Assembly (NCBI RefSeq): GCF_000264455.2
Contig: NC_017956.1
Location: 3,330,001-3,394,000, forward strand
Source of the DNA: Tistrella mobilis KA081020-065
Lineage (GTDB): Bacteria; Pseudomonadota; Alphaproteobacteria; Tistrellales; Tistrellaceae
Length of the DNA stretch: 64,000 nt
Reading direction: 5' to 3'
Part shown: positions 1 to 64,000 of the stretch, one piece after another
How positions within the stretch are numbered: the first letter of the stretch is position 1
Layout of the letters: every line of letters begins with the position of its first letter
Translations under genes and position numbers: made by a program
The notes under the pieces: model-generated
Told to the model about the DNA's origin: nothing
Databases searched by the model: none
Seen by the model: only the letters and a program-made list of their open reading frames with translations

Positions 1-14
1 AAGTTTTCAACCGA

Positions 15-36
15 GCCCGCCGGTATGCCGGCGGGC
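15..36. terminator. GC-rich hairpin ending the gene upstream of asd
   Basis: A perfect 9-bp inverted repeat (GCCCGCCGG / CCGGCGGGC) closes a TATG tetraloop. No T-run follows, so it may be a weak terminator or an mRNA 3' stabiliser of whatever gene ends just left of the window. In many alphaproteobacteria leuB lies upstream of asd, but no coding sequence of that gene is visible here. A near-copy of this hairpin occurs at 30526-30544. Confidence 0.45.
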
Positions 37-75
37 ATTGCGTGTGGCCATCCAAGCTGTTAGCGTGCGCCGCGC

Positions 76-105
76 TTGCAGACGGGGGACTCTGTGCCAT
101 ATCTC
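76..105 (+). promoter_or_regulatory. weak candidate sigma-70 promoter for asd
   Basis: TTGCAG (76-81) and TATCTC (100-105) are separated by 18 bases and lie about 45 bases upstream of the asd start codon. The -35 box is good and the -10 box is only fair. This is a reading of the sequence by eye; transcription could instead come from upstream. Confidence 0.25.
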
Positions 106-148
106 CGTCCTGCGCTCATCAACCTCTCTGCCTCCAAGGAACAGCCCC

Positions 149-1141
149 ATGCGGATCGGTATCGTCGGCGCCACCGGCGCGGTCGGTCAGGAGACGATCC
201 AGGTCCTGAAGGACCGTGGTTTCCCCGTGACCGAGCTTCATCTCTTCGCCTCCGAGCGGAGCGCCGGCAAAACCACCGAAACCGCGTTCGGCACCATCAC
301 CATCGAGCCGTTCTCGGTGGATGCGGCGCGGGGCATGGACATCGTGTTCCTGGCGGTTTCGGGTGATTTCGCCAAGGAATATGCGCCGCAGATCGCCGCC
401 GAAGGCGGTGCGGTGGTGATCGACAACTCCTCGGCCTTCCGCTACGACGATGCGGTGCCGCTGGTGGTGCCCGAGATCAACGGCCGCCGCGCGCTGGGGC
501 AGAAGCTGATCGCCAATCCGAACTGCACCACGGCGATCCTGCTGATGGCGCTCGCCCCCCTGCACGAGGCTTTCGGCGTGAAGCGCGCCATCGTCTCGAC
601 CTATCAGGCGGCGAGCGGCGCCGGCGCCGAGGGCATGACCGAGCTGGAACAGGGCGCGCGCCAGTATCTGGCGGGTGAGCCGGTGACGGCGTCGAAGTTC
701 GCCCATCCGCTGGCCTTCAACCTGATCCCGCATATCGACAGCTTCCAGGACAATGGCTACACCCGCGAGGAGATGAAGGTCCTCTGGGAGACGCGGAAGA
801 TCATGGAAGCGCCCGAGGTGCTGCTGAGCTGCACGGCCGTGCGCGTGCCGACCATGCGCGCCCATGCCGAAGCGGTGACCATCGAGACGCGGCACCCGGT
901 CACCCCGGCGGCGGCGCGCGAGGTTCTGGCCAAGGCCCAGGGCGTCACGCTGGCCGATGATCCGGCGAACAAGCTCTACCCGATGCCGCTGACCGCCTCG
1001 TCGAAGTATGACGTGGAAGTCGGCCGGATCCGCGAGAGCCTGGTCTTCGGCGAAACCGGTCTCGACTTCTTCGTCTGCGGCGACCAGCTGCTGAAGGGCG
1101 CCGCCCTCAACACGGTGCAGATCGCCGAACTGCTGGTCTGA
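149..1141 (+). CDS. asd: aspartate-semialdehyde dehydrogenase
   Basis: This enzyme reduces aspartyl phosphate to aspartate semialdehyde with NADPH. It is the branch point to lysine, diaminopimelate, threonine and methionine, and acts in the cytoplasm. The 330-residue protein opens with the dinucleotide-binding motif GATGAVG (residues 7-13), has the DNSSAFR segment near residue 92, and carries the catalytic Cys126 in NPNCTT. The length is normal for the family. The reading frame is open upstream to base 38, but I chose the ATG at 149 because the protein then starts at the conserved beta strand MRIGIVG and AAGGA (135-139) sits nine bases before it. A strong terminator follows at 1183-1217, so the gene is probably transcribed alone or as the last gene of an operon. 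The family call is firm. Confidence 0.96.
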
Positions 1142-1182
1142 CCGGCTGCTGGTCTGACTGGCCGCACCGGACACTCTGCCGG

Positions 1183-1217
1183 AAGGCCGGCCTCCCATTG
1201 GTGAGGCCGGCCTTTTT
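1183..1217 (+). terminator. intrinsic terminator of asd
   Basis: A perfect 12-bp stem (1183-1194 pairing with 1203-1214) closes an 8-base loop and runs into TTTTT. It begins about 40 bases after the asd stop codon and is a textbook Rho-independent terminator on the plus strand. Confidence 0.9.
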
Positions 1218-1315
1218 CGTGCGGATCGCGCGGGCTCGTGCTACCCAGGAAGGACAGCCCCCGCCCGGCCCGAAACCGGCCGCAGAAGCAGACGGGGCAC
1301 GAGGGAGTGGAGATC

Positions 1316-1975
1316 ATGCACATCCTGCGTCCGCCCTTCCGCATGGAGGATGATGCCGCCCTGGACTTCGCCGCCCGGCGCGGCTTCGGTCTGGCGGTCG
1401 CGGCCGATGGCGGCGATCCGCTGGGGTCGCACATCCCCTTCATCATCCGGCGCGACCCCGATCAGACCGTGGTGCAGTTCCACCTGACCGCCGGCAATCC
1501 GCTGGTGGCGCAGGCGGCGGCCGGCGCCCGTTTCCTGATCGCGGTTGCCGGGCCGGACGCCTATGTCTCCAACGACTGGTATGTCTCGGAAGACCAGGTC
1601 TCGACCTGGCTCTACGAGGCGGTGCATCTGTCGGGCCGGGCGCGGCTGCAGCCGGTGGACGACAATCGCGGCCATGGCGATGCCCTTCTCGCCGTAGCCG
1701 AAGCACGACTGCCCAAACCGGCCTGGAGCCTGGAGACGATGGAGCCGCAGAAGCGCCAGGCCATGCTCGACGGTATCCGGGTCGTCGAGGTGATCGTCGA
1801 TCGGATCGAGGGGCAGTCCAAGCTCAACCAGCACAAGACCGACGCCGACCATGTGGCAGTGGCCAACCGGCTGGCATGGGCCGGAACGACGCCGGCGCAG
1901 GAGCTTGCCCGCCGCATGCGGGAGCTGCGCCCGGATCTCGTCTATGATTTTCCGGACGCCGACGACATGCCCTGA
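1316..1975 (+). CDS. PaiB-like FMN-binding protein
   Basis: The 219-residue protein belongs to the PaiB / FMN-binding negative transcriptional regulator family, a split-barrel flavin fold. Family features are the opening MHILRPPF, the central segment YVSNDWYVSEDQVSTWLYEAV (residues about 83-103) and the C-terminal KLNQHKTDADHVAVANRL segment. In Bacillus PaiB represses sporulation and protease genes; in proteobacteria the role is unknown and may be redox or detoxification of small molecules. The ATG at 1316 follows a GGGAGTGGAG ribosome-binding site and gives a normal length. The stop codon directly abuts the stop of the convergent minus-strand gene. The family call is solid and the biological role is not established. 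Confidence 0.88.
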   Translation: MHILRPPFRMEDDAALDFAARRGFGLAVAADGGDPLGSHIPFIIRRDPDQTVVQFHLTAGNPLVAQAAAGARFLIAVAGPDAYVSNDWYVSEDQVSTWLYEAVHLSGRARLQPVDDNRGHGDALLAVAEARLPKPAWSLETMEPQKRQAMLDGIRVVEVIVDRIEGQSKLNQHKTDADHVAVANRLAWAGTTPAQELARRMRELRPDLVYDFPDADDMP

Positions 1976-2533
1976 TCAGCCGAATCGGGTGACGGCCAGT
2001 TGCCGCCCCAGATCGTCGGCGCGTACCGACTGAACCGCGCGATAAGCGGCAATCACCGAAGATGCCTCGGGGCGATTGGTGACGAAATTCTGAAACAGCC
2101 CGAACAGACTTCCCGCGCCCCGCGCCGTGGCCATGCCGCCATCACCGGCCCCGGCCGTATCGTCGAGGACGGTTGAATTGGCCGTGGCCTCGTAGCGCGC
2201 GGCTGCGCGGGACGGGCCGGTGACGTCGGCGGGGCTGTAGCTGCGCGCCGTGAAGCCGGGATCGGCCTGAAGTGCGATCAGAGTGGAAAGCGTGCCGGCA
2301 GAAAACCGCTGCCCGAAGCCGGATCCCCGCTGCTGTTCCTGGTTCTGCTGGTCGCGCGCCAGTGCCTGTTCGAAGGCACTGCCGCCATCCTCGCCGCCGG
2401 TGCCCGAGGGATCGACGCGGCGGATTTCATCCTGCCAGCCGTCGCCCACCGCCGTGCTGCGCGCGGTCGAACCGCCCCAGCCCGGAACCGGGCGGGCCGT
2501 CTCGATACGGCGGATGGCGTCGAGCGCGGACAT
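1976..2533 (-). CDS. hypothetical protein, Gln/Ala-rich
   Basis: I do not recognise this 185-residue protein. It has no predicted signal peptide or membrane segment. Its first half is polar and low in complexity, with a Gln-rich patch (RDQQNQEQQRG) near residue 61; the second half (about 80-185) is more helical and ends in a stretch that looks folded. Codon use (strong GC3) matches the neighbouring genes, which supports real coding. It lies downstream of the dpp operon on the same strand, about 240 bases away and behind a hairpin, so it probably has its own promoter. Its stop abuts that of the PaiB-like gene. A spurious open frame in high-GC DNA cannot be fully excluded. Confidence 0.55.
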   Translation of the reverse strand: MSALDAIRRIETARPVPGWGGSTARSTAVGDGWQDEIRRVDPSGTGGEDGGSAFEQALARDQQNQEQQRGSGFGQRFSAGTLSTLIALQADPGFTARSYSPADVTGPSRAAARYEATANSTVLDDTAGAGDGGMATARGAGSLFGLFQNFVTNRPEASSVIAAYRAVQSVRADDLGRQLAVTRFG

Positions 2534-2715
2534 GGGCGGCCAGAGGCTCCCGAGGGTGGATCAGCGGATAAGGGACGGTCCAGGCATCGGCGGAACAGAC
2601 TATGCGGGACGGAAACGCCTGGAATGATCGGAGTTTAGACAATTCCCGGCGGTCCCGCCAGTGGCCGTGAGATGTCCTGTCAATGGCGGTCGATGGGCAG
2701 GCTGCGGCAAAGGGT

Positions 2716-2751
2716 GGGCCGGCCGTGACAGGATGATGTCACGACCGGCCC
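2716..2751 (-). terminator. hairpin downstream of dppF
   Basis: A 14-bp stem with one mismatch (2716-2729 with 2738-2751) closes an 8-base loop just after the dppF stop codon on the minus strand. There is no clear T-run, so termination may be partial. Apart from this hairpin I see nothing in the 2534-2775 gap. Confidence 0.5.
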
Positions 2752-2775
2752 GGGGCATGCGTCATCCGGCGAGGG

Positions 2776-3765
2776 TCAGGGCTGAGCCAGCACCTCCTCG
2801 GCACGATGACAGGCGACCCGTCGCGGCCCTACCGGCCGAAGCTCCGGCCGCTCGGTCTTGCAGCGGTCGATGGCGAACGGGCAGCGGCGATGGAAGGTGC
2901 AGCCCGGCGGCGGCGCCAGGGGCGACGGCAGCTCGCCGCCGATCGGCTGGCGCACCGCCCGCTCATCCGGGTCGATGCGCGGCGTGGCGGCAAGCAGGGC
3001 GCGGGTATAGGGGTGCGCCGGCGCGTCGAACAGGACGTCCTTGTCCGCCTGCTCCACGGCGCGGCCCAGATACATCACCATCACCTCGTCGGCAATGTGG
3101 CGCACCACCGACAGATCATGGCTGATGAAAACATAGGCGACGCCGAATTCCTGCTGCAGATCGATCAGCAGGTTCAGCACCTGGGCCTGGATCGACACGT
3201 CGAGCGCCGAGACCGGCTCGTCCGCCACCACCACCGCCGGATCGAGCATCAGCGCCCGGGCGATGGCGACGCGCTGACGCTGGCCGCCCGAGAACATGTG
3301 CGGGTAGCGCCCCGCCTGTTCCGGCCGGAGCCCGACCCTGGCCATCATCGCCGCCACCCTCTCCCGCCGCGCCGCGCGGTCGAGATCGGTGTTGATGGCA
3401 AGCGGTTCCTCCAGCGTCTGAGCCACGGTCTTGCGCGGGTTGAGCGAGGCATAGGGGTTCTGGAACACCATCTGCACCCGCCGGCGCAGCCGGCGCAGGG
3501 TGGCGGCATCCGCACCCGCCACATCGGCACCGTCGATGACCAGCCGGCCCGCGGTCGGCTTTTCGATCATCACCAGCTGACGGGCAAGGGTCGACTTGCC
3601 GCAGCCGCTTTCGCCGACCACCGCCAGTGTCCGACCGGGCGCCACCTCGAAGCTGACCCCGTCCAGCGCCTTGAGCACGGCCGGGCCCTTGAGGAAGCCC
3701 CGCGGCACCTCGTAATGGCGGGTCAGATCCTCCGACACCAGGATCGGTGCGATCGGCTCAGCCAT
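2776..3765 (-). CDS. dppF: dipeptide/oligopeptide ABC transporter ATPase, second subunit
   Basis: This is the second of two cytoplasmic ATPases that power the importer encoded by the upstream genes. The 329-residue protein has the Walker A motif GESGCGKST near residue 54, a Q-loop followed by NPYASLNPR (typical of the DppF/OppF branch), the signature [14 protein letters not shown], Walker [12 protein letters not shown] and a switch His in FISHD. The C-terminal oligopeptide extension contains CTFHRRCP and a later Cys, as in the DppD/OppF family. I chose the ATG at 3765 because GGAGGAG precedes it; the long upstream frame lies inside dppD. The start overlaps the end of dppD by eight bases, which points to translational coupling. 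Confidence 0.93.
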
Positions 3766-4762
3766 GGGCCATCTCCTCCGCCGGACTTGGCCGGCCGGCA
3801 TCGTCGAGCGGCGTGTGGCAGCGCACCGCCGCATCCGGCCCCCAGGGCCTGAGCGACGGCTGCACCGCCCGGCAATGCGGCACGGCATGGGGGCAGCGCG
3901 GCTCCAGCAGGCAGCCCGGCGGGCGGTCATACTGGCCCGGCACGACGCCCGGGATCGCATTCAGCCGGCGCTTGCCCGCCGCCCGCTCCGGCAGAGCCTC
4001 CAGCAGGGCGGCGGTGTAGGGATGGCGGGGATGGCGGAAGATCCCGGGCACCTGCCCCGTTTCCACCACCTGCCCCGCATACATCACCGCCACCCGTTTT
4101 GCGGTTTCCGCCACCACGGCCAGGTCATGGGTGATCAGGATCAGGGCCATGCCCCGGTCGCGCTGCAGCCCCAACAGCAAATCCAGGATCTGCGCCTGAA
4201 TGGTGACGTCGAGTGCCGTGGTCGGCTCGTCGGCGATCAGCAACCTTGGGTTGCAGGCGATCGCCATGGCGATTACCACGCGCTGGTTCATGCCGCCCGA
4301 AAGCTGGTGGGGGTAAGAATCGATCCGCGCTCTGGGGTCGGGAATGCCCACCTGGTCCAGCAGGTCGACGGCGCGTTCGCGCAGCTGCCGGCGGCTGCCG
4401 CCTTCGTGCACCTTTAACGCCTCGATGATCTGGAAGCCGATCGTGTAGCAGGGGTTGAGGCTGGTCAGCGGGTCCTGGAAGACCATCGCCACATCCTTGC
4501 CGGTGAGCCGGCGGCGGGCACGTCCCGACAGCGACAGCAGGTCGGTGCCGGCAAAGGTCAGCCGCTGCGCCTCCACCCGGGCGGTCGGCGGCAGCAGCCC
4601 CATGACCGCGAGCGAGCTGACGCTCTTGCCCGACCCGCTTTCGCCGACGATGCCCAGCACCTCGCCCGCATCCACCGAGAGCGAGACGCCGTCCACCGCC
4701 CGGAAGGCACGATCGCCCGTGCCGAAGGTAACGGTCAGGCCGTCGATATCGAGCAGGGCCAT
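3758..4762 (-). CDS. dppD: dipeptide/oligopeptide ABC transporter ATPase, first subunit
   Basis: This is the partner ATPase of the dpp importer, 334 residues long. It shows Walker A GESGSGKS near residue 35, the DppD-type segment DPLTSLNP after the Q-loop, signature [15 protein letters not shown], Walker [13 protein letters not shown] and switch LITHD. The C-terminal region has the Cys-rich [15 protein letters not shown] segment of the family. The ATG at 4762 shares its A with the last base of the dppC stop codon (TGATG), so translation is coupled. The minus-strand order is dppA-B-C-D-F, the classical arrangement. Confidence 0.93.
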
Positions 4763-5658
4763 CAGCGTTTCATCCTGGGATCGAGGGCGTCGCGCAGGCC
4801 ATCGCCCAGCAGATTGAAGGCGAGCACGGTGATGAGGATCGCAAGGCCCGGCAGGGTGACCACCCACCAGGCGCGCTGGATGTATTGCAGCACGCCGGCC
4901 AGCATGGTGCCCCATTCCGGGGTCGGCGGCTGGGCACCGAGACCCAGGAAGCCGAGCGCCGCCGCATCCAGGATCGCGGTCGAAAAGCCGAGCGTCGCCT
5001 GCACGATCAACGGCGCCATGCAATTGGGCAGGATGGCGCTGAACATCAGCCGCAGCGGCCCCGCGCCCGCCAGGCGCGAGGCGGTGACATATTCCTTGTT
5101 CACCTCACCCATCGCCGCCGCACGGGTGAGGCGGACATAATGGGGCAGCACCACGATCGCGATCGCGAACATGGCATTGGCGAGGCCGGGGCCCAGAATG
5201 GCGACGATCGCGATGGCGAGCAGCAGGCTGGGCAGGGCCAGCATGATGTCCATCAGCCGCATGATCACCGTGTCGACCACCCCGCCGAAATAGCCGGCGA
5301 GCAGGCCGAGCAGAATGCCCGCCGCCAGCGACAGGGTGACGACGATGACGCCGATCAGCAGGCTGAGCCTGGCGCCGTGGATCAGCCGCGAGAGCATGTC
5401 GCGGCCGACATCGTCGGTGCCGAGCGGGAAGCTCCAGCTGCCGCCATCGGCGAAGGCCGGCGGCACCAGCAGGGCATCACGGAACTGCGCCGACGGGTCA
5501 TGGGGCGCCACGACATCGGCGAAGACCGCGAGCAGGGTGATGATCACGATCACCACCAGCCCGGCGACGGCACCGGGGTTGCGCCTGAAATCGGACCAGA
5601 AGGCGGCGAGCGCGCCAGGGGGCGTCGGCGCCGTGGTTGACGGGGTGGCGGTGCTCAT
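4762..5658 (-). CDS. dppC: dipeptide ABC transporter permease, DppC-type
   Basis: This inner-membrane permease forms the channel together with DppB. The protein of about 298 residues has a short cytoplasmic N-terminus, a first membrane helix near residues 33-52, a periplasmic stretch, and then five further helices. The EAA loop lies around [28 protein letters not shown]. The stretch [22 protein letters not shown] is the DppC/OppC hallmark. The frame opens two codons earlier with TTG; I use the ATG at 5658. The ribosome-binding site is poor, and the 81-base gap to dppB suggests independent initiation within one transcript. Confidence 0.92.
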
Positions 5659-5739
5659 CGGCAACCGCGGTCCCGGGCCGCTATGGCAAAGACCATGACC
5701 GCAGGGGGTCTGGTCGCAATGGACATGCGGCAGCAGAGA

Positions 5740-6750
5740 TCAGCGTGCATGTCGGATCCGCGGATTGATGATGCCGTAAAGCAGGTCGACGATCAGGTTG
5801 ACGGCGATCACCACGCAGGAGACCAGCAGGATGCCGCCCTGAACCGACGGGTAGTCGCGCCGGCCGATCGATTCGATCAGCCATTTGCCGATGCCCGGCC
5901 AGGCGAAGATGGTCTCGGTCAGGATCGCGCCGGCAAGCAGCAGGCCGACCTGCAGACCGATCACCGTGATCACCGGAATGAGCGCGTTTCTGAGCGCATG
6001 GACCAGCACCACCCGGGTCGGGTTCAGCCCCTTGGCACGGGCGGTGCGGACATAGTCCTCGCCCAGCACCTCGAGCATCGACGAGCGGGTCATGCGCGCG
6101 ATGACGGCGAGCGGAATGGTGCCGAGCACGATGGCCGGCAGCACCAGATGATGCAGCGCCGACCAGAAGGCCTCCGGCTCGTCCGAGAGCAGGGTGTCGA
6201 TCAGCATGAAACCGGTCACCGGCTCCACGTAGTACATCACGCTGATCCGGCCCGACACCGGCGTCCAGCCGAGCGTCACCGAGAACAGCATGATCAGCAG
6301 CAGCCCCCACCAGAAGATCGGCATCGAATAGCCGGTGAGCGCCCCGGCCATGACCGTATGGTCGAGCGCCGAACCGCGCCGAACCGCGGCCAGAATGCCG
6401 GCGGGCAGGCCGATCGCGACCGCGAAGATCATCGCGGCGAAACTGAGTTCCAGCGTGGCCGGAAACAGGGTGAGGAAGTCGTTCAGCACCGGCGAGCGGG
6501 TGACGAGGGAGCGGCCGAAATCACCCTGGGCGAGCGACCACAGATAGCTGAAATACTGCTCCACCATCGGCCGGTCGAGGCCGAGCTGGGCCAGCATCTG
6601 GGCATGGCGTTCGGGGGTGAGGCCGCGTTCGCCCGCCAGCAGGGCGACCGGATCGCCCGGGATCAGCCGGATGAGGACGAAGGCGAAGAGGGTGACGCCG
6701 AGGAAGGTCGGCACGACCAGCCCCAGACGTCGGAACACGAAAGCGAACAT
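5740..6750 (-). CDS. dppB: dipeptide ABC transporter permease, DppB-type
   Basis: This is the second inner-membrane channel subunit, 336 residues. The N-terminal helix (FAFVFRRLGLVVPTFLGVTLF) followed by IRLIPGDPV is diagnostic of DppB/OppB. The FGRSL segment lies near residue 79, and the EAA loop reads YVRTARAKGLNPTRVVLVHALRNALIPVI. It ends with the family segment in which LLYGIINPRIR follows the last helix. Six membrane helices are expected. It lies 152 bases behind dppA, with a very stable hairpin in the gap that probably lowers its transcript level relative to dppA. Confidence 0.93.
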   Translation of the reverse strand: MFAFVFRRLGLVVPTFLGVTLFAFVLIRLIPGDPVALLAGERGLTPERHAQMLAQLGLDRPMVEQYFSYLWSLAQGDFGRSLVTRSPVLNDFLTLFPATLELSFAAMIFAVAIGLPAGILAAVRRGSALDHTVMAGALTGYSMPIFWWGLLLIMLFSVTLGWTPVSGRISVMYYVEPVTGFMLIDTLLSDEPEAFWSALHHLVLPAIVLGTIPLAVIARMTRSSMLEVLGEDYVRTARAKGLNPTRVVLVHALRNALIPVITVIGLQVGLLLAGAILTETIFAWPGIGKWLIESIGRRDYPSVQGGILLVSCVVIAVNLIVDLLYGIINPRIRHAR

Positions 6751-6834
6751 CTGACGGCGACCGCAGCTGCGGCGCGGCCGGCATCATCCGCGGACACGGG
6801 ATGGCACATGGACGGGGGAGTTGGGATGCACCGA

Positions 6835-6877
6835 GGCCGGCCGACGGTGTGGGGAGCCCCCGCACCTCCGGCCGGCC
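6835..6877 (-). terminator. intercistronic hairpin between dppA and dppB
   Basis: Bases 6835-6854 pair with 6858-6877 in a long GC-rich stem: an outer GGCCGGCC block, a two-base mismatch, GGTG with one wobble position, then GGGG. No T-run follows on the minus strand. In many binding-protein importers such a hairpin after the first gene protects its mRNA from 3' decay or attenuates transcription. That role is inferred here. Confidence 0.5.
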
Positions 6878-6902
6878 GCCGCAGATGGCGCCAGCGCGCG
6901 CC

Positions 6903-8498
6903 TCAGTCCTTGAGGCCCGGGCCGTAGAAGTAGTGACCGCCGAGCGGGTCGATCTTCCAGTCAGTGACCTCGGGACGGATCGGCTGATAGACCACCGAAT
7001 GGGCGATGGTCACCCAGGGGGCCTGCTCCTTGAAGATCACCTGGGCCTCTTCATAGAGCTTCGTGCGCTCCGCCTGGCCCGAGACCGTCTTGGCCTTCAT
7101 GATCAGGTCGTCGAAGGGCTTGTAGCACCAGCCGGCATAGTTGGAGCCGCCATTGGCCGCATCGCAGCCCAGCAGCACCGCCAGGAAGTTGTCGGGGTCG
7201 CCATTGTCGCCCGTCCAGCCGAGCAGCAGGGTCTGATGCTCACCGGCCTGGGCGCGCTTCAGATACTCGCCCCATTCATAGGACACGATCTGAGCCTTCA
7301 CCCCCACGGCCGCCCAGTCGGCCTGGATCATCTCGGCCATACGGCGGGCATTGGGGTTGTAGGGTCGCTGCACGGGCATCGCCCAGATGTCGGTCTCGAA
7401 CCCGTTCTCGAAACCGGCCTCCTTCAGCAGGGCCTTGGCCTTCTCGGGGTCGTAGGCGTAGTCCTCGACCTTGTCGTTATACGACCAGATGGTCGGCGGG
7501 ATCGGGTTCTTGGCGGCCTTGCCGGCGCCCTGATAGATCGCGTCGATGATCGCGGCCTTGTTGACCGCCATGTTCAGCGCCTGGCGCACCTTCACGTCGT
7601 CGAAGGGCTTCTTGCGGACGTTGAAGGCCAGATAGCCGATGTTCAGGCCTTCCTGCGACATCAGGTTGACCTTCGGGTCTTCCTTCATCTTCGCAAGATC
7701 GGCCGGGTTCGGATAGGGCATCACATGGCACTCGCCCGCCTGGATCTTGGCGTAGCGGACCGAGGCATCGGGCGTGATCGAGAAGACCAGCGTGTCGAGG
7801 CTGCTCTTGCCGCGCCAGTAGTCGGGATGCGCCTTGTAGCGGATCACCGCATCCTTCTGGTAGTTCACCAGCTGATACGGGCCGGTGCCGACCGGCTCCA
7901 GATCGACCTTCTCGGGCGTGCCGGCCTTCATCATCTGATCGGCGTATTCGGCCGACAGGATCGAGGCGAAATCCATCGCGATATTGGCGATGAACGGCGC
8001 TTCCGGACGGTTGAGCACGAAGCGGACCGTGTGGTCGTCCACCTTCTCCACCGCCTTCAGCAGCGAGGGCATGCTCATGCCCTGGAAGTATTCGTAGGTG
8101 CCGCCCGACACCTTGTTGTACGGGTGGTTCGGGTCCAGCTGGCGCATGAAGCTGAACACGACGTCGTCGGCGTTGAAGTCGCGGCTGGGTGTGAAGCTCT
8201 TGGTGGTCTGGAACTTCACGCCCTTGCGCAGATGGAAGGTGTAGGTCAGGCCGTCATCCGACACCTCGTAGCGCTCGGCCAGGCCGGGCTGCACGGTCGT
8301 GGTGCCGCGCTCGAACTCGACCAGCCGGTTGTAGACATTGCGCGAGCTGGCATCGAAGGTCGTGCCGGTCGTGAACAGCTGCGGGTTGAAGCCCTCGGGG
8401 CTGCCCTCCGAGCAGTAAACCATCGTCTTGGCTTCGGCAGCGCCGACCGCGCCGAGCAGGGCCGCGGCGGCAACCGCGCCCATCAGAGCCTTATTCAT
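6903..8498 (-). CDS. dppA: periplasmic dipeptide-binding protein
   Basis: This is the solute receptor of the dpp importer, 531 residues, family 5 extracellular binding protein (SBP_bac_5). A typical signal peptide ends at about residue 23 (AAEA, then KTMVYCSEG). The mature start VYCSEGSPEGFNPQ, the segment GTGPYQLVNYQ and the Asp/Gly-rich WTGDNGDPDNF region match DppA/SbpA proteins that bind dipeptides; E. coli DppA also binds heme. The ATG at 8498 is preceded by GGAGGGAG with good spacing. It is the first gene of the operon, and the promoter must lie between 8499 and about 8720. The exact ligand cannot be read from the sequence. Confidence 0.94.
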   Translation of the reverse strand: MNKALMGAVAAAALLGAVGAAEAKTMVYCSEGSPEGFNPQLFTTGTTFDASSRNVYNRLVEFERGTTTVQPGLAERYEVSDDGLTYTFHLRKGVKFQTTKSFTPSRDFNADDVVFSFMRQLDPNHPYNKVSGGTYEYFQGMSMPSLLKAVEKVDDHTVRFVLNRPEAPFIANIAMDFASILSAEYADQMMKAGTPEKVDLEPVGTGPYQLVNYQKDAVIRYKAHPDYWRGKSSLDTLVFSITPDASVRYAKIQAGECHVMPYPNPADLAKMKEDPKVNLMSQEGLNIGYLAFNVRKKPFDDVKVRQALNMAVNKAAIIDAIYQGAGKAAKNPIPPTIWSYNDKVEDYAYDPEKAKALLKEAGFENGFETDIWAMPVQRPYNPNARRMAEMIQADWAAVGVKAQIVSYEWGEYLKRAQAGEHQTLLLGWTGDNGDPDNFLAVLLGCDAANGGSNYAGWCYKPFDDLIMKAKTVSGQAERTKLYEEAQVIFKEQAPWVTIAHSVVYQPIRPEVTDWKIDPLGGHYFYGPGLKD

Positions 8499-8660
8499 GA
8501 AGTCTCCCTCCGGAAATCGTCCCGCGGGACCAGGGCGTCGGCGGCATCTCCCCCAAGATGCCGGGCTCCTCGGCCCTCCTCCTGCCCGCGGATTTCCGAA
8601 AGCCTATGCCAGCTTTCCGGGGAGCGTCAACGCCGCTGCAACACACGCCGGCGCTTCATG

Positions 8661-8672
8661 TTGGTATACCGG
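8661..8672. promoter_or_regulatory. GGTATACC palindrome, possible GntR-family operator
   Basis: TTGGTATACCGG contains a perfect 8-bp palindrome about 165 bases upstream of dppA, in otherwise GC-rich DNA. FadR-subfamily GntR regulators often bind TGGTATACCA-like sites. No regulator gene lies nearby, and a single palindrome can occur by chance. Confidence 0.25.
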
Positions 8673-8726
8673 ATGGGCGCACCGGTTGTGCGATGCAACG
8701 AAAGCGGGATGCCGGGGAGATGGCGC

Positions 8727-9743
8727 TCAGTCGAGCGCAGGCGCGGGCCATGACGGATCGAGGCGCGGCGGCTCCGCCGGGCCGAGGGGCACCACCCGGG
8801 TCGGGTTGATGGTCGTATGGCTCCAGTAATAGTGCCAGCGGATATGGGCATCGTCGACCGTCTCGCGGATCGCCGGCACCGCCAGCAGCCGGGCGGTGAG
8901 CGCGGTCAGCATCGGATAATCGGCGATGCGGCGCAGGTTGCACTTGAAATGCCCGTGATAGACCGGGTCGAAGCGCACCAGCGTGGTGAACAGGCGCAGA
9001 TCCGCCTCGGTCATCCGGCCGCCGACCAGCCAGCCCTGCCCGTCGGCCAGCCGGGCTTCCATGCGATCCAGCGCCTCGAACAGAGGCACCACCGCCGCCT
9101 CATAGGCAGCCTGGGTGGTGGCGAAGCCCGCCTTGTAGACGCCGTTGTTGATCCGGTCATAGACATCGGCATTGACCGCGTCGATCTCGTCGCGCAGCTC
9201 GTCCGGGCAGAGGATCAGGCCGGGATTGCCATGTTTGGGCGCCAGATGGTCGAAGGCGCGGTCGAACATGCGCACGATCTCGGCGCTTTCGTTGTTGACG
9301 ATGGTCCCGCGCAGCTTGTCCCAGAGCACCGGCACGGTCACCCGGCCGCTGTAGTCGGGATTGGCGCGGGCATAGACCTCGTGCAGGGCCCGGTTGCCGA
9401 ACAGCGCATCGCCGGTGGCACCGGCAAAAGGGACGGCCTCGTCGCCCGCTTCGGCGGGCGCGCCGAAGGTCCAGCCGGCACCGCCCATGCGCGGGTCGAC
9501 CACGCTCACCGAAATCGCCCCCTCCAGCCGCTTCAGCCGCCGCCAGATCAGCGTGCGATGCGCCCAGGGACAGGCGAGCGAGACATAAAGATGGTAGCGC
9601 CCGGGCTCGGCCGGCAGGCCCTCGCCACCGGGTTCGGTCGCAAGCCGGTCGCGGAAACGGCTGGCTTCGCGTTCGAAGCGGCCGCCGGTCTTTGCGGTGT
9701 CGTACCAGCGGTCGTGCCAGACGCCGTCGATCATCACGCCCAT
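8727..9743 (-). CDS. glutathionyl-hydroquinone reductase (Xi-class GST)
   Basis: The 338-residue protein belongs to the Ecm4/YqjG/PcpF family. These enzymes use glutathione to strip glutathione from glutathionyl-hydroquinones, a quinone-recycling step. The catalytic Cys58 sits in ACPWAHR, the family signature; the later GWTFG and the NNESAEIVRMFD glutathione-binding segment also fit. The C-terminal helical domain (about 190-330) has the long form typical of the family. The ATG at 9743 has GGGGAGA in front of it; the open frame upstream is not needed. It lies downstream of wrbA on the same strand, behind a hairpin at 9781-9810. Both proteins act on quinones, so a shared stress role is likely. 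Confidence 0.92.
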   Translation of the reverse strand: MGVMIDGVWHDRWYDTAKTGGRFEREASRFRDRLATEPGGEGLPAEPGRYHLYVSLACPWAHRTLIWRRLKRLEGAISVSVVDPRMGGAGWTFGAPAEAGDEAVPFAGATGDALFGNRALHEVYARANPDYSGRVTVPVLWDKLRGTIVNNESAEIVRMFDRAFDHLAPKHGNPGLILCPDELRDEIDAVNADVYDRINNGVYKAGFATTQAAYEAAVVPLFEALDRMEARLADGQGWLVGGRMTEADLRLFTTLVRFDPVYHGHFKCNLRRIADYPMLTALTARLLAVPAIRETVDDAHIRWHYYWSHTTINPTRVVPLGPAEPPRLDPSWPAPALD

Positions 9744-9780
9744 GAGCGGTCTCCCCGGGGATGGCTGAAGGTTGAAGGAA

Positions 9781-9810
9781 CCGCCGCCTGCGGAACGGCA
9801 CAGGCGGCGG
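9781..9810 (-). terminator. hairpin between wrbA and the glutathionyl-hydroquinone reductase gene
   Basis: A perfect 10-bp stem (CCGCCGCCTG / CAGGCGGCGG) closes a 10-base loop and is followed on the minus strand by TTCCTTC. It lies 20 bases after the wrbA stop and probably ends most wrbA transcripts. Confidence 0.6.
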
Positions 9811-9829
9811 CGCAACGGTCAGGCAGGCA

Positions 9830-10435
9830 TCAGCCGGCGGCCAGCTTCTTCGCGATGCCGGCGACGTGGCGGCCCTGGGCGCGGGCGGTGGAGAGTTCCT
9901 TTTCGCTCGGCGTCCGGCTGCCGTCGGGGCCGGCGATGGTGCCGGCGCCATAGGGGCTGCCACCCCTCACTTCCGAGATATCGGCCAGCTCGGGCGCCAC
10001 CGCATAGGGCAGGCCGACGATGACCATGCCGTGATGGGCAAGCGTCGGCCACAGCGTCAGCGCGGTCGATTCGTTGCCGCCACCGGTACCGGTCGACACG
10101 AACACGCTGCCGACCTTGCCGAGCAGCTTGCCCTGGGCCCAGAGGCCGCCGGTCTGGTCGAGGAAATTGCGCATCTGCGAGGCGACATTGCCGAAACGGG
10201 TCGGCGCGCCGAAGATGATCGCGTCGTAATCCGCGAGCTCGGCGGGAGAGGCCACTTCGGCCGCCTGATCGAGCTTGGCACCGGCCTTTTCTGCCACGTC
10301 TCGCGGCATCAGCTCGGGCACCCGCTTCACGGTCACCTCGACTCCGTCCACCTCGGCGGCGCCGGCGGCCACGGCGCCGGCCATGGTCTCGATGTGGCCA
10401 TACGTGCTGTAGTAGAGAACCAGAACCTTGGTCAT
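9830..10435 (-). CDS. wrbA: NAD(P)H:quinone oxidoreductase, WrbA family
   Basis: This FMN flavodoxin-like enzyme reduces quinones by two electrons and so avoids semiquinone radicals. The 201-residue protein starts [15 protein letters not shown], the FMN phosphate-binding loop. It has the [18 protein letters not shown] segment near residue 77 and the [10 protein letters not shown] segment, all diagnostic of WrbA. Two in-frame ATGs lie nine bases apart; GGGA is correctly spaced only for the second (10435). It is divergent from a LysR-type regulator with 156 bases between the two starts, the usual arrangement for a regulator and its target. Confidence 0.94.
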
Positions 10436-10523
10436 CGCCGTCATTCCCGGTTGATGAGGATGTCGGGGGTGGCCTGCAGGAGGCCCCGCCCCCGTCGTCC
10501 CCTCAAATGTAGCACTGGCGGTT

Positions 10524-10540
10524 TTGCGCACCACCGGCAA
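10524..10540. promoter_or_regulatory. dyad in the wrbA / LysR intergenic region
   Basis: TTGC, nine bases, then GCAA forms an inverted repeat in the 156-base divergent region. LysR regulators bind interrupted dyads in such places. This is one candidate site; no second site is obvious. Confidence 0.25.
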
Positions 10541-10591
10541 CAATGGAAATGAATTGTCAGCCTGAGGGAAACGGTGCGCGATGAGGGCGGC

Positions 10592-11506
10592 ATGGACCAT
10601 CTGACCAGCATGGCGGTCTTTGCGCGGGTGGTGGAGGCGCAGAGCTTCTCGTCCGCCGCCCGGACGCTGGGCCTGTCGAAATCCGCCGTCTCCAAGCATA
10701 TCGGCCGGCTGGAGGACAGGCTGGGTGCGCGGCTGCTGAACCGCACCACCCGCCGGCTCAGCCTCACCGAGATGGGCGAGGTCTATTATCGCCATTGCGC
10801 CCGCATCCTGCGCGAGGCGGAGGAGGCGGATCTGGAGGTCGGCCGCCTGCAGGACGAGCCGCGCGGCACACTGCGCATCAATGCGCCGATGTCCTTCGGC
10901 CTGCTGCATCTGGCCCCCTGCCTGCCCGGCTTCATGGAAGCCCACCCCCATGTCCGGGTCGAGGTCTCGCTCGACGACCGTTTCGTCGATGTGGTCGAGG
11001 AAGGCTATGACCTGGTGGTCCGCATCGGCAATCTGGCCGACAGCAGCCTGATCGCCCGCAAGCTGGCGGAAAGCCGGACGATGATCGTCGCCACCCCGGC
11101 CTATTGGAACGCCCATGGCCGGCCCCGCCATCCGCGCGATCTCTCCCGGCACAACTGCCTGGAATATGCCTATCTCTCCACCCGCAACGAATGGCGCTTC
11201 CGCGCTGCCGACGGCGGCGAGACCCTCGCCGTCCGGATCTCAGGAACCCTGAACGCCAATAACGGCCAGATCCTGTGCGACGCCGCCCTTGCCGGTACCG
11301 GCGTCGCCCGCCTGCCCGCCTTCATCATCGGCACGGATGTCGCCGCGGGGCGTCTTGAAGCAGTGCTCACGGAATTCGCACCGCCCCCCGTCGATATCTA
11401 CGCGGTATATCCACATAACCGGCATCTGTCGGCAAAGGTCCGTGCCTTCATCGATCATTACGTCGACTGGCTGCGCCAGCGGCGCCAGGAGATGCCTTTC
11501 TCCTGA
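10592..11506 (+). CDS. LysR-family transcriptional regulator
   Basis: The 304-residue protein has an N-terminal winged helix-turn-helix (residues 1-60, with [24 protein letters not shown]) and a C-terminal substrate-binding domain beginning [14 protein letters not shown] near residue 88. It is close to the AaeR/DsdC-like branch common in proteobacteria. Two starts are possible: GTG at 10574 and ATG at 10592. The ATG gives the usual [10 protein letters not shown] opening and is preceded by GAGGG. It is divergent from wrbA and so probably controls wrbA and itself, perhaps in response to quinones or other electrophiles. The effector cannot be read from the sequence. Confidence 0.9.
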
Positions 11507-11542
11507 GACCGCGGGGCAAGCCACCCGAGGAGCCTACCTCCG

Positions 11543-11980
11543 ATGCCTCTGGACGATAGTTCGCTCGCGCCCGAGCTGTTCGACCTCCCGGCCTTCAGCG
11601 GCGACCGCAAGCCCGGCTGGTGCCTGGCCGCCCCCGAGGGCACGCTCCGCGTGCGACCGCACATCCCGACCGGGCCGCTTCAGGCGGGGCCCGACCGTCT
11701 GCTCGCCGCCATGGCGCGCTGCGTGCGGGCGCAGCCGCGCAGCCGCATCCTGGCCGCCGATACCACGCTTTACCGGATCGACGCCATCCAGCGCACACGG
11801 TTCTGCCGCTTCACCGACGACATCTCGCTCTGGGCCATGCCGGTGCCGATGCCAGACGGCCGCATCGCGGCAGCACCGGTGATCCTGTCGCGATCCCGCA
11901 TCGGCCGCTGGGACATGGGCACCAACCGCCGCCGGGTGGAATGCTGGCTGGCCACGATGCTCGGCTTCTGCGGCGGCTGA
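11543..11980 (+). CDS. DUF1499 family protein
   Basis: The 145-residue protein carries a DUF1499 domain, recognised by YRIDAIQRTRFCRFTDDISLW (about residues 73-93) and the C-terminal block RSRIGRWDMGTNRRRVECW. The family is widespread in proteobacteria and has no established function. GAGGAG lies nine bases before the ATG. It starts 36 bases after the LysR gene and may be co-transcribed with it. There is no signal peptide, although family members are often membrane-linked. The family assignment is good; the role is unknown. Confidence 0.82.
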   Translation: MPLDDSSLAPELFDLPAFSGDRKPGWCLAAPEGTLRVRPHIPTGPLQAGPDRLLAAMARCVRAQPRSRILAADTTLYRIDAIQRTRFCRFTDDISLWAMPVPMPDGRIAAAPVILSRSRIGRWDMGTNRRRVECWLATMLGFCGG

Positions 11981-12080
11981 AGATCAGCATCGGTCATCAT
12001 CGGATCAGGCCATTGAATTGGCCGCACCGGCAGTCACCATGGTTGGCTGGGGCATTCCCATCTTCGACCGGAGGCCGATC

Positions 12081-12911
12081 ATGCGTCACAACCTGCCGCT
12101 CTGCCGTCGCTTCGACCATCCCGCCGGCACCATCGCCTGGGACCGTTTCGGAGAGACCGGGCCGGATCTCGTCCTCATCCACGGCACCCCGTTCAACGCA
12201 GCGGTCTGGGCACCGGTCGCCGCAGCACTCGCACCGCGGGCCCGGGTGCATCTGCTCGATCTGGCCGGCTATGGCCAGTCGCGGGTGCCCGCCGGATCGG
12301 ATGTCTCGCTCCATGTGCAGGACCGGATCCTGGCCGACTGGGTGGCCCATCTGACCCTCGACGGACCGCCGCTGGTCGTCGCCCATGACTTCGGCGGTGC
12401 GACCGCGCTCCGCGCCCATCTGCTCCGCGGGCTGGAGATGGCGGGGCTGATCCTGGCCGATGCGGTGATGCTCCGGCCCTGGGGCTCCCCCTTCGTCACC
12501 CATGTCCGCGACCATGAGGCGGCCTTCGCCGGCCTGCCCGATCATCTGCACCGGGCGCTGGTGGCGGCCTATGTGGCGGAGGCCGCTCACCGGCCGATCC
12601 CGGACGACATCCTGGCCGACATCCTGGATGCCTGGGGAGATGCCGATGGCCGCCGGGCCTTCTATGCCCAGATCGCGCAGATGGATCCGGCCGCGACCGA
12701 CGAGGCCGTGCCGCATCTGAGCCGTCTGCGCTGCCCGGCCCAAGTGCTGTGGGGGCTGGAGGATCGCTGGCTGCCGGCTGCGCAGGGGCGCGATCTGGCC
12801 CGGGCCATCGGCTGCGGCTTCACCGGCATCGCGGGTGCCGGCCATCTGGTGCAGACCGACGCCCCGGCGGTGCTGGTGGCGGCGATCCTGGACAGGCTCG
12901 CCGCCGGCTGA
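12081..12911 (+). CDS. alpha/beta hydrolase with Asp nucleophile (dehalogenase/epoxide-hydrolase-like)
   Basis: The 276-residue protein has an alpha/beta hydrolase fold: oxyanion segment IHGTPFN (33-39), nucleophile elbow AHDFGG with Asp103, acid Asp228 in GLEDRW, and base His255 in GAGHLVQTD. An Asp rather than Ser nucleophile is typical of haloalkane or haloacetate dehalogenases and epoxide hydrolases, whereas esterases carry GxSxG. A cap domain covers about residues 130-205. I chose the ATG at 12081 because GGAGG (12070-12074) precedes it; the frame also opens at 12018. It is convergent with the glutamate-synthase-like gene, with 12 bases between the stops. The substrate is unknown. Confidence 0.82.
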   Translation: MRHNLPLCRRFDHPAGTIAWDRFGETGPDLVLIHGTPFNAAVWAPVAAALAPRARVHLLDLAGYGQSRVPAGSDVSLHVQDRILADWVAHLTLDGPPLVVAHDFGGATALRAHLLRGLEMAGLILADAVMLRPWGSPFVTHVRDHEAAFAGLPDHLHRALVAAYVAEAAHRPIPDDILADILDAWGDADGRRAFYAQIAQMDPAATDEAVPHLSRLRCPAQVLWGLEDRWLPAAQGRDLARAIGCGFTGIAGAGHLVQTDAPAVLVAAILDRLAAG

Positions 12912-12923
12912 TGCCGTCCCGCT

Positions 12924-14576
12924 TCAGGCGGCGCGGCGCGGCGCAAAACTCGCAGGATCCGCCGCCGCCCAGTCCGAGGCATAGGGTGTGGCATCCGGCG
13001 CATCGATCAGCGCACCGGGGGTCAGGAAGGGATAAAGCCGGTCCATCGGCACGATCTCGTTGGGGGAACGCCGGTGCAGCAGATGGCGCGGTTCCAGGTC
13101 GGAAGGATGGTCCAGCCCGGCCGCGGCGACCAGTTCCGCCAGGGCATGCACCGTGCGCGACTGGAAGCGGCGCACCCGCTCGGCCTTGTCCTCGACCACC
13201 AGCCCTTTCTGACGATCCGGATCCTGGGTCGCAACGCCGGTCGGGCAGCGCCCGGTGTGGCACTTCACCGACTGCACGCAGCCGATCGAGAACATGAAGG
13301 CCCGGGCGGCGTTGCACCAGTCGGCACCGGTCGCAAGCGCCGCGGCGATGTCGAAGGCGCTGACCATCTTGCCGGCGGCGCCGATGCGCACATGCGGATG
13401 CAGGGCCGCACCGACCAGGGCATTGCGCACCAGCACCAGCCCTTCGCGCAGCGGCAGGCCCAGATGGTCCGAGAATTCCCGCGGCGCCGCGCCGGTCCCG
13501 CCTTCGGCGCCGTCGACCACGATGAAATCGAGCAGAATGCCGGTGCTGCGCATCGCCTTGACGATGGCGAAGACCTCGTGCGGCTGGCCGACACAGAGCT
13601 TGATCCCCACCGGCTTGCCGCCCGACAGCTCCCGCAGCCGGGCCACGAAATGCATCATGCCTTCGGGGTCGTCGAAGGCGGAATGCCGCGCTGGCGAGAT
13701 GCAGTCGACGCCTTCCGGCACCTTGCGGGTGGCAGCGATTTCGGCCGTCACCTTCGGCCCGGGCAGCATGCCGCCATGGCCGGGCTTGGCGCCCTGGCTC
13801 AGCTTGATTTCGATCATCTTCACCTGATCGAGCCGGGCGGTCTCGGCAAAGAGGTCGGGATCGAAGCGGCCATGTTCGTCACGGCAGCCGAAATAACCCG
13901 ACCCCAGCTCCCAGACCAGATCGCCGCCATGCATGCGGTGATAGGGGCTGAGCCCGCCCTCGCCGGTGTCGTGATAGAAGCCGCCGCGGGCAGCGCCCAG
14001 GTTCAGGGCCTCGATCGCACGCGCGCTGAGCGAGCCGAAGCTCATGGCCGAGATATTAAGCACCTGGGCGTGATAGGGCTTCGTGCATTGCGGCCCGCCC
14101 ACCTTCACGCGGAAGGGTTCCGTCGCGACCGGGTGGGGGGCGATGGAGTGCACGATCGCCTCGTAGCGGGGGGCGTAGACGTCGAGCTGGGTGCCGAGCG
14201 GCTGGGCGTCCTCGTCACCCTTGGCGCGCTCGTAGACCAGGCTGCGGGCAAGCCGGTCATAGGGACGACCTTCCAGATCGTCTTCCACGATGTACTGGCG
14301 CAGATAGGGCCGGAGCGCCTCGAACGCCCAGCGCAGATGACCGACCACCGGATAATTCCGGCGGATCGCATGCCGATCCTGGCCGAGATCGACGATGCCG
14401 AGCACCACCAGCGGGACCAGCACCACCAGCGCCCACAGGAGCTCCGCCTCGACCGTAACCCCCAGGATCAGACACAGCAGGGTGGCGAGGGTGATCAGGA
14501 TGAAGGTGCCGTGCCGGATCGCCCGGTCGAGGGGGATGCTGCGCTCGGCCCCGCCGATTTCGGTCTTCGCGGTCAT
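12924..14576 (-). CDS. membrane-anchored FMN-binding glutamate-synthase-like protein
   Basis: The 550-residue protein carries the FMN-binding glutamate synthase domain (residues about 130-500) found in GltB. Recognisable segments are NISAMSFGSLS, the loop with QGAKPGHGGMLP, VDGAEGGTGAAPREF and the Cys-rich stretch CVQSVKCHTGRCPTGVATQ, which in GltB holds the 3Fe-4S cluster. It lacks the glutaminase and C-terminal beta-helix domains, so it is not a classical GOGAT. Two hydrophobic helices (about 24-44 and 47-65) anchor the N-terminus. The reaction of these stand-alone proteins is unclear. Its ATG overlaps the DapB-like stop by four bases (ATGA), so the two are translationally coupled. Confidence 0.88.
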   Translation of the reverse strand: MTAKTEIGGAERSIPLDRAIRHGTFILITLATLLCLILGVTVEAELLWALVVLVPLVVLGIVDLGQDRHAIRRNYPVVGHLRWAFEALRPYLRQYIVEDDLEGRPYDRLARSLVYERAKGDEDAQPLGTQLDVYAPRYEAIVHSIAPHPVATEPFRVKVGGPQCTKPYHAQVLNISAMSFGSLSARAIEALNLGAARGGFYHDTGEGGLSPYHRMHGGDLVWELGSGYFGCRDEHGRFDPDLFAETARLDQVKMIEIKLSQGAKPGHGGMLPGPKVTAEIAATRKVPEGVDCISPARHSAFDDPEGMMHFVARLRELSGGKPVGIKLCVGQPHEVFAIVKAMRSTGILLDFIVVDGAEGGTGAAPREFSDHLGLPLREGLVLVRNALVGAALHPHVRIGAAGKMVSAFDIAAALATGADWCNAARAFMFSIGCVQSVKCHTGRCPTGVATQDPDRQKGLVVEDKAERVRRFQSRTVHALAELVAAAGLDHPSDLEPRHLLHRRSPNEIVPMDRLYPFLTPGALIDAPDATPYASDWAAADPASFAPRRAA

Positions 14577-15433
14577 GCCGGCGCCCCCGCCGCCGCGTCA
14601 TCTGGACCGAAGAGCAGCACATCGAGGCCACGCACCAGCCCGGTCACCCCAGCCACCTTGCGGATCGCGAGCAGGGTCCCGTCGACATAGGCCTTGGCAT
14701 CCTTGCCGGCATCGTGAGAGATCACCAGCCGCGCGCCGGCGACGGCGAAATGGGCATCGATCGAGGCGGCATAGCTGGGCAGGCGCAATGAATGCACCTG
14801 AACCCCGCCGATCGTGCCGCCGCGCAGCGCCGGATCGCCCAGCACCTTGCCGGGGGCCACCGGCACGGTGCCCTGGGGCATCTCGGGCCGCGCAACCCGT
14901 CCCAGCCGCTCGGCCAGTTCCCGCGCGGTACCCGACGGGGCATCCGGCTTGGCGGGACCTGCGATCTCCACCACCTCCACATGCGGGATATAACGGGCGG
15001 CGATCAGCGAGAAGCGGGTGGCGAGCGCCGCGGTGATGGCGAAATTGCCGCTGGCAACCACGCCGCGGCCGGCGGCCGTCGCCGCGGCGGCGATCCGCTC
15101 ATAGGCCGCCGCATCCAGGCCAGAGGTGCCGATCACCACATGGACACCCCGTGCCAGCGCCGCCTCGGCATGGCCGGCGACGGCCGATGGATGGGTGTAG
15201 TCGACCAGAACGTCGATCCCGCCTGCGGCAAGGACCGTTTCGACATCCGCCGCGACCTCCACCCCGGGCAGGGCCCCCGGCACCAGTTCGTCCAGCCTGC
15301 GGCCGGCGGCGGAGCGGGCGATGCCGCCGACGAGGTCGAGATCGGCGGCAACGGCGACCGCGCGGGCGATCTCGCCGCCGGTCCAGCCGGTGACACCGGC
15401 GACACAGACACGGAGCGGGGTGGTGACGGTCAT
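14573..15433 (-). CDS. DapB-like dihydrodipicolinate reductase homologue with altered active site
   Basis: The 286-residue protein has the two-domain fold of 4-hydroxy-tetrahydrodipicolinate reductase. The NAD-binding loop reads GVTGWTGG, IGTSG lies near residue 102, and the substrate loop KPDAPSGTA spans 162-170. However, the His-His pair that precedes this loop in E. coli DapB (EAHHRHK) is replaced by EIAGPAK. Lys162 is kept, while the catalytic histidine position is Ala158. It may therefore be a paralogue with another substrate rather than the housekeeping DapB. GGAGAGG precedes the ATG at 15433. It heads a two-gene operon with the glutamate-synthase-like gene. I leave the symbol empty because of the missing residues. 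Confidence 0.78.
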   Translation of the reverse strand: MTVTTPLRVCVAGVTGWTGGEIARAVAVAADLDLVGGIARSAAGRRLDELVPGALPGVEVAADVETVLAAGGIDVLVDYTHPSAVAGHAEAALARGVHVVIGTSGLDAAAYERIAAAATAAGRGVVASGNFAITAALATRFSLIAARYIPHVEVVEIAGPAKPDAPSGTARELAERLGRVARPEMPQGTVPVAPGKVLGDPALRGGTIGGVQVHSLRLPSYAASIDAHFAVAGARLVISHDAGKDAKAYVDGTLLAIRKVAGVTGLVRGLDVLLFGPDDAAAGAPA

Positions 15434-15490
15434 GCAGGCCTCTCCATCGGCGGCTGGCGGAAACTCGGCTCCGAGCCTGACCCGTCCGGG

Positions 15491-17128
15491 CTATGGATGC
15501 AAGCCGGTCTCCGGTTTCGCCGCATCAGACGGGTGGGGACCCGGATCGACCGCAAGCGCGCCGTTTATACGCACCACCTGCCCGTCATCGTCGAAACCCG
15601 GAGCCGCGGCACCATGCATCCGCACGATCCGGCCATCGATGCGCAGCAGGCGGAAATCGAGCGCCGACACCGTGCCGCGCCGGGCCCGGCGCAATGCCTC
15701 CCGCACCCGCGGGCGGTCTTCGGCCAGCACCATGGCCTGGAATTGCGGCGCATCGATCGCCCCGTCGGGCGGGCTGTCCAGCCCGAAGGCGGAGAACAGC
15801 TCGTTTGCACACCAGACCCGGGGCGCGCCGATCGGCCAGCTCCAGGACGCAATGCCCGCCAGCGACTGGATCTCGGTCAGGGATCGCAGCCGGTCATCGG
15901 CCCGACGCAGCGCCACCTCGGTTTCGGTGATGTCGTGGATCAGGCCGGTCGAGCGGCCGCCATCAGGCAAGGCTCCACCGACCACGCGCAGATAGCGCGG
16001 CGCCCCGCCACCCGGCGATGGCACCGTCAGCACCATGTCGAGCGCGCTGCGGCGCCCCGCCCCCAGATCAGCCAGCGCCGCGAGCAGCGCCTGGCGTTCC
16101 GGAGCCGCAATCCGTTCGAACAGATCCGCCGTGCCGATCACCCCGATGCCAAGTGCCGGCAAGCCGGGCAGAACGCTGACATGGCGCGTGCGCGCGTCAT
16201 GCTGCCAGACGGCAGCCCGCGCAAGTTCCAGCCCGCGCATGACCGTTGCACCACCCTCTCGGGGGCGCGCATCCGCCGCTTCCTTCCCGCGCGGGGGCGC
16301 CAGCAGCAGAGCCGCAGCTGCCCCGGCCAGCACGCCGATCATCAGACTGGCGCCCAGATTACCCACCAGACCTCCCCAGCCGGCCTCCGCCGGAACGATG
16401 GTACGGGCCGCGATCAGCCGCAGGGGGAAGCCGTCAACCTGCCGCTCCACCAGATCTGCATCGGCAGTGGCCGGACGCCCGCCGGTCACCACGATCCGGC
16501 CGCCCGCCGCATCGGCAAGGCTGATCATGGTGTCGCCGTCCGGTATCAGCTGATCGGTAATCCGCCGGAAGGCGGACCGGCCCAGCAGCATGACCACCAC
16601 GCCCTCGGGCCGCCTGTTCGCGCCGGCTTCCGCCACGTCGATGATCGGACGGCTGAGCACCACACGGTCCCGGTCGGCCGCGATGAACAGCCCGCTCGCC
16701 ATCAACCTTGAAGCCGCTTCGGGTGGGGGTGCAGTCGCATGGTCGTGAGCGGTGACCGCCAGCAGCCCCGAGGGGGCCAGGGGCAGAACCTCCCCCAGCT
16801 GAATCAGAATCCGGCCGGCACCATCAGTTATACGCAGGGTCCCCCCCTCAAGGCCCTGCGTCAGCTGCGGACGAAGCCGGGAGGCGAGGACGTCCTCGTC
16901 GCCCGTGCGGAGCAGGGGCGCAAGCTCCAGCGCCAGACGATCGAGCCTGGCCCCGACGTCACGCAACAGCCCGGTGATCGCAATCTCTGCCGATGCGGCG
17001 TCGCGGCTCAGCTGTCGCGTGGCCTCCGTCACCGCATCCCGCCGCTCACCCTCGACCCGAACGAGCTGGATCAGCGCCAGCCCTATTGCGGCCATCGCGA
17101 ATGTCAGCCCCCAGATCCGTCGATCCAT
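15491..17128 (-). CDS. membrane sensor with periplasmic domain and PAS domains, no output domain
   Basis: A protein of about 545 residues. It has an N-terminal membrane helix, a periplasmic region of about 230 residues that resembles a CACHE/double-PDC sensor (ending before a second helix near VGNLGASLMIGVLAGAAAALLLA), then two cytoplasmic PAS-like segments; the second contains WCANELFSAFG and the PAC-like LRRARRGTVSALDFRLLRIDG. No histidine kinase, GGDEF, EAL or methyl-accepting domain follows. I prefer the ATG at 17128 because AGGAGGT lies eleven bases before it; ATG 17149 and GTG 17182 are alternatives. The gene stands alone between gltA and the DapB-like gene. The ligand and the signalling partner are unknown. 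Confidence 0.75.
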   Translation of the reverse strand: MDRRIWGLTFAMAAIGLALIQLVRVEGERRDAVTEATRQLSRDAASAEIAITGLLRDVGARLDRLALELAPLLRTGDEDVLASRLRPQLTQGLEGGTLRITDGAGRILIQLGEVLPLAPSGLLAVTAHDHATAPPPEAASRLMASGLFIAADRDRVVLSRPIIDVAEAGANRRPEGVVVMLLGRSAFRRITDQLIPDGDTMISLADAAGGRIVVTGGRPATADADLVERQVDGFPLRLIAARTIVPAEAGWGGLVGNLGASLMIGVLAGAAAALLLAPPRGKEAADARPREGGATVMRGLELARAAVWQHDARTRHVSVLPGLPALGIGVIGTADLFERIAAPERQALLAALADLGAGRRSALDMVLTVPSPGGGAPRYLRVVGGALPDGGRSTGLIHDITETEVALRRADDRLRSLTEIQSLAGIASWSWPIGAPRVWCANELFSAFGLDSPPDGAIDAPQFQAMVLAEDRPRVREALRRARRGTVSALDFRLLRIDGRIVRMHGAAAPGFDDDGQVVRINGALAVDPGPHPSDAAKPETGLHP

Positions 17129-17288
17129 TCGCCGGACGACCTCCTGCATCGTTGAGGTCCGTGCATGGCCCTCCCCGATCACAGATTAGCATCGCAGACG
17201 TCGACGCGCGACGGTCGCATTTCGCACGATCACACACGCGCATAACGCGACGTTCACAATCGGAACGCACCGGTCCGCCCGAAACACG

Positions 17289-17319
17289 ACCGCCCCCGGA
17301 CAGTCAGTCCGGGGGCGGT
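17289..17319 (-). terminator. intrinsic terminator of gltA
   Basis: A perfect 13-bp GC-rich stem with a 5-base loop lies 30 bases after the gltA stop on the minus strand, followed by a short TGTTTC. Because the stem is symmetric it could also act on plus-strand transcription. Confidence 0.75.
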
Positions 17320-17348
17320 GCAGTCGGTCGGATTCGATGCTGGTCGGA

Positions 17349-18662
17349 TCAGCGCGCGTTGATCGCCACATAGTCGCGGGCGGCGGCACCGGTATAGAGC
17401 TGACGGGGACGGCCGATCTTCTGGGTGGGATCCTCGATCATCTCCTTCCACTGGGCGACCCAGCCGACGGTGCGGGCCACCGCGAACAGCACGGTGAACA
17501 GGCTGGTCGGGATGCCCATGGCCCGCAGGATGATGCCCGAATAGAAGTCGACGTTCGGGTAGAGCTTCCGCTCCACGAAGTACTCGTCCTCCAGCGCGAT
17601 CTTCTCGAGCTTCATGGCGATGTCGAGCAGCGGCTCGTCCTTGATGCCCAGCTCGCCCAGAACCTCGTGGCAGGTCTGGCGCATGATGGTCGCACGCGGA
17701 TCGAAGTTCTTGTAGACGCGGTGACCGAAGCCCATCAGGCGGAACGGATCGTCCTTGTCCTTGGCGCGCTTCACGAACTCGCCGATCCGGTCGGCCGAGC
17801 CGATCTCTTCCAGCATCTTGATCACCGCCTCGTTGGCGCCGCCATGAGCGGGGCCCCAAAGGCAGGCGATGCCGGCCGCGATGCAGGCGAAGGGATTGGC
17901 ACCCGACGAACCGGCGAGGCGGACGGTCGAGGTCGAGGCGTTCTGCTCGTGATCGGCGTGCAGGATCAGGATGCGATCCATGGCCTTGGCCAGAACCGGG
18001 TTCACCTCATAGGTCTCGCACGGCACCGAGAACATCATGTGCAGGAAGTTCTCGGCATAGCCCAGGTCGTTGCGCGGATACACGAAGGGCTGACCGACGG
18101 AGTACTTGTAGGCCATCGCCGCGATGGTCGGAACCTTGGCGATCAGACGATGCGAGGCGATCATACGATGCGCCGGATCGTTGATGTCGGTGCTGTCGTG
18201 ATAGAAGGCCGACATTGCGCCGACCACGCCCACCATCACCGCCATCGGATGCGCGTCGCGACGGAAGCCCGTGAAGAACTTCGTCAGCTGCTCGTGCAGC
18301 ATGGTGTGACGGGTGATATTGCGCTCGAAGGTCGCGTATTCGTCCTTGTTCGGCAGCTCACCGTTCAGCAGCAGATAGGCGACTTCCAGAAAGTTGCTCT
18401 GGGTGGCGAGCTGGTCGATCGGGTAGCCCCGATGGAGCAACTCGCCCTTGTCGCCGTCGATGAAGGTGATCTTGCTCTCGCAGGACGCCGTGGCCATGAA
18501 GCCGGGGTCGAAGGTGAAATAGCCGGTCTTGCCGCCGAGGGTGCGGATATCGATCACCTTGTTGCCCGCGGTGCCGCCAAAGATCGGCAGCTCGTGGCTC
18601 TGTCCGCTGATATCGTCGGTGATGGTGACGGTACCAGCACGGACGGCGGTGTTCTCGGTCAT
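17349..18662 (-). CDS. gltA: citrate synthase
   Basis: This enzyme condenses acetyl-CoA with oxaloacetate to citrate, the entry step of the TCA cycle. The 437-residue protein is a type II (hexameric, NADH-sensitive) citrate synthase: [11 protein letters not shown] in the N-terminal half, active-site His in GPAHGGANE, second His in [13 protein letters not shown], and catalytic Asp in PNVDFYSG. The ATG at 18662 follows AAGGAGTC; the frame open to 18758 has no support. A terminator follows at 17289-17319. The AT-rich DNA upstream (about 18780-18888) likely carries its promoter. Confidence 0.97.
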
Positions 18663-18888
18663 GCGGTAAGACTCCTTGAGCCGCTCCGCGCGACACCGCG
18701 CGGAGGCGTCGACTGGGTATAATGTCGGCCTGAATATAGCCCTCGGCACCAAAAGCACAATGGCAAGGGTGCCGGCGCAACGGGGTTGCTCGGAATTTCA
18801 TGGATTTGTTCACGCGATTCAAGCGCAATCAATCCGCGTTCAAATTAACCTTTGCGTTTAATTCGCCACAGATTTCCCGAGCGATTTT
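18663..18888. promoter_or_regulatory. AT-rich gltA upstream region
   Basis: This 226-base gap is markedly richer in A and T than its surroundings, especially 18795-18888. It separates gltA (minus) from the end of the PhyH-like gene on the same strand, and must contain the gltA promoter. I could not pick a convincing -35/-10 pair. Confidence 0.4.
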
Positions 18889-19785
18889 TTATTGAAATTC
18901 TTGCGCGAGAGTTTCAATCGGCAGACGATCCGGAACACGCTCCATGCGTGCATAGGTTCCGAGGGCGCGGAGGATCAGATCCACACGCGTCTGCATGTCG
19001 GGCGGCGAATCCGGCCGGATCAGCGGTTCAGCCACCGGGTCAAAGGCCGTGTTCTGCATCTCGATTGCGATGCTGATCCGTGGTCCGGCGGCGCCCACCC
19101 GGACACGCCCCGACCAGTGATAGAGATCCTGCCGCCAGCCCAGGACCGACCCGGCAGCGGCGGGCAGCGCCAGGCCGATCTCCTCGGGCTCCTGCGGCAG
19201 CCGCCCCTCGGCGATCAGGGTCTCGAGCGGCGCCGGCAGGCTGCGCTCCACCTCGAGCGGCACCACCCGCATGCAGCCATTGTCGAGCCCGGCATCGACC
19301 AGCGGCACCCAGAAGCTCAGGGTCATGTGGATGCCGCCCGGAAACACGCTTCGTCCGATGAGATCCCGATGCCCCGGCCAGCCGCGGGCCCCCTCGACCG
19401 GCGGCACGACCCAGGCCCAGAGATGCGGCAGCACCGCGAACCGCTCCCCCAGCAGATGGGCGGCAAGCGGCGCCAGGGCGGCCTGCAGGGCCCAGGCCTG
19501 ATCGAAGACATGAATGAAGACCGGCGGCCACCCGGCCGTTTTCAGCCGCAGCAGGCCACGGCGGAGATCGTCGATAAGCCCGGCCGGCAGCACCGGCGGC
19601 AGCGCAAACCAGCCATGGTCGTGCAGCCCGTCGGCGGCCCGGGCCAGATCTTCCTCACCCAGCCGCGCGGGAGAGACCGCAGCCTGCCCCCCGATATCGA
19701 GCCAGGGCACCAGCCGCCGCCAGCCCGCCGGATCGATGAGGCGGGGGTCGGCAAGGGAGGACAACGTCCTGCGGGGCGTCGTCAT
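18889..19785 (-). CDS. PhyH-like Fe(II)/2-oxoglutarate dioxygenase
   Basis: The 298-residue protein resembles phytanoyl-CoA dioxygenase-family enzymes, which hydroxylate small molecules using iron and 2-oxoglutarate. The HxD iron motif is seen in WPGHRDLIG (about residue 138), a distal His in DLYHWSGRV, and an Arg for 2-oxoglutarate in GPRISIAIE. A hydrophobic MTLSFWVPL strand precedes the second half, and DNGCMRVVP matches the PhyH pattern. The start codon overlaps the stop of the cytochrome c gene by four bases (ATGA), so the two are translated together. The substrate is unknown. Confidence 0.75.
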   Translation of the reverse strand: MTTPRRTLSSLADPRLIDPAGWRRLVPWLDIGGQAAVSPARLGEEDLARAADGLHDHGWFALPPVLPAGLIDDLRRGLLRLKTAGWPPVFIHVFDQAWALQAALAPLAAHLLGERFAVLPHLWAWVVPPVEGARGWPGHRDLIGRSVFPGGIHMTLSFWVPLVDAGLDNGCMRVVPLEVERSLPAPLETLIAEGRLPQEPEEIGLALPAAAGSVLGWRQDLYHWSGRVRVGAAGPRISIAIEMQNTAFDPVAEPLIRPDSPPDMQTRVDLILRALGTYARMERVPDRLPIETLAQEFQ

Positions 19786-20426
19786 CGGGCCATACCTGCC
19801 GAGATGCGGTCATGGGCAGCGCGAACATCAGCCGGCCAGCGGCTCTTGATGAAAGAGAGCACGGCCCAGATCTGGTCGTCGCGCAACCGGTCGCGGAAGG
19901 CCGGCATGTCGCTTTCATAGCCCGGCGGCGCAAACGGACCGGGGCCGAGCGCCGTCAGGGCAAAGAGATGCTGGTCCGGATGATGCCAGGTATGGCCTGT
20001 GGCATCGTGCGGCGGGGCGGGCAGGCGCCCCGAGGGCAGGCGGGTTCGCCAGTCCTCTGCCCCTGAGAGGTCCGCACCATGGCAGGCGGCACAGGTATCG
20101 GCATAGATCGCCGCCCCCTCGCGCACCTTGCGGGGGTCGTCGGGATCGAGCTCCGACGGCATTTCGGCAAGGGCCGCATAAAGCGCCGCCCGTGCCTCCG
20201 CATCGGAGCCTGAGGCATCGGGGAAGCTGCGGACCACATGGCCGGCGGCGCGATATTCAAGGCCGAGCAGCCGCCGCAGCGGCCCATCGACTTCCAGCGC
20301 CACGACAGCCGCAGCACCCAGCCCTGCCGCCAGGGCCAGGCCCAGGGCAAGCGCCCGCCGCCGCCGCGCATGAAGGCCGGGGCGGGCGGGAACGGGCGGC
20401 GCGGATCTGTGGTCGTGACGGGCCAT
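19782..20426 (-). CDS. membrane-anchored monoheme cytochrome c
   Basis: The 214-residue protein has an N-terminal hydrophobic helix (about 25-44) after a basic stretch, acting as an uncleaved anchor or signal. The class I cytochrome c domain has the heme motif CAACH (112-116) and the axial Met174 in SDMPAF, followed by the terminal helix DDQIWAVLSFIKSRWP. It would carry electrons in the periplasm. It is upstream of, and overlaps, the PhyH-like gene. That pairing is odd because PhyH enzymes are cytoplasmic and do not need an external electron donor. Its redox partner is unknown. Confidence 0.88.
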   Translation of the reverse strand: MARHDHRSAPPVPARPGLHARRRRALALGLALAAGLGAAAVVALEVDGPLRRLLGLEYRAAGHVVRSFPDASGSDAEARAALYAALAEMPSELDPDDPRKVREGAAIYADTCAACHGADLSGAEDWRTRLPSGRLPAPPHDATGHTWHHPDQHLFALTALGPGPFAPPGYESDMPAFRDRLRDDQIWAVLSFIKSRWPADVRAAHDRISAGMAR

Positions 20427-20484
20427 ACCTGCAGCATCGCCGACCCGTGCGCCGACGGCAAGGCCACCGCAGACGGGGCGTCGA

Positions 20485-21351
20485 TCAGTCGCGCCGGCTC
20501 CAGATCAGGCGGTGGACGCCATCCGGTGCCTCGGCCGCCACCGGCGGCGTGAAGCACAGCTCGGCCAGCCGCAAGCCCAGGAAGTTCAGGGTCAGCGGCG
20601 GCGCCTCTCCGCCCAGATCGGCCTGGGCAAAGGCCCAGAGCCCGGCATGACGGGGGCCGGCATAATCGTCGTCGAGCACCAGATCGAGGCAGGCGAAACA
20701 GCCGCCGGGATGCAGCGCCTCTTCGGCCGCCTCGATGACCGCCGAAATCGCCGTCTTGGCACTGCGGCCCAGGCCGCGCAGGATCAGCACGCCGTCGAGC
20801 CCCACCGGCCAGTCCTCGCCGGCCAGGGCGGCACCGAACTCTGCCGCGTCTTCGGCCTGATGGCTGAGATCGAGCCCTTCGCCGAAGCTTCGGACGAAAC
20901 CGGCGTCGCCGCCCAGCACCAGCCAGCGCCCCGCCGGAGCCAGGGCCGCGGCCGCCCAGGTGCCGAGGGCCGGATCCAGGATCGGCCAGTCGAGCCGCGA
21001 CGGCGCTGCTGGCACACCGCCCCCCAGCACCACGGCGGCAGCCCGGGCCACTTCGCCGGCATGGTCCGCCAGTTGAACGCGGCCATCCTCTTCAAGCTGC
21101 ACCAGGCCCTGGGCGCCAAGCGCCGCAAGCTGGGCCAGCAGGCGATCGACCGGCAGCCCGACCGCGGCGGCCAGTTCGGTCGGATCCGCCCGACCGGCGG
21201 CCAGCCGCTCGAAGGTTCCGCCCCGGATCGCTTCGGCCAGGGCACGGGTCGCCGCCCAGCCCAGTGCCGCATCCAGTCCGGCGGCCGCACCGCTCATCGG
21301 TCGTTTGGGCGCAGCCGTCCCTGCTGCGGCCGTCATCTCGATCGCCGTCAT
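20485..21351 (-). CDS. methyltransferase-like protein with N-terminal winged helix
   Basis: The 288-residue protein resembles class I O-methyltransferases. Residues about 25-95 look like the dimerisation/winged-helix part (AAVGLPVDRLLAQLAALGAQGLV followed by a short beta wing). Residues about 125-280 form a Rossmann-like region with a degenerate SAM motif (LVLGGDAGF) and a post-motif LHPGGCFACLDLVL strand typical of methyltransferases. Because the glycine motif is poor, activity is uncertain. The ATG at 21351 follows GGGGGA. It is divergent from a thioesterase gene, with 177 bases between them that contain an AT-rich segment. Confidence 0.55.
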   Translation of the reverse strand: MTAIEMTAAAGTAAPKRPMSGAAAGLDAALGWAATRALAEAIRGGTFERLAAGRADPTELAAAVGLPVDRLLAQLAALGAQGLVQLEEDGRVQLADHAGEVARAAAVVLGGGVPAAPSRLDWPILDPALGTWAAAALAPAGRWLVLGGDAGFVRSFGEGLDLSHQAEDAAEFGAALAGEDWPVGLDGVLILRGLGRSAKTAISAVIEAAEEALHPGGCFACLDLVLDDDYAGPRHAGLWAFAQADLGGEAPPLTLNFLGLRLAELCFTPPVAAEAPDGVHRLIWSRRD

Positions 21352-21528
21352 CCGTCCCCCGTCGCGGCAAGTGATCCCGATCCCGAGAGTAGACACCACC
21401 CCCTTGAAAAACAACCTGTGATCTATTTTCCAGCAGGCGAATCGCGCCGCATTACCTGCGGGGTCATGGAGTCCGGCATGGCAGGGGTGGCGAGATAGAA
21501 GACCACACCCCATCCGAAAGGCCGCACC

Positions 21529-21951
21529 ATGACCGCCACGATCGACCCGCGCATCGAAAGCCTGGTCCGCAAACTGCTGATCGCCTCGCCTGTCGCCCGC
21601 CATCTGGGGATCACGATCAACCATCTGGCCCCAGACGACGTACGGTTGCGCCTGCCCTTCGCCATGGAGAACGTCACCGTCGACAGGATCGTCCATGGCG
21701 GGGTCATCGCCACCCTGGCCGATATCGCCGGTGCCACGGCATCTGCCTCAGGGGTCGACCCGGCGACGGTCCGTGGAGGTGCCACGCAAACCCTGGTCGT
21801 CAACTATCTGCGCCCGGCCGATGGCTGCGATCTGGAAACCAGCACCCGGGTGCTGTCGCGCAGCCGCAGCGGCACGGTGACCTCGGTCGAGATCCACGAC
21901 CCTGACGGGCAGCTCATCGCGCAGGCGACCGTGACCAGCCGGATCTGGTGA
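21529..21951 (+). CDS. PaaI-type hotdog thioesterase
   Basis: The 140-residue hotdog-fold protein has the PaaI/4HBT signature VHGGVIATLADIAGATAS (about residues 55-72), whose HGG plus Asp positions form the acyl-CoA thioesterase site. The strand LVVNYLRPA follows as expected. Such enzymes hydrolyse short- or aryl-acyl-CoAs and often rescue CoA. It stands first in a plus-strand run with the HIT and cyclase genes, although 113 bases and a possible promoter separate it from HIT. Substrate not determined. Confidence 0.85.
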   Translation: MTATIDPRIESLVRKLLIASPVARHLGITINHLAPDDVRLRLPFAMENVTVDRIVHGGVIATLADIAGATASASGVDPATVRGGATQTLVVNYLRPADGCDLETSTRVLSRSRSGTVTSVEIHDPDGQLIAQATVTSRIW

Positions 21952-21986
21952 CGCGCACGGGCTTCGGTCCGGGGCGCGCGTCGGAC

Positions 21987-21992
21987 TATACT
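21987..21992 (+). promoter_or_regulatory. possible -10 box for the HIT gene
   Basis: TATACT stands out in GC-rich DNA about 75 bases before the HIT start codon. A matching -35 box is weak (TTCGGT about 18 bases upstream). Confidence 0.25.
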
Positions 21993-22064
21993 CTCGGGCG
22001 CGTATCAATGCGGGCCGCGTCGCATCCCCTGCGCCGCTCCCCTCCGCCGCGAACGGACGCCCTG

Positions 22065-22511
22065 ATGACCGATACTCCGACCGCCTGCCTGTTCTGCGCC
22101 ATCGCCGATGGCCGCCTGCCCACCCATCTCGTCCATCAGGACGAGGAGATCATGGCCTTCATGGACATCCAGCCCATCCGGCCCGGCCATACCCTGATCA
22201 TCCCGCGGGCGCATCATGCCTATTTCGAGGATCTGCCGCCCGCCACCGCGGCGCGCATCGTCGATCTGGGCCAGCGTCTCGCCCGCGAGATGAAGCGGAT
22301 CTGGCAGGTGCCGCGGGTGGCCTTCGCCTTCACCGGCATCGACGTCGCGCACACCCATGCCCATGTCTTCCCCATGGTCGAGGTGACCGACGTGCTCTCA
22401 AAGCGTCAGATCGCCGAGCCCGACATCACCGTCCGACCCATGCCGCGGGCGGAACCCGCCGAGCTTGCCGGCATCGCCGCACGCCTCGCCGATGCCGTCA
22501 GGCAGGGGTAG
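22065..22511 (+). CDS. HIT-family nucleotide hydrolase/transferase
   Basis: The 148-residue protein contains the histidine triad HTHAHVF (His96, His98, His100) and the upstream CLFC and RPGHTLIIPRAH segments of the HIT/HINT family, which cleave nucleoside phosphoramidates or dinucleotide polyphosphates. I chose the ATG at 22065; the upstream 39 codons lack homology-like character. The stop at 22511 overlaps the most likely start of the adenylate cyclase, suggesting a two-gene operon. Confidence 0.88.
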   Translation: MTDTPTACLFCAIADGRLPTHLVHQDEEIMAFMDIQPIRPGHTLIIPRAHHAYFEDLPPATAARIVDLGQRLAREMKRIWQVPRVAFAFTGIDVAHTHAHVFPMVEVTDVLSKRQIAEPDITVRPMPRAEPAELAGIAARLADAVRQG

Positions 22512-23817
22512 GCCTTTGGCGCCGCCGCCCTCGGACGGGATCGATGCCGCGGAACGCGCAGCCGAGCGGCTGGGCGGCTGGCTGCGCATCGCCATTTCGG
22601 CCGTGCTGCTCTGTTCCCTGGTCGGGCCGCTGCTGATCCTGCAACCGGCGATGATCTTTTCGGGGGCGGTCAGCACCAGGCTGGTCATCGCCCTCACAAC
22701 GCTGATCGCTTTCGGCCTGGCCGGCGGGGCCGGGGTGCTGCTGGCACGGCGGGGCCGCTACCGGCGCTGGATGGCCTGGGTCTTCCCCGCCGTCGATGCC
22801 GGCCTGCTCTGCGCCTCGGTCCTGGCCGGGCTGGTGCTGACCGCCCTGCCCGGCGACTACGCCCTGATGCTGACTGCCGTCTGGCTGGCGCCGGTCATCC
22901 TGGCGATCGCGGCACTCCGCCTCAGGGCCGGCGCGATCCTGATCGCCACCGCCATGACCGTGGCGGCGCTGGGCCTGCCGATGCTGGCCGACGGCACGGT
23001 CGCTCCCGATCCCGCAGCACTCGCCGACGAGATCAACGGCATGCATGCCATGCCCCCAAACCTCGCACGGCTGGTCATGCTGGCGCTGGCCGGCGGCGTG
23101 CTCGCCTTCGCCGCCCGGCGCAACCGCCGGATCGTCGCCCGGGCGGTGGACGAGGCGGCGCGCGCCGGTCGGCTCGGCCGTTTCCTGCCGGCCCAGATCG
23201 CCGCCGATGTCGGACAGAGCGGCGGCGACCCGACGGAGCTGGGCGGACGGCGCCGGCTCGCGATGATCTTCGTCGATCTGCGCGGTTCCACCACGCTCGC
23301 CGAAAGACTGGACCCGCAGACCGTGGGCCGGTGGATCGGCGACTATCGCGCCCGGGTGCGCCGGGTGGTCACCGCCCATGGCGGCCTGGTCGCAGGCTTC
23401 GTCGGCGACGGTATCCTGGTCCTGTTCGGCGCGACCGGGCCCGAGGCGCCGGATGCCGGCGCAGCCGCGGCCCTGGCCGCCGCGCAGGAGGTGGCGTCCG
23501 ATGTCGGCATCTGGACGAAAGAGGCGCTGTCGGCCGACGGACCAGCCCTGCCGGACCCGGCCGTCGCGATTGCCGTACATGCCGGAACGGTCTATTGCGG
23601 CCCGGTCGGCGACGACGAGCGGTTGGACTATACCGTGCTCGGAGATCCGGTGAACGTGGCGGCGCGGATCGAAAGCATCGCGAAGGAGCGCGGGCTGACG
23701 GTGGTGGCGAGCGACACTGTCATCGACCTCGCCGGCCGCCCCGCCGGATGGCGGTCCATCGGGCTCTGCGACCTTCGCGGCCGCAGCACCGGCATGACCT
23801 GTCACACGCCAGGCTAG
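22492..23817 (+). CDS. membrane-bound class III adenylate/guanylate cyclase
   Basis: A protein of about 441 residues. Five or six hydrophobic helices cover residues 32-210, followed by a class III cyclase catalytic domain (about 255-420). Metal-binding residues are Asp262 in FVDLRGSTT and Asp306 in FVGDGILVLFG. The base- and phosphate-contact region is seen in LDYTVLGDPVNVAARIES, with the Asp, Asn and Arg of adenylate cyclases. It makes cyclic AMP (or possibly GMP) in response to a signal sensed in or through the membrane. The start is uncertain: TTG 22465, ATG 22492, or TTG 22516, which has AGGGG nearby. The gene overlaps or abuts HIT. Confidence 0.86.
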   Translation: MPSGRGRPLAPPPSDGIDAAERAAERLGGWLRIAISAVLLCSLVGPLLILQPAMIFSGAVSTRLVIALTTLIAFGLAGGAGVLLARRGRYRRWMAWVFPAVDAGLLCASVLAGLVLTALPGDYALMLTAVWLAPVILAIAALRLRAGAILIATAMTVAALGLPMLADGTVAPDPAALADEINGMHAMPPNLARLVMLALAGGVLAFAARRNRRIVARAVDEAARAGRLGRFLPAQIAADVGQSGGDPTELGGRRRLAMIFVDLRGSTTLAERLDPQTVGRWIGDYRARVRRVVTAHGGLVAGFVGDGILVLFGATGPEAPDAGAAAALAAAQEVASDVGIWTKEALSADGPALPDPAVAIAVHAGTVYCGPVGDDERLDYTVLGDPVNVAARIESIAKERGLTVVASDTVIDLAGRPAGWRSIGLCDLRGRSTGMTCHTPG

Positions 23818-23827
23818 AACCGGATCG

Positions 23828-24697
23828 TCAACGGCCGCCGAAACCGCCGCGGCCGGAACCGGGGCCACGCGGCGCCTCGAAGCCGCGACCACGGCGGCTC
23901 TTCAGCTTCTCGGCCGGCTCTTCGTCGGCAGGCGCCGTCTCGGCCGCGGCGAGTGCCGCGGCACGCTGGCTGCGGGCGAAAGCGTCCTCGGCGGCCCCAT
24001 CCATCCCAACCTCTTCCAGCGCCCGGCGCATATGGCCGGGCACAGGTGCCACCGCCTCGACCGGCGGCTGATCGGGGTAGAGCGGCAGAGTGATCGCCCG
24101 GGCGTGGAGCAGCATCGGCCCCAGCTTCGTGCGCATCTCGTCGGCGAAGGCGTCGCCCACGCCCTCGGCATAGACCGGATCGCCGACCAGCGGGCAACCC
24201 ATATGGGCCATGTGCACGCGGATCTGGTGGGTGCGGCCGGTGCGCGGCCGGCATTCGATCCAGGCCCGGCCACCGGCCTGACCCAGGACGCGCCAATCGG
24301 TCACCGCCGCCTGCCCGGCGGGATCCACCACCATCTTCCATCCCCGACCGGGGGTGCGCTTGGCGAGCGGCGCATCGACCCGCCCTTCCGGTGCCTCGGG
24401 CACGCCGTCGGTTACTGCCCAATAGACCTTTTCGACCCGCCCCCCCTGGAACATCCGGCCGAGCCTGGCCAGCGCCCGCCGATTGCGCCCCAGCACCAGG
24501 CAGCCGCTGGTGTCGCGATCCAGCCGGTGGGCCAGCGACGGCTGCTCCTTGTAGCCGAAGCGCAGCGCGTCGAGATACAGCTCCAGATTGGGCCCGCCGC
24601 GCGGGCCGGCATGGACCGGCAGCCCGGCGGGCTTGTCGATGATCACCACCAGACGGTCGCGGTGGAGCACGCGGGCGCGGATTTCCGTGGGAGTCAT
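23828..24697 (-). CDS. RluA-family pseudouridine synthase
   Basis: The 289-residue enzyme isomerises uridine to pseudouridine in rRNA or tRNA. The catalytic motif HRLDRDTSG contains Asp60; RTGRTHQIRVHM near residue 172 is the second family block. No S4 domain precedes the catalytic domain, as in RluA or TruC rather than RluC/D. The C-terminus (about 240-289) is a low-complexity Ala/Glu then Arg/Gly tail ending in RGGFGGR, an unusual RNA-binding-like extension. The frame opens at a GTG (24748), but the ATG at 24697 gives the usual start. The exact target base cannot be told from the sequence. Confidence 0.88.
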   Translation of the reverse strand: MTPTEIRARVLHRDRLVVIIDKPAGLPVHAGPRGGPNLELYLDALRFGYKEQPSLAHRLDRDTSGCLVLGRNRRALARLGRMFQGGRVEKVYWAVTDGVPEAPEGRVDAPLAKRTPGRGWKMVVDPAGQAAVTDWRVLGQAGGRAWIECRPRTGRTHQIRVHMAHMGCPLVGDPVYAEGVGDAFADEMRTKLGPMLLHARAITLPLYPDQPPVEAVAPVPGHMRRALEEVGMDGAAEDAFARSQRAAALAAAETAPADEEPAEKLKSRRGRGFEAPRGPGSGRGGFGGR

Positions 24698-24835
24698 GGG
24701 CGGCGCGGGCTCCGGAAGCTTGGCGGCGGGACGGCCCCACTGGTACACCTATCCCGGGCCGGGCGGAACCCCCATCCGGCCCCCGTCATTCCACTGCCTC
24801 TCCCCGCAGGCGGGAGACTTCCAGGAGCCGATCTC

Positions 24836-25204
24836 ATGACCGACGCCACCAACCCCGATATCCGCCGCATCGACACCGGTCCGCGGATGAGCGACGCGGT
24901 CGTCTATAACGGCATGGTCTGGCTGGCCGGCCAGGTCGGCACCCCCGGCAAGAGCGTCGCCGAGCAGACCGCCGACGCGCTGGCCGAGGTCGACGCCCTG
25001 CTGGAGAAGGCCGGCAGCGACCGCAGCCGCATCCTTCAGGCAATCATCTGGCTGGCCGACATGGCTGATTTCGCCGAGATGAACGCGGTCTGGGACAAGT
25101 GGGTCGTGCCCGGCCATACCCCCGCCCGTGCCACCGGCGAAGCGAAGCTGGCCGCCCCGGAATACCGGGTCGAGGTGATCGTGACCGCAGCCGTGAAGCC
25201 CTGA
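24836..25204 (+). CDS. RidA-family (YjgF/YER057c/UK114) protein
   Basis: The 122-residue protein belongs to the RidA superfamily, which hydrolyses reactive enamines and imines made by PLP enzymes. Characteristic segments are VWLAGQVG near residue 28, the Asn/Asp-rich segment around MADFAEMNAVWDKW, and PARATGEAKLAAPEYRVEVIVTA at the end, with the Arg of the active site. It departs from archetypal RidA in that region, so it may be one of the Rid paralogue subfamilies. CAGGAG precedes the ATG. The Nudix gene follows after eight bases. Confidence 0.88.
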   Translation: MTDATNPDIRRIDTGPRMSDAVVYNGMVWLAGQVGTPGKSVAEQTADALAEVDALLEKAGSDRSRILQAIIWLADMADFAEMNAVWDKWVVPGHTPARATGEAKLAAPEYRVEVIVTAAVKP

Positions 25205-25212
25205 CCGGCCCG

Positions 25213-25674
25213 ATGACCACGCGCCGCCGCCCGGCCGCCCGGCTCTTCGTCGTCGACGGGGACGGGCGGATCCTGCTCTTCCGCTTCACCTTTCTCTCTG
25301 GTCCCACGGCCGGTCAGGGCTGCTGGGCCACGCCCGGCGGCGGGGTGGAGCCGGGCGAGAGCTTCGAGCAGGCGGCGGTGCGCGAGCTCTATGAAGAGGT
25401 GGGGCTGGTGATCGACCATCCCGGCCCCGCCGTCTTCGAGCACGAGGTCGAACTGCGGATGAGCGATGGCGAGGTCGTGCTCGCCGAGGAGCGCTTCTTC
25501 CTGATCCGCCTGCCCGGCCGCCATACCCTGGTTCAGGACAACTGGACCGAGCTGGAACGCCGGGTACTGGCGGAACACCGCTGGTGGCATCCGGCCGAGT
25601 TGATCCATGCCGATGCGCCGGTCTATCCGGCCGATATCCCGGCCCTGCTCAGGGCTGCAGGACTGACGCTCTGA
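25213..25674 (+). CDS. Nudix hydrolase
   Basis: The 153-residue protein has a complete Nudix box: GGGVEPGESFEQAAVRELYEEVGL (about 43-66; key residues Gly, Glu, Arg-Glu and Glu-Glu). It hydrolyses nucleoside diphosphates linked to another group; the substrate class is not evident. It starts 8 bases after RidA and is probably co-transcribed. Its last 26 bases overlap the 3' end of the convergent Rieske oxygenase gene. Confidence 0.88.
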   Translation: MTTRRRPAARLFVVDGDGRILLFRFTFLSGPTAGQGCWATPGGGVEPGESFEQAAVRELYEEVGLVIDHPGPAVFEHEVELRMSDGEVVLAEERFFLIRLPGRHTLVQDNWTELERRVLAEHRWWHPAELIHADAPVYPADIPALLRAAGLTL

Positions 25675-26860
25675 GCGCCCCCAGTTCGGCCTCCAGCTGT
25701 TCGTGAAAGCGGGCGGCGGCGAATTCATAGCCGCCGAAGAGCAGGGTGTCGTTGGCGCCGGAGGCGAGCGTCGACCAGGTCGATTCGGCCAGCGCGTAGT
25801 CCTCACCCAGCGCCGCACGATAGATCTCGACATTGCGCGCCCAGTGGCGGGCAGCCTTTTCAGTGTCGGGAGCCGCCGGTATCAGCGCCACCTCGCGCAG
25901 CACGCATTGCCCCGGCCCCGCCGGCTCCACCCGGGTCACCTGGGCGTGATCGGGCTGGACCAGGATCAGGGTGTTGGGGAAGACGAAATAGAAGATGTTG
26001 CCCCAGTCACGGGTGACGAAGTTTTCGGCCGCCGGCGGATCTGCCGGATCCAGCCCCGCCTTGACCAGATAGAGCCGCCGGTTCAGGCCGAACTCGTCGA
26101 TGACCTGAAGATTGTCGGCGAACATGGGCGCGATCGTGTCCCGATGGGCGATCTTGAAGTGATAGGCCTCGAACGAGCCGTCGAGCACCAGCTTCCAGTC
26201 GCAGGCAAGCGGCAGATCGCGCGGGGCATGGGGAACATGGCTTGCGAAACCCAGCGCCTCCAGATCGTCGGCGACCCCGGAGAGCAGCGGATCGACCGGC
26301 CGATCGGCGAGGCCCGGATCGGTCACCACCCAGATCAGCCCGGCCCGCTCGGCCACCGCAAGCCGGACCAGCCCGCGGCCGGCACGGTCCAGATCCGGAA
26401 AGCCATAGGCCTTGGGCAGCGCTTTGAGCGCGCCGTCGGTGCCGTAGGTCCAGGCGTGATAGGGGCAGGTGAAACTGCGCCGGCCGGCACCGCAGCCGTC
26501 GGCCGTCAGGCGCACGCCCCGATGGCGGCAGGCATTGATGAAGGCATTCACCCGGCCCGTCTCGTCGCGCACCAGCAGCACCGGCACGCCCGAGATGTCG
26601 CGGGCGATCCAGTCGCCGGGCTTCGTCATCTCACCGGCCGCGGCGGCCACCTGCGGGAAGCGCCGGATCAGCCGCTGCTCCCGCGCCAGCCGTGCCGGAT
26701 CGGCATAGCGTGCGACCGGGCTTGCGAACTGCGCCGCCGGCATCTCGGGCCGGCCGGCCGCAAGGCCGGCACAGGCGCGGCGCAGCAGGTCCAGCCGGTC
26801 GGCAATGTCGTGGCCGGGCAACGGATCAGCCGGCAGGGTTCCTGCGGGGGTCAGGGTCAT
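25649..26860 (-). CDS. Rieske non-heme iron oxygenase, alpha subunit
   Basis: The 403-residue protein is a ring-hydroxylating-dioxygenase-type large subunit. The Rieske 2Fe-2S site is CRHRG (Cys111, His113) and CPYHAW (Cys132, His135). The mononuclear iron site uses His234 and His239 in SFEAYHFKIAHRD plus a distal acid. Many such single-component members act on quaternary amines or small aromatics. I chose the ATG at 26860 because GGAGG is correctly spaced; the upstream frame is inside the TetR gene. Its 5' end overlaps the TetR gene by 35 bases, so regulator and enzyme form one operon. No reductase gene is visible nearby. Confidence 0.9.
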   Translation of the reverse strand: MTLTPAGTLPADPLPGHDIADRLDLLRRACAGLAAGRPEMPAAQFASPVARYADPARLAREQRLIRRFPQVAAAAGEMTKPGDWIARDISGVPVLLVRDETGRVNAFINACRHRGVRLTADGCGAGRRSFTCPYHAWTYGTDGALKALPKAYGFPDLDRAGRGLVRLAVAERAGLIWVVTDPGLADRPVDPLLSGVADDLEALGFASHVPHAPRDLPLACDWKLVLDGSFEAYHFKIAHRDTIAPMFADNLQVIDEFGLNRRLYLVKAGLDPADPPAAENFVTRDWGNIFYFVFPNTLILVQPDHAQVTRVEPAGPGQCVLREVALIPAAPDTEKAARHWARNVEIYRAALGEDYALAESTWSTLASGANDTLLFGGYEFAAARFHEQLEAELGALRASVLQP

Positions 26861-27527
26861 GGGCGCATCCTCCGGAGAACAATGCCGTCCGGGCCGCGGC
26901 AGCGATCGCCGCAACGAAGCCGGCATCCTCGGCCAGTACGGCATCTTCCGGCCGCATCTGGGCAAAAGTGGGCCTGACCGCCAGCCCATAGGCGAAGGCA
27001 CCGAGCAGCAGGGTCAGCGGCACCACCGCCGGCCCGGGCGCCACCAGCCCCGCCGCCTGCCCCGCCGAGATCTCGTCGCACATCCGCGTGACATAGGGCT
27101 TGAGCGGCAGATGGCGGGCGCGGCCGACCCGGTCGACATTGTCCAGCAGCTCCCGCAGCACCAGCCGCGCCGCCGCCGGCCGGTCGGCCGTCCACCGGGC
27201 CTGAACCCCGATCATCGCCGTCAGACGACCGCCCGGTTCGCTACCGGCGGCATCGAGTGCCGCCACCAGCAGCCCGTCCGCCTCTGCCGCCACCCGCTCC
27301 AGCACCGCCGCGTACAGCCGCGCCTTGCTGGGGAAATGATGCAGCAACCCGGCATTGCCCAGGCCGCAGGCACGGGCAAGAGCCGCCACGCCGATACCGT
27401 GAAAGCCATGCTCGGCGAAGGCTGCCTCCGCCGCGTCGATCAGCCGGGCGCGGGTGTCCTCGCCGCGTTCGCGACGGGACTGAACAGAAGGCTCGACGGT
27501 GTCGGCGAGGGCGGGGCTGTGTGTCAT
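26826..27527 (-). CDS. TetR-family transcriptional regulator
   Basis: The 233-residue repressor has an N-terminal TetR helix-turn-helix (about residues 25-72: FAEHGFHGIGVAALARACGLGNAGLLHHFPSKARLY). The C-terminal ligand domain is not assigned to a known class. A perfect palindrome, ACCGATCGGT, lies 16 bases upstream of its start and is probably its own operator. It is the first gene of an operon with the Rieske oxygenase, so it likely represses the oxygenase until the substrate or a related compound appears. Confidence 0.9.
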   Translation of the reverse strand: MTHSPALADTVEPSVQSRRERGEDTRARLIDAAEAAFAEHGFHGIGVAALARACGLGNAGLLHHFPSKARLYAAVLERVAAEADGLLVAALDAAGSEPGGRLTAMIGVQARWTADRPAAARLVLRELLDNVDRVGRARHLPLKPYVTRMCDEISAGQAAGLVAPGPAVVPLTLLLGAFAYGLAVRPTFAQMRPEDAVLAEDAGFVAAIAAAARTALFSGGCAHDPDPRRNPAG

Positions 27528-27542
27528 AGCCCCATTTAACTA

Positions 27543-27552
27543 ACCGATCGGT
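27543..27552. promoter_or_regulatory. candidate TetR operator
   Basis: ACCGATCGGT is a perfect 10-bp palindrome inside a longer repeat, reading ACCGACCGATCGGTT on the minus strand. TetR-family operators commonly have this shape. Its position 16 bases before the TetR start fits autorepression. Confidence 0.55.
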
Positions 27553-27910
27553 CGGTCTGTAAAGGCCTATGACAGAAAGATGCTCCAGGACCCGGGCCGC
27601 TGATCTGCGTACTCCCGTGCTCGCCGCCAGCAGGCAGCGCAACCGCATCAAGGACCTCCACCGGACACGGGTAAGCCGTCAACACCCCGTTTGCGGTGCG
27701 GAAGGTCCCTGGATCGACGGCTGATTTTCTTGTATGAACCGACGATGGTTTGAACTGCGTTGCCCATGGGATTTCTGACGTCAAATCGCCTGGGCGGCAT
27801 ATCACTTCAGCCGGCACCACGCTCCGGCGGCTGGCTCGACGGCCGTGCCATAGTTCTGTCGGTCATCTGGCGTACTGACGTACCGATCAGGAAAAAGGAC
27901 CCTTCGACGT
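27553..27910. other. intergenic region upstream of the sugar cassette
   Basis: This 358-base stretch has lower GC content than its surroundings and no convincing gene. It separates the divergent TetR operon and the sugar epimerase operon and should hold the epimerase promoter. I see no clear hairpin or repeat in it. Confidence 0.5.
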
Positions 27911-28969
27911 ATGAAGATCGTGATCACGGGGAACCAGGGATATGTCGGCCCGATCGTGGGCCGTCACCTGCGCCGCGCCTACCCCGATGCCGTTCTGGTC
28001 GGCTACGACAGCGCCCTCTTCGCTCATGCCTATTCGGGTGCGGTTCACGCGCCCGAGCGCGTGCTGAATGCGCAGATCTTCGGCGATGTCCGTGACGTGC
28101 CGGCGGAGGTCTTCGAAGGGGCCGATGCGGTCGTGCATCTCGCCGCAGTCTCGAACGACCCGATGGGCAACAAGTTCGAGTCGGTGACCACCGACATCAA
28201 TCAGGAAGCCAGCATCGCGATCGCGGCCAAGGCCCGCGATGCCGGTGTGAAGAATTACGTCTTCGCGTCCAGCTGCAGCGTCTATGGTTTCGCGCCGGGT
28301 GGCGCCCGCAAGGAAACCGATGAGCTGGCGCCCCAGACCGCCTATGCCCGTTCCAAGGTCGGTACCGAAAAGGCCCTGGCGGCGATGGATCGTGGCGACA
28401 TGACCGTCACCTGCCTGCGCTTTGCCACCGCCTGCGGCATGTCCGATCGCCTGCGGCTGGATCTCGTGCTCAACGATTTCGTCGCCTGCGCGATCACCAA
28501 GCGCGAGATCACGGTCCTGTCTGACGGCAGCCCCTGGCGCCCGCTGATCGACGTCCGGGACATGGCACGTGCCATCGACTGGGCCGCGACGCGGCAGGCC
28601 GACAACGGTGGCGCCTTCCTCATCGTGAATGCAGGGTCCGACCAGTGGAACTATCAGGTGCGCGATCTGGCCGAAGCCGTCGCACGCCATGTTCCGGGCA
28701 CCTCGGTCAGCATCAACAAGGATGCGCAGCCGGACAAGCGTTCCTACAAGGTCGATTTCTCGCTGTTCCGCAGCCTGGCACCCGATCACCAGCCGCAGGT
28801 GACCCTGGACCAGTCGATCGAGCTGCTGCGGGACGGTCTGGAGCGCATGGGCTTCGCGGATGCCGATTTCCGCAACTCGCCCTATATGCGCCTCAAGATG
28901 CTCGAAAGCCACATCTCCTCGGGCGCGCTGTCGAACGACCTCCGCTGGCTCACCACCAACTTCGAGTGA
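27911..28969 (+). CDS. NAD-dependent nucleotide-sugar epimerase/dehydratase
   Basis: The 352-residue extended short-chain dehydrogenase starts with the NAD-binding motif TGNQGYVG (6-13). It has VVHLAAVSNDP near residue 77, the catalytic Ser region SSCSVYG and the catalytic pair YARSK (Tyr-x3-Lys). The family converts NDP-sugars (4-epimerases, 4,6-dehydratases, decarboxylases); the exact reaction cannot be told. It is first of a run of four plus-strand genes; eight bases separate it from the RmlC-like gene. The members have slightly more AT-ending codons than the flanking housekeeping genes, as is common in surface-polysaccharide loci. Confidence 0.85.
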   Translation: MKIVITGNQGYVGPIVGRHLRRAYPDAVLVGYDSALFAHAYSGAVHAPERVLNAQIFGDVRDVPAEVFEGADAVVHLAAVSNDPMGNKFESVTTDINQEASIAIAAKARDAGVKNYVFASSCSVYGFAPGGARKETDELAPQTAYARSKVGTEKALAAMDRGDMTVTCLRFATACGMSDRLRLDLVLNDFVACAITKREITVLSDGSPWRPLIDVRDMARAIDWAATRQADNGGAFLIVNAGSDQWNYQVRDLAEAVARHVPGTSVSINKDAQPDKRSYKVDFSLFRSLAPDHQPQVTLDQSIELLRDGLERMGFADADFRNSPYMRLKMLESHISSGALSNDLRWLTTNFE

Positions 28970-28976
28970 TCGCACC

Positions 28977-29543
28977 ATGATCTTCCACGAGACCCCCGTC
29001 GACGGCGTGCGTGTGATCGAACCGGAACGCCGGGGCGATGACCGTGGTTTCTTCGCCCGTGTCTATTGCGAGCGTGAGTTCGCAGAGGCAGGCCTTGTGA
29101 ACCATTACGTTCAGGTCAACAACTCGCTTTCGGCCAAGAAGGGCACCCTGCGCGGGATGCACTATCAGTTGGCCCCCTCGTCCGAGGTCAAGCTGGTCCG
29201 GTGTGTGCGCGGCGCCCTTTGGGATGCGGTTCTTGACCTGCGTCCGGACTCCCCGACCTTCGGCAAGTGGTTCGGCGCCGAACTGACGGCCGAGAACCGG
29301 CTGATGATGTACGTGCCGCGCGGCTTCGCTCATGGCTTCGTCACGCTGACCGAGGATACCGAGGCCTTCTATCTGGTGAGCGATTTCTATGCGCCCCAGG
29401 AGGAACGCGGCATCCGCTGGAATGATCCGCGCTTCGGCATCGAGTGGCCCGTGGAGCCGACCGAGATCTCCGCAAAAGACGCCGCCTGGCCGGATTATGA
29501 CCCCGAGTATCACGGGGTCGAGCGTTTCAGGGGGATCAAATGA
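28977..29543 (+). CDS. RmlC-like dTDP-4-dehydro-6-deoxysugar epimerase
   Basis: The 188-residue cupin belongs to the dTDP-4-dehydrorhamnose 3,5-epimerase family. The catalytic base is His62 in TLRGMHYQ; Tyr132 in FYLVSDFY matches the catalytic Tyr; FFARVYC and PRGFAHGF are conserved. In dTDP-rhamnose synthesis this step follows RmlB, but rmlA, rmlB and rmlD are not in the window. It could thus be a 3- or 5-epimerase for another sugar. The ATG at 28977 follows the epimerase stop closely, and its own stop overlaps the next start by four bases (ATGA). Confidence 0.86.
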   Translation: MIFHETPVDGVRVIEPERRGDDRGFFARVYCEREFAEAGLVNHYVQVNNSLSAKKGTLRGMHYQLAPSSEVKLVRCVRGALWDAVLDLRPDSPTFGKWFGAELTAENRLMMYVPRGFAHGFVTLTEDTEAFYLVSDFYAPQEERGIRWNDPRFGIEWPVEPTEISAKDAAWPDYDPEYHGVERFRGIK

Positions 29544-30484
29544 AGATCCTCCTCACCGGGGCGAGTTCCTTCAGCGGCATGTGGATCGCCGAGAAGCTTG
29601 CCGCAGCTGGGCATGAGGTGGTGGCGCCGCTGCGGTCGGCGCCCGCCGCCTATGACGGGCTTCGGGGCATTCGGGCGGCACGTGTGGCCGCTGTCGCGGA
29701 AATCGTGCCCGGCATCTCGTTCGGTGACGACGGCTTCATCGGTCTCGTCAAGGGCCGGGACTTCGATGTGCTCGTTCATCACGCGGCACGCGTGACCGAC
29801 TATCGTAGCCTGGATTTCGACGTGACCGGTGCCGTGGCCGACAACACGCACCGTCTTCGTCAGGTCCTCGAGGTTATGAGTGGCCGCAGCCTGAAGGCCG
29901 TGGTCGCAACCGGCAGCGTTTTTGAAAACGATGCCGGTGCCGGCAACGAGCCCCGGGAAGCCTTCTCCCCCTATGGGCTGTCGAAGGCACTCACCTACCA
30001 GATGATCCGCTTCTGGTGCGGTCGGCTCGGTATCCGGCTGGGCAAGTTCATGATCGCGAACCCCTTCGGCCCCTACGAAGAACCGCGGTTCTGCAACTAC
30101 CTGCTCAAGACCTGGGTGAAGGGCGATGTGGCCGGTGTGAATACGCCGCGCTACCTGCGCGACAACATCCATGTCGATCTGATGGCCCTGGCGTATACCG
30201 ACTTCGTCGAAACCATGGCGTCTTCGCAGGTCGACCGGATCTACGGTCCCATGGGCTATGTCGAAACCCAGGGTGCCTTCGCTGAACGGTTCGCCGCCCG
30301 GATGCGCGAGCGGCTGGGCCTTGCCTGCGGCCTTTCTCTGGCCGAGCAGACCGACTTCAGCGAACCGCTGGCGCGGGTCAACACCTGCCACATCGATCCA
30401 GCGGCCCTCGGCTGGTCGGAAAGCCTGGCCTGGGACGGGCTTGCTGCCTACTATCGCGAACAGTTCGGCCTCGCAGCGAACTGA
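29540..30484 (+). CDS. NAD-dependent epimerase/dehydratase, second
   Basis: The 314-residue extended short-chain dehydrogenase has an N-terminal TGASSFSG (6-13), VLVHHAARVTDY near residue 78, a Ser-containing ATGSVFE strand and a Tyr-x3-Lys pair (YGLSK, near residue 147). ANPFGPYEEPRF is typical of WcaG/RfbD-like enzymes. It may reduce or epimerise the product of the previous two enzymes. Coupled by an ATGA overlap to the RmlC-like gene. Not assignable to a named reaction. Confidence 0.84.
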   Translation: MKILLTGASSFSGMWIAEKLAAAGHEVVAPLRSAPAAYDGLRGIRAARVAAVAEIVPGISFGDDGFIGLVKGRDFDVLVHHAARVTDYRSLDFDVTGAVADNTHRLRQVLEVMSGRSLKAVVATGSVFENDAGAGNEPREAFSPYGLSKALTYQMIRFWCGRLGIRLGKFMIANPFGPYEEPRFCNYLLKTWVKGDVAGVNTPRYLRDNIHVDLMALAYTDFVETMASSQVDRIYGPMGYVETQGAFAERFAARMRERLGLACGLSLAEQTDFSEPLARVNTCHIDPAALGWSESLAWDGLAAYYREQFGLAAN

Positions 30485-30525
30485 TGCACATACGCCGCGC
30501 CGCCGACGATGTATCGAACGGACGA

Positions 30526-30544
30526 GCCCGCCGTACCGGCGGGC
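30526..30544. repeat. hairpin flanked by ATCGAACGG direct repeats
   Basis: An 8-bp perfect stem (GCCCGCCG / CGGCGGGC) with a 3-base loop sits between the second epimerase gene and the flavoprotein gene. The 9-base sequence ATCGAACGG occurs on both sides (30513-30521 and 30546-30554). The stem is nearly the same as that at 15-36. It may be a terminator-like element or a small repeat. Confidence 0.4.
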
Positions 30545-30564
30545 CATCGAACGGGTGAGTTTTC

Positions 30565-31692
30565 ATGTCGCATGATTTCGACACGATCATCGTCGGCGCC
30601 GGTGTCGTCGGCCTGGCCGTTGCCCGGCTGATGGCCGCGACCGGCCGCAGCGTCCTGGTCGTCGACCGCCAGGATGGCATCGGCCGGGAGACCAGTTCCC
30701 GCAACAGCGAAGTCATCCACGCCGGCATCTATTACCCCAAGGGCAGCCGGAAGGCCCGGTTCTGTACCCGCGGGCGCCGGATGCTCTACGCCTATGCCGC
30801 TGAACGCGGCATTCCGCACGCGAAATGCGGCAAACTGATCATTGCGACCAATGATGACGAGACCGGCGTCCTCGACAGCCTGCAGGAGCGGGGGCGGGCG
30901 AATGATGTCGAGGGTCTGCATCTGATCGGTCGCGAAGCGGTGGCGCGGCTGGAACCCGACGTCACGGCCGTGGCGGCACTGGTCTCACCCGAAACCGGCG
31001 TTGTCGACAGTCACGCTTTCATGCTCGCCCTTCAGGGCGATGCGTCGAATGCCGGTGCCGAGTTCATCTTCCATGCCCCCGTGACCGGTGGCGCCGTGCT
31101 GGATGGCGGCGGCTATGCGCTGCACATCGGCGGCATCCACGACACCACGGTCTCCTGTCGCGAACTGATCGTGTCGGCGGGCCTCGGCACCAATCCTTTC
31201 CTTGAAGCCGTGTCCGGGCTGTCGCCTCGCGCGATCCGCCCGATGTATTTCGCCAAGGGCCATTATTTCCGGCTGGCCGAGCGCTCGCCCTTCCAGCGAT
31301 TGGTTTATCCCGTGCCGGTCAAGGGGGGACTTGGAACCCACGTCACCGTCGACCTCGGCAAGCAGGCACGGTTTGGTCCGGACGTGTGCTGGATCGACGG
31401 TCTTGACTACCAGTTCGACGAAAGCCGCCGGGACGCATTCTTCCAGTCGATCCGCCGCTGGTACCCCGCGATCCGGCTGGATGCCCTGGTACCCGACTAC
31501 ACCGGCATCCGTCCGAAGCTGGTCCCGGCAGGCCAGCCCGACGGCGATTTTGAAATCGACGGCGTCGACCGCCACGGACACGAAGGCCTGGTCGTACTCT
31601 ACGGGATCGAATCTCCCGGGCTGACATCCTCACTCGCCATCGCGGAAGCGACTTTCGGCCTGATGGAGCCCGCAGCACGCGCAGCCGAGTGA
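30565..31692 (+). CDS. FAD-dependent oxidoreductase, L-2-hydroxyglutarate oxidase-like
   Basis: The 375-residue flavoprotein belongs to the DAO family close to LhgO / L-2-hydroxyglutarate dehydrogenase. It has the FAD motif GAGVVG near residue 11, the family segment SSRNSEVIHAGIYYP (about 44-58), and the C-terminal HGHEGLVVLYGIESPGLTSSLAIAE. The enzyme oxidises L-2-hydroxyglutarate to 2-oxoglutarate, a repair of a side product of central metabolism. It follows the sugar genes by 80 bases across a hairpin, so it may be a separate unit. Substrate identity is inferred from the family only. Confidence 0.86.
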   Translation: MSHDFDTIIVGAGVVGLAVARLMAATGRSVLVVDRQDGIGRETSSRNSEVIHAGIYYPKGSRKARFCTRGRRMLYAYAAERGIPHAKCGKLIIATNDDETGVLDSLQERGRANDVEGLHLIGREAVARLEPDVTAVAALVSPETGVVDSHAFMLALQGDASNAGAEFIFHAPVTGGAVLDGGGYALHIGGIHDTTVSCRELIVSAGLGTNPFLEAVSGLSPRAIRPMYFAKGHYFRLAERSPFQRLVYPVPVKGGLGTHVTVDLGKQARFGPDVCWIDGLDYQFDESRRDAFFQSIRRWYPAIRLDALVPDYTGIRPKLVPAGQPDGDFEIDGVDRHGHEGLVVLYGIESPGLTSSLAIAEATFGLMEPAARAAE

Positions 31693-31739
31693 TACCCGAC
31701 CGCCCCCCGACCGCGGAACGCCCCCGACCGGAACGCCCC

Positions 31740-32543
31740 ATGTCCATTGTCTCCACCTACCGGTCTTCGACCGGCGCCGTCACCATCACCACCGAGGGCG
31801 CGATCGCCACGGTGCGCTTTGAACGGCCGGACCGGCGGGTGAACCCGCTTTCGCCCGCCCTGCTCCACGATCTGGCGGATGCCGCCCGCCATCTGGCCCG
31901 GCGACCGGATATCTCCGTCGCCATCCTGACCGGATCCGATACCGCCTTCTGCGGCGGCTTCGACCTCAAGGATGATGGCGTCGCAGCCCTTGCCGAAGCC
32001 TCGGACGAAGCCCTGGCCGAACTCGTCGCCCGGGCAGGCGGCGAGGCGGTCGAGGCCTGGACATCGACCCCGCCGGTCACGATCGCGGCGGTCGAAGGCT
32101 ATGCCCTGGGCGGCGGGCTGGTGATGGCGCTGTCCTGCGATTTCCGGGTGGCGCGCAGCGGTGCCCTCTTCGGCCTGCCCGAAATCGACCGCGGCATCAC
32201 GCCCGGCTGGGGCTGCCTGCCGCGGCTTGTGGCGACCATCGGCCTGCAGCCGGCCCGCCGGATGGCGATCCTGGGCGAACGGCTGACGGCGGAGCAGGCG
32301 GCACCGCTCGGCCTCGTCGACCGCATCGCCGACGGCGCGACCCAGGCCCTCGATCTCGCCCGGGCCATGGCGGCGGAGCTTGCCGCCAAGCCGGCGACAC
32401 CGCTCAGGATGAACAAGCGCATGCTGAATGCCAGCGCCATCGCCCCTCTGACCCCGGCCTCGCTGGTCGATGTCGACCAGTTCACCGGGTCAGCACGTGG
32501 GGCGGCCTTCCGCACCGAACGCGCCCGCTTCGCCGGCGGCTGA
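31740..32543 (+). CDS. enoyl-CoA hydratase/isomerase family protein
   Basis: The 267-residue crotonase-fold protein has the oxyanion pocket in AFCGGFDLKDDG (about residues 63-74) and the second NH-providing GYALGGGLVMALSCDFRVA. Of the two catalytic glutamates of classical enoyl-CoA hydratase, one (GGGCE in the rat enzyme) is replaced here by Val in GGGLVM, while the other is kept in LPEIDRG. It may therefore be an isomerase, decarboxylase or hydrolase. The ATG at 31740 follows the flavoprotein by 47 bases; the frame also opens at 31689. Confidence 0.87.
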   Translation: MSIVSTYRSSTGAVTITTEGAIATVRFERPDRRVNPLSPALLHDLADAARHLARRPDISVAILTGSDTAFCGGFDLKDDGVAALAEASDEALAELVARAGGEAVEAWTSTPPVTIAAVEGYALGGGLVMALSCDFRVARSGALFGLPEIDRGITPGWGCLPRLVATIGLQPARRMAILGERLTAEQAAPLGLVDRIADGATQALDLARAMAAELAAKPATPLRMNKRMLNASAIAPLTPASLVDVDQFTGSARGAAFRTERARFAGG

Positions 32544-32580
32544 GGGGGCCTGGTCGAACCGCTACTCCCTGCTGTATCCT

Positions 32581-32615
32581 TGCCGCATTCACAACTTCCA
32601 ATGGTTGATGCGGCA
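32581..32615 (+). promoter_or_regulatory. stem-loop just upstream of the HNH nuclease gene
   Basis: TGCCGCAT (32581-32588) pairs with ATGCGGCA (32608-32615). Inside it CAAC pairs with GTTG, with a 3-base bulge. The structure ends 18 bases before the start codon, where it could serve as an operator or translation-control hairpin. There is no T-run. Confidence 0.4.
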
Positions 32616-32633
32616 GGGAGAACCCGGTGAGTC

Positions 32634-33560
32634 ATGGTCAAGGCGGTGTTCACGACCAGAGTGTCGCCGAGCTATGACGACCTGCCCGAGCGCTATTACC
32701 ATTTCCCGCGCAGCTATCTGCGCCAGGTCGAGGCTGCCCTCGGCGACTGGATCGTCTATTACGAACCCCGCCGGCGTTCAGCCGACCCCGGCAGCCGCGG
32801 CGGCCGGCAGGCCTATTTCGCCATCGCCCGGGTGGCCGGGATCGAGCCCGACCCGGTCCGGCCCGATCACTTCTACGCCCGGATCGACGGCTATCTCGAT
32901 CTCGAACACCCCGTCCCCTTCCGGGCAGGCCCTGGCGACACCTATGAACGCGGTCTGACGCGGGGCGATGGCGGCACCAGCAAGGGCGCTTTCGGCCGTG
33001 CGGTGCGAAATCTGTCGGATGCGGAATTCGATCGCATCGTCGCCGCCGGCTTCGGCCGGCTGATCGCCCCACCGGTGACCGTCTCGCAGACGGCCGCACC
33101 CTTCGACGGTTTCGGCGAGGCACCGGCCGTTTTCGACGACGTGCTGCCCTCGCCCCGCCCGATGATCGAGCGTCTGGTCACCCGCCCCTTCCGCGACCGC
33201 GCTTTCGCGGATGTCGTGCGCCGCGCCTATGGCCGGCGCTGCGCAATGACCGGCCTCGCTCTCGTCGACGCCGACGGCCGGGGCGAGGCAGAAGCCGCCC
33301 ATATCCGGCCGGTCGCCGACGACGGGCCGGATTCGGTGCGCAACGGCCTGGCCCTGACCGGCACGCTGCACTGGATGTTCGATCACGGTCTGGTCTCGGT
33401 GGACGAGGATCACAGCCTGCTGCTCGACCAGGGCCGGGTGCCGGACACGATCCTGCGGATCATCCATCCCGACCGGCGTCTGGTGGTGCCGGATATCCCG
33501 GATCTCCGGCCGCATCCGGAATTTCTGCGCTATCACCGCAGGGAGATCTTTCGCGGCTGA
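32634..33560 (+). CDS. HNH endonuclease with N-terminal PUA/EVE-like domain
   Basis: The 308-residue protein ends in an HNH_2-type nuclease domain (about 190-275): Cys203 in GRRCAMTGL, then AAHIRP with His223, Asn237 in DSVRNGLAL and His246/His251 in TLHWMFDHG. The N-terminal part (about 14-100) contains GDWIVYYEP, QAYFAIARVAGIEPDP, HFYARIDGYLDLEHPVPFR, a pattern like EVE/PUA-like modified-base reader domains. Such fusions are known among modification-dependent restriction enzymes, so this may cut modified foreign DNA. No methyltransferase partner is present, which fits such a role. The HNH call is good; the reader domain is inferred. Its 3' end overlaps the NodS-like gene by 101 bases on the opposite strand. 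Confidence 0.8.
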   Translation: MVKAVFTTRVSPSYDDLPERYYHFPRSYLRQVEAALGDWIVYYEPRRRSADPGSRGGRQAYFAIARVAGIEPDPVRPDHFYARIDGYLDLEHPVPFRAGPGDTYERGLTRGDGGTSKGAFGRAVRNLSDAEFDRIVAAGFGRLIAPPVTVSQTAAPFDGFGEAPAVFDDVLPSPRPMIERLVTRPFRDRAFADVVRRAYGRRCAMTGLALVDADGRGEAEAAHIRPVADDGPDSVRNGLALTGTLHWMFDHGLVSVDEDHSLLLDQGRVPDTILRIIHPDRRLVVPDIPDLRPHPEFLRYHRREIFRG

Positions 33561-34140
33561 TCCGCTTAACCCGAGAGGCCAGATCGATCCGATAGCCGGC
33601 ACCGCCCCCGATCGTGTGGTCCAGGGGGCCGGCATGGGCCGCCAACCGGGCCAGGAACAGCCGGGCCGCTTCCTCCCCCTGCAGCGCCTCTCCCGTCGGC
33701 CCCAGCCAGTTCACCAGCAGACAATATCCATCCGCCGGCCAGAGCCCGGCGATCCGGGCCGCAAGCCGGTCGATTTCGGCCGCACTCAGGAAATAGAGCA
33801 CCTCGGACAGAATGATCAGGTCGGCGGCAAGCTCCGGCCAGCCTTCCGGCAGCTCCGCCCGCAGGAAGGCCACATTCGGCCGGTCGGTACAGCGGCGCGC
33901 CGCGATCTCCAGCGCCACCCCAGACACATCGATCCCGATCACCCGATCCGCGGTGGCCGAAAGCAGCCGCGTCAATTCACCGATCGAACAACCCGCCTCG
34001 ATCGCGACCCGCCAGCGCCGCGCCGGCAGCGCGGCCAGGCTGGCGCGGTATTTTCCGCGTTCATAGGGGCGATCGCGGAACCCCCAGGGATCGGGGTCGC
34101 AGGCGTAGAGCCGGTCGAAGCGCCGCTCACGCCCGGACAT
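33460..34140 (-). CDS. NodS-like SAM-dependent methyltransferase
   Basis: The 226-residue methyltransferase shows the NodS family opening FDRLYACDPDPWGFRDRPYERGKY and SAM motif I EAGCSIGELT (48-57), followed by GIDVSGVALEIA. NodS N-methylates the deacetylated glucosamine of Nod factors; family members outside rhizobia act on unknown amines. The last roughly 30 residues lie antisense to the HNH gene and are rich in Pro, Gly and Asp, so they are probably a disordered tail. It is the last gene of a four-gene operon; its start overlaps the deacetylase gene by 14 bases, pairing N-deacetylation with N-methylation. Confidence 0.87.
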   Translation of the reverse strand: MSGRERRFDRLYACDPDPWGFRDRPYERGKYRASLAALPARRWRVAIEAGCSIGELTRLLSATADRVIGIDVSGVALEIAARRCTDRPNVAFLRAELPEGWPELAADLIILSEVLYFLSAAEIDRLAARIAGLWPADGYCLLVNWLGPTGEALQGEEAARLFLARLAAHAGPLDHTIGGGAGYRIDLASRVKRISRERSPCGDSAEIPDAAGDPGYPAPPDAGRDG

Positions 34141-34894
34141 GAGGGCCGCCGTATACGGATCCGATGAACAGCTCCGGCGTCTGCAGGAAATGCCGGCGCG
34201 TCTCCGGCGCCATCACGAAACCGTCCGGATCGTCGGCGATCAGCCGGGTGACCTGCGATCTGTGACAGCGGATGGCGGCCTGTTTGGCCTGGCGGAAGCC
34301 CCTGCCGTCGAACCGGTAAAGCCGGTCCGGCGGTGCAACTGCGGTTTCGGTGAAGCGACCCCAGACCGGGAACCGCCAGAACCGCACCCCGGGGAGCGCA
34401 GCCGCCACCCGGGCGCCGAGTACCGCGGTGCGGCGATGATCGACATGCGGATCCCCGTCCCAGGTGGTCCAGAGCGCGCCGATGCGCGCCAGGCGGGCCA
34501 GGGCGACCACCTGTCCGCAGGCCCTGGCCAGGTCCGCACCATCGGCCGGCACTCCCTGGTCGGGAAAGCCGAGGTCGATGATCCGGTGACGGCTGCGGCC
34601 GGCCAGGCAGCGGAGCGCTGCCCGGAGTTCGGCCTGCCGCAATTGCGCCAGCACGGCCGGCGGCCAGCGTCGCGAGGCGGGGTGGGACCGGGTGCCGTCG
34701 GTCACCGCCACCACGATCACCGGCAGTCCGGCCGCAGCCGCGGCCGCAAGAGCCGCGCCACAGCCGAAGGTCTCGTCATCGGGATGGGGGGCCAGAACCA
34801 TCACCGGCCGGCCGCCGGTGAGCCTGTGGAGATCGACCATCGGCGCCGCCAGGGCCGCGCGCAGCACCCGGCCACGGGCAAGCGGCGTCACCAC
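34127..34894 (-). CDS. PIG-L (LmbE) family deacetylase
   Basis: The 255-residue zinc hydrolase carries the signature APHPDDETFG (His37, Asp39-Asp40) and the C-terminal HVDHR motif that completes the metal site. PIG-L enzymes remove the N-acetyl group from GlcNAc attached to a lipid, inositol or similar carrier (as in MshB, BshB). The start is GTG; 34894 or 34891, the latter giving a GTGA overlap with the stop of the preceding gene. In this operon it would expose an amine for the NodS-like enzyme. It has no signal peptide, so it acts in the cytoplasm. Confidence 0.88.
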   Translation of the reverse strand: MVTPLARGRVLRAALAAPMVDLHRLTGGRPVMVLAPHPDDETFGCGAALAAAAAAGLPVIVVAVTDGTRSHPASRRWPPAVLAQLRQAELRAALRCLAGRSRHRIIDLGFPDQGVPADGADLARACGQVVALARLARIGALWTTWDGDPHVDHRRTAVLGARVAAALPGVRFWRFPVWGRFTETAVAPPDRLYRFDGRGFRQAKQAAIRCHRSQVTRLIADDPDGFVMAPETRRHFLQTPELFIGSVYGGPHVRA

Positions 34895-36072
34895 AGTCCG
34901 CCCTCGCGCGCGGCGCGGCCAGCCAGCGCCCGGCCGGCCGCGACCAGGCGGGCATCGGGGGCCGCCTGCCGGATGAACAGCGACAGGTCGCGGCGCAGGC
35001 GCTCCACCGGCTGATCGGTCATATGGGCATCGGTGCCGAGGGCCGCCTCGGACAGTCGCAGCACCTCGACGCAGACGTCTTCGACCAGCTGGCGAGCCAG
35101 CAGCGCATCGGTGACCGCCGCGTCGATACGGGTAGCGGATGCGGAAGTGTCCGCCCCGGCCGCTTCAACCGCCAGCGCCACCACCTCCAGCCGCGAGACC
35201 GCTGCCTGAACCAGCCCCACCGCCCGCGCAAGGCGGGCAAGCTGAAACGGATCGTCAAGTCGCCGCCGCGCGTCCAGCCGGCGACGCCAGGCCTCGATCA
35301 GCGCCTGGGCACCGCCCAGATGGGCCGCGCAATACCGCCAGATCCCGCCGTCGAAATGGGGCGGGCGCTGATAGTCGCCGGGCCCGCCGAGCAGCGCGCC
35401 TGGCCCGGCCTCAAGGCCGGTGAAGTCGTGGCGGCCCGATGCGGTGGCCCGCATGCCGGCCGCCCGCCAGTCCTGGCGCCGGTGCCGGCGACGGTCCGCG
35501 ACCGGCAGCAGCGCCAGACGCGTGGCCGTCTCCTGCCCCAACCGGAAGGTCACCACTGCCTGCGTGACCAGGCCCAGCCCCGACGCGAAGCGTTTGGCCC
35601 CGGTGAAACTCAGCCGGTGTGGGGCATCCGCGGCCGCCGACCACTCGGCCGTCAGCGGCGGCTGATCATCGGCCCCCCAGACGCCGAGCGGGCCCCCGGC
35701 CCGCACCCCGGCCGCCATCTCCGCGATCTGCGCCCGACTGCCATGAAGCGTCACCAGCTTCACCGCATCGATATGCCCCTCGACCAGCCGCGCGACCGGC
35801 AGGCTGGCACGCCCCAGGCGAAGCAGCAGGTCGAACGCCATCCGGGTGGCCTGCGGGTCGCGGCCGAGGCCCAGGCCGAGACCACCCTCCGCAGGCGGCA
35901 GACAGGCCGTGAAGACCCCCACCTCCCGCAGCCGGCCGATCTCGGGCCCCAGATCCCAGCCTTCACGATCCGCGGCAGCCGCCCCCGCCTCGATGGCAGC
36001 CAGGGCGCGGGAAAGCGGAATGTGGGGGAGCAAGGTGTGGGAGAGCGGGTCCGTCGCCATGTCTGCCGTCAT
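34888..36072 (-). CDS. acyl-CoA dehydrogenase-fold protein
   Basis: The 394-residue protein has the three-domain acyl-CoA dehydrogenase architecture: an N-terminal helical domain with LPPAEGGLGLGLG, a middle beta domain (about 125-220), and a C-terminal four-helix bundle (about 230-390) ending with GTDAHMTDQPVERLRRDLSLFIRQAAPD. The last segment resembles acyl-CoA dehydrogenase-fold flavin monooxygenases more than dehydrogenases, and I could not find the usual catalytic Glu. It may oxidise or hydroxylate an acyl or amine group. ATGA overlap with the glycosyltransferase stop upstream and a 4-7 base overlap with the PIG-L gene downstream. Confidence 0.77.
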   Translation of the reverse strand: MTADMATDPLSHTLLPHIPLSRALAAIEAGAAAADREGWDLGPEIGRLREVGVFTACLPPAEGGLGLGLGRDPQATRMAFDLLLRLGRASLPVARLVEGHIDAVKLVTLHGSRAQIAEMAAGVRAGGPLGVWGADDQPPLTAEWSAAADAPHRLSFTGAKRFASGLGLVTQAVVTFRLGQETATRLALLPVADRRRHRRQDWRAAGMRATASGRHDFTGLEAGPGALLGGPGDYQRPPHFDGGIWRYCAAHLGGAQALIEAWRRRLDARRRLDDPFQLARLARAVGLVQAAVSRLEVVALAVEAAGADTSASATRIDAAVTDALLARQLVEDVCVEVLRLSEAALGTDAHMTDQPVERLRRDLSLFIRQAAPDARLVAAGRALAGRAAREGGLW

Positions 36073-37262
36073 GGCATCTCCTGAAACAGGCGGTCGGCAT
36101 GTTCTTCGTCGCCCTCCGGCCGCAGCGCCCGACAGGCCGCCACCAGCCTTGGCAGGCCGGCCGCCACATCGCTCAGCCGCATGCGCCAGCGGGCAAGATG
36201 AGGGTGCTGTGCCTCGACCGCCGCCCAGACCGGCCCGAAGCCGGCCGCGCGATCTGGCAGACGGCCCTCGAAACCGCTCCACCGCAGCAACGGCGCCGGA
36301 TCGATATCCGCAGCCAAAAGCCGGCGCACCCGCGCCCGCAAGGCGGCCCGCAACCACAGCATGCCCAGCGGCTCGAAATCCTCGTCGGCCGGATGATCCC
36401 CGGCCACCAGGCCGGCGGCCAGGGTATCGGCCAGCCCGCCGGCTGCCCGGCCGGTCAGCCGGCACGAGGTCACCACCCGAACGGCGGGATCGTGACGCAC
36501 CGGCAGGCCATGGGCGCGGATCCGGCGGGCAAAGGCGCGGTCCTCGGCATGCGATACGGCGGGCAGGCCGCCCACGCGGTCCCAGGCCCGGGCGGCGACG
36601 GCCAGGCTGGCCCCGCCGACCTCGCCATGAGAGGGCCAGGGGTCGTGCGGGTCCGGGTCCAGCCGCGCCACCAGTTCAGCCGCATGCCGGCGCCAGCGCG
36701 CCTGCAAGCGGTAGCGCGCGGTGATCGTCGGCGGCAGGCGGTTGAATTCGGCCGGATCGAAAGCGATGCGTCCGCAGACCAGGGCCGCGCCCTTGCCGAG
36801 AGCGGCAAGATTGGCCCGGACCCAGTCGGGATCCGGTCGGGTATCGGCATCGGTGGTGAGCAGCACGCCATCTTCCCCGACCCTGGCGCGCGCCAGATCA
36901 AGCGCCTGCCGCCGGGCAGCCCCGGCATGGGCCAGATCCCGCGGCAAGCGGCACGACACCACGTCAACCGGTATGTCGGAGGCCATGGGCAGATCGGACC
37001 GGGCAGCCCACGACATCGCACGCGCTGCCGTGTCGTCGACGGAATTATTGACCAGCACCAGGATCCGCCCGCGGGCCGGCCAGGCACGGGAAGCCGCCTG
37101 TGCGCAGGCCTCCAGGCATCCGATGATCCGCGCGGCCTCGTCCCGCGCGGGGATGGCAATCACATAGGCGGCATCCTGTCGCCAGGGCGGAACCGACGAC
37201 GCCCCGCCATCCGCATCCTCTCCATCCTGCACACCGCGCACCGGCACCCCTCCGTCAGCCAT
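36069..37262 (-). CDS. family 2 glycosyltransferase
   Basis: The 397-residue protein has a GT-A fold: VIAIPARDEAARI (34-46) and the metal-binding Asp-x-Asp DAD (138-140) in LLTTDADTRPDPDW. A later HAEDRAFARRIRAHG segment supplies the typical ED acid. No membrane helix is evident, so it acts in the cytoplasm. It would transfer a sugar, possibly a hexosamine, onto an acceptor acted on by the downstream genes. It is the first gene of the four-gene operon, starting 75 bases behind tRNA-Arg, with no clear ribosome-binding site. Confidence 0.86.
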   Translation of the reverse strand: MADGGVPVRGVQDGEDADGGASSVPPWRQDAAYVIAIPARDEAARIIGCLEACAQAASRAWPARGRILVLVNNSVDDTAARAMSWAARSDLPMASDIPVDVVSCRLPRDLAHAGAARRQALDLARARVGEDGVLLTTDADTRPDPDWVRANLAALGKGAALVCGRIAFDPAEFNRLPPTITARYRLQARWRRHAAELVARLDPDPHDPWPSHGEVGGASLAVAARAWDRVGGLPAVSHAEDRAFARRIRAHGLPVRHDPAVRVVTSCRLTGRAAGGLADTLAAGLVAGDHPADEDFEPLGMLWLRAALRARVRRLLAADIDPAPLLRWSGFEGRLPDRAAGFGPVWAAVEAQHPHLARWRMRLSDVAAGLPRLVAACRALRPEGDEEHADRLFQEMP

Positions 37263-37337
37263 GACCAGGGCACCGGTGATCCGATGCCGGAGACAACAAC
37301 CGGCGACGAGCGATTTGGTTCAGATGTTGGGCAGGAA

Positions 37338-37414
37338 TGGCGTCCCCGGCAGGATTCGAACCTGCGACCCCAGGATTAGGAATCCTGTGCTCTATCCTGC
37401 TGAGCTACGGGGAC
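37338..37414 (-). tRNA. tRNA-Arg (anticodon CCT)
   Basis: The minus strand folds into a complete cloverleaf. The 7-bp acceptor stem is GTCCCCG with CGGGGAC. The D arm has AGCTCAG-type sequence, the anticodon stem is CAGGA/TCCTG with loop TTCCTAA, and the T arm contains GGTTCGAATCC. The anticodon CCT reads AGG. The CCA end is encoded (37338-37340). The total is 77 bases. Confidence 0.95.
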
Positions 37415-37546
37415 ACCGGGCGCCTCCGGGCGGGCGGGAGCGGGGCTCCGGCGGGCCGGGACGGGCGGCTGCCTTTAGGTAGCACGAAATCCCGGTGGCA
37501 CGAAAGCCCCGTCGGACCAGGCGGTGGCGCGTGATCGTCCGGGGGG

Positions 37547-38566
37547 TCAGAAGCTGCGGGGATGGAGGCCGGCCTGCAACATCCGGCCCATGCGATCGCC
37601 GGCCGCGACCAGGGCGCGGCGGGTGCCGGGTTCGAACGCGGAATGGCCGGCATCGGCGATCATCTCCAGCATCGCCGAGGAACCCAGATGGCGGGCGAGC
37701 GCGACAGCGGTGGCCGGTGGGCAGATGACGTCATAGCGGCCCTGGACGATGTGCACCGGCAGTAGCCGGAGCCGCGGGTCGGCATCGATCCGGCCGAGCA
37801 GCGGCCGGTCGGCCAGGAAACAGCGATGGGCGAAGTAATGGGCTTCAAGCCGCGACACCGCCAGCATGGCGCGATCTTCGTCGGCGCGGCCGGCGGCGGC
37901 AGCGGCGCCGGCCGCCAGCTGCGACACCGGCCTCAGGGTCGCACAGGCCCCTTCATAGCCCGACCAGGCGCGTGCCGCCGGCAGGTGGATGCGCGGATCC
38001 GGGTCCATCAGCAGCGGCAGATAGCCCGCCAGCGGATCACCGCGCGCGCTTTCCGGCAGATGCCCCAGAAAGCCATCCCGGGCTTCGGGGAAGAACCGCC
38101 CCATCTCGTGGAGGAACCAGGCGACCTCGTCATCGGTGCCGAGAAAGATGCCGCGCAGGATCAGCCCGGTCACCCGCTCGGGATAGGTGGTGGCATAGGC
38201 AAGAGCCAGGGTCGAGCCCCAGGAGCCGCCGAAGACCGCCCAGCGATCGATCCCCAGATGGCGGCGCAGACGTTCGATGTCATCGACCAGATGATCGGTG
38301 GTGTTGGCCCGGGTCTCGCCATGGGGGGTCGATCGGCCGCAGCCGCGCTGATCGAACAGAACCGCCCGCCAGATCCGCGGATCGAAGAAGCGGCGATGGG
38401 CGGGTTCCGTGCCGGTGCCCGGCCCGCCGTGGAGGAAGACCACGGGCACGCCATCGGGCCGGCCGCAGGCTTCCCAGGCGAGAACGTGACCATCGCCCAC
38501 ATCCAGACGGCCACGTGCATCGGGTTCAATCGGCGGATGGAGATCGCGGGGTGCGGCATCCATCAT
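37547..38566 (-). CDS. pip: proline iminopeptidase
   Basis: This alpha/beta hydrolase cleaves N-terminal proline from peptides. The 339-residue protein has the S33 signature: HGGPG oxyanion segment near residue 49, DQRGCGRS, the nucleophile elbow GGSWGSTLAL, Asp in QGRYDVICPP and His in DAGHSAFEPG. GGAGA precedes the two adjacent ATGs (38566, 38563). The upstream frame to 38692 is not needed. It is divergent from the M48 protease gene and probably monocistronic. Confidence 0.93.
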   Translation of the reverse strand: MMDAAPRDLHPPIEPDARGRLDVGDGHVLAWEACGRPDGVPVVFLHGGPGTGTEPAHRRFFDPRIWRAVLFDQRGCGRSTPHGETRANTTDHLVDDIERLRRHLGIDRWAVFGGSWGSTLALAYATTYPERVTGLILRGIFLGTDDEVAWFLHEMGRFFPEARDGFLGHLPESARGDPLAGYLPLLMDPDPRIHLPAARAWSGYEGACATLRPVSQLAAGAAAAAGRADEDRAMLAVSRLEAHYFAHRCFLADRPLLGRIDADPRLRLLPVHIVQGRYDVICPPATAVALARHLGSSAMLEMIADAGHSAFEPGTRRALVAAGDRMGRMLQAGLHPRSF

Positions 38567-38839
38567 CGGCGGGTCTCCACTGGCATCGGCGGCCTTCCGC
38601 AGGTTCGGCGACTGTATCGCCACCCGAAGTGTGGCCGATCCCTTATGGGGCACGCAAGCGCAGCCATGAGACAAGGCGCTACGCCGCGTCATGTCGCAGC
38701 CTTGTCACGCCTGCACGGGTTGCCTGATCCGGCCCCAGCCGCCATCTTTGTCACGGCCGGCCGCGTCGTCGTTACACTCGCGTCGCCCTTCCGGCCCCTG
38801 CCGTTCAACATCTTCCGATCCTTCACGAGGCCGAGCCCC

Positions 38840-40357
38840 ATGCCCGCAGCACCCGTGATCGCCCCCGCATCCGACCGCGATCCGTATCCCGCCCGCCGGT
38901 CCCGTCGGATGCATGGCCTGCGCCGGCTCATCGGTGCGGCGGTCATCGGCGTGATGGCGGCCGGCTGCGCCGGCGGCCCGGCGAACAGCCAGGGCTTCAA
39001 CCTGATCGGCGATGAGCAGGCCTCCAAGATGGGGGCCGAGGAACACCCCAAGCTGGTGAAGGCCTTCGGCGGCGAATACAAGGACGAAAAGCTGCAGCGC
39101 TATGTCGAGGATATCGGCTTTCGCCTGATGGCGGTCACCGAGATGAAGGATGAGCCCTTCACCTTCACCATCATCGACAGCCCGATCGTGAACGCCTTTG
39201 CCCTGCCCGGCGGTTATGTCCACGTCACCCGCGGCCTGATCGCCCTCGCTCATGACGAGGCGGAGCTGGCCGGCGTGATGGCGCATGAAATCGGTCACGT
39301 GACCGCCCGGCATTCGGCCCAGCGCATGAGCACGGGCATGATCGCCCAGGTCGGCGCCGGGTTGCTGGGGGCGGTTCTGGGCAGCAGCACGGTGGCCAAC
39401 ATCGCCAATATGGGCGCGCAGGTCTATCTGCAGTCCTACAGCCGCGACCAGGAATTCGAGGCCGACGAACGGGGCACGCGCTATCTTCAGGCCGCCGGCT
39501 ACGACCCCGGTGCGATGGCGAGCTTTCTGCAGCGGCTCAACGACTATTCGGGCTATGAGGCGAAACTGCGCGGCCAGGACAACCCGGCCGAGCAGTTCAA
39601 CCTGATGGCCTCGCATCCGCGAACCCCCGACCGGGTGGCCCGCGCCGTGCAGCTGGCGGGTGGCGCCACGGGCGTGCGGCCGGTGGAGCCCCAGCTGGAG
39701 GCCATCGACGGCATGGTCTATGGCTCGTCGCGCGCGCAGGGCGTGATCAACGGCCGCAGCTTCAAGCATCCCGAACTGCGGTTCGCCTTCGAGGCCCCGC
39801 CCTCTTACGCGATCATCAACAGCGACGAGAACATCACCGGCTACGGTCCGGAAGGTGCCCGCTTCGTCTTCGACATGGCCCGTGCGCCGCGCAACATGGC
39901 ATTGACGGATGTGCTGGCCCGCAGCGCCGCCGAGGGCCAGCCGCGCCTGCAGAATGTCGAGCGCATCACGGTGAACGGCATGGACGGAGCCACCGGTGTC
40001 GCCAGGGTGCGGGATCGCAGCGGCACGACGCTGGAGGTCCGGCCCATCATCCTGCGCGCCGATGCCGACACGGTTTATCGCGTTCAGCTGATCACGCCGG
40101 TCGACGTGCTGCCGAAGGTGCAGGAGGATCTGCGGCGCTTCACCTACAGCTTCCACAGATTGACCGAAGCCGAGGCCAAGGCGGTGAAGCCGCTGCGCCT
40201 CGACGTCGTCACGGTCAAGCGCGGCGACACGGTCGACAGCCTGGTGAAGCGCATGGCGCTGAACGAGGACCCGGAAGGTCTGTTCCGCCTGCTCAACGGC
40301 CTGAAGCCCGGGGAGACGCCTGAGCCCGGAACCAAGGTGCGCTTGGTCGTCCAGTAA
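38840..40357 (+). CDS. M48-family metalloprotease lipoprotein with C-terminal LysM-like segment
   Basis: This envelope protease is similar to BepA/YfgC. The 505-residue protein contains the zinc motif HEIGHVTARH (about residues 149-158) and the downstream glutamate in EFEADERG. A lipobox, VMAAGC, places the lipidated Cys near residue 43, so an alternative ATG at 38909 gives a more usual signal peptide; the ATG at 38840 has GAGG in front. The C-terminal region (about 455-505) reads VVTVKRGDTVDSLVKRM...GTKVRLVV, a LysM-like fold. M48 lipoproteins degrade misassembled outer-membrane proteins. The much longer open frame upstream is antisense to pip. Confidence 0.92.
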   Translation: MPAAPVIAPASDRDPYPARRSRRMHGLRRLIGAAVIGVMAAGCAGGPANSQGFNLIGDEQASKMGAEEHPKLVKAFGGEYKDEKLQRYVEDIGFRLMAVTEMKDEPFTFTIIDSPIVNAFALPGGYVHVTRGLIALAHDEAELAGVMAHEIGHVTARHSAQRMSTGMIAQVGAGLLGAVLGSSTVANIANMGAQVYLQSYSRDQEFEADERGTRYLQAAGYDPGAMASFLQRLNDYSGYEAKLRGQDNPAEQFNLMASHPRTPDRVARAVQLAGGATGVRPVEPQLEAIDGMVYGSSRAQGVINGRSFKHPELRFAFEAPPSYAIINSDENITGYGPEGARFVFDMARAPRNMALTDVLARSAAEGQPRLQNVERITVNGMDGATGVARVRDRSGTTLEVRPIILRADADTVYRVQLITPVDVLPKVQEDLRRFTYSFHRLTEAEAKAVKPLRLDVVTVKRGDTVDSLVKRMALNEDPEGLFRLLNGLKPGETPEPGTKVRLVVQ

Positions 40358-40370
40358 TATAGGCCTGAGA

Positions 40371-40850
40371 TCAGGATCGGGGCCGGAGATCCACCCGCCG
40401 GGTGGAGACCAGTCCGGTCGCGATCGGGCCGGTGTCGTCCACCCGGCCATCGGCATCCCGCAGGAACAGCTCGGCGGAGGCGACACCGATCCGGCCGCCG
40501 CCATCGATCACCCGGCCGGTGGCTCTGAGCCCGGCCGCCCTGGCGGGGCGCAGCAGCTTGACCGTGTAGTCGAGCGTCATCAACGCCTCAGACGGCCCGA
40601 GCAAAGTGGCATTGGCCGAGGCGCCGGCGAAATCGACCAGCGCTCCCAGGATGCCGCCCTGAAACAGCCCCTGATGCTCGCCCAGTTCCGGCCGGAAGGG
40701 CAGATCCAGCACGACATGGCCGGGAGCGACGTCCAGAAAGTCGAAGCCGAGCAGGCGGGCTGCAGGCATGGACAGCACGAAGGCCTGCAGGCGTGCGCCT
40801 GCGTCGGTGGTGCCTGCGTCGGTGGTGCCAGGGGCGATGGTATCGGACAT
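40371..40850 (-). CDS. PaaI-type hotdog thioesterase, first of tandem pair
   Basis: The 159-residue hotdog protein has FQGGILGALVDFAGASAN (about 65-82), the PaaI signature with Gly-Gly and the catalytic Asp, followed by LDYTVKLLRPA. GGAG is well spaced for the ATG at 40850 and too close for the one at 40859. Near the N-terminus a 15-bp unit occurs twice in tandem (40797-40826), giving a repeated GTTDA. It lies 17 bases behind another thioesterase gene of the same family, forming a two-gene operon. Substrates unknown. Confidence 0.84.
   Translation of the reverse strand: MSDTIAPGTTDAGTTDAGARLQAFVLSMPAARLLGFDFLDVAPGHVVLDLPFRPELGEHQGLFQGGILGALVDFAGASANATLLGPSEALMTLDYTVKLLRPARAAGLRATGRVIDGGGRIGVASAELFLRDADGRVDDTGPIATGLVSTRRVDLRPRS
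40797..40826. repeat. 15-bp tandem repeat, two copies, inside the thioesterase gene
   Basis: Two identical 15-base units, GCCTGCGTCGGTGGT, lie head to tail and are followed by GCC, the start of a third. They keep the reading frame and encode a short Thr/Asp/Ala/Gly repeat near the N-terminus, which probably varies in copy number without effect on the fold. Confidence 0.8.
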
Positions 40851-40867
40851 GGGCGACATCTCCGGGA

Positions 40868-41302
40868 TCAGCCGCGCGGCGGCGCGACGTGGAAGGTAGC
40901 GGCAGCCTGGGCGATGACCGCATCATCGGCCAGGATCAGCGCCCGGGCGAAAGCCAGCGTCTGGCCGGTCCGGATCATCTCGGGCCGGATCTCCAGCCAC
41001 TGGCCGATGCGCCCTGCCCCCATGAAGTCGACCGAGAGGTTCACAGTCACCAGCCCGCCGGACTCCGGCCGGTGGAGCCAGCAGGTCAGCCCCATGGCAT
41101 TGTCGGCAAGCGCCGAGATCAGCCCGCCATGGGCGAGGCCGCGCGAATTGGTGTGCGCTTCGGCCAGATACAGACCCAGATGAAAGGCCGTTTCGCTCCG
41201 CTTCGCCCAGATCGGCCGCCAGGGGTCGGTGACCGGGCTGCGGCGGTCGTGAAGCATGAAGCCCTCGGGCACGGAAGAGGTTTCGACAGGTTCGACCTGC
41301 AT
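40868..41302 (-). CDS. PaaI-type hotdog thioesterase, second of tandem pair
   Basis: The 144-residue hotdog protein has RGLAHGGLISALADNAMGLTC (about 54-74), with HGG and Asp of the PaaI family, and VNLSVDFMG as the central strand. It is the promoter-proximal gene of the tandem pair. The two proteins are clearly different in sequence, so this is not a recent duplication; they may form a hetero-oligomer or act on different acyl-CoAs. Confidence 0.85.
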   Translation of the reverse strand: MQVEPVETSSVPEGFMLHDRRSPVTDPWRPIWAKRSETAFHLGLYLAEAHTNSRGLAHGGLISALADNAMGLTCWLHRPESGGLVTVNLSVDFMGAGRIGQWLEIRPEMIRTGQTLAFARALILADDAVIAQAAATFHVAPPRG

Positions 41303-41468
41303 TGTTCGTCTCCATCAACCCGGATGTCGAAGTCGCGTCGTCTGACCCGAAGACTATCATCGCCGCCCGGACGACGCCTTCATCAACGCCCCCAATCGAG
41401 TTTTAGACGCCATTGGGCTGTATCTGTCCCGTGGAGTACAACCACATATCGTTTCTTCTGCCGCCCCC

Positions 41469-41495
41469 AAAAAAAGCCCCGGCCGAAGCCGGGGC
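41469..41495 (-). terminator. intrinsic terminator of rpoH
   Basis: On the minus strand an 8-bp stem GCCCCGGC/GCCGGGGC with a TTCG tetraloop is followed by TTTTTTT. It lies 95 bases after the rpoH stop codon and is a clear Rho-independent terminator. Confidence 0.9.
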
Positions 41496-41589
41496 ATAGT
41501 GACGTTCGCCATGCGACAGAGTGTCCACGAAGACCGGCAGGCTGGCTGCACGGGCTGGCCTTCGCGAACCTGATGAGAGACGGGGCCGG

Positions 41590-42489
41590 TCAGCCGGCGA
41601 CCGCCTCAATCCGGTGGCGCTCGCCGGCCTCGCGCATCTGGCGGGTGATCGACGAGCGGAGTTTCTCGATGGCGCGCTGCTCGATCTGGCGGACGCGCTC
41701 CTTGCTGATGCCGAGTTCCTCGCCCAGTTCCTGCAGCGTGACGGCGTCCTCGCGCAGGCGGCGTTCATGGATGATGACCCGTTCCCGGTCGTTCAATTCG
41801 CGCAAGGCCCGGCGCAGCCAGCGAGAGCGGGTACCGGCATCGCGCAGTTCGACCACCACTTCCTCGGGGCCAGGGCGATCATCGGCCAGAAAATCGACCC
41901 AGCTGTCGCCACCCCCCTCGCTGTCGACACCTGCATCGAGCGACTGATCGGCAGCCGAAAGCCGACCCTCCATGGCCTCGACGGCGGCAACGTCGACCCC
42001 CAGCTCCAGGGCGATCTTCAACCGGCCCTCATGGCTGATCGGGCCGTTGGTGCCTTCGCCCAACCGGGCCCGCAATCGGCGCAGATTGAAGAACAGCGAC
42101 TTGTCGCCTGCGGTGGTGCCGGTGCGGACGATCGAGTGGTTGCGCAGGATGAAGTCCTGGATCGCGGCGCGGATCCACCACATGGCATAGGTCGAAAAGC
42201 GGACATTGCGATCGGGATCGAACCGGCTTGCAGCCATCATCAGCCCGACATTGCCTTCCTGAACCAGATCGCCCATGGGCAGTGCATAGTTCCGGAAGCG
42301 GGCAGCCAGGGAGACCACAAGGCGGGCATAGGCGCTGACCAGACGGTGCAGGGCGGCTTCATCACCCGTCTCTCGCCAGGCGCGGGCCAGGGCCAGTTCC
42401 TCCTCGCGTTCGAGCAGAGGGGCCCGCATCGACTGGCGGATGTACCGCCGGTCGGCGGTCTGCGAGTCCTGGGTGTCGAGGTACGCCAT
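41590..42489 (-). CDS. rpoH: RNA polymerase sigma-32 (heat-shock) factor
   Basis: This sigma factor directs transcription of heat-shock genes. The 299-residue protein has conserved sigma-70 regions: region 2 with LPMGDLVQEGNVGLMMAASRFDP and FSTYAMWWIRAAIQDFILRN, and region 4 with LQELGEELGISKERVRQIEQRAIEKLR. The segment KSLFFNLRRLR near residue 130 is the RpoH box that separates sigma-32 from other sigma factors. GGGAGA precedes the ATG at 42489. Alphaproteobacteria often have two RpoH proteins; only one is visible here. A likely target, htpG, lies in the same window with a matching promoter. Confidence 0.94.
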   Translation of the reverse strand: MAYLDTQDSQTADRRYIRQSMRAPLLEREEELALARAWRETGDEAALHRLVSAYARLVVSLAARFRNYALPMGDLVQEGNVGLMMAASRFDPDRNVRFSTYAMWWIRAAIQDFILRNHSIVRTGTTAGDKSLFFNLRRLRARLGEGTNGPISHEGRLKIALELGVDVAAVEAMEGRLSAADQSLDAGVDSEGGGDSWVDFLADDRPGPEEVVVELRDAGTRSRWLRRALRELNDRERVIIHERRLREDAVTLQELGEELGISKERVRQIEQRAIEKLRSSITRQMREAGERHRIEAVAG

Positions 42490-42658
42490 GGCCGTCTCCC
42501 GTCGTCCTTGCGCCGAGTCTTTGCCTTGTTGCCTCCGGTCTACGCGGTCAGGCGGGCAATGGATCACCCGGCCTGCAGGAAAAACACGGGGCGGGCCGAT
42601 TCGGATGCAGTCCGGACGGATTTTTTTGACCGTCGGGCAACGGGCACGCAACGGGCCG

Positions 42659-42698
42659 CAAAAAAAGAACCGCCCGGGCGCGAAGGCCCGGGCGGTTC
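42659..42698 (-). terminator. intrinsic terminator of carD
   Basis: A perfect 13-bp stem (42667-42679 with 42686-42698) and 6-base loop are followed on the minus strand by TTTTTTTG. It starts 28 bases after the carD stop codon. Confidence 0.92.
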
Positions 42699-42725
42699 AA
42701 AACCGGATCGCCGGTGATCTGCCGG

Positions 42726-43223
42726 TCAGGCAGCGGCGTCGAGCAGGGTCTCGAGCTTGATCGCGGCGGTCTTCAGGTCCAGCTGCTCGACGGCGGCGTA
42801 TTCACGCGCCAGCCGGTCGAGTGCCAGCTGATACATCTGACGCTCGCTGTAGGACTGCTCGGCCTGATCGCCGGTGCGATGCAGGTCGCGCACCACCTCC
42901 GCGATCGAGGTCGGATCGCCCGAATTGATCTTGGCTTCGTATTCCTGGGCGCGGCGGCTCCACATCGCGCGACGGACGCGTGCCCGGCCCTTCAGCGTGT
43001 CGAGGGCGGTGGTCATCTCGACCATCGTCGAGAGCGCCCGCATGCCGGCCTTCTCGGCCTTGATCACCGGCACCTTCAGCGTCATCCGATCGTCGTCGAA
43101 GCGGATCACATAGAGTTCGAGCGGCATGCCCGCGATCTCCTGTGCCTCAACCGCTTCGATCTTGCCGACGCCGTGCGCCGGATAGACGACCATGTCGCCG
43201 GTACCGAACCTCTTCTTCGCCAT
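42726..43223 (-). CDS. carD: CarD-family transcription regulator
   Basis: CarD proteins bind the RNA polymerase beta subunit and stabilise open promoter complexes. The 165-residue protein has the N-terminal RNA-polymerase-interacting Tudor-like domain (FGTGDMVVYPAHGVGKIEAVE, about 6-26) and the helical DNA-binding C-terminus (RVRRAMWSRRAQEYEAKINSGD). The length matches alphaproteobacterial CdnL/CarD. I use the ATG at 43223. The ferredoxin gene lies upstream on the same strand but behind its own terminator, with a leader region of about 350 bases between. Confidence 0.94.
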   Translation of the reverse strand: MAKKRFGTGDMVVYPAHGVGKIEAVEAQEIAGMPLELYVIRFDDDRMTLKVPVIKAEKAGMRALSTMVEMTTALDTLKGRARVRRAMWSRRAQEYEAKINSGDPTSIAEVVRDLHRTGDQAEQSYSERQMYQLALDRLAREYAAVEQLDLKTAAIKLETLLDAAA

Positions 43224-43576
43224 GGCTCCGCTTCCGTTCTGACGAACCGCTCCCGCAGGGACCGCCGTGCAAGCCTCTCCCGCCGCAGCCATCCGAAGGC
43301 GGCCCGGCAGGGTCGGCGGAAAAACCACCCCTGGCGCTCACATCGCTGTAAGCACCCGGGCATGCTGCAACGCGGCGATGCCGCTTCGGGAGGACGAGAC
43401 GGCCGGGGGCTCGCGCTCCGGGCCGCGGGACTCATTTTGCCGATGACGATCGGGGTCCGGCTGCCGGCTCCACTGAAGAGAACCATCCTCAACCGGGCTC
43501 TGGAGACCCGCTCAGGGTCTCGGACTCGTCATCCTGGTGCAAAAATGAAGATAACATGACGGGCTTACGAGATAAA
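43224..43576. promoter_or_regulatory. carD upstream region with a small hairpin
   Basis: This stretch of about 350 bases holds no gene I can support. It must contain the carD promoter on the minus strand. A 7-bp hairpin (GAGACCC/GGGTCTC, 43503-43521) is visible, with A-rich sequence beside it (43540-43557). No riboswitch class is recognised. Confidence 0.4.
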
Positions 43577-43613
43577 GCCCCGCGCACATGCGTCGAGCGC
43601 ATGTGCGCGGGGC
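43577..43613 (-). terminator. intrinsic terminator of the ferredoxin gene
   Basis: A perfect 16-bp GC-rich stem (43577-43592 with 43598-43613) with a TCGAG loop is followed on the minus strand by TTTATC. It lies about 65 bases after the ferredoxin stop codon. Confidence 0.85.
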
Positions 43614-43676
43614 CTGATCCGCATGGCCGGAACCGACCGGATGAAAGTGTCCGCGCTCCGGGAAGAACGTCCGGCG

Positions 43677-44015
43677 TCAGCCCTGCTGGCCGGGCTTGTC
43701 GCTGAAGTGGTTCGCAAGCTTGTCGGGAACACCGTTCCATTCGTCGGCATCAGCCGGCGCATCACCCTTGCGGCTGATGTTCGGCCACAGCTCGGCATAT
43801 TTGCGGTTCAGTTCGGCCCACTGTTCCAAACCGTCGTCGCTGTCGGGTTTGATCGCCTCGGCGGGGCATTCCGGCTCGCAGACACCGCAGTCGATGCACT
43901 CGTCGGGGTGGATCACCAGCATATTCTCGCCCTCGTAGAAACAATCCACGGGGCACACCTCGACGCAGTCCTGATACTTGCACTTGATGCAGTTGTCGAC
44001 GACCACGTAGGCCAT
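43677..44015 (-). CDS. fdxA: seven-iron ferredoxin
   Basis: The 112-residue electron carrier resembles Azotobacter ferredoxin I, with one 3Fe-4S and one 4Fe-4S cluster. Cysteines follow the pattern in [19 protein letters not shown] (Cys9, 12, 17, 21, 25) and [12 protein letters not shown]. The C-terminal tail of about 50 residues is typical of the FdxA family and ends in a Gln/Gly-rich stretch. The ATG at 44015 gives the usual MAYVVVDNC start. Neighbourhood with carD, the S4 protein and the helicase is conserved in alphaproteobacteria as far as I recall. Confidence 0.95.
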
Positions 44016-44263
44016 GATTGCTGCTCTCCTCGGAACACGTTCGGCGGCGTAGGACGGCATGCGGAGCGGCAGTCGTCGGACGGCGCATCATTTTACAACC
44101 GCGACGTGCGTTATCGCAGTGCGGTCCTGTCTTCTGACGCAACCATACTCAATCCGCAGCGCCGGAAAAGTCCTTTGTGGAAGCATTTTTCCGGCCGATC
44201 CGCAACAGCGAATGTGGTCGCATGCCGGATCACCGTCGGATTGCGTGCCGCCCGCACCGCCTC

Positions 44264-44698
44264 TCAGGCCGGCGCCCCCACCGATTCAGCAAGCATCGGC
44301 GCCGCCGGCGTTGCCGGACGCAGATCGGTATAGAGCCCCCGCGCCTCTTCCGTCGGCCCCCGCCGTTCGGCCAGCCGCGCCACCTGTACCACCCGGATCC
44401 GGTTCCCCCACGAGAAGGTCAGAACGTCTCCGGGTTTCACCATCTGGGCCGCCTTCGTGACCGGCATCCGGTTGAGCCGGATGAGCCCGTCGGCACACAA
44501 CCGTGCCGCCTGGGTGCGCGATTTGTAGAAACGCGCACACCAGAGCCATTTGTCCAGACGCTGTCGGCCGGCTTCAACGCCTGCAGTCAGGGCGAGGTCG
44601 TCGGTTGGCAGGATCGCGGCAAAGCCGACGGCATCCTTGTCGGAAGAACGGTTTCGATAGGGGTGGTCGATCTGGTCCGTGGCGGGCCTCTGGGTCAT
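44264..44698 (-). CDS. S4-domain RNA-binding protein, Hsp15-like
   Basis: The 144-residue protein contains an S4 RNA-binding domain (RLDKWLWCARFYKSRTQAARLCADGLIRLN and then KPGDVLTFS, about residues 47-95). This is the layout of Hsp15 (HslR), which rescues stalled 50S subunits carrying peptidyl-tRNA after heat shock. The N-terminus before the domain is longer than in E. coli and disordered. The ATG at 44698 overlaps the helicase stop by four bases; the longer open frame upstream lies inside the helicase gene. It is in an operon with the helicase. Confidence 0.86.
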   Translation of the reverse strand: MTQRPATDQIDHPYRNRSSDKDAVGFAAILPTDDLALTAGVEAGRQRLDKWLWCARFYKSRTQAARLCADGLIRLNRMPVTKAAQMVKPGDVLTFSWGNRIRVVQVARLAERRGPTEEARGLYTDLRPATPAAPMLAESVGAPA

Positions 44699-47337
44699 CG
44701 GCTGGCACCTCTGCGGATACGTGCGGAGCCTTGGGACGATGGCCGCCCATCGCGCTCCCGCGCGGGGGCGGCCGGGGATCCGGCGCCCTGAACCAGGGCG
44801 CCGAGCTTGGCGAAGGGGTTGCCGGGATCGACGGCCGGCGCCGCTGCGGCCGGGGGCCGGGCCGGCTTGCGGCTGCGATGCGGCTTGCGGGCACGATCGC
44901 TCCGCGCCGGCAGCACCGTCATCCGTCCATCCTCGGCGGTCCTGACCGGATGGCCCAGGGCGGCGAGCAGGGCCGGTGCCTCGGCCTGCGGGCAACCGAG
45001 CGGCGCCAGCAGGCCGGGCTCGACCGCGAAACCGTCGCGTGCCTCGCGCAGCCCTGCCCTGATCCCGGCATCCAGCCGCTCGATCATGTCGACGCGCACC
45101 GCGCGCGGGCCGGCCGCAAGATATCCCGCAGCGGCCAGGGCACGGATGGTCCCGGCGGCATCGGGCAGGGTGAGCGATGTTCGCACCCCGTCGGCGGCCT
45201 CGGGCAGGGAGCCTCCGTAGCGCGCCGCCAGGAACGGACGCCGCATCCGGATCCGCGCCGGCTCGAACAGCGGCTTCAGATACAGCCAGCGCCGGCCCAG
45301 CCGGACGCCGAACCGGGCGAGGCGCTGGCGCTGGTCCGCATCGAGACCGGCAACCAGATCGGCTGCCGCCTCTGCCGGCGCCACGCCGCCGCCTTCGACC
45401 AGCCGGAAGGCGATACCTCGCGCAGCGCCTTTGAGCGCCGCCGCCTCCAGCCGAAGCAGCGGCTCGTCGGCCTCGGCGGCCCTGGCCGCCAGCACGGCCT
45501 CGACCCGACGGACCAGATCGGTCGTGGCCTCGGACGGAAGATGGTCGCGATGCGACAGAACCACCTTCGGCCGGCCGTCGGGCTCGGCGCCCAGCCGGCC
45601 GAGCACAGCGCCTTCCACGGTGACGGCCGGGCTATCCCCCGGCTCTTCGACCAGCGCCACCACCGGGCCCAGATCGTCGCGGGCCGCCAGCCGGGCGAAA
45701 CGCGCCTCCAGGAAGCGCCGGATCGATTTGCGCACCCGGTCGCGGACCGGGCGGATCTCGAGCAGACCCGCCGCCTCTCCGCTCGGCCGGAAGTCGAAAC
45801 CGTCCAGCCTGCCGACCTCGCGGCCGTCCAGCTCGACGGCGCCGTCATGGGCGACCACCGGCTCCACGGCCCGCCAGGCCTCGGCCTGACGGCTCGCACG
45901 AGCCATGTCGCGATCGACGAAGCGCTGGGTCAGCCGGTCGTGCAGGGCGTCCGACAACCGGTCCTCGATCCGCCGGGCCTGAAGCTGGAACTCCCCCGGA
46001 TCCGCCAGCCAGCCGGGGCGGTTGGCGACATAGCTCCAGGTGCGGATCCGGGCCAGCCGTTCGGTCAGCCGGTCCAGATCGCCATCGACCCGGTCGAGCC
46101 GGGCCAGATTCTCGCCGACCCAGGCCCCCGGCAGCCGCCCCTCGCGCTCGGGCTGGGTCAGGTGCAGGAACAGCCGGCGCAGCAGGCCGACATGGGCCGC
46201 GCCCACCGCCGCATGGAAATCGGGCACCCGGCAGACTTCCCAGAGCAGCTTGACCGCCTCGTAACCGCGGGCGCGGGCCATCAGCTCGGGCTGTCGCGCC
46301 ATATGGGCGAGCGCCAGATGGTCTTCCGCCGGCGGAGCGGGGGCCAGCGCATCCAGATGGGGCTGCACGTCCAGGCTGCGCAGCAGCGCCTCGACGCTGC
46401 GGAAATCAAGCTCGCGCGAGCGCCAGAACAGCCGGCGCAGCGGCTGGAAATCGTGATCCTCGATCGCCTCGACCAGATCAGGCGACAGGCCGCCGATCTC
46501 GGCCGTGGTGCCGAAGCTGCCATTGCGCAGATGGCGGCCGGCCCGGCCGGCGATCTGGGCCAGTTCCTGCGCCGTCAGCGGCCGGAGATCGCGGCCGTCG
46601 AATTTGCGGGTGGCGGCGAAACAGACATGGTCGACATCCAGATTGAGCCCCATGCCGATCGCATCGGTCGCCACCAGGAAGTCAACCTCGCCCTCCTGGT
46701 ACATCTCGACCTGGGCATTGCGGGTGCGGGGGCTGAGCGCGCCCATCACCACCGCGGCCCCGCCGCGCTGGCGGCGCATGATCTCGGCGATGGCATAGAC
46801 GTCGGCGGCCGAGAAGGCGACGATCGCGGTGCGCGGCGGCAGGCGGGTCAGGCTCTTGGCGCCGGTATAGACCAGCTTCGACATGCGCGGCCGGCTGTCG
46901 ATCTCAATGCCCGGCAGCAGGCGGCGCATCAGCGGCGCGATGGTCTCGGCGCCCAGGAACATGGTCTCGGCAAAGCCGCGGGCATGGAGCAGGCGGTCGG
47001 TGAAAATATGACCGCGGTCCGGGTCGGCCGCGAGCTGGATCTCGTCGACGCAAAGGAACTCGACGCCCAGATCCAGCGGCATGCTTTCGACCGTGCACAG
47101 GAAATAGCGCGCCTCGGGAGGCACGATCTTTTCCTCGCCGGTGATCAGCGCGACCTTGTCGGCCCCTTTGGCCCGGGCCACCCGGTCATAGACCTCGCGG
47201 GCCAGAAGACGCAGGGGGAAACCCATCATGCCCGTGCGATGCGCCAGCATCCGCTCCACGGCAAGATGGGTCTTCCCCGTATTGGTGGGGCCCAGCACCG
47301 CACGCAGCCGTGCCGACCCTTCGGGCGCAATCGTCAT
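44695..47337 (-). CDS. Suv3-like DExH RNA helicase
   Basis: The 880-residue ATP-dependent helicase resembles the mitochondrial Suv3 family common in alphaproteobacteria. Walker A is GPTNTGKT (16-23), motif II DEIQ (98-101), motif III region in FLGAET, motif V ATDAIGMGLNLDVDHV, motif VI QIAGRAGRH. A long C-terminal part (about 330-830) is helical; the last roughly 60 residues are an Arg/Pro/Ala-rich tail. It probably unwinds structured RNA during decay. I chose the ATG at 47337, since the upstream 55 codons lie in the htpG control region. It is divergent from htpG. Confidence 0.9.
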   Translation of the reverse strand: MTIAPEGSARLRAVLGPTNTGKTHLAVERMLAHRTGMMGFPLRLLAREVYDRVARAKGADKVALITGEEKIVPPEARYFLCTVESMPLDLGVEFLCVDEIQLAADPDRGHIFTDRLLHARGFAETMFLGAETIAPLMRRLLPGIEIDSRPRMSKLVYTGAKSLTRLPPRTAIVAFSAADVYAIAEIMRRQRGGAAVVMGALSPRTRNAQVEMYQEGEVDFLVATDAIGMGLNLDVDHVCFAATRKFDGRDLRPLTAQELAQIAGRAGRHLRNGSFGTTAEIGGLSPDLVEAIEDHDFQPLRRLFWRSRELDFRSVEALLRSLDVQPHLDALAPAPPAEDHLALAHMARQPELMARARGYEAVKLLWEVCRVPDFHAAVGAAHVGLLRRLFLHLTQPEREGRLPGAWVGENLARLDRVDGDLDRLTERLARIRTWSYVANRPGWLADPGEFQLQARRIEDRLSDALHDRLTQRFVDRDMARASRQAEAWRAVEPVVAHDGAVELDGREVGRLDGFDFRPSGEAAGLLEIRPVRDRVRKSIRRFLEARFARLAARDDLGPVVALVEEPGDSPAVTVEGAVLGRLGAEPDGRPKVVLSHRDHLPSEATTDLVRRVEAVLAARAAEADEPLLRLEAAALKGAARGIAFRLVEGGGVAPAEAAADLVAGLDADQRQRLARFGVRLGRRWLYLKPLFEPARIRMRRPFLAARYGGSLPEAADGVRTSLTLPDAAGTIRALAAAGYLAAGPRAVRVDMIERLDAGIRAGLREARDGFAVEPGLLAPLGCPQAEAPALLAALGHPVRTAEDGRMTVLPARSDRARKPHRSRKPARPPAAAAPAVDPGNPFAKLGALVQGAGSPAAPARERDGRPSSQGSARIRRGASR

Positions 47338-47446
47338 GAGAGAAGAATCGTACGGCCGCGCCTCCGGTTCAAGTGCGGATCTGCGACGGAATGAAGACGG
47401 CCGGATGACGGCGGCCATCCCGCGGTCCCAAGGGTGCGGCCACGCC

Positions 47447-47477
47447 CTTGATCCGTGACGAACCGCACATATATCGG
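47447..47477 (+). promoter_or_regulatory. candidate RpoH (heat-shock) promoter of htpG
   Basis: CTTG (47447-47450), then 17 bases, then CATATATCGG (47468-47477). The alphaproteobacterial sigma-32 consensus is CTTG-N16-18-CYTATNTNNG; only one position (the second of the -10 box) differs. It lies about 105 bases before the htpG start codon. The fit was read by eye. Confidence 0.65.
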
Positions 47478-47582
47478 GCAGGCTTTCGCGCCACCCGCGC
47501 ATGCCTGACCGCGTGTGGCCGGCTGCCGATGCCAGCCGACCTTCGCCCTTCCATCATTGCCCTGCCGAACGGACCTGATCCC

Positions 47583-49529
47583 ATGGCTGAAGCCCTCGAT
47601 ACTGAAGAGACCCGCGTGTTCGATGCCGATGTCGGCCGCATCCTCGACATCGTCGCCCATGCCCTCTACAGCGAGCGCGAAGTCTTCCTGCGCGAGCTGA
47701 TCGCCAACGCCGCCGATGCCTGCGACAAGCGCCGGTTCCTGGCGCAGACCGACGAGGCCCTGGCGGAGGGCGCCGGCGACCCGGCGGTGACCCTGGTGCC
47801 GGATGCCGGCGCCCGCACTCTCACCGTCTCCGACACCGGCGTCGGCATGAACCGCGACGAGCTGATCGCCAATTTGGGCACCATCGCCCGCTCAGGCACG
47901 GCCGAATTCGCGAAGAAGCTCTCGGGCGATGCCGCAAAGGACGGGAGCCTGATCGGCCAGTTCGGCGTCGGCTTCTATTCGGCCTTCATGGTCGCCGACG
48001 AGGTGGTGGTGGAGACCCGCAGGCTGGGTGAGCCGCAGGGCTGGCGCTGGACCTCGGACGGCCGCGGCGGCTACCGGATCGAGCCGATCGCCCGCGACAC
48101 CGTCGGCACCGACGTGATCCTGCGTCTCAAGGAGGATGCCGCCGAATTCCTCGACCCCTGGCGGCTGAAGGCCGTGGTCAAGCGCTGGTCCGACCACCTC
48201 GCCCTGCCGATCCGGCTGGACCCGCGCAAGGCCGAGGGCGGCAAGGAGGATGAGGGTGTCGAGACCATCAACGCCGCTCAGGCGCTCTGGACCCGGCCCA
48301 AGGCCGAGATCGAGCCCGAGACCTATACCGCATTCTATCGCGACATTTCCCATGCCTTCGACGAGCCCTGGGCGGTGATCCACAACCGCAATGAAGGCAC
48401 GATCGAATACACCAACCTGCTGTTCATCCCGACCGAACGGCCCGCCGATCTCTACGAGCCCGAGCGCAAGCCGCGCCTGCGACTGCATGTCCGGCGGATG
48501 TTCATCACCGATGACTGCGAAGCCCTGCTGCCGGGCTGGCTGCGCTTCCTGCGCGGCGTGGTCGACAGCGCCGATCTGCCACTGAACGTCAGCCGCGAGA
48601 TGCTGCAGAACACGCCGCTGCTGACCAGGATCCGCCAGGGTCTGGTGAAGCGCGTGCTGGGCGAACTCGAAGGGCGGGCAAAGTCCGACGCCGAGGGCTA
48701 TGCGCGCTTCTGGGATGCCTTCGGAGCGGTGGTCAAGGAAGGCCTGTACGAGGATTTCGAGAACCGCGACCGCCTTCTGGGCCTCGCCCGCTTCCGGTCG
48801 ACCGCCGTCGACGGCTGGACCAGCCTCGCCGACTATGTCGCCCGCATGAAGCCCGAGCAGAAAGCGATCTATGTGATGGTCGGCGACAGCGTCGAGGCGG
48901 CGCGTGTCAGCCCGCAGCTTGAAGGCTTCAAGGCCCGCGGGCTGGAGGTGCTGCTGCTCGGCGACCCGATCGACGGCTTCTGGACCATGATCGCGCCCGA
49001 TTTCGACGGCAAGCCGATCCGCGCCGTGGGCCGCGTCGCCGATGACGAACTCGCGGCCTTCCCCAAAGTGGATGCAGACGGCAAGGCGGCGCCCGAGACG
49101 AAGGACGAGGCCGCCGAAGGTGAGGCCGGCATCGACGGTGCCGCCCTCGCCGATCTGATCGGACGGGCGCTCGGCGACCGGGTGCGGGCGGTCAGGCCCT
49201 CGGCCCGGCTGGTCGACAGCCCGGCCTGCCTCGCCGCCGGCAGCGACGGGCCGGACCCGGCGCTGGAGCGGCTGCTGGCGCGGTCGGGCCGCGGCGGTCC
49301 GGTGCGGGCACCGATCCTTGAGATCAACCCCGACCATGCCCTGCTGAAAGCCCTGAAGGGCCTGGCTGCCGAGGCGGGTGAGGATGCGGCGGCCCGTGCC
49401 GCCGCGCTGGCCGAGCCGGCCGAACTGCTGCTCGATCAGGCACGGTTGGCCGAAGGCGAGGCGCCGGCGGATCCCGCCGCCTTTGCCCGCCGGCTGGCCC
49501 AGCTGATGACCCGCGCCTATCGCGCCTGA
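47583..49529 (+). CDS. htpG: molecular chaperone HtpG (Hsp90)
   Basis: This ATP-dependent chaperone assists folding and heat tolerance in the cytoplasm. The 648-residue protein starts with the GHKL ATPase domain: SEREVFLRELIANAADACDK with the catalytic Glu, and DTGVGMNRDEL, then GQFGVGFYSAFMVADEV, all classical Hsp90 motifs. The middle domain includes NVSREMLQ. A linker with acidic and Ala-rich residues (about 500-525) precedes the C-terminal dimerisation domain. I chose the ATG at 47583, which starts MAEALDTEETRVF. A sigma-32-type promoter lies upstream. Its stop overlaps the convergent MFS gene by 13 bases. Confidence 0.96.
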   Translation: MAEALDTEETRVFDADVGRILDIVAHALYSEREVFLRELIANAADACDKRRFLAQTDEALAEGAGDPAVTLVPDAGARTLTVSDTGVGMNRDELIANLGTIARSGTAEFAKKLSGDAAKDGSLIGQFGVGFYSAFMVADEVVVETRRLGEPQGWRWTSDGRGGYRIEPIARDTVGTDVILRLKEDAAEFLDPWRLKAVVKRWSDHLALPIRLDPRKAEGGKEDEGVETINAAQALWTRPKAEIEPETYTAFYRDISHAFDEPWAVIHNRNEGTIEYTNLLFIPTERPADLYEPERKPRLRLHVRRMFITDDCEALLPGWLRFLRGVVDSADLPLNVSREMLQNTPLLTRIRQGLVKRVLGELEGRAKSDAEGYARFWDAFGAVVKEGLYEDFENRDRLLGLARFRSTAVDGWTSLADYVARMKPEQKAIYVMVGDSVEAARVSPQLEGFKARGLEVLLLGDPIDGFWTMIAPDFDGKPIRAVGRVADDELAAFPKVDADGKAAPETKDEAAEGEAGIDGAALADLIGRALGDRVRAVRPSARLVDSPACLAAGSDGPDPALERLLARSGRGGPVRAPILEINPDHALLKALKGLAAEAGEDAAARAAALAEPAELLLDQARLAEGEAPADPAAFARRLAQLMTRAYRA

Positions 49530-51061
49530 TCATCCTTCGGCGCGGGGGCATCCGCGCCGCCCTGATCCGGGGTCGCCGATCCGTCGGCGGCCCCGTTTTC
49601 GTGATCCCCGGCCGGCTTGCGGGCAGGTTCGACCGGTTCCGCCGGAACGTCGCCGTTCCGCAGGATCACCGCTTCCGGAACCACCACCGGGTCGACGGCA
49701 GGTGCTTGCGTGGCTGCGGCCATCATCGCCTCGTCGCTTTCCAGCGGCGGCTCGGCGCCCGAGATGTCGGTCGCCATCACCGTCACCACCGGCGTGGTGC
49801 GGGGCGAGACCACGGCCGGGGTCTTGGCGCTGGCCGGCACCTGCGGCCGGATCCGGGCACGATAGATGGCAAAGGCCGCCAGCACCGCCCCGGCCAGCAC
49901 CGCCCAGGCGAAGAGACCCGAGGGGCCGACCAGGCTCATGATGCCCGAGGCCATGATCGGGCCGATCGCCGAGCCAAGGCCGCCGCCAAGCACCAGCCCG
50001 CCGGCGGCGGCGATCATCCGTCCCGGTTCGACCAGATCGTTCACATGGGCGGTCGCGACCGGGTAGAGCGCATAACCGGCACCGCCGACGATCACCGCGC
50101 CGATGAACAGCAGCCAGATGGCTGCGCCTGCCGGGATGATGCCGGCGAGAAGCCCCGAGCCCGCGAGCATGCCGTCGGCCGGCGTTTCGGCCTGGGGCAT
50201 GCTGCCGGCCCCGGCCATCACCACCAGGCTGCCGATCGTCACCATGATCGCAGCCCCCGCCAGCACGCGGCGGCGATCGATCCGGTCCGACAGCCAGCCC
50301 ACCGGCCATTGCAGGAACAGCCCGCCCAGGAAGACCGTGGCGACGAAAGCCGACACCCCGGCCGTGTCCAGGCCGATGCCGCGCGCGAACACCGCACCCA
50401 TACCGCCCTGGATACTGCCGATGATCAGCCCGCTGGAGATCACGGCGGCGAGACCCAGCGGCGAAACCCGCCAGAGGGACAAAAGGCCAAGCCGGGGTGC
50501 GGCATGGATCTCGGGCGTCAGGCTGCGGGTCAGCGCCAGTGGCACCAGGGCCAGAGACAGGGCCATGGCGGCCAGCGCATAGAGCAGCGGCATCCGCACG
50601 TCTTCCAGCGTCAGCAGGAACTGACCGCCGGCAAGTGCCAGGTTGAGCGAGATGATATAGGCCGAGAGCACCTTGCCGCGGGTCTGGTTGGTGCTGGCCG
50701 AGTTGAGCCAGCTTTCCGCGGTCATGAACAGTGCCGCCATGCAATAGCCGGTGACGACACGCAGCAATGCCCAGCCGACCAGATCCAGAAAGAAGCCGAG
50801 CGACAGGATCGCGACCGAGCCGATCGCCGCAAAGGCCGAGAAGGCCCGGATGTGCCCGACCCGCACGATCACCCGCTGGGCCGTGGCGGCACCGATGATC
50901 CAGCCCACGAAATGGGCCGCACCGACCAGACCGATGGCGATCGTGCTGACCCCTTCCACGGCGAGCCTGAGACCCACCAGCGAGGAGAGCATGCCGTTGC
51001 CCAGCTGGGCGATGGCGATGCTGAGCAGCACCGCGGCGACTGAGGCGAGAACCGTACTCAT
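49517..51061 (-). CDS. MFS transporter (YcaD-like)
   Basis: The 514-residue protein has twelve predicted helices in two halves; loop 2-3 contains GHIRAFSAFAA, and the fold resembles the YcaD / major facilitator family of unknown substrate. Helices are visible as long hydrophobic stretches from residue 4 to about 395. The C-terminal 110 residues form an unusual cytoplasmic tail rich in Pro, Ala and Asp, ending in DAPAPKDDQAR. The ATG at 51061 gives a hydrophobic start. Convergent with htpG, with a short overlap. Confidence 0.85.
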   Translation of the reverse strand: MSTVLASVAAVLLSIAIAQLGNGMLSSLVGLRLAVEGVSTIAIGLVGAAHFVGWIIGAATAQRVIVRVGHIRAFSAFAAIGSVAILSLGFFLDLVGWALLRVVTGYCMAALFMTAESWLNSASTNQTRGKVLSAYIISLNLALAGGQFLLTLEDVRMPLLYALAAMALSLALVPLALTRSLTPEIHAAPRLGLLSLWRVSPLGLAAVISSGLIIGSIQGGMGAVFARGIGLDTAGVSAFVATVFLGGLFLQWPVGWLSDRIDRRRVLAGAAIMVTIGSLVVMAGAGSMPQAETPADGMLAGSGLLAGIIPAGAAIWLLFIGAVIVGGAGYALYPVATAHVNDLVEPGRMIAAAGGLVLGGGLGSAIGPIMASGIMSLVGPSGLFAWAVLAGAVLAAFAIYRARIRPQVPASAKTPAVVSPRTTPVVTVMATDISGAEPPLESDEAMMAAATQAPAVDPVVVPEAVILRNGDVPAEPVEPARKPAGDHENGAADGSATPDQGGADAPAPKDDQAR

Positions 51062-51233
51062 CGGGCGAAATCCGGCCGTAAACCTGCGGCCGTCCTGTCT
51101 TACGGAAAAGGGCGGCACCGGCGCGGCGGCAGGGGCACGGGCATCCGGTGAGATGACACGTGCCTAGTAAACCATGCGGCGCGCAGCCATGCCACCCGCC
51201 GGCCGCCGGCTGCGGGAATTGTCGTCGAAACGA

Positions 51234-51268
51234 CACACGCCCCGGCGCCAGAGGCGCCGGGGCGTGTG
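51234..51268 (-). terminator. intrinsic terminator of acnA
   Basis: A 16-bp perfect stem (51234-51249 with 51253-51268) with a 3-base loop lies about 22 bases after the aconitase stop on the minus strand. The following minus-strand bases are CGTTTCG, a weak T-tract. Confidence 0.75.
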
Positions 51269-51290
51269 GATCTCGGCGGCGAAAGCCCGA

Positions 51291-53994
<2,704 letters not shown>

Positions 53995-54000
53995 GACGAC

Positions 54001-54870
54001 CTCTCCTCACGATGGACCTTGTCGCCTTGTCTTATCGACTGACGGGCATCGCGTTCGGGCGACGGGTGACGGGCCCGCCTCGCCGGCGGCCGCGTCACCT
54101 CGGACCGGGGCAGGCATCGGTCGCAAGGACCAGAATGGCACCGGAGAGGGGTCGGGTCGGACGGCGGACAGACGGGAGTCCGCCGCGGCCATCCTGTTGC
54201 AGATATACCCGACCCCGGAAGATCCCGGGTGGGTGCACCGCAAACGGACGTCGCGGCGTCGATGCCGCGTTCGCGCGCCGTGATATCAGGGATCGCCCGG
54301 AAAGTCTACGAAAACCGCCGCCTTGCACGATGGTCGGGGGGTGGGTCAGGGGCCGGGCGCGGGGCAGGTTCGGGCCGCGCCGCACCGCAGTGCCGTCACC
54401 GTGCACGGCGCGTGCCGGGACGGTGGAGCGCCCCCCGCCCCGGCTTTCCGCCCCCCCGCTCATCCGGCGCCCCCTGTCGGTCGGACCTGATCCGGCCATG
54501 CGTGCCGGTGGCCGCGCGCGTGATCATCGACAGTTTGCGTGTGTGATCATCCACCCTTGCACGCCGTGTCGCGAAGGCCCGCCAGCATCATCCCCCAGTA
54601 TGATAACGGCGTTATTGAAATATTGCTGGGTTTGCCTTCGTAACTTTGGCAAACAGACAATCGTCACGCCACTTGGGATTTGACCCCCGGGGCGACGTGG
54701 TGATGTAATGTCATGACAAAACGGCATGACAAAACAAAGAACGAGGCGCAGCCGCCGCAGCTTCCGTGACCGGTCTGGTATCTGGGGATGCCGGGGAGGA
54801 CCGGCCGGAACGACGGATGGACACCGGGAGCCGTTGCCCGTTGCGCCCCATACAGGGAGACCCGAGGCCC
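54001..54870. promoter_or_regulatory. 870-base control region between acnA and the Liv operon
   Basis: No convincing gene lies here; the open frames are GC-rich and Arg/Pro-rich. 54001-54480 is very GC-rich and shows nothing I can name. 54500-54740 turns AT-rich and is full of symmetric motifs: GTGATCATC twice (54520 and 54543, 23 bases apart), ATAACGGCGTTAT (54603-54615), TTTGCC with GGCAAA (54631-54653), TGTCATGACA (54709-54718) and CATGACAAAAC twice with a 13-base period (54712 and 54725). This probably is the promoter and operator zone of the plus-strand transport operon; it must also include the acnA promoter on the other strand. Confidence 0.5.
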
Positions 54871-55668
54871 ATGGGCGAACAGACCCCGCTCCTGGAGGTC
54901 AAGGACGTATCGTTGCGATTCGGCGGCGTGCGCGCCCTGACCGAGGTCAGCTTCCACGTCCGGCCCGGCGAGCTGTTCTCGATCATCGGGCCGAACGGTG
55001 CCGGCAAGACCTCAATGCTGAACTGCGTGTCGGGCCGCTACACGCCCACCGAGGGCCGCATCCTGTTCGAAGGCCGCGACGTGACCGGGCTGTCGCCCAA
55101 CCATCGCGCCGCCCTCGGCATCGGCCGGACCTTCCAGAATCTCGCACTCTTCGGCCATATGTCCGTGCTCGACAATATCATGGTCGGCCGGCATCACCTG
55201 CTGAAGAACAACGTCTTGACCGGCTCGCTCTACTGGCTGGGCGGCGCCCGCCGCGAAGAGCTGGAACACCGCCGTGCGGTGGAAGACATCATCGACTTCC
55301 TCGAGATCGCCCATGTCCGCCGTGCGACGGCGGGGCAGCTCTCCTACGGCCTGCGCAAGCGGGTGGAGCTGGCACGGGCGATCGCCCTCAGGCCCAAGCT
55401 GCTGCTGCTCGACGAGCCGATGGCCGGCATGAACCTCGAAGAAAAAGAGGACATGGCCCGGTTCATCATCGACCTCTCCGAGGAATGGGGCATGACCATC
55501 ATCATGATCGAACACGACATGGGGGTGGTCGCCGACATTTCGCATCGGATCATGGTGCTCGATTTCGGGCGCAAGCTTGCCGAGGGCTCGGCCGACGACG
55601 TGCTCAACGACGAGCACGTCAAGAAGGCCTATCTCGGCGAGGATGACGACGAAGAGGCGGTGGCGTGA
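54871..55668 (+). CDS. Liv-type ABC transporter ATPase (LivG-like)
   Basis: The 265-residue ATPase of a branched-chain-amino-acid-type importer. It has Walker A GPNGAGKTS near residue 40, QNLALFG after the Q-loop (LivG-like FQNL), signature LSYGLRKRVELARA, Walker B LLLDEPMAGMN and switch EHD. The C-terminus is acidic (GEDDDEE). The ATG at 54871 is the first codon with a MGEQ start; GAGG lies before it. It starts the seven-gene operon; the next gene begins at its stop codon (TGATG). Confidence 0.92.
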   Translation: MGEQTPLLEVKDVSLRFGGVRALTEVSFHVRPGELFSIIGPNGAGKTSMLNCVSGRYTPTEGRILFEGRDVTGLSPNHRAALGIGRTFQNLALFGHMSVLDNIMVGRHHLLKNNVLTGSLYWLGGARREELEHRRAVEDIIDFLEIAHVRRATAGQLSYGLRKRVELARAIALRPKLLLLDEPMAGMNLEEKEDMARFIIDLSEEWGMTIIMIEHDMGVVADISHRIMVLDFGRKLAEGSADDVLNDEHVKKAYLGEDDDEEAVA

Positions 55669-57596
55669 TGTCCCAGCAATTCCCCGATTTCACGATCCAC
55701 GACACTCTGCCGAAACTGCTCGCGCACAATGCGGCCACCTACGGGTCCGAGGTGGCCCTGCGGGAGAAGGAATTCGGCATCTGGAACGAGTTCACCTGGT
55801 CCGACTACAACGACCGGGTGCGAGAGATGGCGCTCGGCCTGATTTCGCTCGGCGTCGCCCGGGGCGAGGTCGTGGCGATCCTGTCCAAGAACCGGCCTGA
55901 AGCCCTCTATGGCGAGATTGCGATCCATGCCCTGGGCGGGATGAGCCTCGCCATCTACCAGGACGCCATGTCGAGCGAGGTCGCCTATCTGCTCAACTAC
56001 GCCGGCGCCCATGTGGTGCTGTGCGAAGACGAAGAGCAGGTCGACAAGCTGCTGGAACTCGGCGACGACATCCCGACGGTGCGGACCATCGTCTATGCCG
56101 ATCCGCGCGGCATGCGCAAATACGATGATCCGCGGCTCAAGGATCTGGCAGAGGTCTATGAACTCGGCCGGGCACTCCACGGCCGGGAGCCCGACCGCTA
56201 TGCACGTGAACTCGCGGCCGGCAAAGGCGACGACGTCGCCATCCTCTGCACCACATCGGGCACGACCTCGAACCCCAAGATGGCCATGCTGCAGGGGGGG
56301 CGCTTTCTCGAGCATTGCGCACGCTATCTGATGGTCGACCCCAAAGGTCCGACCGATGATTACGTCTCGGTGCTGCCGATGCCCTGGATCATGGAGCAGA
56401 TCTACGCCGTGGCACAGCCGCTGATCTGCCGCATCCGGGTTAACTTCGTCGAAGAGCCCGAGACGATGATGGCCGATCTGCGCGAGATCGGACCGAGCTT
56501 CGTGCTGCTGGCCCCGCGGGTCTGGGAACAGATCGCGGCCGATGTCCGCGCCCGGATGATGGAGAGCACGCCTCTCAAGAACGCGCTTTATGATTTCGGC
56601 ATGAAGCGGGCGCTGAAGGCGCTGGAGCAGGGACGGCGATCGAAACTCGCTGATTTCGTGCTGCTGCGGGCGCTGCGCGACCGGCTGGGCTTCTCTAATC
56701 TGAAATCGGCCGCGACCGGCGGTGCGGCACTCGGCCCCGACACCTTCAAGTTCTTCCAGGCCCTGGGTGTGCCGCTGCGTCAGATCTACGGCCAGACGGA
56801 AACCGCTGGCGCCTACACCGTGCACCTGGCCGACGATGTCGACATGAACACGGTCGGCAAACCCTTCCCGGGCGTCGAGATCAGGATCGTCGCCCCCGAT
56901 GAAAACGGCGTGGGCGAGATCGTCGCCCGTCATGACGGCCTGATGGCCGGCTACTACAGGAACGAGAAGGCATCGGTCGAGGATCTGCGCGAGGGCTGGA
57001 TGTATTCCGGCGACGCCGGTTACTTCGACAAGAAGGGTCATCTGGTCGTCATCGATCGTATCAAGGACATCGCCGAGACCGCGAACCGGGTGCGGTTCTC
57101 GCCCCAGTTCATCGAGAACAAGCTCAAATTCTCGAGCTTCATCGGCGAATGCGTGGTGCTGGGCAACCAGAAGCCGTTCATCTCGGCCATCCTCTGCATC
57201 CGCTATTCGGTGGTCTCCAAATGGGCCGAGCAGCGGGGGATCGCGTTCACCACCTATACCGACCTTTCGGCCAGGGCGGATGTCTATGATCTGCTGCGTC
57301 AGGAGGTGGAGCGGGTGAACGAGACCCTGCCCGAGGCCCAGCGCATCCGGCGCTTCCTGCTGCTCTATAAAGAGCTGGACGCCGATGACGGCGAGCTGAC
57401 CCGCACCCGCAAGGTGCGGCGCAACGTCATCAACGAGCGCTACGGCCGGATCATCGACGCGATCTACAACGGCCGCGACGACATCGACATCGACACCACC
57501 ATCACCTTCCAGGACGGCAAGCAGGCGCGGATTCAGACGGTCCTGCGCATCGTCGACCTGGGGGCGCCGGTGGTACCGCTGCGCAAGGCGAGCTGA
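55668..57596 (+). CDS. long-chain acyl-CoA synthetase-like AMP-dependent ligase
   Basis: The 642-residue enzyme activates a carboxylic acid with ATP and CoA. It has the adenylation P-loop CTTSGTTSNPKMAM (about residue 200), YGQTETAGAY, the GWMYSGDAGYFDKKGHL block and IDRIKDIAETANRVRFSP, all typical of the FadD/ACSL branch. An Asp replaces the usual residue in RIKDIAETANR, as in some long-chain ligases. The first codon could also be GTG at 55665. Coupled to the ABC ATPase gene. It likely acts on the compound imported by this operon. Confidence 0.9.
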   Translation: MSQQFPDFTIHDTLPKLLAHNAATYGSEVALREKEFGIWNEFTWSDYNDRVREMALGLISLGVARGEVVAILSKNRPEALYGEIAIHALGGMSLAIYQDAMSSEVAYLLNYAGAHVVLCEDEEQVDKLLELGDDIPTVRTIVYADPRGMRKYDDPRLKDLAEVYELGRALHGREPDRYARELAAGKGDDVAILCTTSGTTSNPKMAMLQGGRFLEHCARYLMVDPKGPTDDYVSVLPMPWIMEQIYAVAQPLICRIRVNFVEEPETMMADLREIGPSFVLLAPRVWEQIAADVRARMMESTPLKNALYDFGMKRALKALEQGRRSKLADFVLLRALRDRLGFSNLKSAATGGAALGPDTFKFFQALGVPLRQIYGQTETAGAYTVHLADDVDMNTVGKPFPGVEIRIVAPDENGVGEIVARHDGLMAGYYRNEKASVEDLREGWMYSGDAGYFDKKGHLVVIDRIKDIAETANRVRFSPQFIENKLKFSSFIGECVVLGNQKPFISAILCIRYSVVSKWAEQRGIAFTTYTDLSARADVYDLLRQEVERVNETLPEAQRIRRFLLLYKELDADDGELTRTRKVRRNVINERYGRIIDAIYNGRDDIDIDTTITFQDGKQARIQTVLRIVDLGAPVVPLRKAS

Positions 57597-57695
57597 CCGC
57601 CACGCCCCGCCAGGTTTCGGGCCCGCTGCGGCCCCAGGTTTCCGCCCGGAGGGGCCGCAGCGCCGGCCCTGCGCAAGCGAGGAGCTTTCCGCGCC

Positions 57696-58589
57696 ATGAC
57701 GTCTTCACTTTTCGTACAACTTCTGGTCAATGGGCTGATCGTCGGCACGCTTTACGGCGTCGTCGCGATGAGTTTCGTGCTGATCTACAAGGCCTCCCAG
57801 ATCGTCAATTTCGCACAGGGTGAATTCCTGCTGATCGGCGCCTGGGTGTGCTGGTGGATCATGACCGATCTGCAGCTGCCCTTCTTCTGGTCCTTCCTCT
57901 TCACCCTCGCCTTCATGGTGGTGTTCGGCATCCTGCTTCAGGTGGTGGTGCTGCGACCGCTGATCGGTGAACCGATCATCTCGGTGATCATGGTGACGAT
58001 CGGGCTCTCGATCTTCTTCCAGGCGATGATGAAGTGGATGTTCGGCGTGTTCGTGCAGCCCTTCCCGCCGATCTTCGAGACCAGTTCGGTCACCATCCTG
58101 GGCCTCCAGGTCCAGACCGCCTATGTGATGAGCCTGGTGATCTCGCTGATCGCCATGGGTCTCTTCGCCTGGTTCTTCAAATTCTCCAAGATCGGTCTCG
58201 CCATGCGGGCGACCGCCTTCAACCAGCAGGTCGCCCAGTCGCTGGGCGTCTCGGTGAAGCAGATGTTCGCCATCTCCTGGGCGATCTCGGCGGTGGTCTC
58301 GGCGCTGGCCGGCGTGGTGGTCGGCATCGTCAACGGCGTTTCGGCCGGCCTGTCGCTCTTCGGCTTCAAGGTGTTCCCGGCGGTGATCCTGGGCGGGCTC
58401 GACTCGATCATCGGCGCGGTAGTGGGCGGCCTGATCATCGGCGTGCTCGAGAATATGGCGGAATATGTCGACGGCCAGTTCCTGCACATCGGCAACCTCT
58501 ATGCCGTGGCCCCCTTCTACGTCCTGATCATCATCCTGATGATCAAGCCCTACGGGCTCTTCGGCACCAAGAACATCGAGCGCGTGTGA
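57696..58589 (+). CDS. Liv-type ABC permease (LivH-like)
   Basis: This 297-residue inner-membrane permease has eight or so helices. It opens with LLVNGLIVGTLYGVVAMSFVLIYKASQIVNFAQGE, the LivH hallmark. The EAA-like loop includes AQSLGVSVKQMFAISW, and the later GLDSIIGAVVGGLIIGVLEN segment is typical of the family. AGCGAGGAGC precedes the ATG. It forms the channel with the LivM-like protein encoded 10 bases further on. Confidence 0.92.
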   Translation: MTSSLFVQLLVNGLIVGTLYGVVAMSFVLIYKASQIVNFAQGEFLLIGAWVCWWIMTDLQLPFFWSFLFTLAFMVVFGILLQVVVLRPLIGEPIISVIMVTIGLSIFFQAMMKWMFGVFVQPFPPIFETSSVTILGLQVQTAYVMSLVISLIAMGLFAWFFKFSKIGLAMRATAFNQQVAQSLGVSVKQMFAISWAISAVVSALAGVVVGIVNGVSAGLSLFGFKVFPAVILGGLDSIIGAVVGGLIIGVLENMAEYVDGQFLHIGNLYAVAPFYVLIIILMIKPYGLFGTKNIERV

Positions 58590-58599
58590 GGCCGGAACC

Positions 58600-59670
58600 A
58601 TGAGCAGCATGTCCCTCCGCCCCTGCGGCGACTACCGGACCTCTTACGCCAAGGACACGACGATTTTCCCGACGAAATGGTCGCGGAATTTCGCCATCCT
58701 CGGCCTCGTCCTGGCGGCGCTCTTCCCGCTGATCGCCAGCCAGTACCACATGAACCTGGCGATCACGATCGCGATCTACGGCATCGCCGCCCTCGGCCTC
58801 AACATCCTGGTCGGCTTCACCGGCCAGATCTCGCTCGGCCATGCCGCCTTCTTCGGCTTCGGTGCCTTCTCGTCAGCCTTCCTCAACAACACCTACGGCG
58901 TGCCGGTGGTAATCGCCATCCCGCTCGCCGGGCTCATGACCACGGCGGTCGGCCTGATCGTCGGCATCCCGGCAGCGCGGATCAAAGGTCTCTATCTCGC
59001 GATCGCGACGCTGGCGTCGCAGTTCATCCTGCAGGACTTCTTCTCGCGGGCGGACTTCTTCACCGGCGGTTCGGCGGGCGCACTCGCCCAGTCGTTCTCG
59101 CTGTTCGGCTGGGAAGCCTATGGCGAGCACAACTTCTACTACGTGGCACTCGTCTTCATGGTGATCTGCTTCCTGCTGGCCACCAACATGCTGCGCTCCC
59201 GCGACGGCCGGGCCTTCGTGGCGGTGCGCGATCACTATCTCTCGGCCGAGGTGATGGGCGTCAACCTCACCAAATACCGGCTGATGTCCTTCGGTGTCAG
59301 CTCGTTCTACGCCGGCATCGCAGGCGCGCTCTATGGCCACTATCTGGGCTTCGTCTCGGTCGAAAGCTTCACCATCCTGCTGTCGATCCAGTTCCTGGGC
59401 ATGATCATCATCGGCGGCCTCGGCTCGGTGATGGGCACGCTGATGGGCACCGCCTTCATGGTGCTGCTGCCCGAGGTTCTGGAAGGCGTCGTCTCGGCCA
59501 TGAACGGGGCCGGACTGATCGGCGCCTCGTTCATGACCAATGTCGCCTTCCTCAAGGAGGCTGCGATCGGCCTGGTTATCGTCCTGTTCCTGATCTTCGA
59601 ACCCGACGGGCTCGCCCATCGGTGGCGGCAGATCAAGGCCTACTGGAAACTCTATCCGTTCTCGTACTGA
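58600..59670 (+). CDS. Liv-type ABC permease (LivM-like)
   Basis: The 356-residue permease partners LivH. It has ALGLNILVGFTGQISLGHAAFFGFGAF (about 64-90), which is the LivM signature, and the EAA-like region VAVRDHYLSAEVMGVNLTKYRLMSFGVSSFYAGIAGALYGHYLG. The C-terminal LFLIFEPDGLAHRWRQIKAYW also matches. The N-terminal cytoplasmic tail of about 25 residues is longer than in E. coli LivM. Ten bases separate it from the LivH-like gene. Confidence 0.92.
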   Translation: MSSMSLRPCGDYRTSYAKDTTIFPTKWSRNFAILGLVLAALFPLIASQYHMNLAITIAIYGIAALGLNILVGFTGQISLGHAAFFGFGAFSSAFLNNTYGVPVVIAIPLAGLMTTAVGLIVGIPAARIKGLYLAIATLASQFILQDFFSRADFFTGGSAGALAQSFSLFGWEAYGEHNFYYVALVFMVICFLLATNMLRSRDGRAFVAVRDHYLSAEVMGVNLTKYRLMSFGVSSFYAGIAGALYGHYLGFVSVESFTILLSIQFLGMIIIGGLGSVMGTLMGTAFMVLLPEVLEGVVSAMNGAGLIGASFMTNVAFLKEAAIGLVIVLFLIFEPDGLAHRWRQIKAYWKLYPFSY

Positions 59671-59827
59671 CCCGTTGCCGTCGCGGCGCCGACCGCGACG
59701 GTACCCGGCCCCGGCGGGCCCGGATCTCGCGCCCCGCGCGTATGCACCCTGCCCGCCCCATCCGCAGCCGACAACGGCCGCGATCGAAGACAAGAACGAA
59801 GCATTCCGCTTCTTCAGGGAGAGACAC

Positions 59828-61060
59828 ATGTCCAGGAAGACTCTGACCGGCGCGTTCGCCGCCATCCTGGTCGCCGGCGCCGCCTCAGCGGCGATTGCGG
59901 CCGACGACATCAAGATCGGCAACCTGGTCGACTACACCGGTGCGACCTCGACGGTCAGCAAGCCGTTCTCGGAAGGCAAGATCGATGCCTTCAACTGGAT
60001 CAATGCCCATGGCGGCATCAACGGCAAGCAGATCACCGCCGATACCGTCGACTATTCCTATCAGGCACCGCGCGCCATCGCCGCCTATAAGCGCTGGGTG
60101 TCGGAATTCGGCGCTGTGGCGATCGCGGGCTGGGGCACTGCCGACACCGAAGCCCTGGTCGGCTTCCTGGCCAAGGACGAGATGCCTTACTACTCGGGCT
60201 CCTATTCCGCCCATCTGACCGATCCGACCGGCAAGTCGGGCGTGGTCAAGGCGCCGGCTCCCTACAACTTCTTCTACAACGTGTCTTATTCGGATGCGCT
60301 GCGCGGCATGCTGCAGTGGGCCGCCGAGGACTGGAAGAAGCAGGGCAAGGAGGGCAAGCCCAAATACGTCCATATGGGCGACAACCACCCCTACCCGAAT
60401 GCCGCCCGCAAGGCCGGTGAGGAATACGCCAAGGAGCTGGGCTTCGACGTCCTGCCGGCGATCCAGTACTCGCTCGCCCCCGCCGACTTCAAGGCGCAGT
60501 GCCTGACGCTGAAGGAATCCGGTGCCAACTACGCCTATCTGGGCAACACGGCCGGTTCCAACATTTCACTGCTGAAGAGCTGCGAGACCGTCGGCGTCGA
60601 AGCACAGTTCATGGCCAACATCTGGGGCTTCGACGAGAGCGCCGCCGAGGCCGCCGGTTCCGCCGCCGACGGCGTGGTCTGGGTCGTCGGTTCCGCCACC
60701 TGGCAGGACGATGCCCCGGGCATGAAGCTGGTGCACGAGATCGCCGGTGGCGACGGCTATCGCCCGGTCCACTATGTCCGCGGCGTCTGCACGGCCTTCT
60801 ACATGAAGGAAGCCATGGAGTGGGCCGACAAGAATGGCGGCGTCACCGGGCCGAACATCAAGCAGGGCATGTACCAGAAGACCGACTGGGTGCCGGCCGG
60901 CCTGGAAGGCGTGTGCTTCCCCTCCACCTGGACGCCCGAGGACCATCGCGGGACGATCGACATGTATGTCTATCAGGGTGAGGTGAAGGACGGGAAGTTC
61001 GCCATGAACCGCCTGGCCGAAACCCGGATCGACCGCCGCCCCGAGTGGCTGGGCTGGTGA
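59828..61060 (+). CDS. periplasmic substrate-binding protein of the Liv-type transporter
   Basis: The 410-residue type 1 periplasmic binding protein (Peripla_BP_6, LivK-like) has a signal peptide that ends near residue 24 (IAADDIKIG). The mature protein starts KIGNLVDYTG, and the segments INGKQITADTVDYSY and IAGWGTADTEALVGFL match Liv-type receptors. Related proteins near CoA ligases bind aromatic or aliphatic carboxylates more often than amino acids. AGGGAGAG precedes the ATG at 59828; the frame is open upstream to 59675 but has no signal features. The ligand is not known. Confidence 0.92.
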   Translation: MSRKTLTGAFAAILVAGAASAAIAADDIKIGNLVDYTGATSTVSKPFSEGKIDAFNWINAHGGINGKQITADTVDYSYQAPRAIAAYKRWVSEFGAVAIAGWGTADTEALVGFLAKDEMPYYSGSYSAHLTDPTGKSGVVKAPAPYNFFYNVSYSDALRGMLQWAAEDWKKQGKEGKPKYVHMGDNHPYPNAARKAGEEYAKELGFDVLPAIQYSLAPADFKAQCLTLKESGANYAYLGNTAGSNISLLKSCETVGVEAQFMANIWGFDESAAEAAGSAADGVVWVVGSATWQDDAPGMKLVHEIAGGDGYRPVHYVRGVCTAFYMKEAMEWADKNGGVTGPNIKQGMYQKTDWVPAGLEGVCFPSTWTPEDHRGTIDMYVYQGEVKDGKFAMNRLAETRIDRRPEWLGW

Positions 61061-61148
61061 TCCGACGGGACCCGTCTGCCGCGACACGGCGGCGGACGGG
61101 TCCTCCCCTCTTCCCGACCCGACCACTCTTTCCTGCACGAGACCTCGC

Positions 61149-62006
61149 ATGTCGATGACCCAGACCGCCACATCCGGCCCCCGGCCCGGCACCGGCGCCC
61201 GCCCCGCGGCGGAAGCCGAGCCGATCCTGACCGTCAACAACATCGAGGTCGTCTACAACGACGTGATCCTGGTGCTGCATGGCGTGAGCCTGAACGTGCC
61301 CCAGGGTCAGATCGTGACCCTGCTGGGGGCCAACGGCGCCGGCAAGTCGACCACCCTCAAGGCCATCTCGGGCCTGCTCAAGAGCGAGGATGGCGAGATC
61401 ACCCGCGGCGACGTCACGTTCATGGGCGAGAAGATCAGCGGGCTCGAACCCCAGGAAATCGTCAAGCGCGGCCTGTTCCAGGTGATGGAAGGCCGGCGCG
61501 TGGTCGAGGATATGACCGTCGCCGAGAACCTGCGCCTGGGTGCTTATACCCGCCGGGACAGCGGGGTGAAGGCCGATATCGAGATGGTCTACCACTACTT
61601 CCCGCGCCTCAAGGAACGGACCGGGCTTTCCGGCTATCTCTCGGGCGGCGAACAGCAGATGCTGGCGATCGGCCGCGCCATGATGGCGCGCCCCAAGCTG
61701 ATCCTGATGGACGAGCCGTCGATGGGCCTGTCACCGCTGCTGGTGAAAGAGGTCTTCTCGATCATCAAGCAGATCAACGAAGAACAGGGCATGACCATTC
61801 TGCTGGTCGAGCAGAATGCCCGTCAGGCCCTCAAGCACGCCTCTTACGGCTACATCATGGAAAACGGCAAGATCGTGCTCGACGGCAGCCGTGACGACCT
61901 GATGGGCAACGAGGACGTGAAAGAATTTTACCTCGGCACGGGTGGCGGCGAGCGCAAGTCGTTCAAGTCGATCAAGTCGTTCAAGCGCCGCAAGCGCTGG
62001 CTCTGA
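61149..62006 (+). CDS. Liv-type ABC transporter ATPase (LivF-like)
   Basis: The 285-residue second ATPase has Walker A GANGAGKSTT near residue 60, the LivF-like VMEGRRVVEDMTVAENLRLGAY, signature LSGGEQQMLAIGRAMM, Walker B LILMDEPSMGLS and switch VEQN. It differs from E. coli LivF in a Pro/Gly-rich N-terminal extension of about 25 residues and a very basic C-terminal tail (RKSFKSIKSFKRRKRW) that may contact membrane or nucleic acid phosphates. It starts 88 bases after the binding-protein gene. Confidence 0.91.
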   Translation: MSMTQTATSGPRPGTGARPAAEAEPILTVNNIEVVYNDVILVLHGVSLNVPQGQIVTLLGANGAGKSTTLKAISGLLKSEDGEITRGDVTFMGEKISGLEPQEIVKRGLFQVMEGRRVVEDMTVAENLRLGAYTRRDSGVKADIEMVYHYFPRLKERTGLSGYLSGGEQQMLAIGRAMMARPKLILMDEPSMGLSPLLVKEVFSIIKQINEEQGMTILLVEQNARQALKHASYGYIMENGKIVLDGSRDDLMGNEDVKEFYLGTGGGERKSFKSIKSFKRRKRWL

Positions 62007-62074
62007 TCTCCGGCCACTTCTCCCGCAACCAGACACCGACGGGCGCCCGCCGCCCCCGCATCCGGTACAGGACG

Positions 62075-63316
62075 ATGACCGACAGCATCCATTACGACGA
62101 CCGTGAGACCATGGATCCCGAGCGGCGGGAGGCGGGACTGTTCGCACGGCTGCCGGCGCAGATCGCTCTCGCCAAGGCCAAGGCGCCTGCCATGGCCCGG
62201 CTTCTGGCCGAGGTGGACGCCCCGGCGATCCGGGATCGCACCGCCCTCGCCACGCTGCCCGTGCTGCGCAAATCCGAACTGACCGCCCGTCAGGCCGCAG
62301 AACCGCCGTTCGGTGGGCTCAATGCCGAGGGACCGGGCGAACTTGCCCATCTGTTCATGTCTCCGGGGCCGATTTACGACCCGCAGGGCTCGGGGCCTGA
62401 TCCCTTCCGCTTCGCCCGCGCCTGCTGGGCGGCGGGTTTCCGGCCCGGCGACGTGGTGCACAACACGCTCGCCTACCACTTCACCCCCGGCGGCTGGATG
62501 TTCGACACCGGCGCCCGTGCCGTCGGCTGCGCAGTGATCCCGGCCGGTGGTGGCAACACGGAACAGCAGCTGGCGGCCATCGCCCAGCTGAAGCCCACCG
62601 CCTTCACCGGCATGCCCTCCTTCCTGAAGCTGCTGCTGGAGCGGCAGGAAGAGGCCGGACAGGCTGCCACCATCACCAAGGCGCTGGTGACCGGTGAAGC
62701 CCTCACCCAGACACTGCGTCAGGAACTGGGGCGGCGCGGGGTCACCGTGGGTCAGGTTTACGGCACGGCGGATCTGGGCCAGATCGCCTATGAGGGCCCG
62801 ACCTCGGAAGGCATGATCCTGGACGAGGATCTGATTGTGGAGATCGTCCGCCCCGGCACGGGGGATCCGGTGCCCGAGGGCGAGATCGGCGAGGTGGTCG
62901 TCACCACCTTCAGCGGCACCTATCCGCTGATCCGCTTCGCAACCGGAGACCTGTCGGCCTTCATGGCCGGCACCAGCCCCTGCGGACGTACCGGCATGCG
63001 CCTGCGCGGCTGGCTGGGCCGGGCCGATCAGACCACCAAGATCCGCGGCATGTTCGTCCATCCCGGGCAGGTCGCCCAGGCGCTGAAGGCCGTGGGCGGC
63101 ATCTCGCGCGCCCGGCTGGTGGTCACCAACCCCGAGGGCCGGGACACGGCGGTCCTGCGCTGCGAGGTGCCGGAGGCCGGTGCCGATGACCTCGCCGGCC
63201 GGCTGGCCGACGCCTTCCGCACGGCAGCCAACCTCCGGGCCGAGGTGGAACTGGTGACCCCGGGTGCCCTCCCCGGCGACGGCAAGGTCATCGAAGATGC
63301 CCGGATCTATGATTGA
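62075..63316 (+). CDS. phenylacetate-CoA ligase (PaaK)-family protein
   Basis: The 413-residue adenylate-forming enzyme resembles PaaK: VYGTADLGQIAYEG (near residue 228), GEIGEVVVTTFSGTYPLIRFATGDLSAF and GRADQTTKIRGMFVHPGQVAQ, all PaaK-family blocks. The usual P-loop Ser/Thr/Gly stretch is only weakly seen (FMSPGPIYDPQGSG). The family activates phenylacetate or other aryl acids to CoA thioesters. As the last gene of the Liv operon it gives the pathway a second, distinct CoA ligase. The strong terminator at 63353-63387 ends the operon. Confidence 0.87.
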   Translation: MTDSIHYDDRETMDPERREAGLFARLPAQIALAKAKAPAMARLLAEVDAPAIRDRTALATLPVLRKSELTARQAAEPPFGGLNAEGPGELAHLFMSPGPIYDPQGSGPDPFRFARACWAAGFRPGDVVHNTLAYHFTPGGWMFDTGARAVGCAVIPAGGGNTEQQLAAIAQLKPTAFTGMPSFLKLLLERQEEAGQAATITKALVTGEALTQTLRQELGRRGVTVGQVYGTADLGQIAYEGPTSEGMILDEDLIVEIVRPGTGDPVPEGEIGEVVVTTFSGTYPLIRFATGDLSAFMAGTSPCGRTGMRLRGWLGRADQTTKIRGMFVHPGQVAQALKAVGGISRARLVVTNPEGRDTAVLRCEVPEAGADDLAGRLADAFRTAANLRAEVELVTPGALPGDGKVIEDARIYD

Positions 63317-63352
63317 GTGAGCCTTCCTTTCCATCCTCCCGCAGCCCATCTC

Positions 63353-63387
63353 GCGGGGCCGGCCCAGGGCCGTGCCCCGCTTTTTTT
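63353..63387 (+). terminator. intrinsic terminator of the Liv/CoA-ligase operon
   Basis: GCGGGGC (63353-63359) pairs with GCCCCGC (63374-63380), with further pairing inside, followed immediately by TTTTTTT. It lies 36 bases after the last gene and is a strong plus-strand terminator. Confidence 0.92.
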
Positions 63388-63422
63388 GAGCGGATGGATG
63401 AAGGGCGGCTCACCCTCCAGGA

Positions 63423-64000
63423 TCATTCCCCGGTGTCGCGCCGCCAGTCTTCATAGGCGTCGAGGTTCTCCTGCTTCGTCGCAGGATAGAGGCCGATGAT
63501 CGTGTCTCCCGCTTTCACCCGCTCCAGCACGAAATCCTCGTAGCTCTCCATGGCGGAGCACTCCGCCGCCAGCTCGTCGGCAAGATGGGCCGGGATCACC
63601 ATCACGCCATCGGCATCGCCGACCAGTACGTCGCCGGGGAAGACCGCGACATCGCCGCAGGCGATCGGCCCGTCGATCTCGATCGCCTCGTGCAAGGTGA
63701 GGTTGGTGGGCGCCGAGGGACGGGCGTGATAGGCCGGCATCTCCAGCCGGCCGATCCCTTCGGCATCGCGAAAGCCGCCATCGGTGACGATGCCGGCGCA
63801 GCCGCGCATCTGGAGCCGGGTGACCAGGATCGAGCCGGCCGAGGCGGCGCGGGCATCCTTACGGGCGTCGATCACCAGCACATGGCCCGGCGGGCAGGTT
63901 TCCACCGCCACACGCTGCTTGTGCTCCGGATCGCGGAAGACCGTGATCGGGTTGCGATCCTCCCGCGCCGGGATGTAGCGGAGCGTGAAGGCCGGGCCGA
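63423..64000 (-). CDS. RraA-family protein (partial, cut by window end)
   Basis: The frame is open to the right edge, so the N-terminus is missing. The visible part begins GPAFTLRYIPAREDRNP and continues with VLVIDARKDARAASAGSILVTRLQMRGCAGIVTDGGFRD, GDVAVFPGDVLVGDADGVMVIP. These are the RraA / HMG aldolase family blocks. Family members are 4-hydroxy-4-methyl-2-oxoglutarate aldolases, or in E. coli a regulator of RNase E. The Arg-Asp pair (DGGFRD) that binds the metal and substrate is present. The extended family version here, with TLHEAIEIDGPIACGD, is common in catabolic clusters. Which role applies cannot be decided. Confidence 0.88.
   Translation of the reverse strand, partial: GPAFTLRYIPAREDRNPITVFRDPEHKQRVAVETCPPGHVLVIDARKDARAASAGSILVTRLQMRGCAGIVTDGGFRDAEGIGRLEMPAYHARPSAPTNLTLHEAIEIDGPIACGDVAVFPGDVLVGDADGVMVIPAHLADELAAECSAMESYEDFVLERVKAGDTIIGLYPATKQENLDAYEDWRRDTGE

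What the first reader, a model, noticed from the sequence alone, without database searches (positions are those of the whole stretch)
33460..37262. Four-gene overlapping cassette: glycosyltransferase, acyl-CoA-dehydrogenase-fold protein, PIG-L deacetylase, NodS-like methyltransferase
All four minus-strand genes overlap at their start/stop codons (ATGA, 4-7 bases, 14 bases), so they are translated as one unit. The combination of sugar transfer, N-deacetylation (PIG-L) and N-methylation (NodS-like) parallels Nod-factor tailoring. There is no NodA-type acyltransferase; an acyl-CoA-dehydrogenase-fold protein stands in its place. The inferred product is a small N-methylated aminosugar conjugate or glycolipid. 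I recall similar cassettes in other alphaproteobacteria but do not know of any with a defined product.
Basis: partly seen in the sequence, partly recalled or inferred. Interest (0 to 1): 0.78.

Follow-up and report, generated by a model that had tools for sequence, protein, structure and literature searches.

The report
Conserved stress-linked aminosugar-tailoring operon
Four overlapping bacterial genes form an operon whose product is unknown; it recurs in distantly related bacteria, often beside stress-survival genes, and probably builds and modifies a small sugar-containing molecule.

Summary
Four minus-strand genes (33460-37262) overlap by 4, 4 or 7, and 14 bases: GT2 glycosyltransferase, acyl-CoA-dehydrogenase-fold flavoprotein, PIG-L deacetylase, NodS-like methyltransferase. 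The set is a conserved cassette: 25 of 34 flavoprotein loci carry all four genes within about 6 kb, against none of the four in 40 control regions. It reaches other phyla. The "acyl-CoA dehydrogenase" is misnamed: the catalytic Glu is Gln in 34 of 34 members, and its nearest solved relatives are DszC/TdsC-type flavin monooxygenases. The Nod parallel is partly right: NodS is the nearest named PDB relative of the methyltransferase, and other proteins fuse GT2, NodS-like and NodB-type domains; membership in Nod synthesis fails. Neighbourhoods are enriched in stress genes (8 of 33 loci against 0 of 40 controls, p=0.001), and in A. baumannii what looks like the same operon is published as falling together with trehalose and catalase genes. 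The window itself holds none of these stress markers. Ten paper searches showed no assigned product. Chemistry and function remain inferred.

The parts
36069..37262 (-). GT2-family (GT-A fold) glycosyltransferase, 397 aa, ATG start, no hydrophobic stretch that suggests a membrane helix (max KD19 1.22)
   Evidence: (D76, D138-A139-D140, E240-D241 invariant in 24 sequences; their role is recalled)
34888..36072 (-). acyl-CoA-dehydrogenase-fold flavoprotein nearest to the DszC type, 394 aa; catalytic Glu of true dehydrogenases replaced by Gln (Q369)
34127..34891 (-). PIG-L (LmbE-like) N-deacetylase, GTG start at 34891 (or 34894); HPDDE and HxDH motifs present
33460..34140 (-). NodS-like SAM-dependent methyltransferase, 226 aa; conserved part ends near residue 190
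36069..36072 (-). ATGA overlap, GT stop / flavoprotein start
34888..34894 (-). overlap of flavoprotein stop with PIG-L start (4 or 7 bases)
34127..34140 (-). 14-base overlap, PIG-L stop / methyltransferase start
37338..37414 (-). tRNA-Arg (CCT), 75 bases upstream of the GT start; flank that is kept in the sister species that lost the cassette

Best explanation
A conserved four-gene operon for a soluble pathway that builds and tailors a small glycoconjugate, used mainly in stress survival. Proposed order: the GT2 enzyme transfers an N-acetylated sugar (donor not shown) to a small acceptor; PIG-L removes the N-acetyl group; the NodS-like enzyme methylates the freed amine; the DszC/KijD3-like flavoprotein oxidises the amine or a nearby atom, with reduced flavin from a general cellular reductase. 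Shown: the genes, the overlaps, conservation as a set, loss of the dehydrogenase base, and enrichment of stress genes around relatives of the cassette. Inferred: every chemical step, the order of steps, donor and acceptor, and the stress role, which is not visible at the window's own locus.
For: Set conservation: all four genes within about 6 kb in 25 of 34 flavoprotein loci, flavoprotein plus methyltransferase in 33 of 34, none of the four in 40 control regions from 25 of the same genomes. Of 80 named loci, 35 have all four. Order is GT-ACAD-PIGL-MT, ACAD-PIGL-MT-GT, or ACAD-PIGL-MT with a convergent GT. PIG-L and methyltransferase are one open frame in L079. Chemistry: PIG-L motifs kept; NodS is the best named PDB relative of the methyltransferase (3ofj, 1.1e-29); the flavoprotein is nearest to DszC/TdsC/MsuC by sequence, with sugar nitrososynthases KijD3, DnmZ and ORF36 also matched. 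GT2-NodS-CE4 fusions, with an unrelated deacetylase, repeat the logic. Stress: 18 marker families from plasmid neighbourhoods hit 8 of 33 loci and 0 of 40 controls, Fisher p=0.001; in four loci of family f182 (L092, L095, L096, L099) glgX/treY-like genes adjoin the cassette. PMC5660220 (passages): A. baumannii ACICU_02432-02435 fall 31-62-fold in two colistin-dependent mutants, in a table that also holds trehalose-6-phosphate synthase/phosphatase (12-50-fold) and a catalase (22-31-fold).
Against: No substrate or product is known. None of the marker families is found in the 64 kb window, and no general-stress (EcfG-type) promoter signal stands out upstream (3 of 84 loci against 0.63 expected from shuffles; motif recalled). 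9 of 34 loci lack GT and/or PIG-L or, once, the methyltransferase; 45 of 80 named loci lack at least one gene, 13 having the flavoprotein alone (some contigs end nearby). 25 of 33 loci show no marker of the fixed set. Z scores of monooxygenases (38) and true dehydrogenases (36) differ by only about 2. In the alignment, DszC H92 and Y96 (catalytic role recalled) are not kept.
Confidence: 0.5

Rival explanations
1. Envelope glycan pathway: the enzymes build or trim an N-methylated aminosugar on a lipid-linked or surface glycan (LPS or exopolysaccharide decoration).
For: GT4 glycosyltransferases lie nearby in 5 of 33 loci, against 1 of 40 controls for one GT4 query and 0 of 40 for the other; the Deinococcus plasmid copy has a GT1 and a UDP-galactopyranose mutase gene close by; in L238 the GT2-NodS-CE4 fusion sits among further GT-like frames and an ABC-transporter-like frame (read by eye); the A. 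baumannii operon falls in colistin-dependent mutants with lpx changes (PMC5660220).
Against: None of the four window proteins shows a clear membrane segment (highest KD19 2.25, in the PIG-L core); in 28 of 33 loci no GT4 gene was found; the A. baumannii drop is shared with trehalose and catalase genes.
Confidence: 0.2
2. A mycothiol- or bacillithiol-like glucosamine conjugate: GT plus PIG-L make a GlcN-glycoside that is methylated and oxidised as a redox buffer.
For: The GT plus PIG-L core is the same as in those pathways (recalled); the PIG-L has weak matches to BshB1/BshB2 and MshB; catalase or Dps genes near plasmid copies.
Against: BshB1 score 40.6 of the 182.5 cut-off; no cysteine ligase among the four genes; the GT is GT2, not the GT4 type of MshA/BshA (recalled).
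Confidence: 0.12
3. Nod-factor-like lipo-oligosaccharide.
For: NodS-like methyltransferase, a deacetylase and a GT in one operon; GT2-NodS-CE4 fusions in other genomes.
Against: No NodA among the 9 ORFs tested; no NodB-type deacetylase; GT without membrane segment; flavoprotein without the acyl-CoA dehydrogenase base; found in Deinococcus, Kitasatospora, Hymenobacter and a cyanobacterial MAG.
Confidence: 0.08
4. PIG-L and the methyltransferase act on a non-sugar amide, for example to make an N-methylated osmolyte, and the GT glycosylates it.
For: Trehalose or sucrose synthesis genes lie next to several cassettes; PIG-L enzymes act on varied amides (recalled).
Against: The nearest named relatives of PIG-L and NodS act on amino sugars (names; functions recalled).
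Confidence: 0.1

Closest known systems
A. baumannii ACICU_02432-02435, operon 'e' of PMC5660220; a like gene set beside blsA in PMC6240043
   Same: Same four product names in the same order (glycosyltransferase, SAM methyltransferase, LmbE, acyl-CoA-dehydrogenase-related), listed as one operon; Acinetobacter plasmid homologues carry the same annotation
   Different: Matched by names and order, not by sequence here; the passages read give no function or product
Nod-factor genes nodC/nodB/nodS
   Same: GT, N-deacetylase and NodS-type N-methyltransferase logic
   Different: Deacetylase is PIG-L not CE4; no NodA found; GT without membrane segment; NodS equivalog cut-off not reached; extra flavoprotein
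DszC/TdsC monooxygenases and sugar nitrososynthases KijD3, DnmZ, ORF36
   Same: Among the best sequence and fold relatives of the flavoprotein
   Different: 17-21% identity; DszC H92/Y96 positions not kept; substrate unknown
Mycothiol (MshA/MshB) and bacillithiol (BshA/BshB) pathways
   Same: GT with a PIG-L deacetylase on a small conjugate (recalled)
   Different: GT2 not GT4; no ligase; methyltransferase and flavoprotein added; scores far below cut-offs
   Same: Related NodS-like domain with a GT2 and a deacetylase in one polypeptide
   Different: CE4 deacetylase, no flavoprotein domain, glycan-type neighbours

Membership tests
Nod-factor biosynthesis (nodABCS) | NodS equivalog methyltransferase | tested here: not met
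   NF041650 48.4 bits of cut-off 300; the broader Pfam NodS family is met (34.3 of 24)
Nod-factor biosynthesis (nodABCS) | NodB-type CE4 deacetylase in the operon | tested here: not met
   the deacetylase is PIG-L, PF02585 77.4 bits
Nod-factor biosynthesis (nodABCS) | NodA acyltransferase nearby | tested here: not met
   none among 9 ORFs between 29540 and 38692; the rest of the window and genome was not scanned for it
Acyl-CoA dehydrogenase | catalytic Glu at the YEGT position | tested here: not met
   Gln in 34 of 34 members; Glu in the 4 paralogues that carry the Y-x-G-T/S motif, out of 26 loci looked at
Acyl-CoA dehydrogenase | overall fold | tested here: met
   pLDDT 89.9; Z up to 36.3 with true dehydrogenases
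DszC-type flavin monooxygenase | closest sequence and fold | tested here: met
   DszC 3.3e-20, TdsC 9.7e-18, MsuC 5.2e-16; next 5z8t/5gj7, named acyl-CoA dehydrogenase type 2 in the PDB but 5z8t titled flavin-containing monooxygenase, 9.3e-15; human ACAD8 6.2e-14; Foldseek ranks 1-20 are TdsC, DszC and MAB_4123
DszC-type flavin monooxygenase | DszC residues H92 and Y96 (catalytic role recalled) | tested here: not met
   other residues stand there in the profile alignment
DszC-type flavin monooxygenase | flavin binding and oxygenase activity | not testable with these tools
   needs protein
PIG-L / LmbE-like N-deacetylase | Pfam score and motifs (HPDDE, HxDH) | tested here: met
   77.4 bits of 28.2; motifs in the alignment
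Mycothiol/bacillithiol deacetylase (MshB/BshB) | equivalog cut-off | tested here: not met
   BshB1 40.6 of 182.5; MshB 29.2 of 224.35
Conserved GT-flavoprotein-PIGL-NodS cassette | all four genes together | tested here: met
   window complete; 25 of 34 loci

The most novel reading that the evidence does not exclude
The cassette makes an undescribed protective metabolite shared by distantly related bacteria: a small glycoside whose amino sugar is N-methylated and then N-oxygenated (hydroxylamine or nitrone) by the flavoprotein, acting as a radical scavenger or compatible solute during desiccation, osmotic or oxidative stress.
Probability: 0.15. Interest if true: 0.85.

Novelty: new variant of a known kind. 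Interest (0 to 1): 0.6.

Why it matters
An orphan pathway this widespread (members in Pseudomonadota, Deinococcota and Actinomycetota plasmids, four Hymenobacter loci, and MAG contigs labelled Tildeniella and Puniceicoccaceae), coupled so tightly and placed repeatedly beside trehalose, catalase and DNA-repair genes, probably makes something many bacteria use to survive drying or oxidation. The usual annotation of the flavoprotein as an acyl-CoA dehydrogenase may have hidden it. One deletion plus metabolomics would show whether it makes a new class of stress metabolite.

Tried and rejected
Acyl-CoA dehydrogenase or NodA substitute: rejected by loss of the catalytic Glu. General-stress sigma (EcfG) promoter upstream: 3 of 84 loci (85 listed, one passed over) against 0.63 expected from shuffles, and 37 of 2550 random pieces; not convincing, not used as support. 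Stress markers in the window itself: none. Tyrosine-recombinase reading of the 683-base filler in the sister species: by eye only; Pfam gave no match. GT donor from fold: best hits PcManGT, TarS, chondroitin polymerase and WrtF, with TM-scores on the query of 0.34-0.44 in the 50 rows shown, so no donor can be named. Literature: ten searches. Four papers were opened, by passages only; two (PMC5660220, PMC6240043) mention the gene set, without a product in the passages. The passages seen of PMC10653896 and PMC11348943 do not show it. The other listed papers were not opened. Many Methylobacterium loci carry only flavoprotein plus methyltransferase, or the flavoprotein alone; they were kept in the counts. 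In one search, 160 of 398 genomes had a match; the 36 best-scoring matches (65 bits and more) were opened, the weaker ones not.
Full report
The four genes. The window carries four minus-strand genes that overlap at every junction: a GT2 glycosyltransferase (37262-36069), an acyl-CoA-dehydrogenase-fold protein (36072-34888), a PIG-L deacetylase (34891 or 34894 to 34127) and a NodS-like methyltransferase (34140-33460). Overlaps are 4, 4 or 7, and 14 bases. Pfam supports GT2, PIG-L and NodS above their cut-offs. The second protein has no Pfam match at E 1e-3 and only sub-cut-off NCBIfam matches to SfnB and DszC. A tRNA-Arg (CCT) lies 75 bases upstream. The methyltransferase frame overlaps a convergent HNH gene by 101 bases. 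The window is in a 6.5 Mb, five-contig genome; by size and contig number I think of Tistrella (Alphaproteobacteria), but that is recall only.

Is the set conserved? A scan of 289 genomes of the class with the flavoprotein gave 34 genomes with any match; only two genomes of the own species, G282 and G012 stood well clear. A profile scan of 398 genomes of the phylum gave a match in 160, with a clear group on top. I fetched the surroundings of the 36 best matches (the weaker ones, 61 bits and less, were not opened) and dropped two with no other cassette gene above threshold (L105, L106); the same-species copy L034 was left out too. Of the 34 loci left, window included, 25 hold all four genes, 3 lack GT, 2 lack PIG-L, 3 hold flavoprotein and methyltransferase only, and 1 holds flavoprotein and PIG-L only. 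The methyltransferase is present in 33, PIG-L in 29, GT in 27. Forty regions from 25 of the same genomes hold none of the four. The profiles were built partly from these loci, starting from the window proteins. Among 41 relatives searched the family stands apart: 294 and 310 bits for two genomes, the next at 69.

Named loci. A scan of named species genomes kept 80 of 262 confirmed matches, mostly Methylobacterium but also Palleronia, Acuticoccus, Ancylobacter, Roseomonas, Hymenobacter, Tildeniella and Puniceicoccaceae. Of the 80, 35 have all four genes, 8 lack PIG-L, 21 have flavoprotein and methyltransferase only, 13 the flavoprotein alone, and 3 other sets; some contigs end nearby. All four are present in four of five Hymenobacter loci and in the Tildeniella and Puniceicoccaceae MAG contigs. 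Of ten plasmid neighbourhoods opened, nine have the flavoprotein with the methyltransferase, among them Kitasatospora and Deinococcus; the Methylobacterium one does not. Of 64 loci with PIG-L and methyltransferase on one strand, 62 have them adjacent, overlapping or fused; in L079 they are one open frame.

What the enzymes are. In 34 of 34 members the catalytic Glu of acyl-CoA dehydrogenases is Gln; four true paralogues, picked by their Y-x-G-T/S motif from 26 loci, have Glu there. A profile against solved structures ranks DszC, TdsC and MsuC first (3e-20 to 5e-16), then 5z8t/5gj7 (9e-15), human ACAD8 (6e-14), KijD3 (1.5e-13) and more dehydrogenases, with DnmZ and ORF36 lower (3m9v/4kcf identified as KijD3 and 3mxl as ORF36 titles and recall). 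The predicted structure (pLDDT 89.9) is closest to TdsC, DszC and MAB_4123; Z is 37.4-38.2 for these, 35.5-37.0 for nitrososynthases and up to 36.3 for true dehydrogenases, so the fold alone does not decide. The DszC residues H92 and Y96, whose catalytic role I recall, are not kept. I therefore read it as a flavin monooxygenase-like enzyme, perhaps acting on an amine, and not as an acyl enzyme. The methyltransferase profile is closest to 4isc (1.5e-69), named only methyltransferase, and then to NodS (1.1e-29). The GT keeps GT-A motifs but its donor cannot be told. The PIG-L keeps its motifs.

The Nod comparison. Lower-scoring relatives of the methyltransferase in six other genomes of the class sit inside frames of 880-1131 aa. 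Five were fetched. Pfam of two shows GT2, NodS and CE4 (NodB-type) domains in one polypeptide, and the other three align to the first over at least 877 of its 1001 residues, at 35-95% identity. So a NodS-like domain, a GT and a deacetylase come together at least twice, with unrelated deacetylases. This supports methylation of a freed sugar amine as logic, without making the cassette a Nod-factor system.

Stress link. Plasmid neighbourhoods contain catalase, trehalose synthesis (otsA/otsB), DUF421, Dps, Ku/LigD, CsbD, PA2169-type and general stress genes. From 51 neighbour families I fixed 18 by hand as stress markers in the same script, before seeing its result, and sought them around the chromosomal loci: 8 of 33 hit, 0 of 40 controls, Fisher p=0.001. 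Adding treY/malQ/glgX-like queries taken from the test loci themselves (so post hoc, and four of the five added loci are one family) gives 13 of 33 against 1 of 40, by my count. In L095 and its three relatives a glgX-like gene directly precedes the flavoprotein gene on the same strand (gene names inferred from amylase, CBM48 and GH77 domains). BLUF photoreceptor genes occur in L104 and 5 of 80 named loci and near the Bradyrhizobium plasmid copy; PMC6240043 (one passage read) places the gene set beside blsA in A. baumannii. PMC5660220 (passages read) lists ACICU_02432-02435 as one operon that falls 31-62-fold in two colistin-dependent mutants, in a table of genes changed more than 10-fold that also holds trehalose-6-phosphate synthase/phosphatase and a catalase. 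Against this, none of the marker families is found anywhere in the window; the five flanking genes scanned are a prolyl aminopeptidase, an HNH gene, an enoyl-CoA hydratase-like, an FAD oxidoreductase and an epimerase-like gene; and no EcfG-type promoter enrichment was convincing.

Loss in a sister species. Genome G162 of the same genus keeps both flanks at 89-92% identity but has 683 bases of other sequence and then the 3' end of the methyltransferase gene, in a 315-base stretch at 93% identity. Most simply, the cassette was present in the ancestor and was deleted there.

Verdict. The operon and its conservation are shown. The chemistry is inferred from families, and the stress role from neighbourhoods and published expression. 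No product was seen in ten paper searches of the library held.

Noticed in passing
L043 5703-6700 (G162, same genus): The sister species has lost the cassette: tRNA-Arg, then 683 bases that look by eye like a tyrosine-recombinase remnant (Pfam found no match), then a truncated methyltransferase 3' end at 93% identity.
   Followed up: partly
   Followed up: partly
L092, L095, L096, L099: Four loci of one family carry a second PIG-L gene nearby whose HPDDE motif reads HPGDE, suggesting a catalytically altered paralogue.
   Followed up: partly
L079 5502-7655: PIG-L and methyltransferase in one open frame, apparently a fusion of two cassette enzymes.
   Followed up: partly
window 32634-33560 (+): HNH_2 gene with a sub-cut-off match to phosphorothioate-DNA restriction endonuclease (70.6 of 180 bits), converging on and overlapping the methyltransferase gene by 101 bases.
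   Followed up: no
L191 5357-5866 and 14 other named loci: In 15 of 80 named loci (mostly Methylobacterium) a LigD-like phosphoesterase sequence lies near the flavoprotein gene, in L191 between GT and flavoprotein.
   Followed up: partly
L088 775-8884: A divergent methyltransferase-flavoprotein pair sits beside a sucrose-phosphate synthase/phosphatase-like gene and a histone-deacetylase-family gene, which might replace PIG-L.
   Followed up: partly
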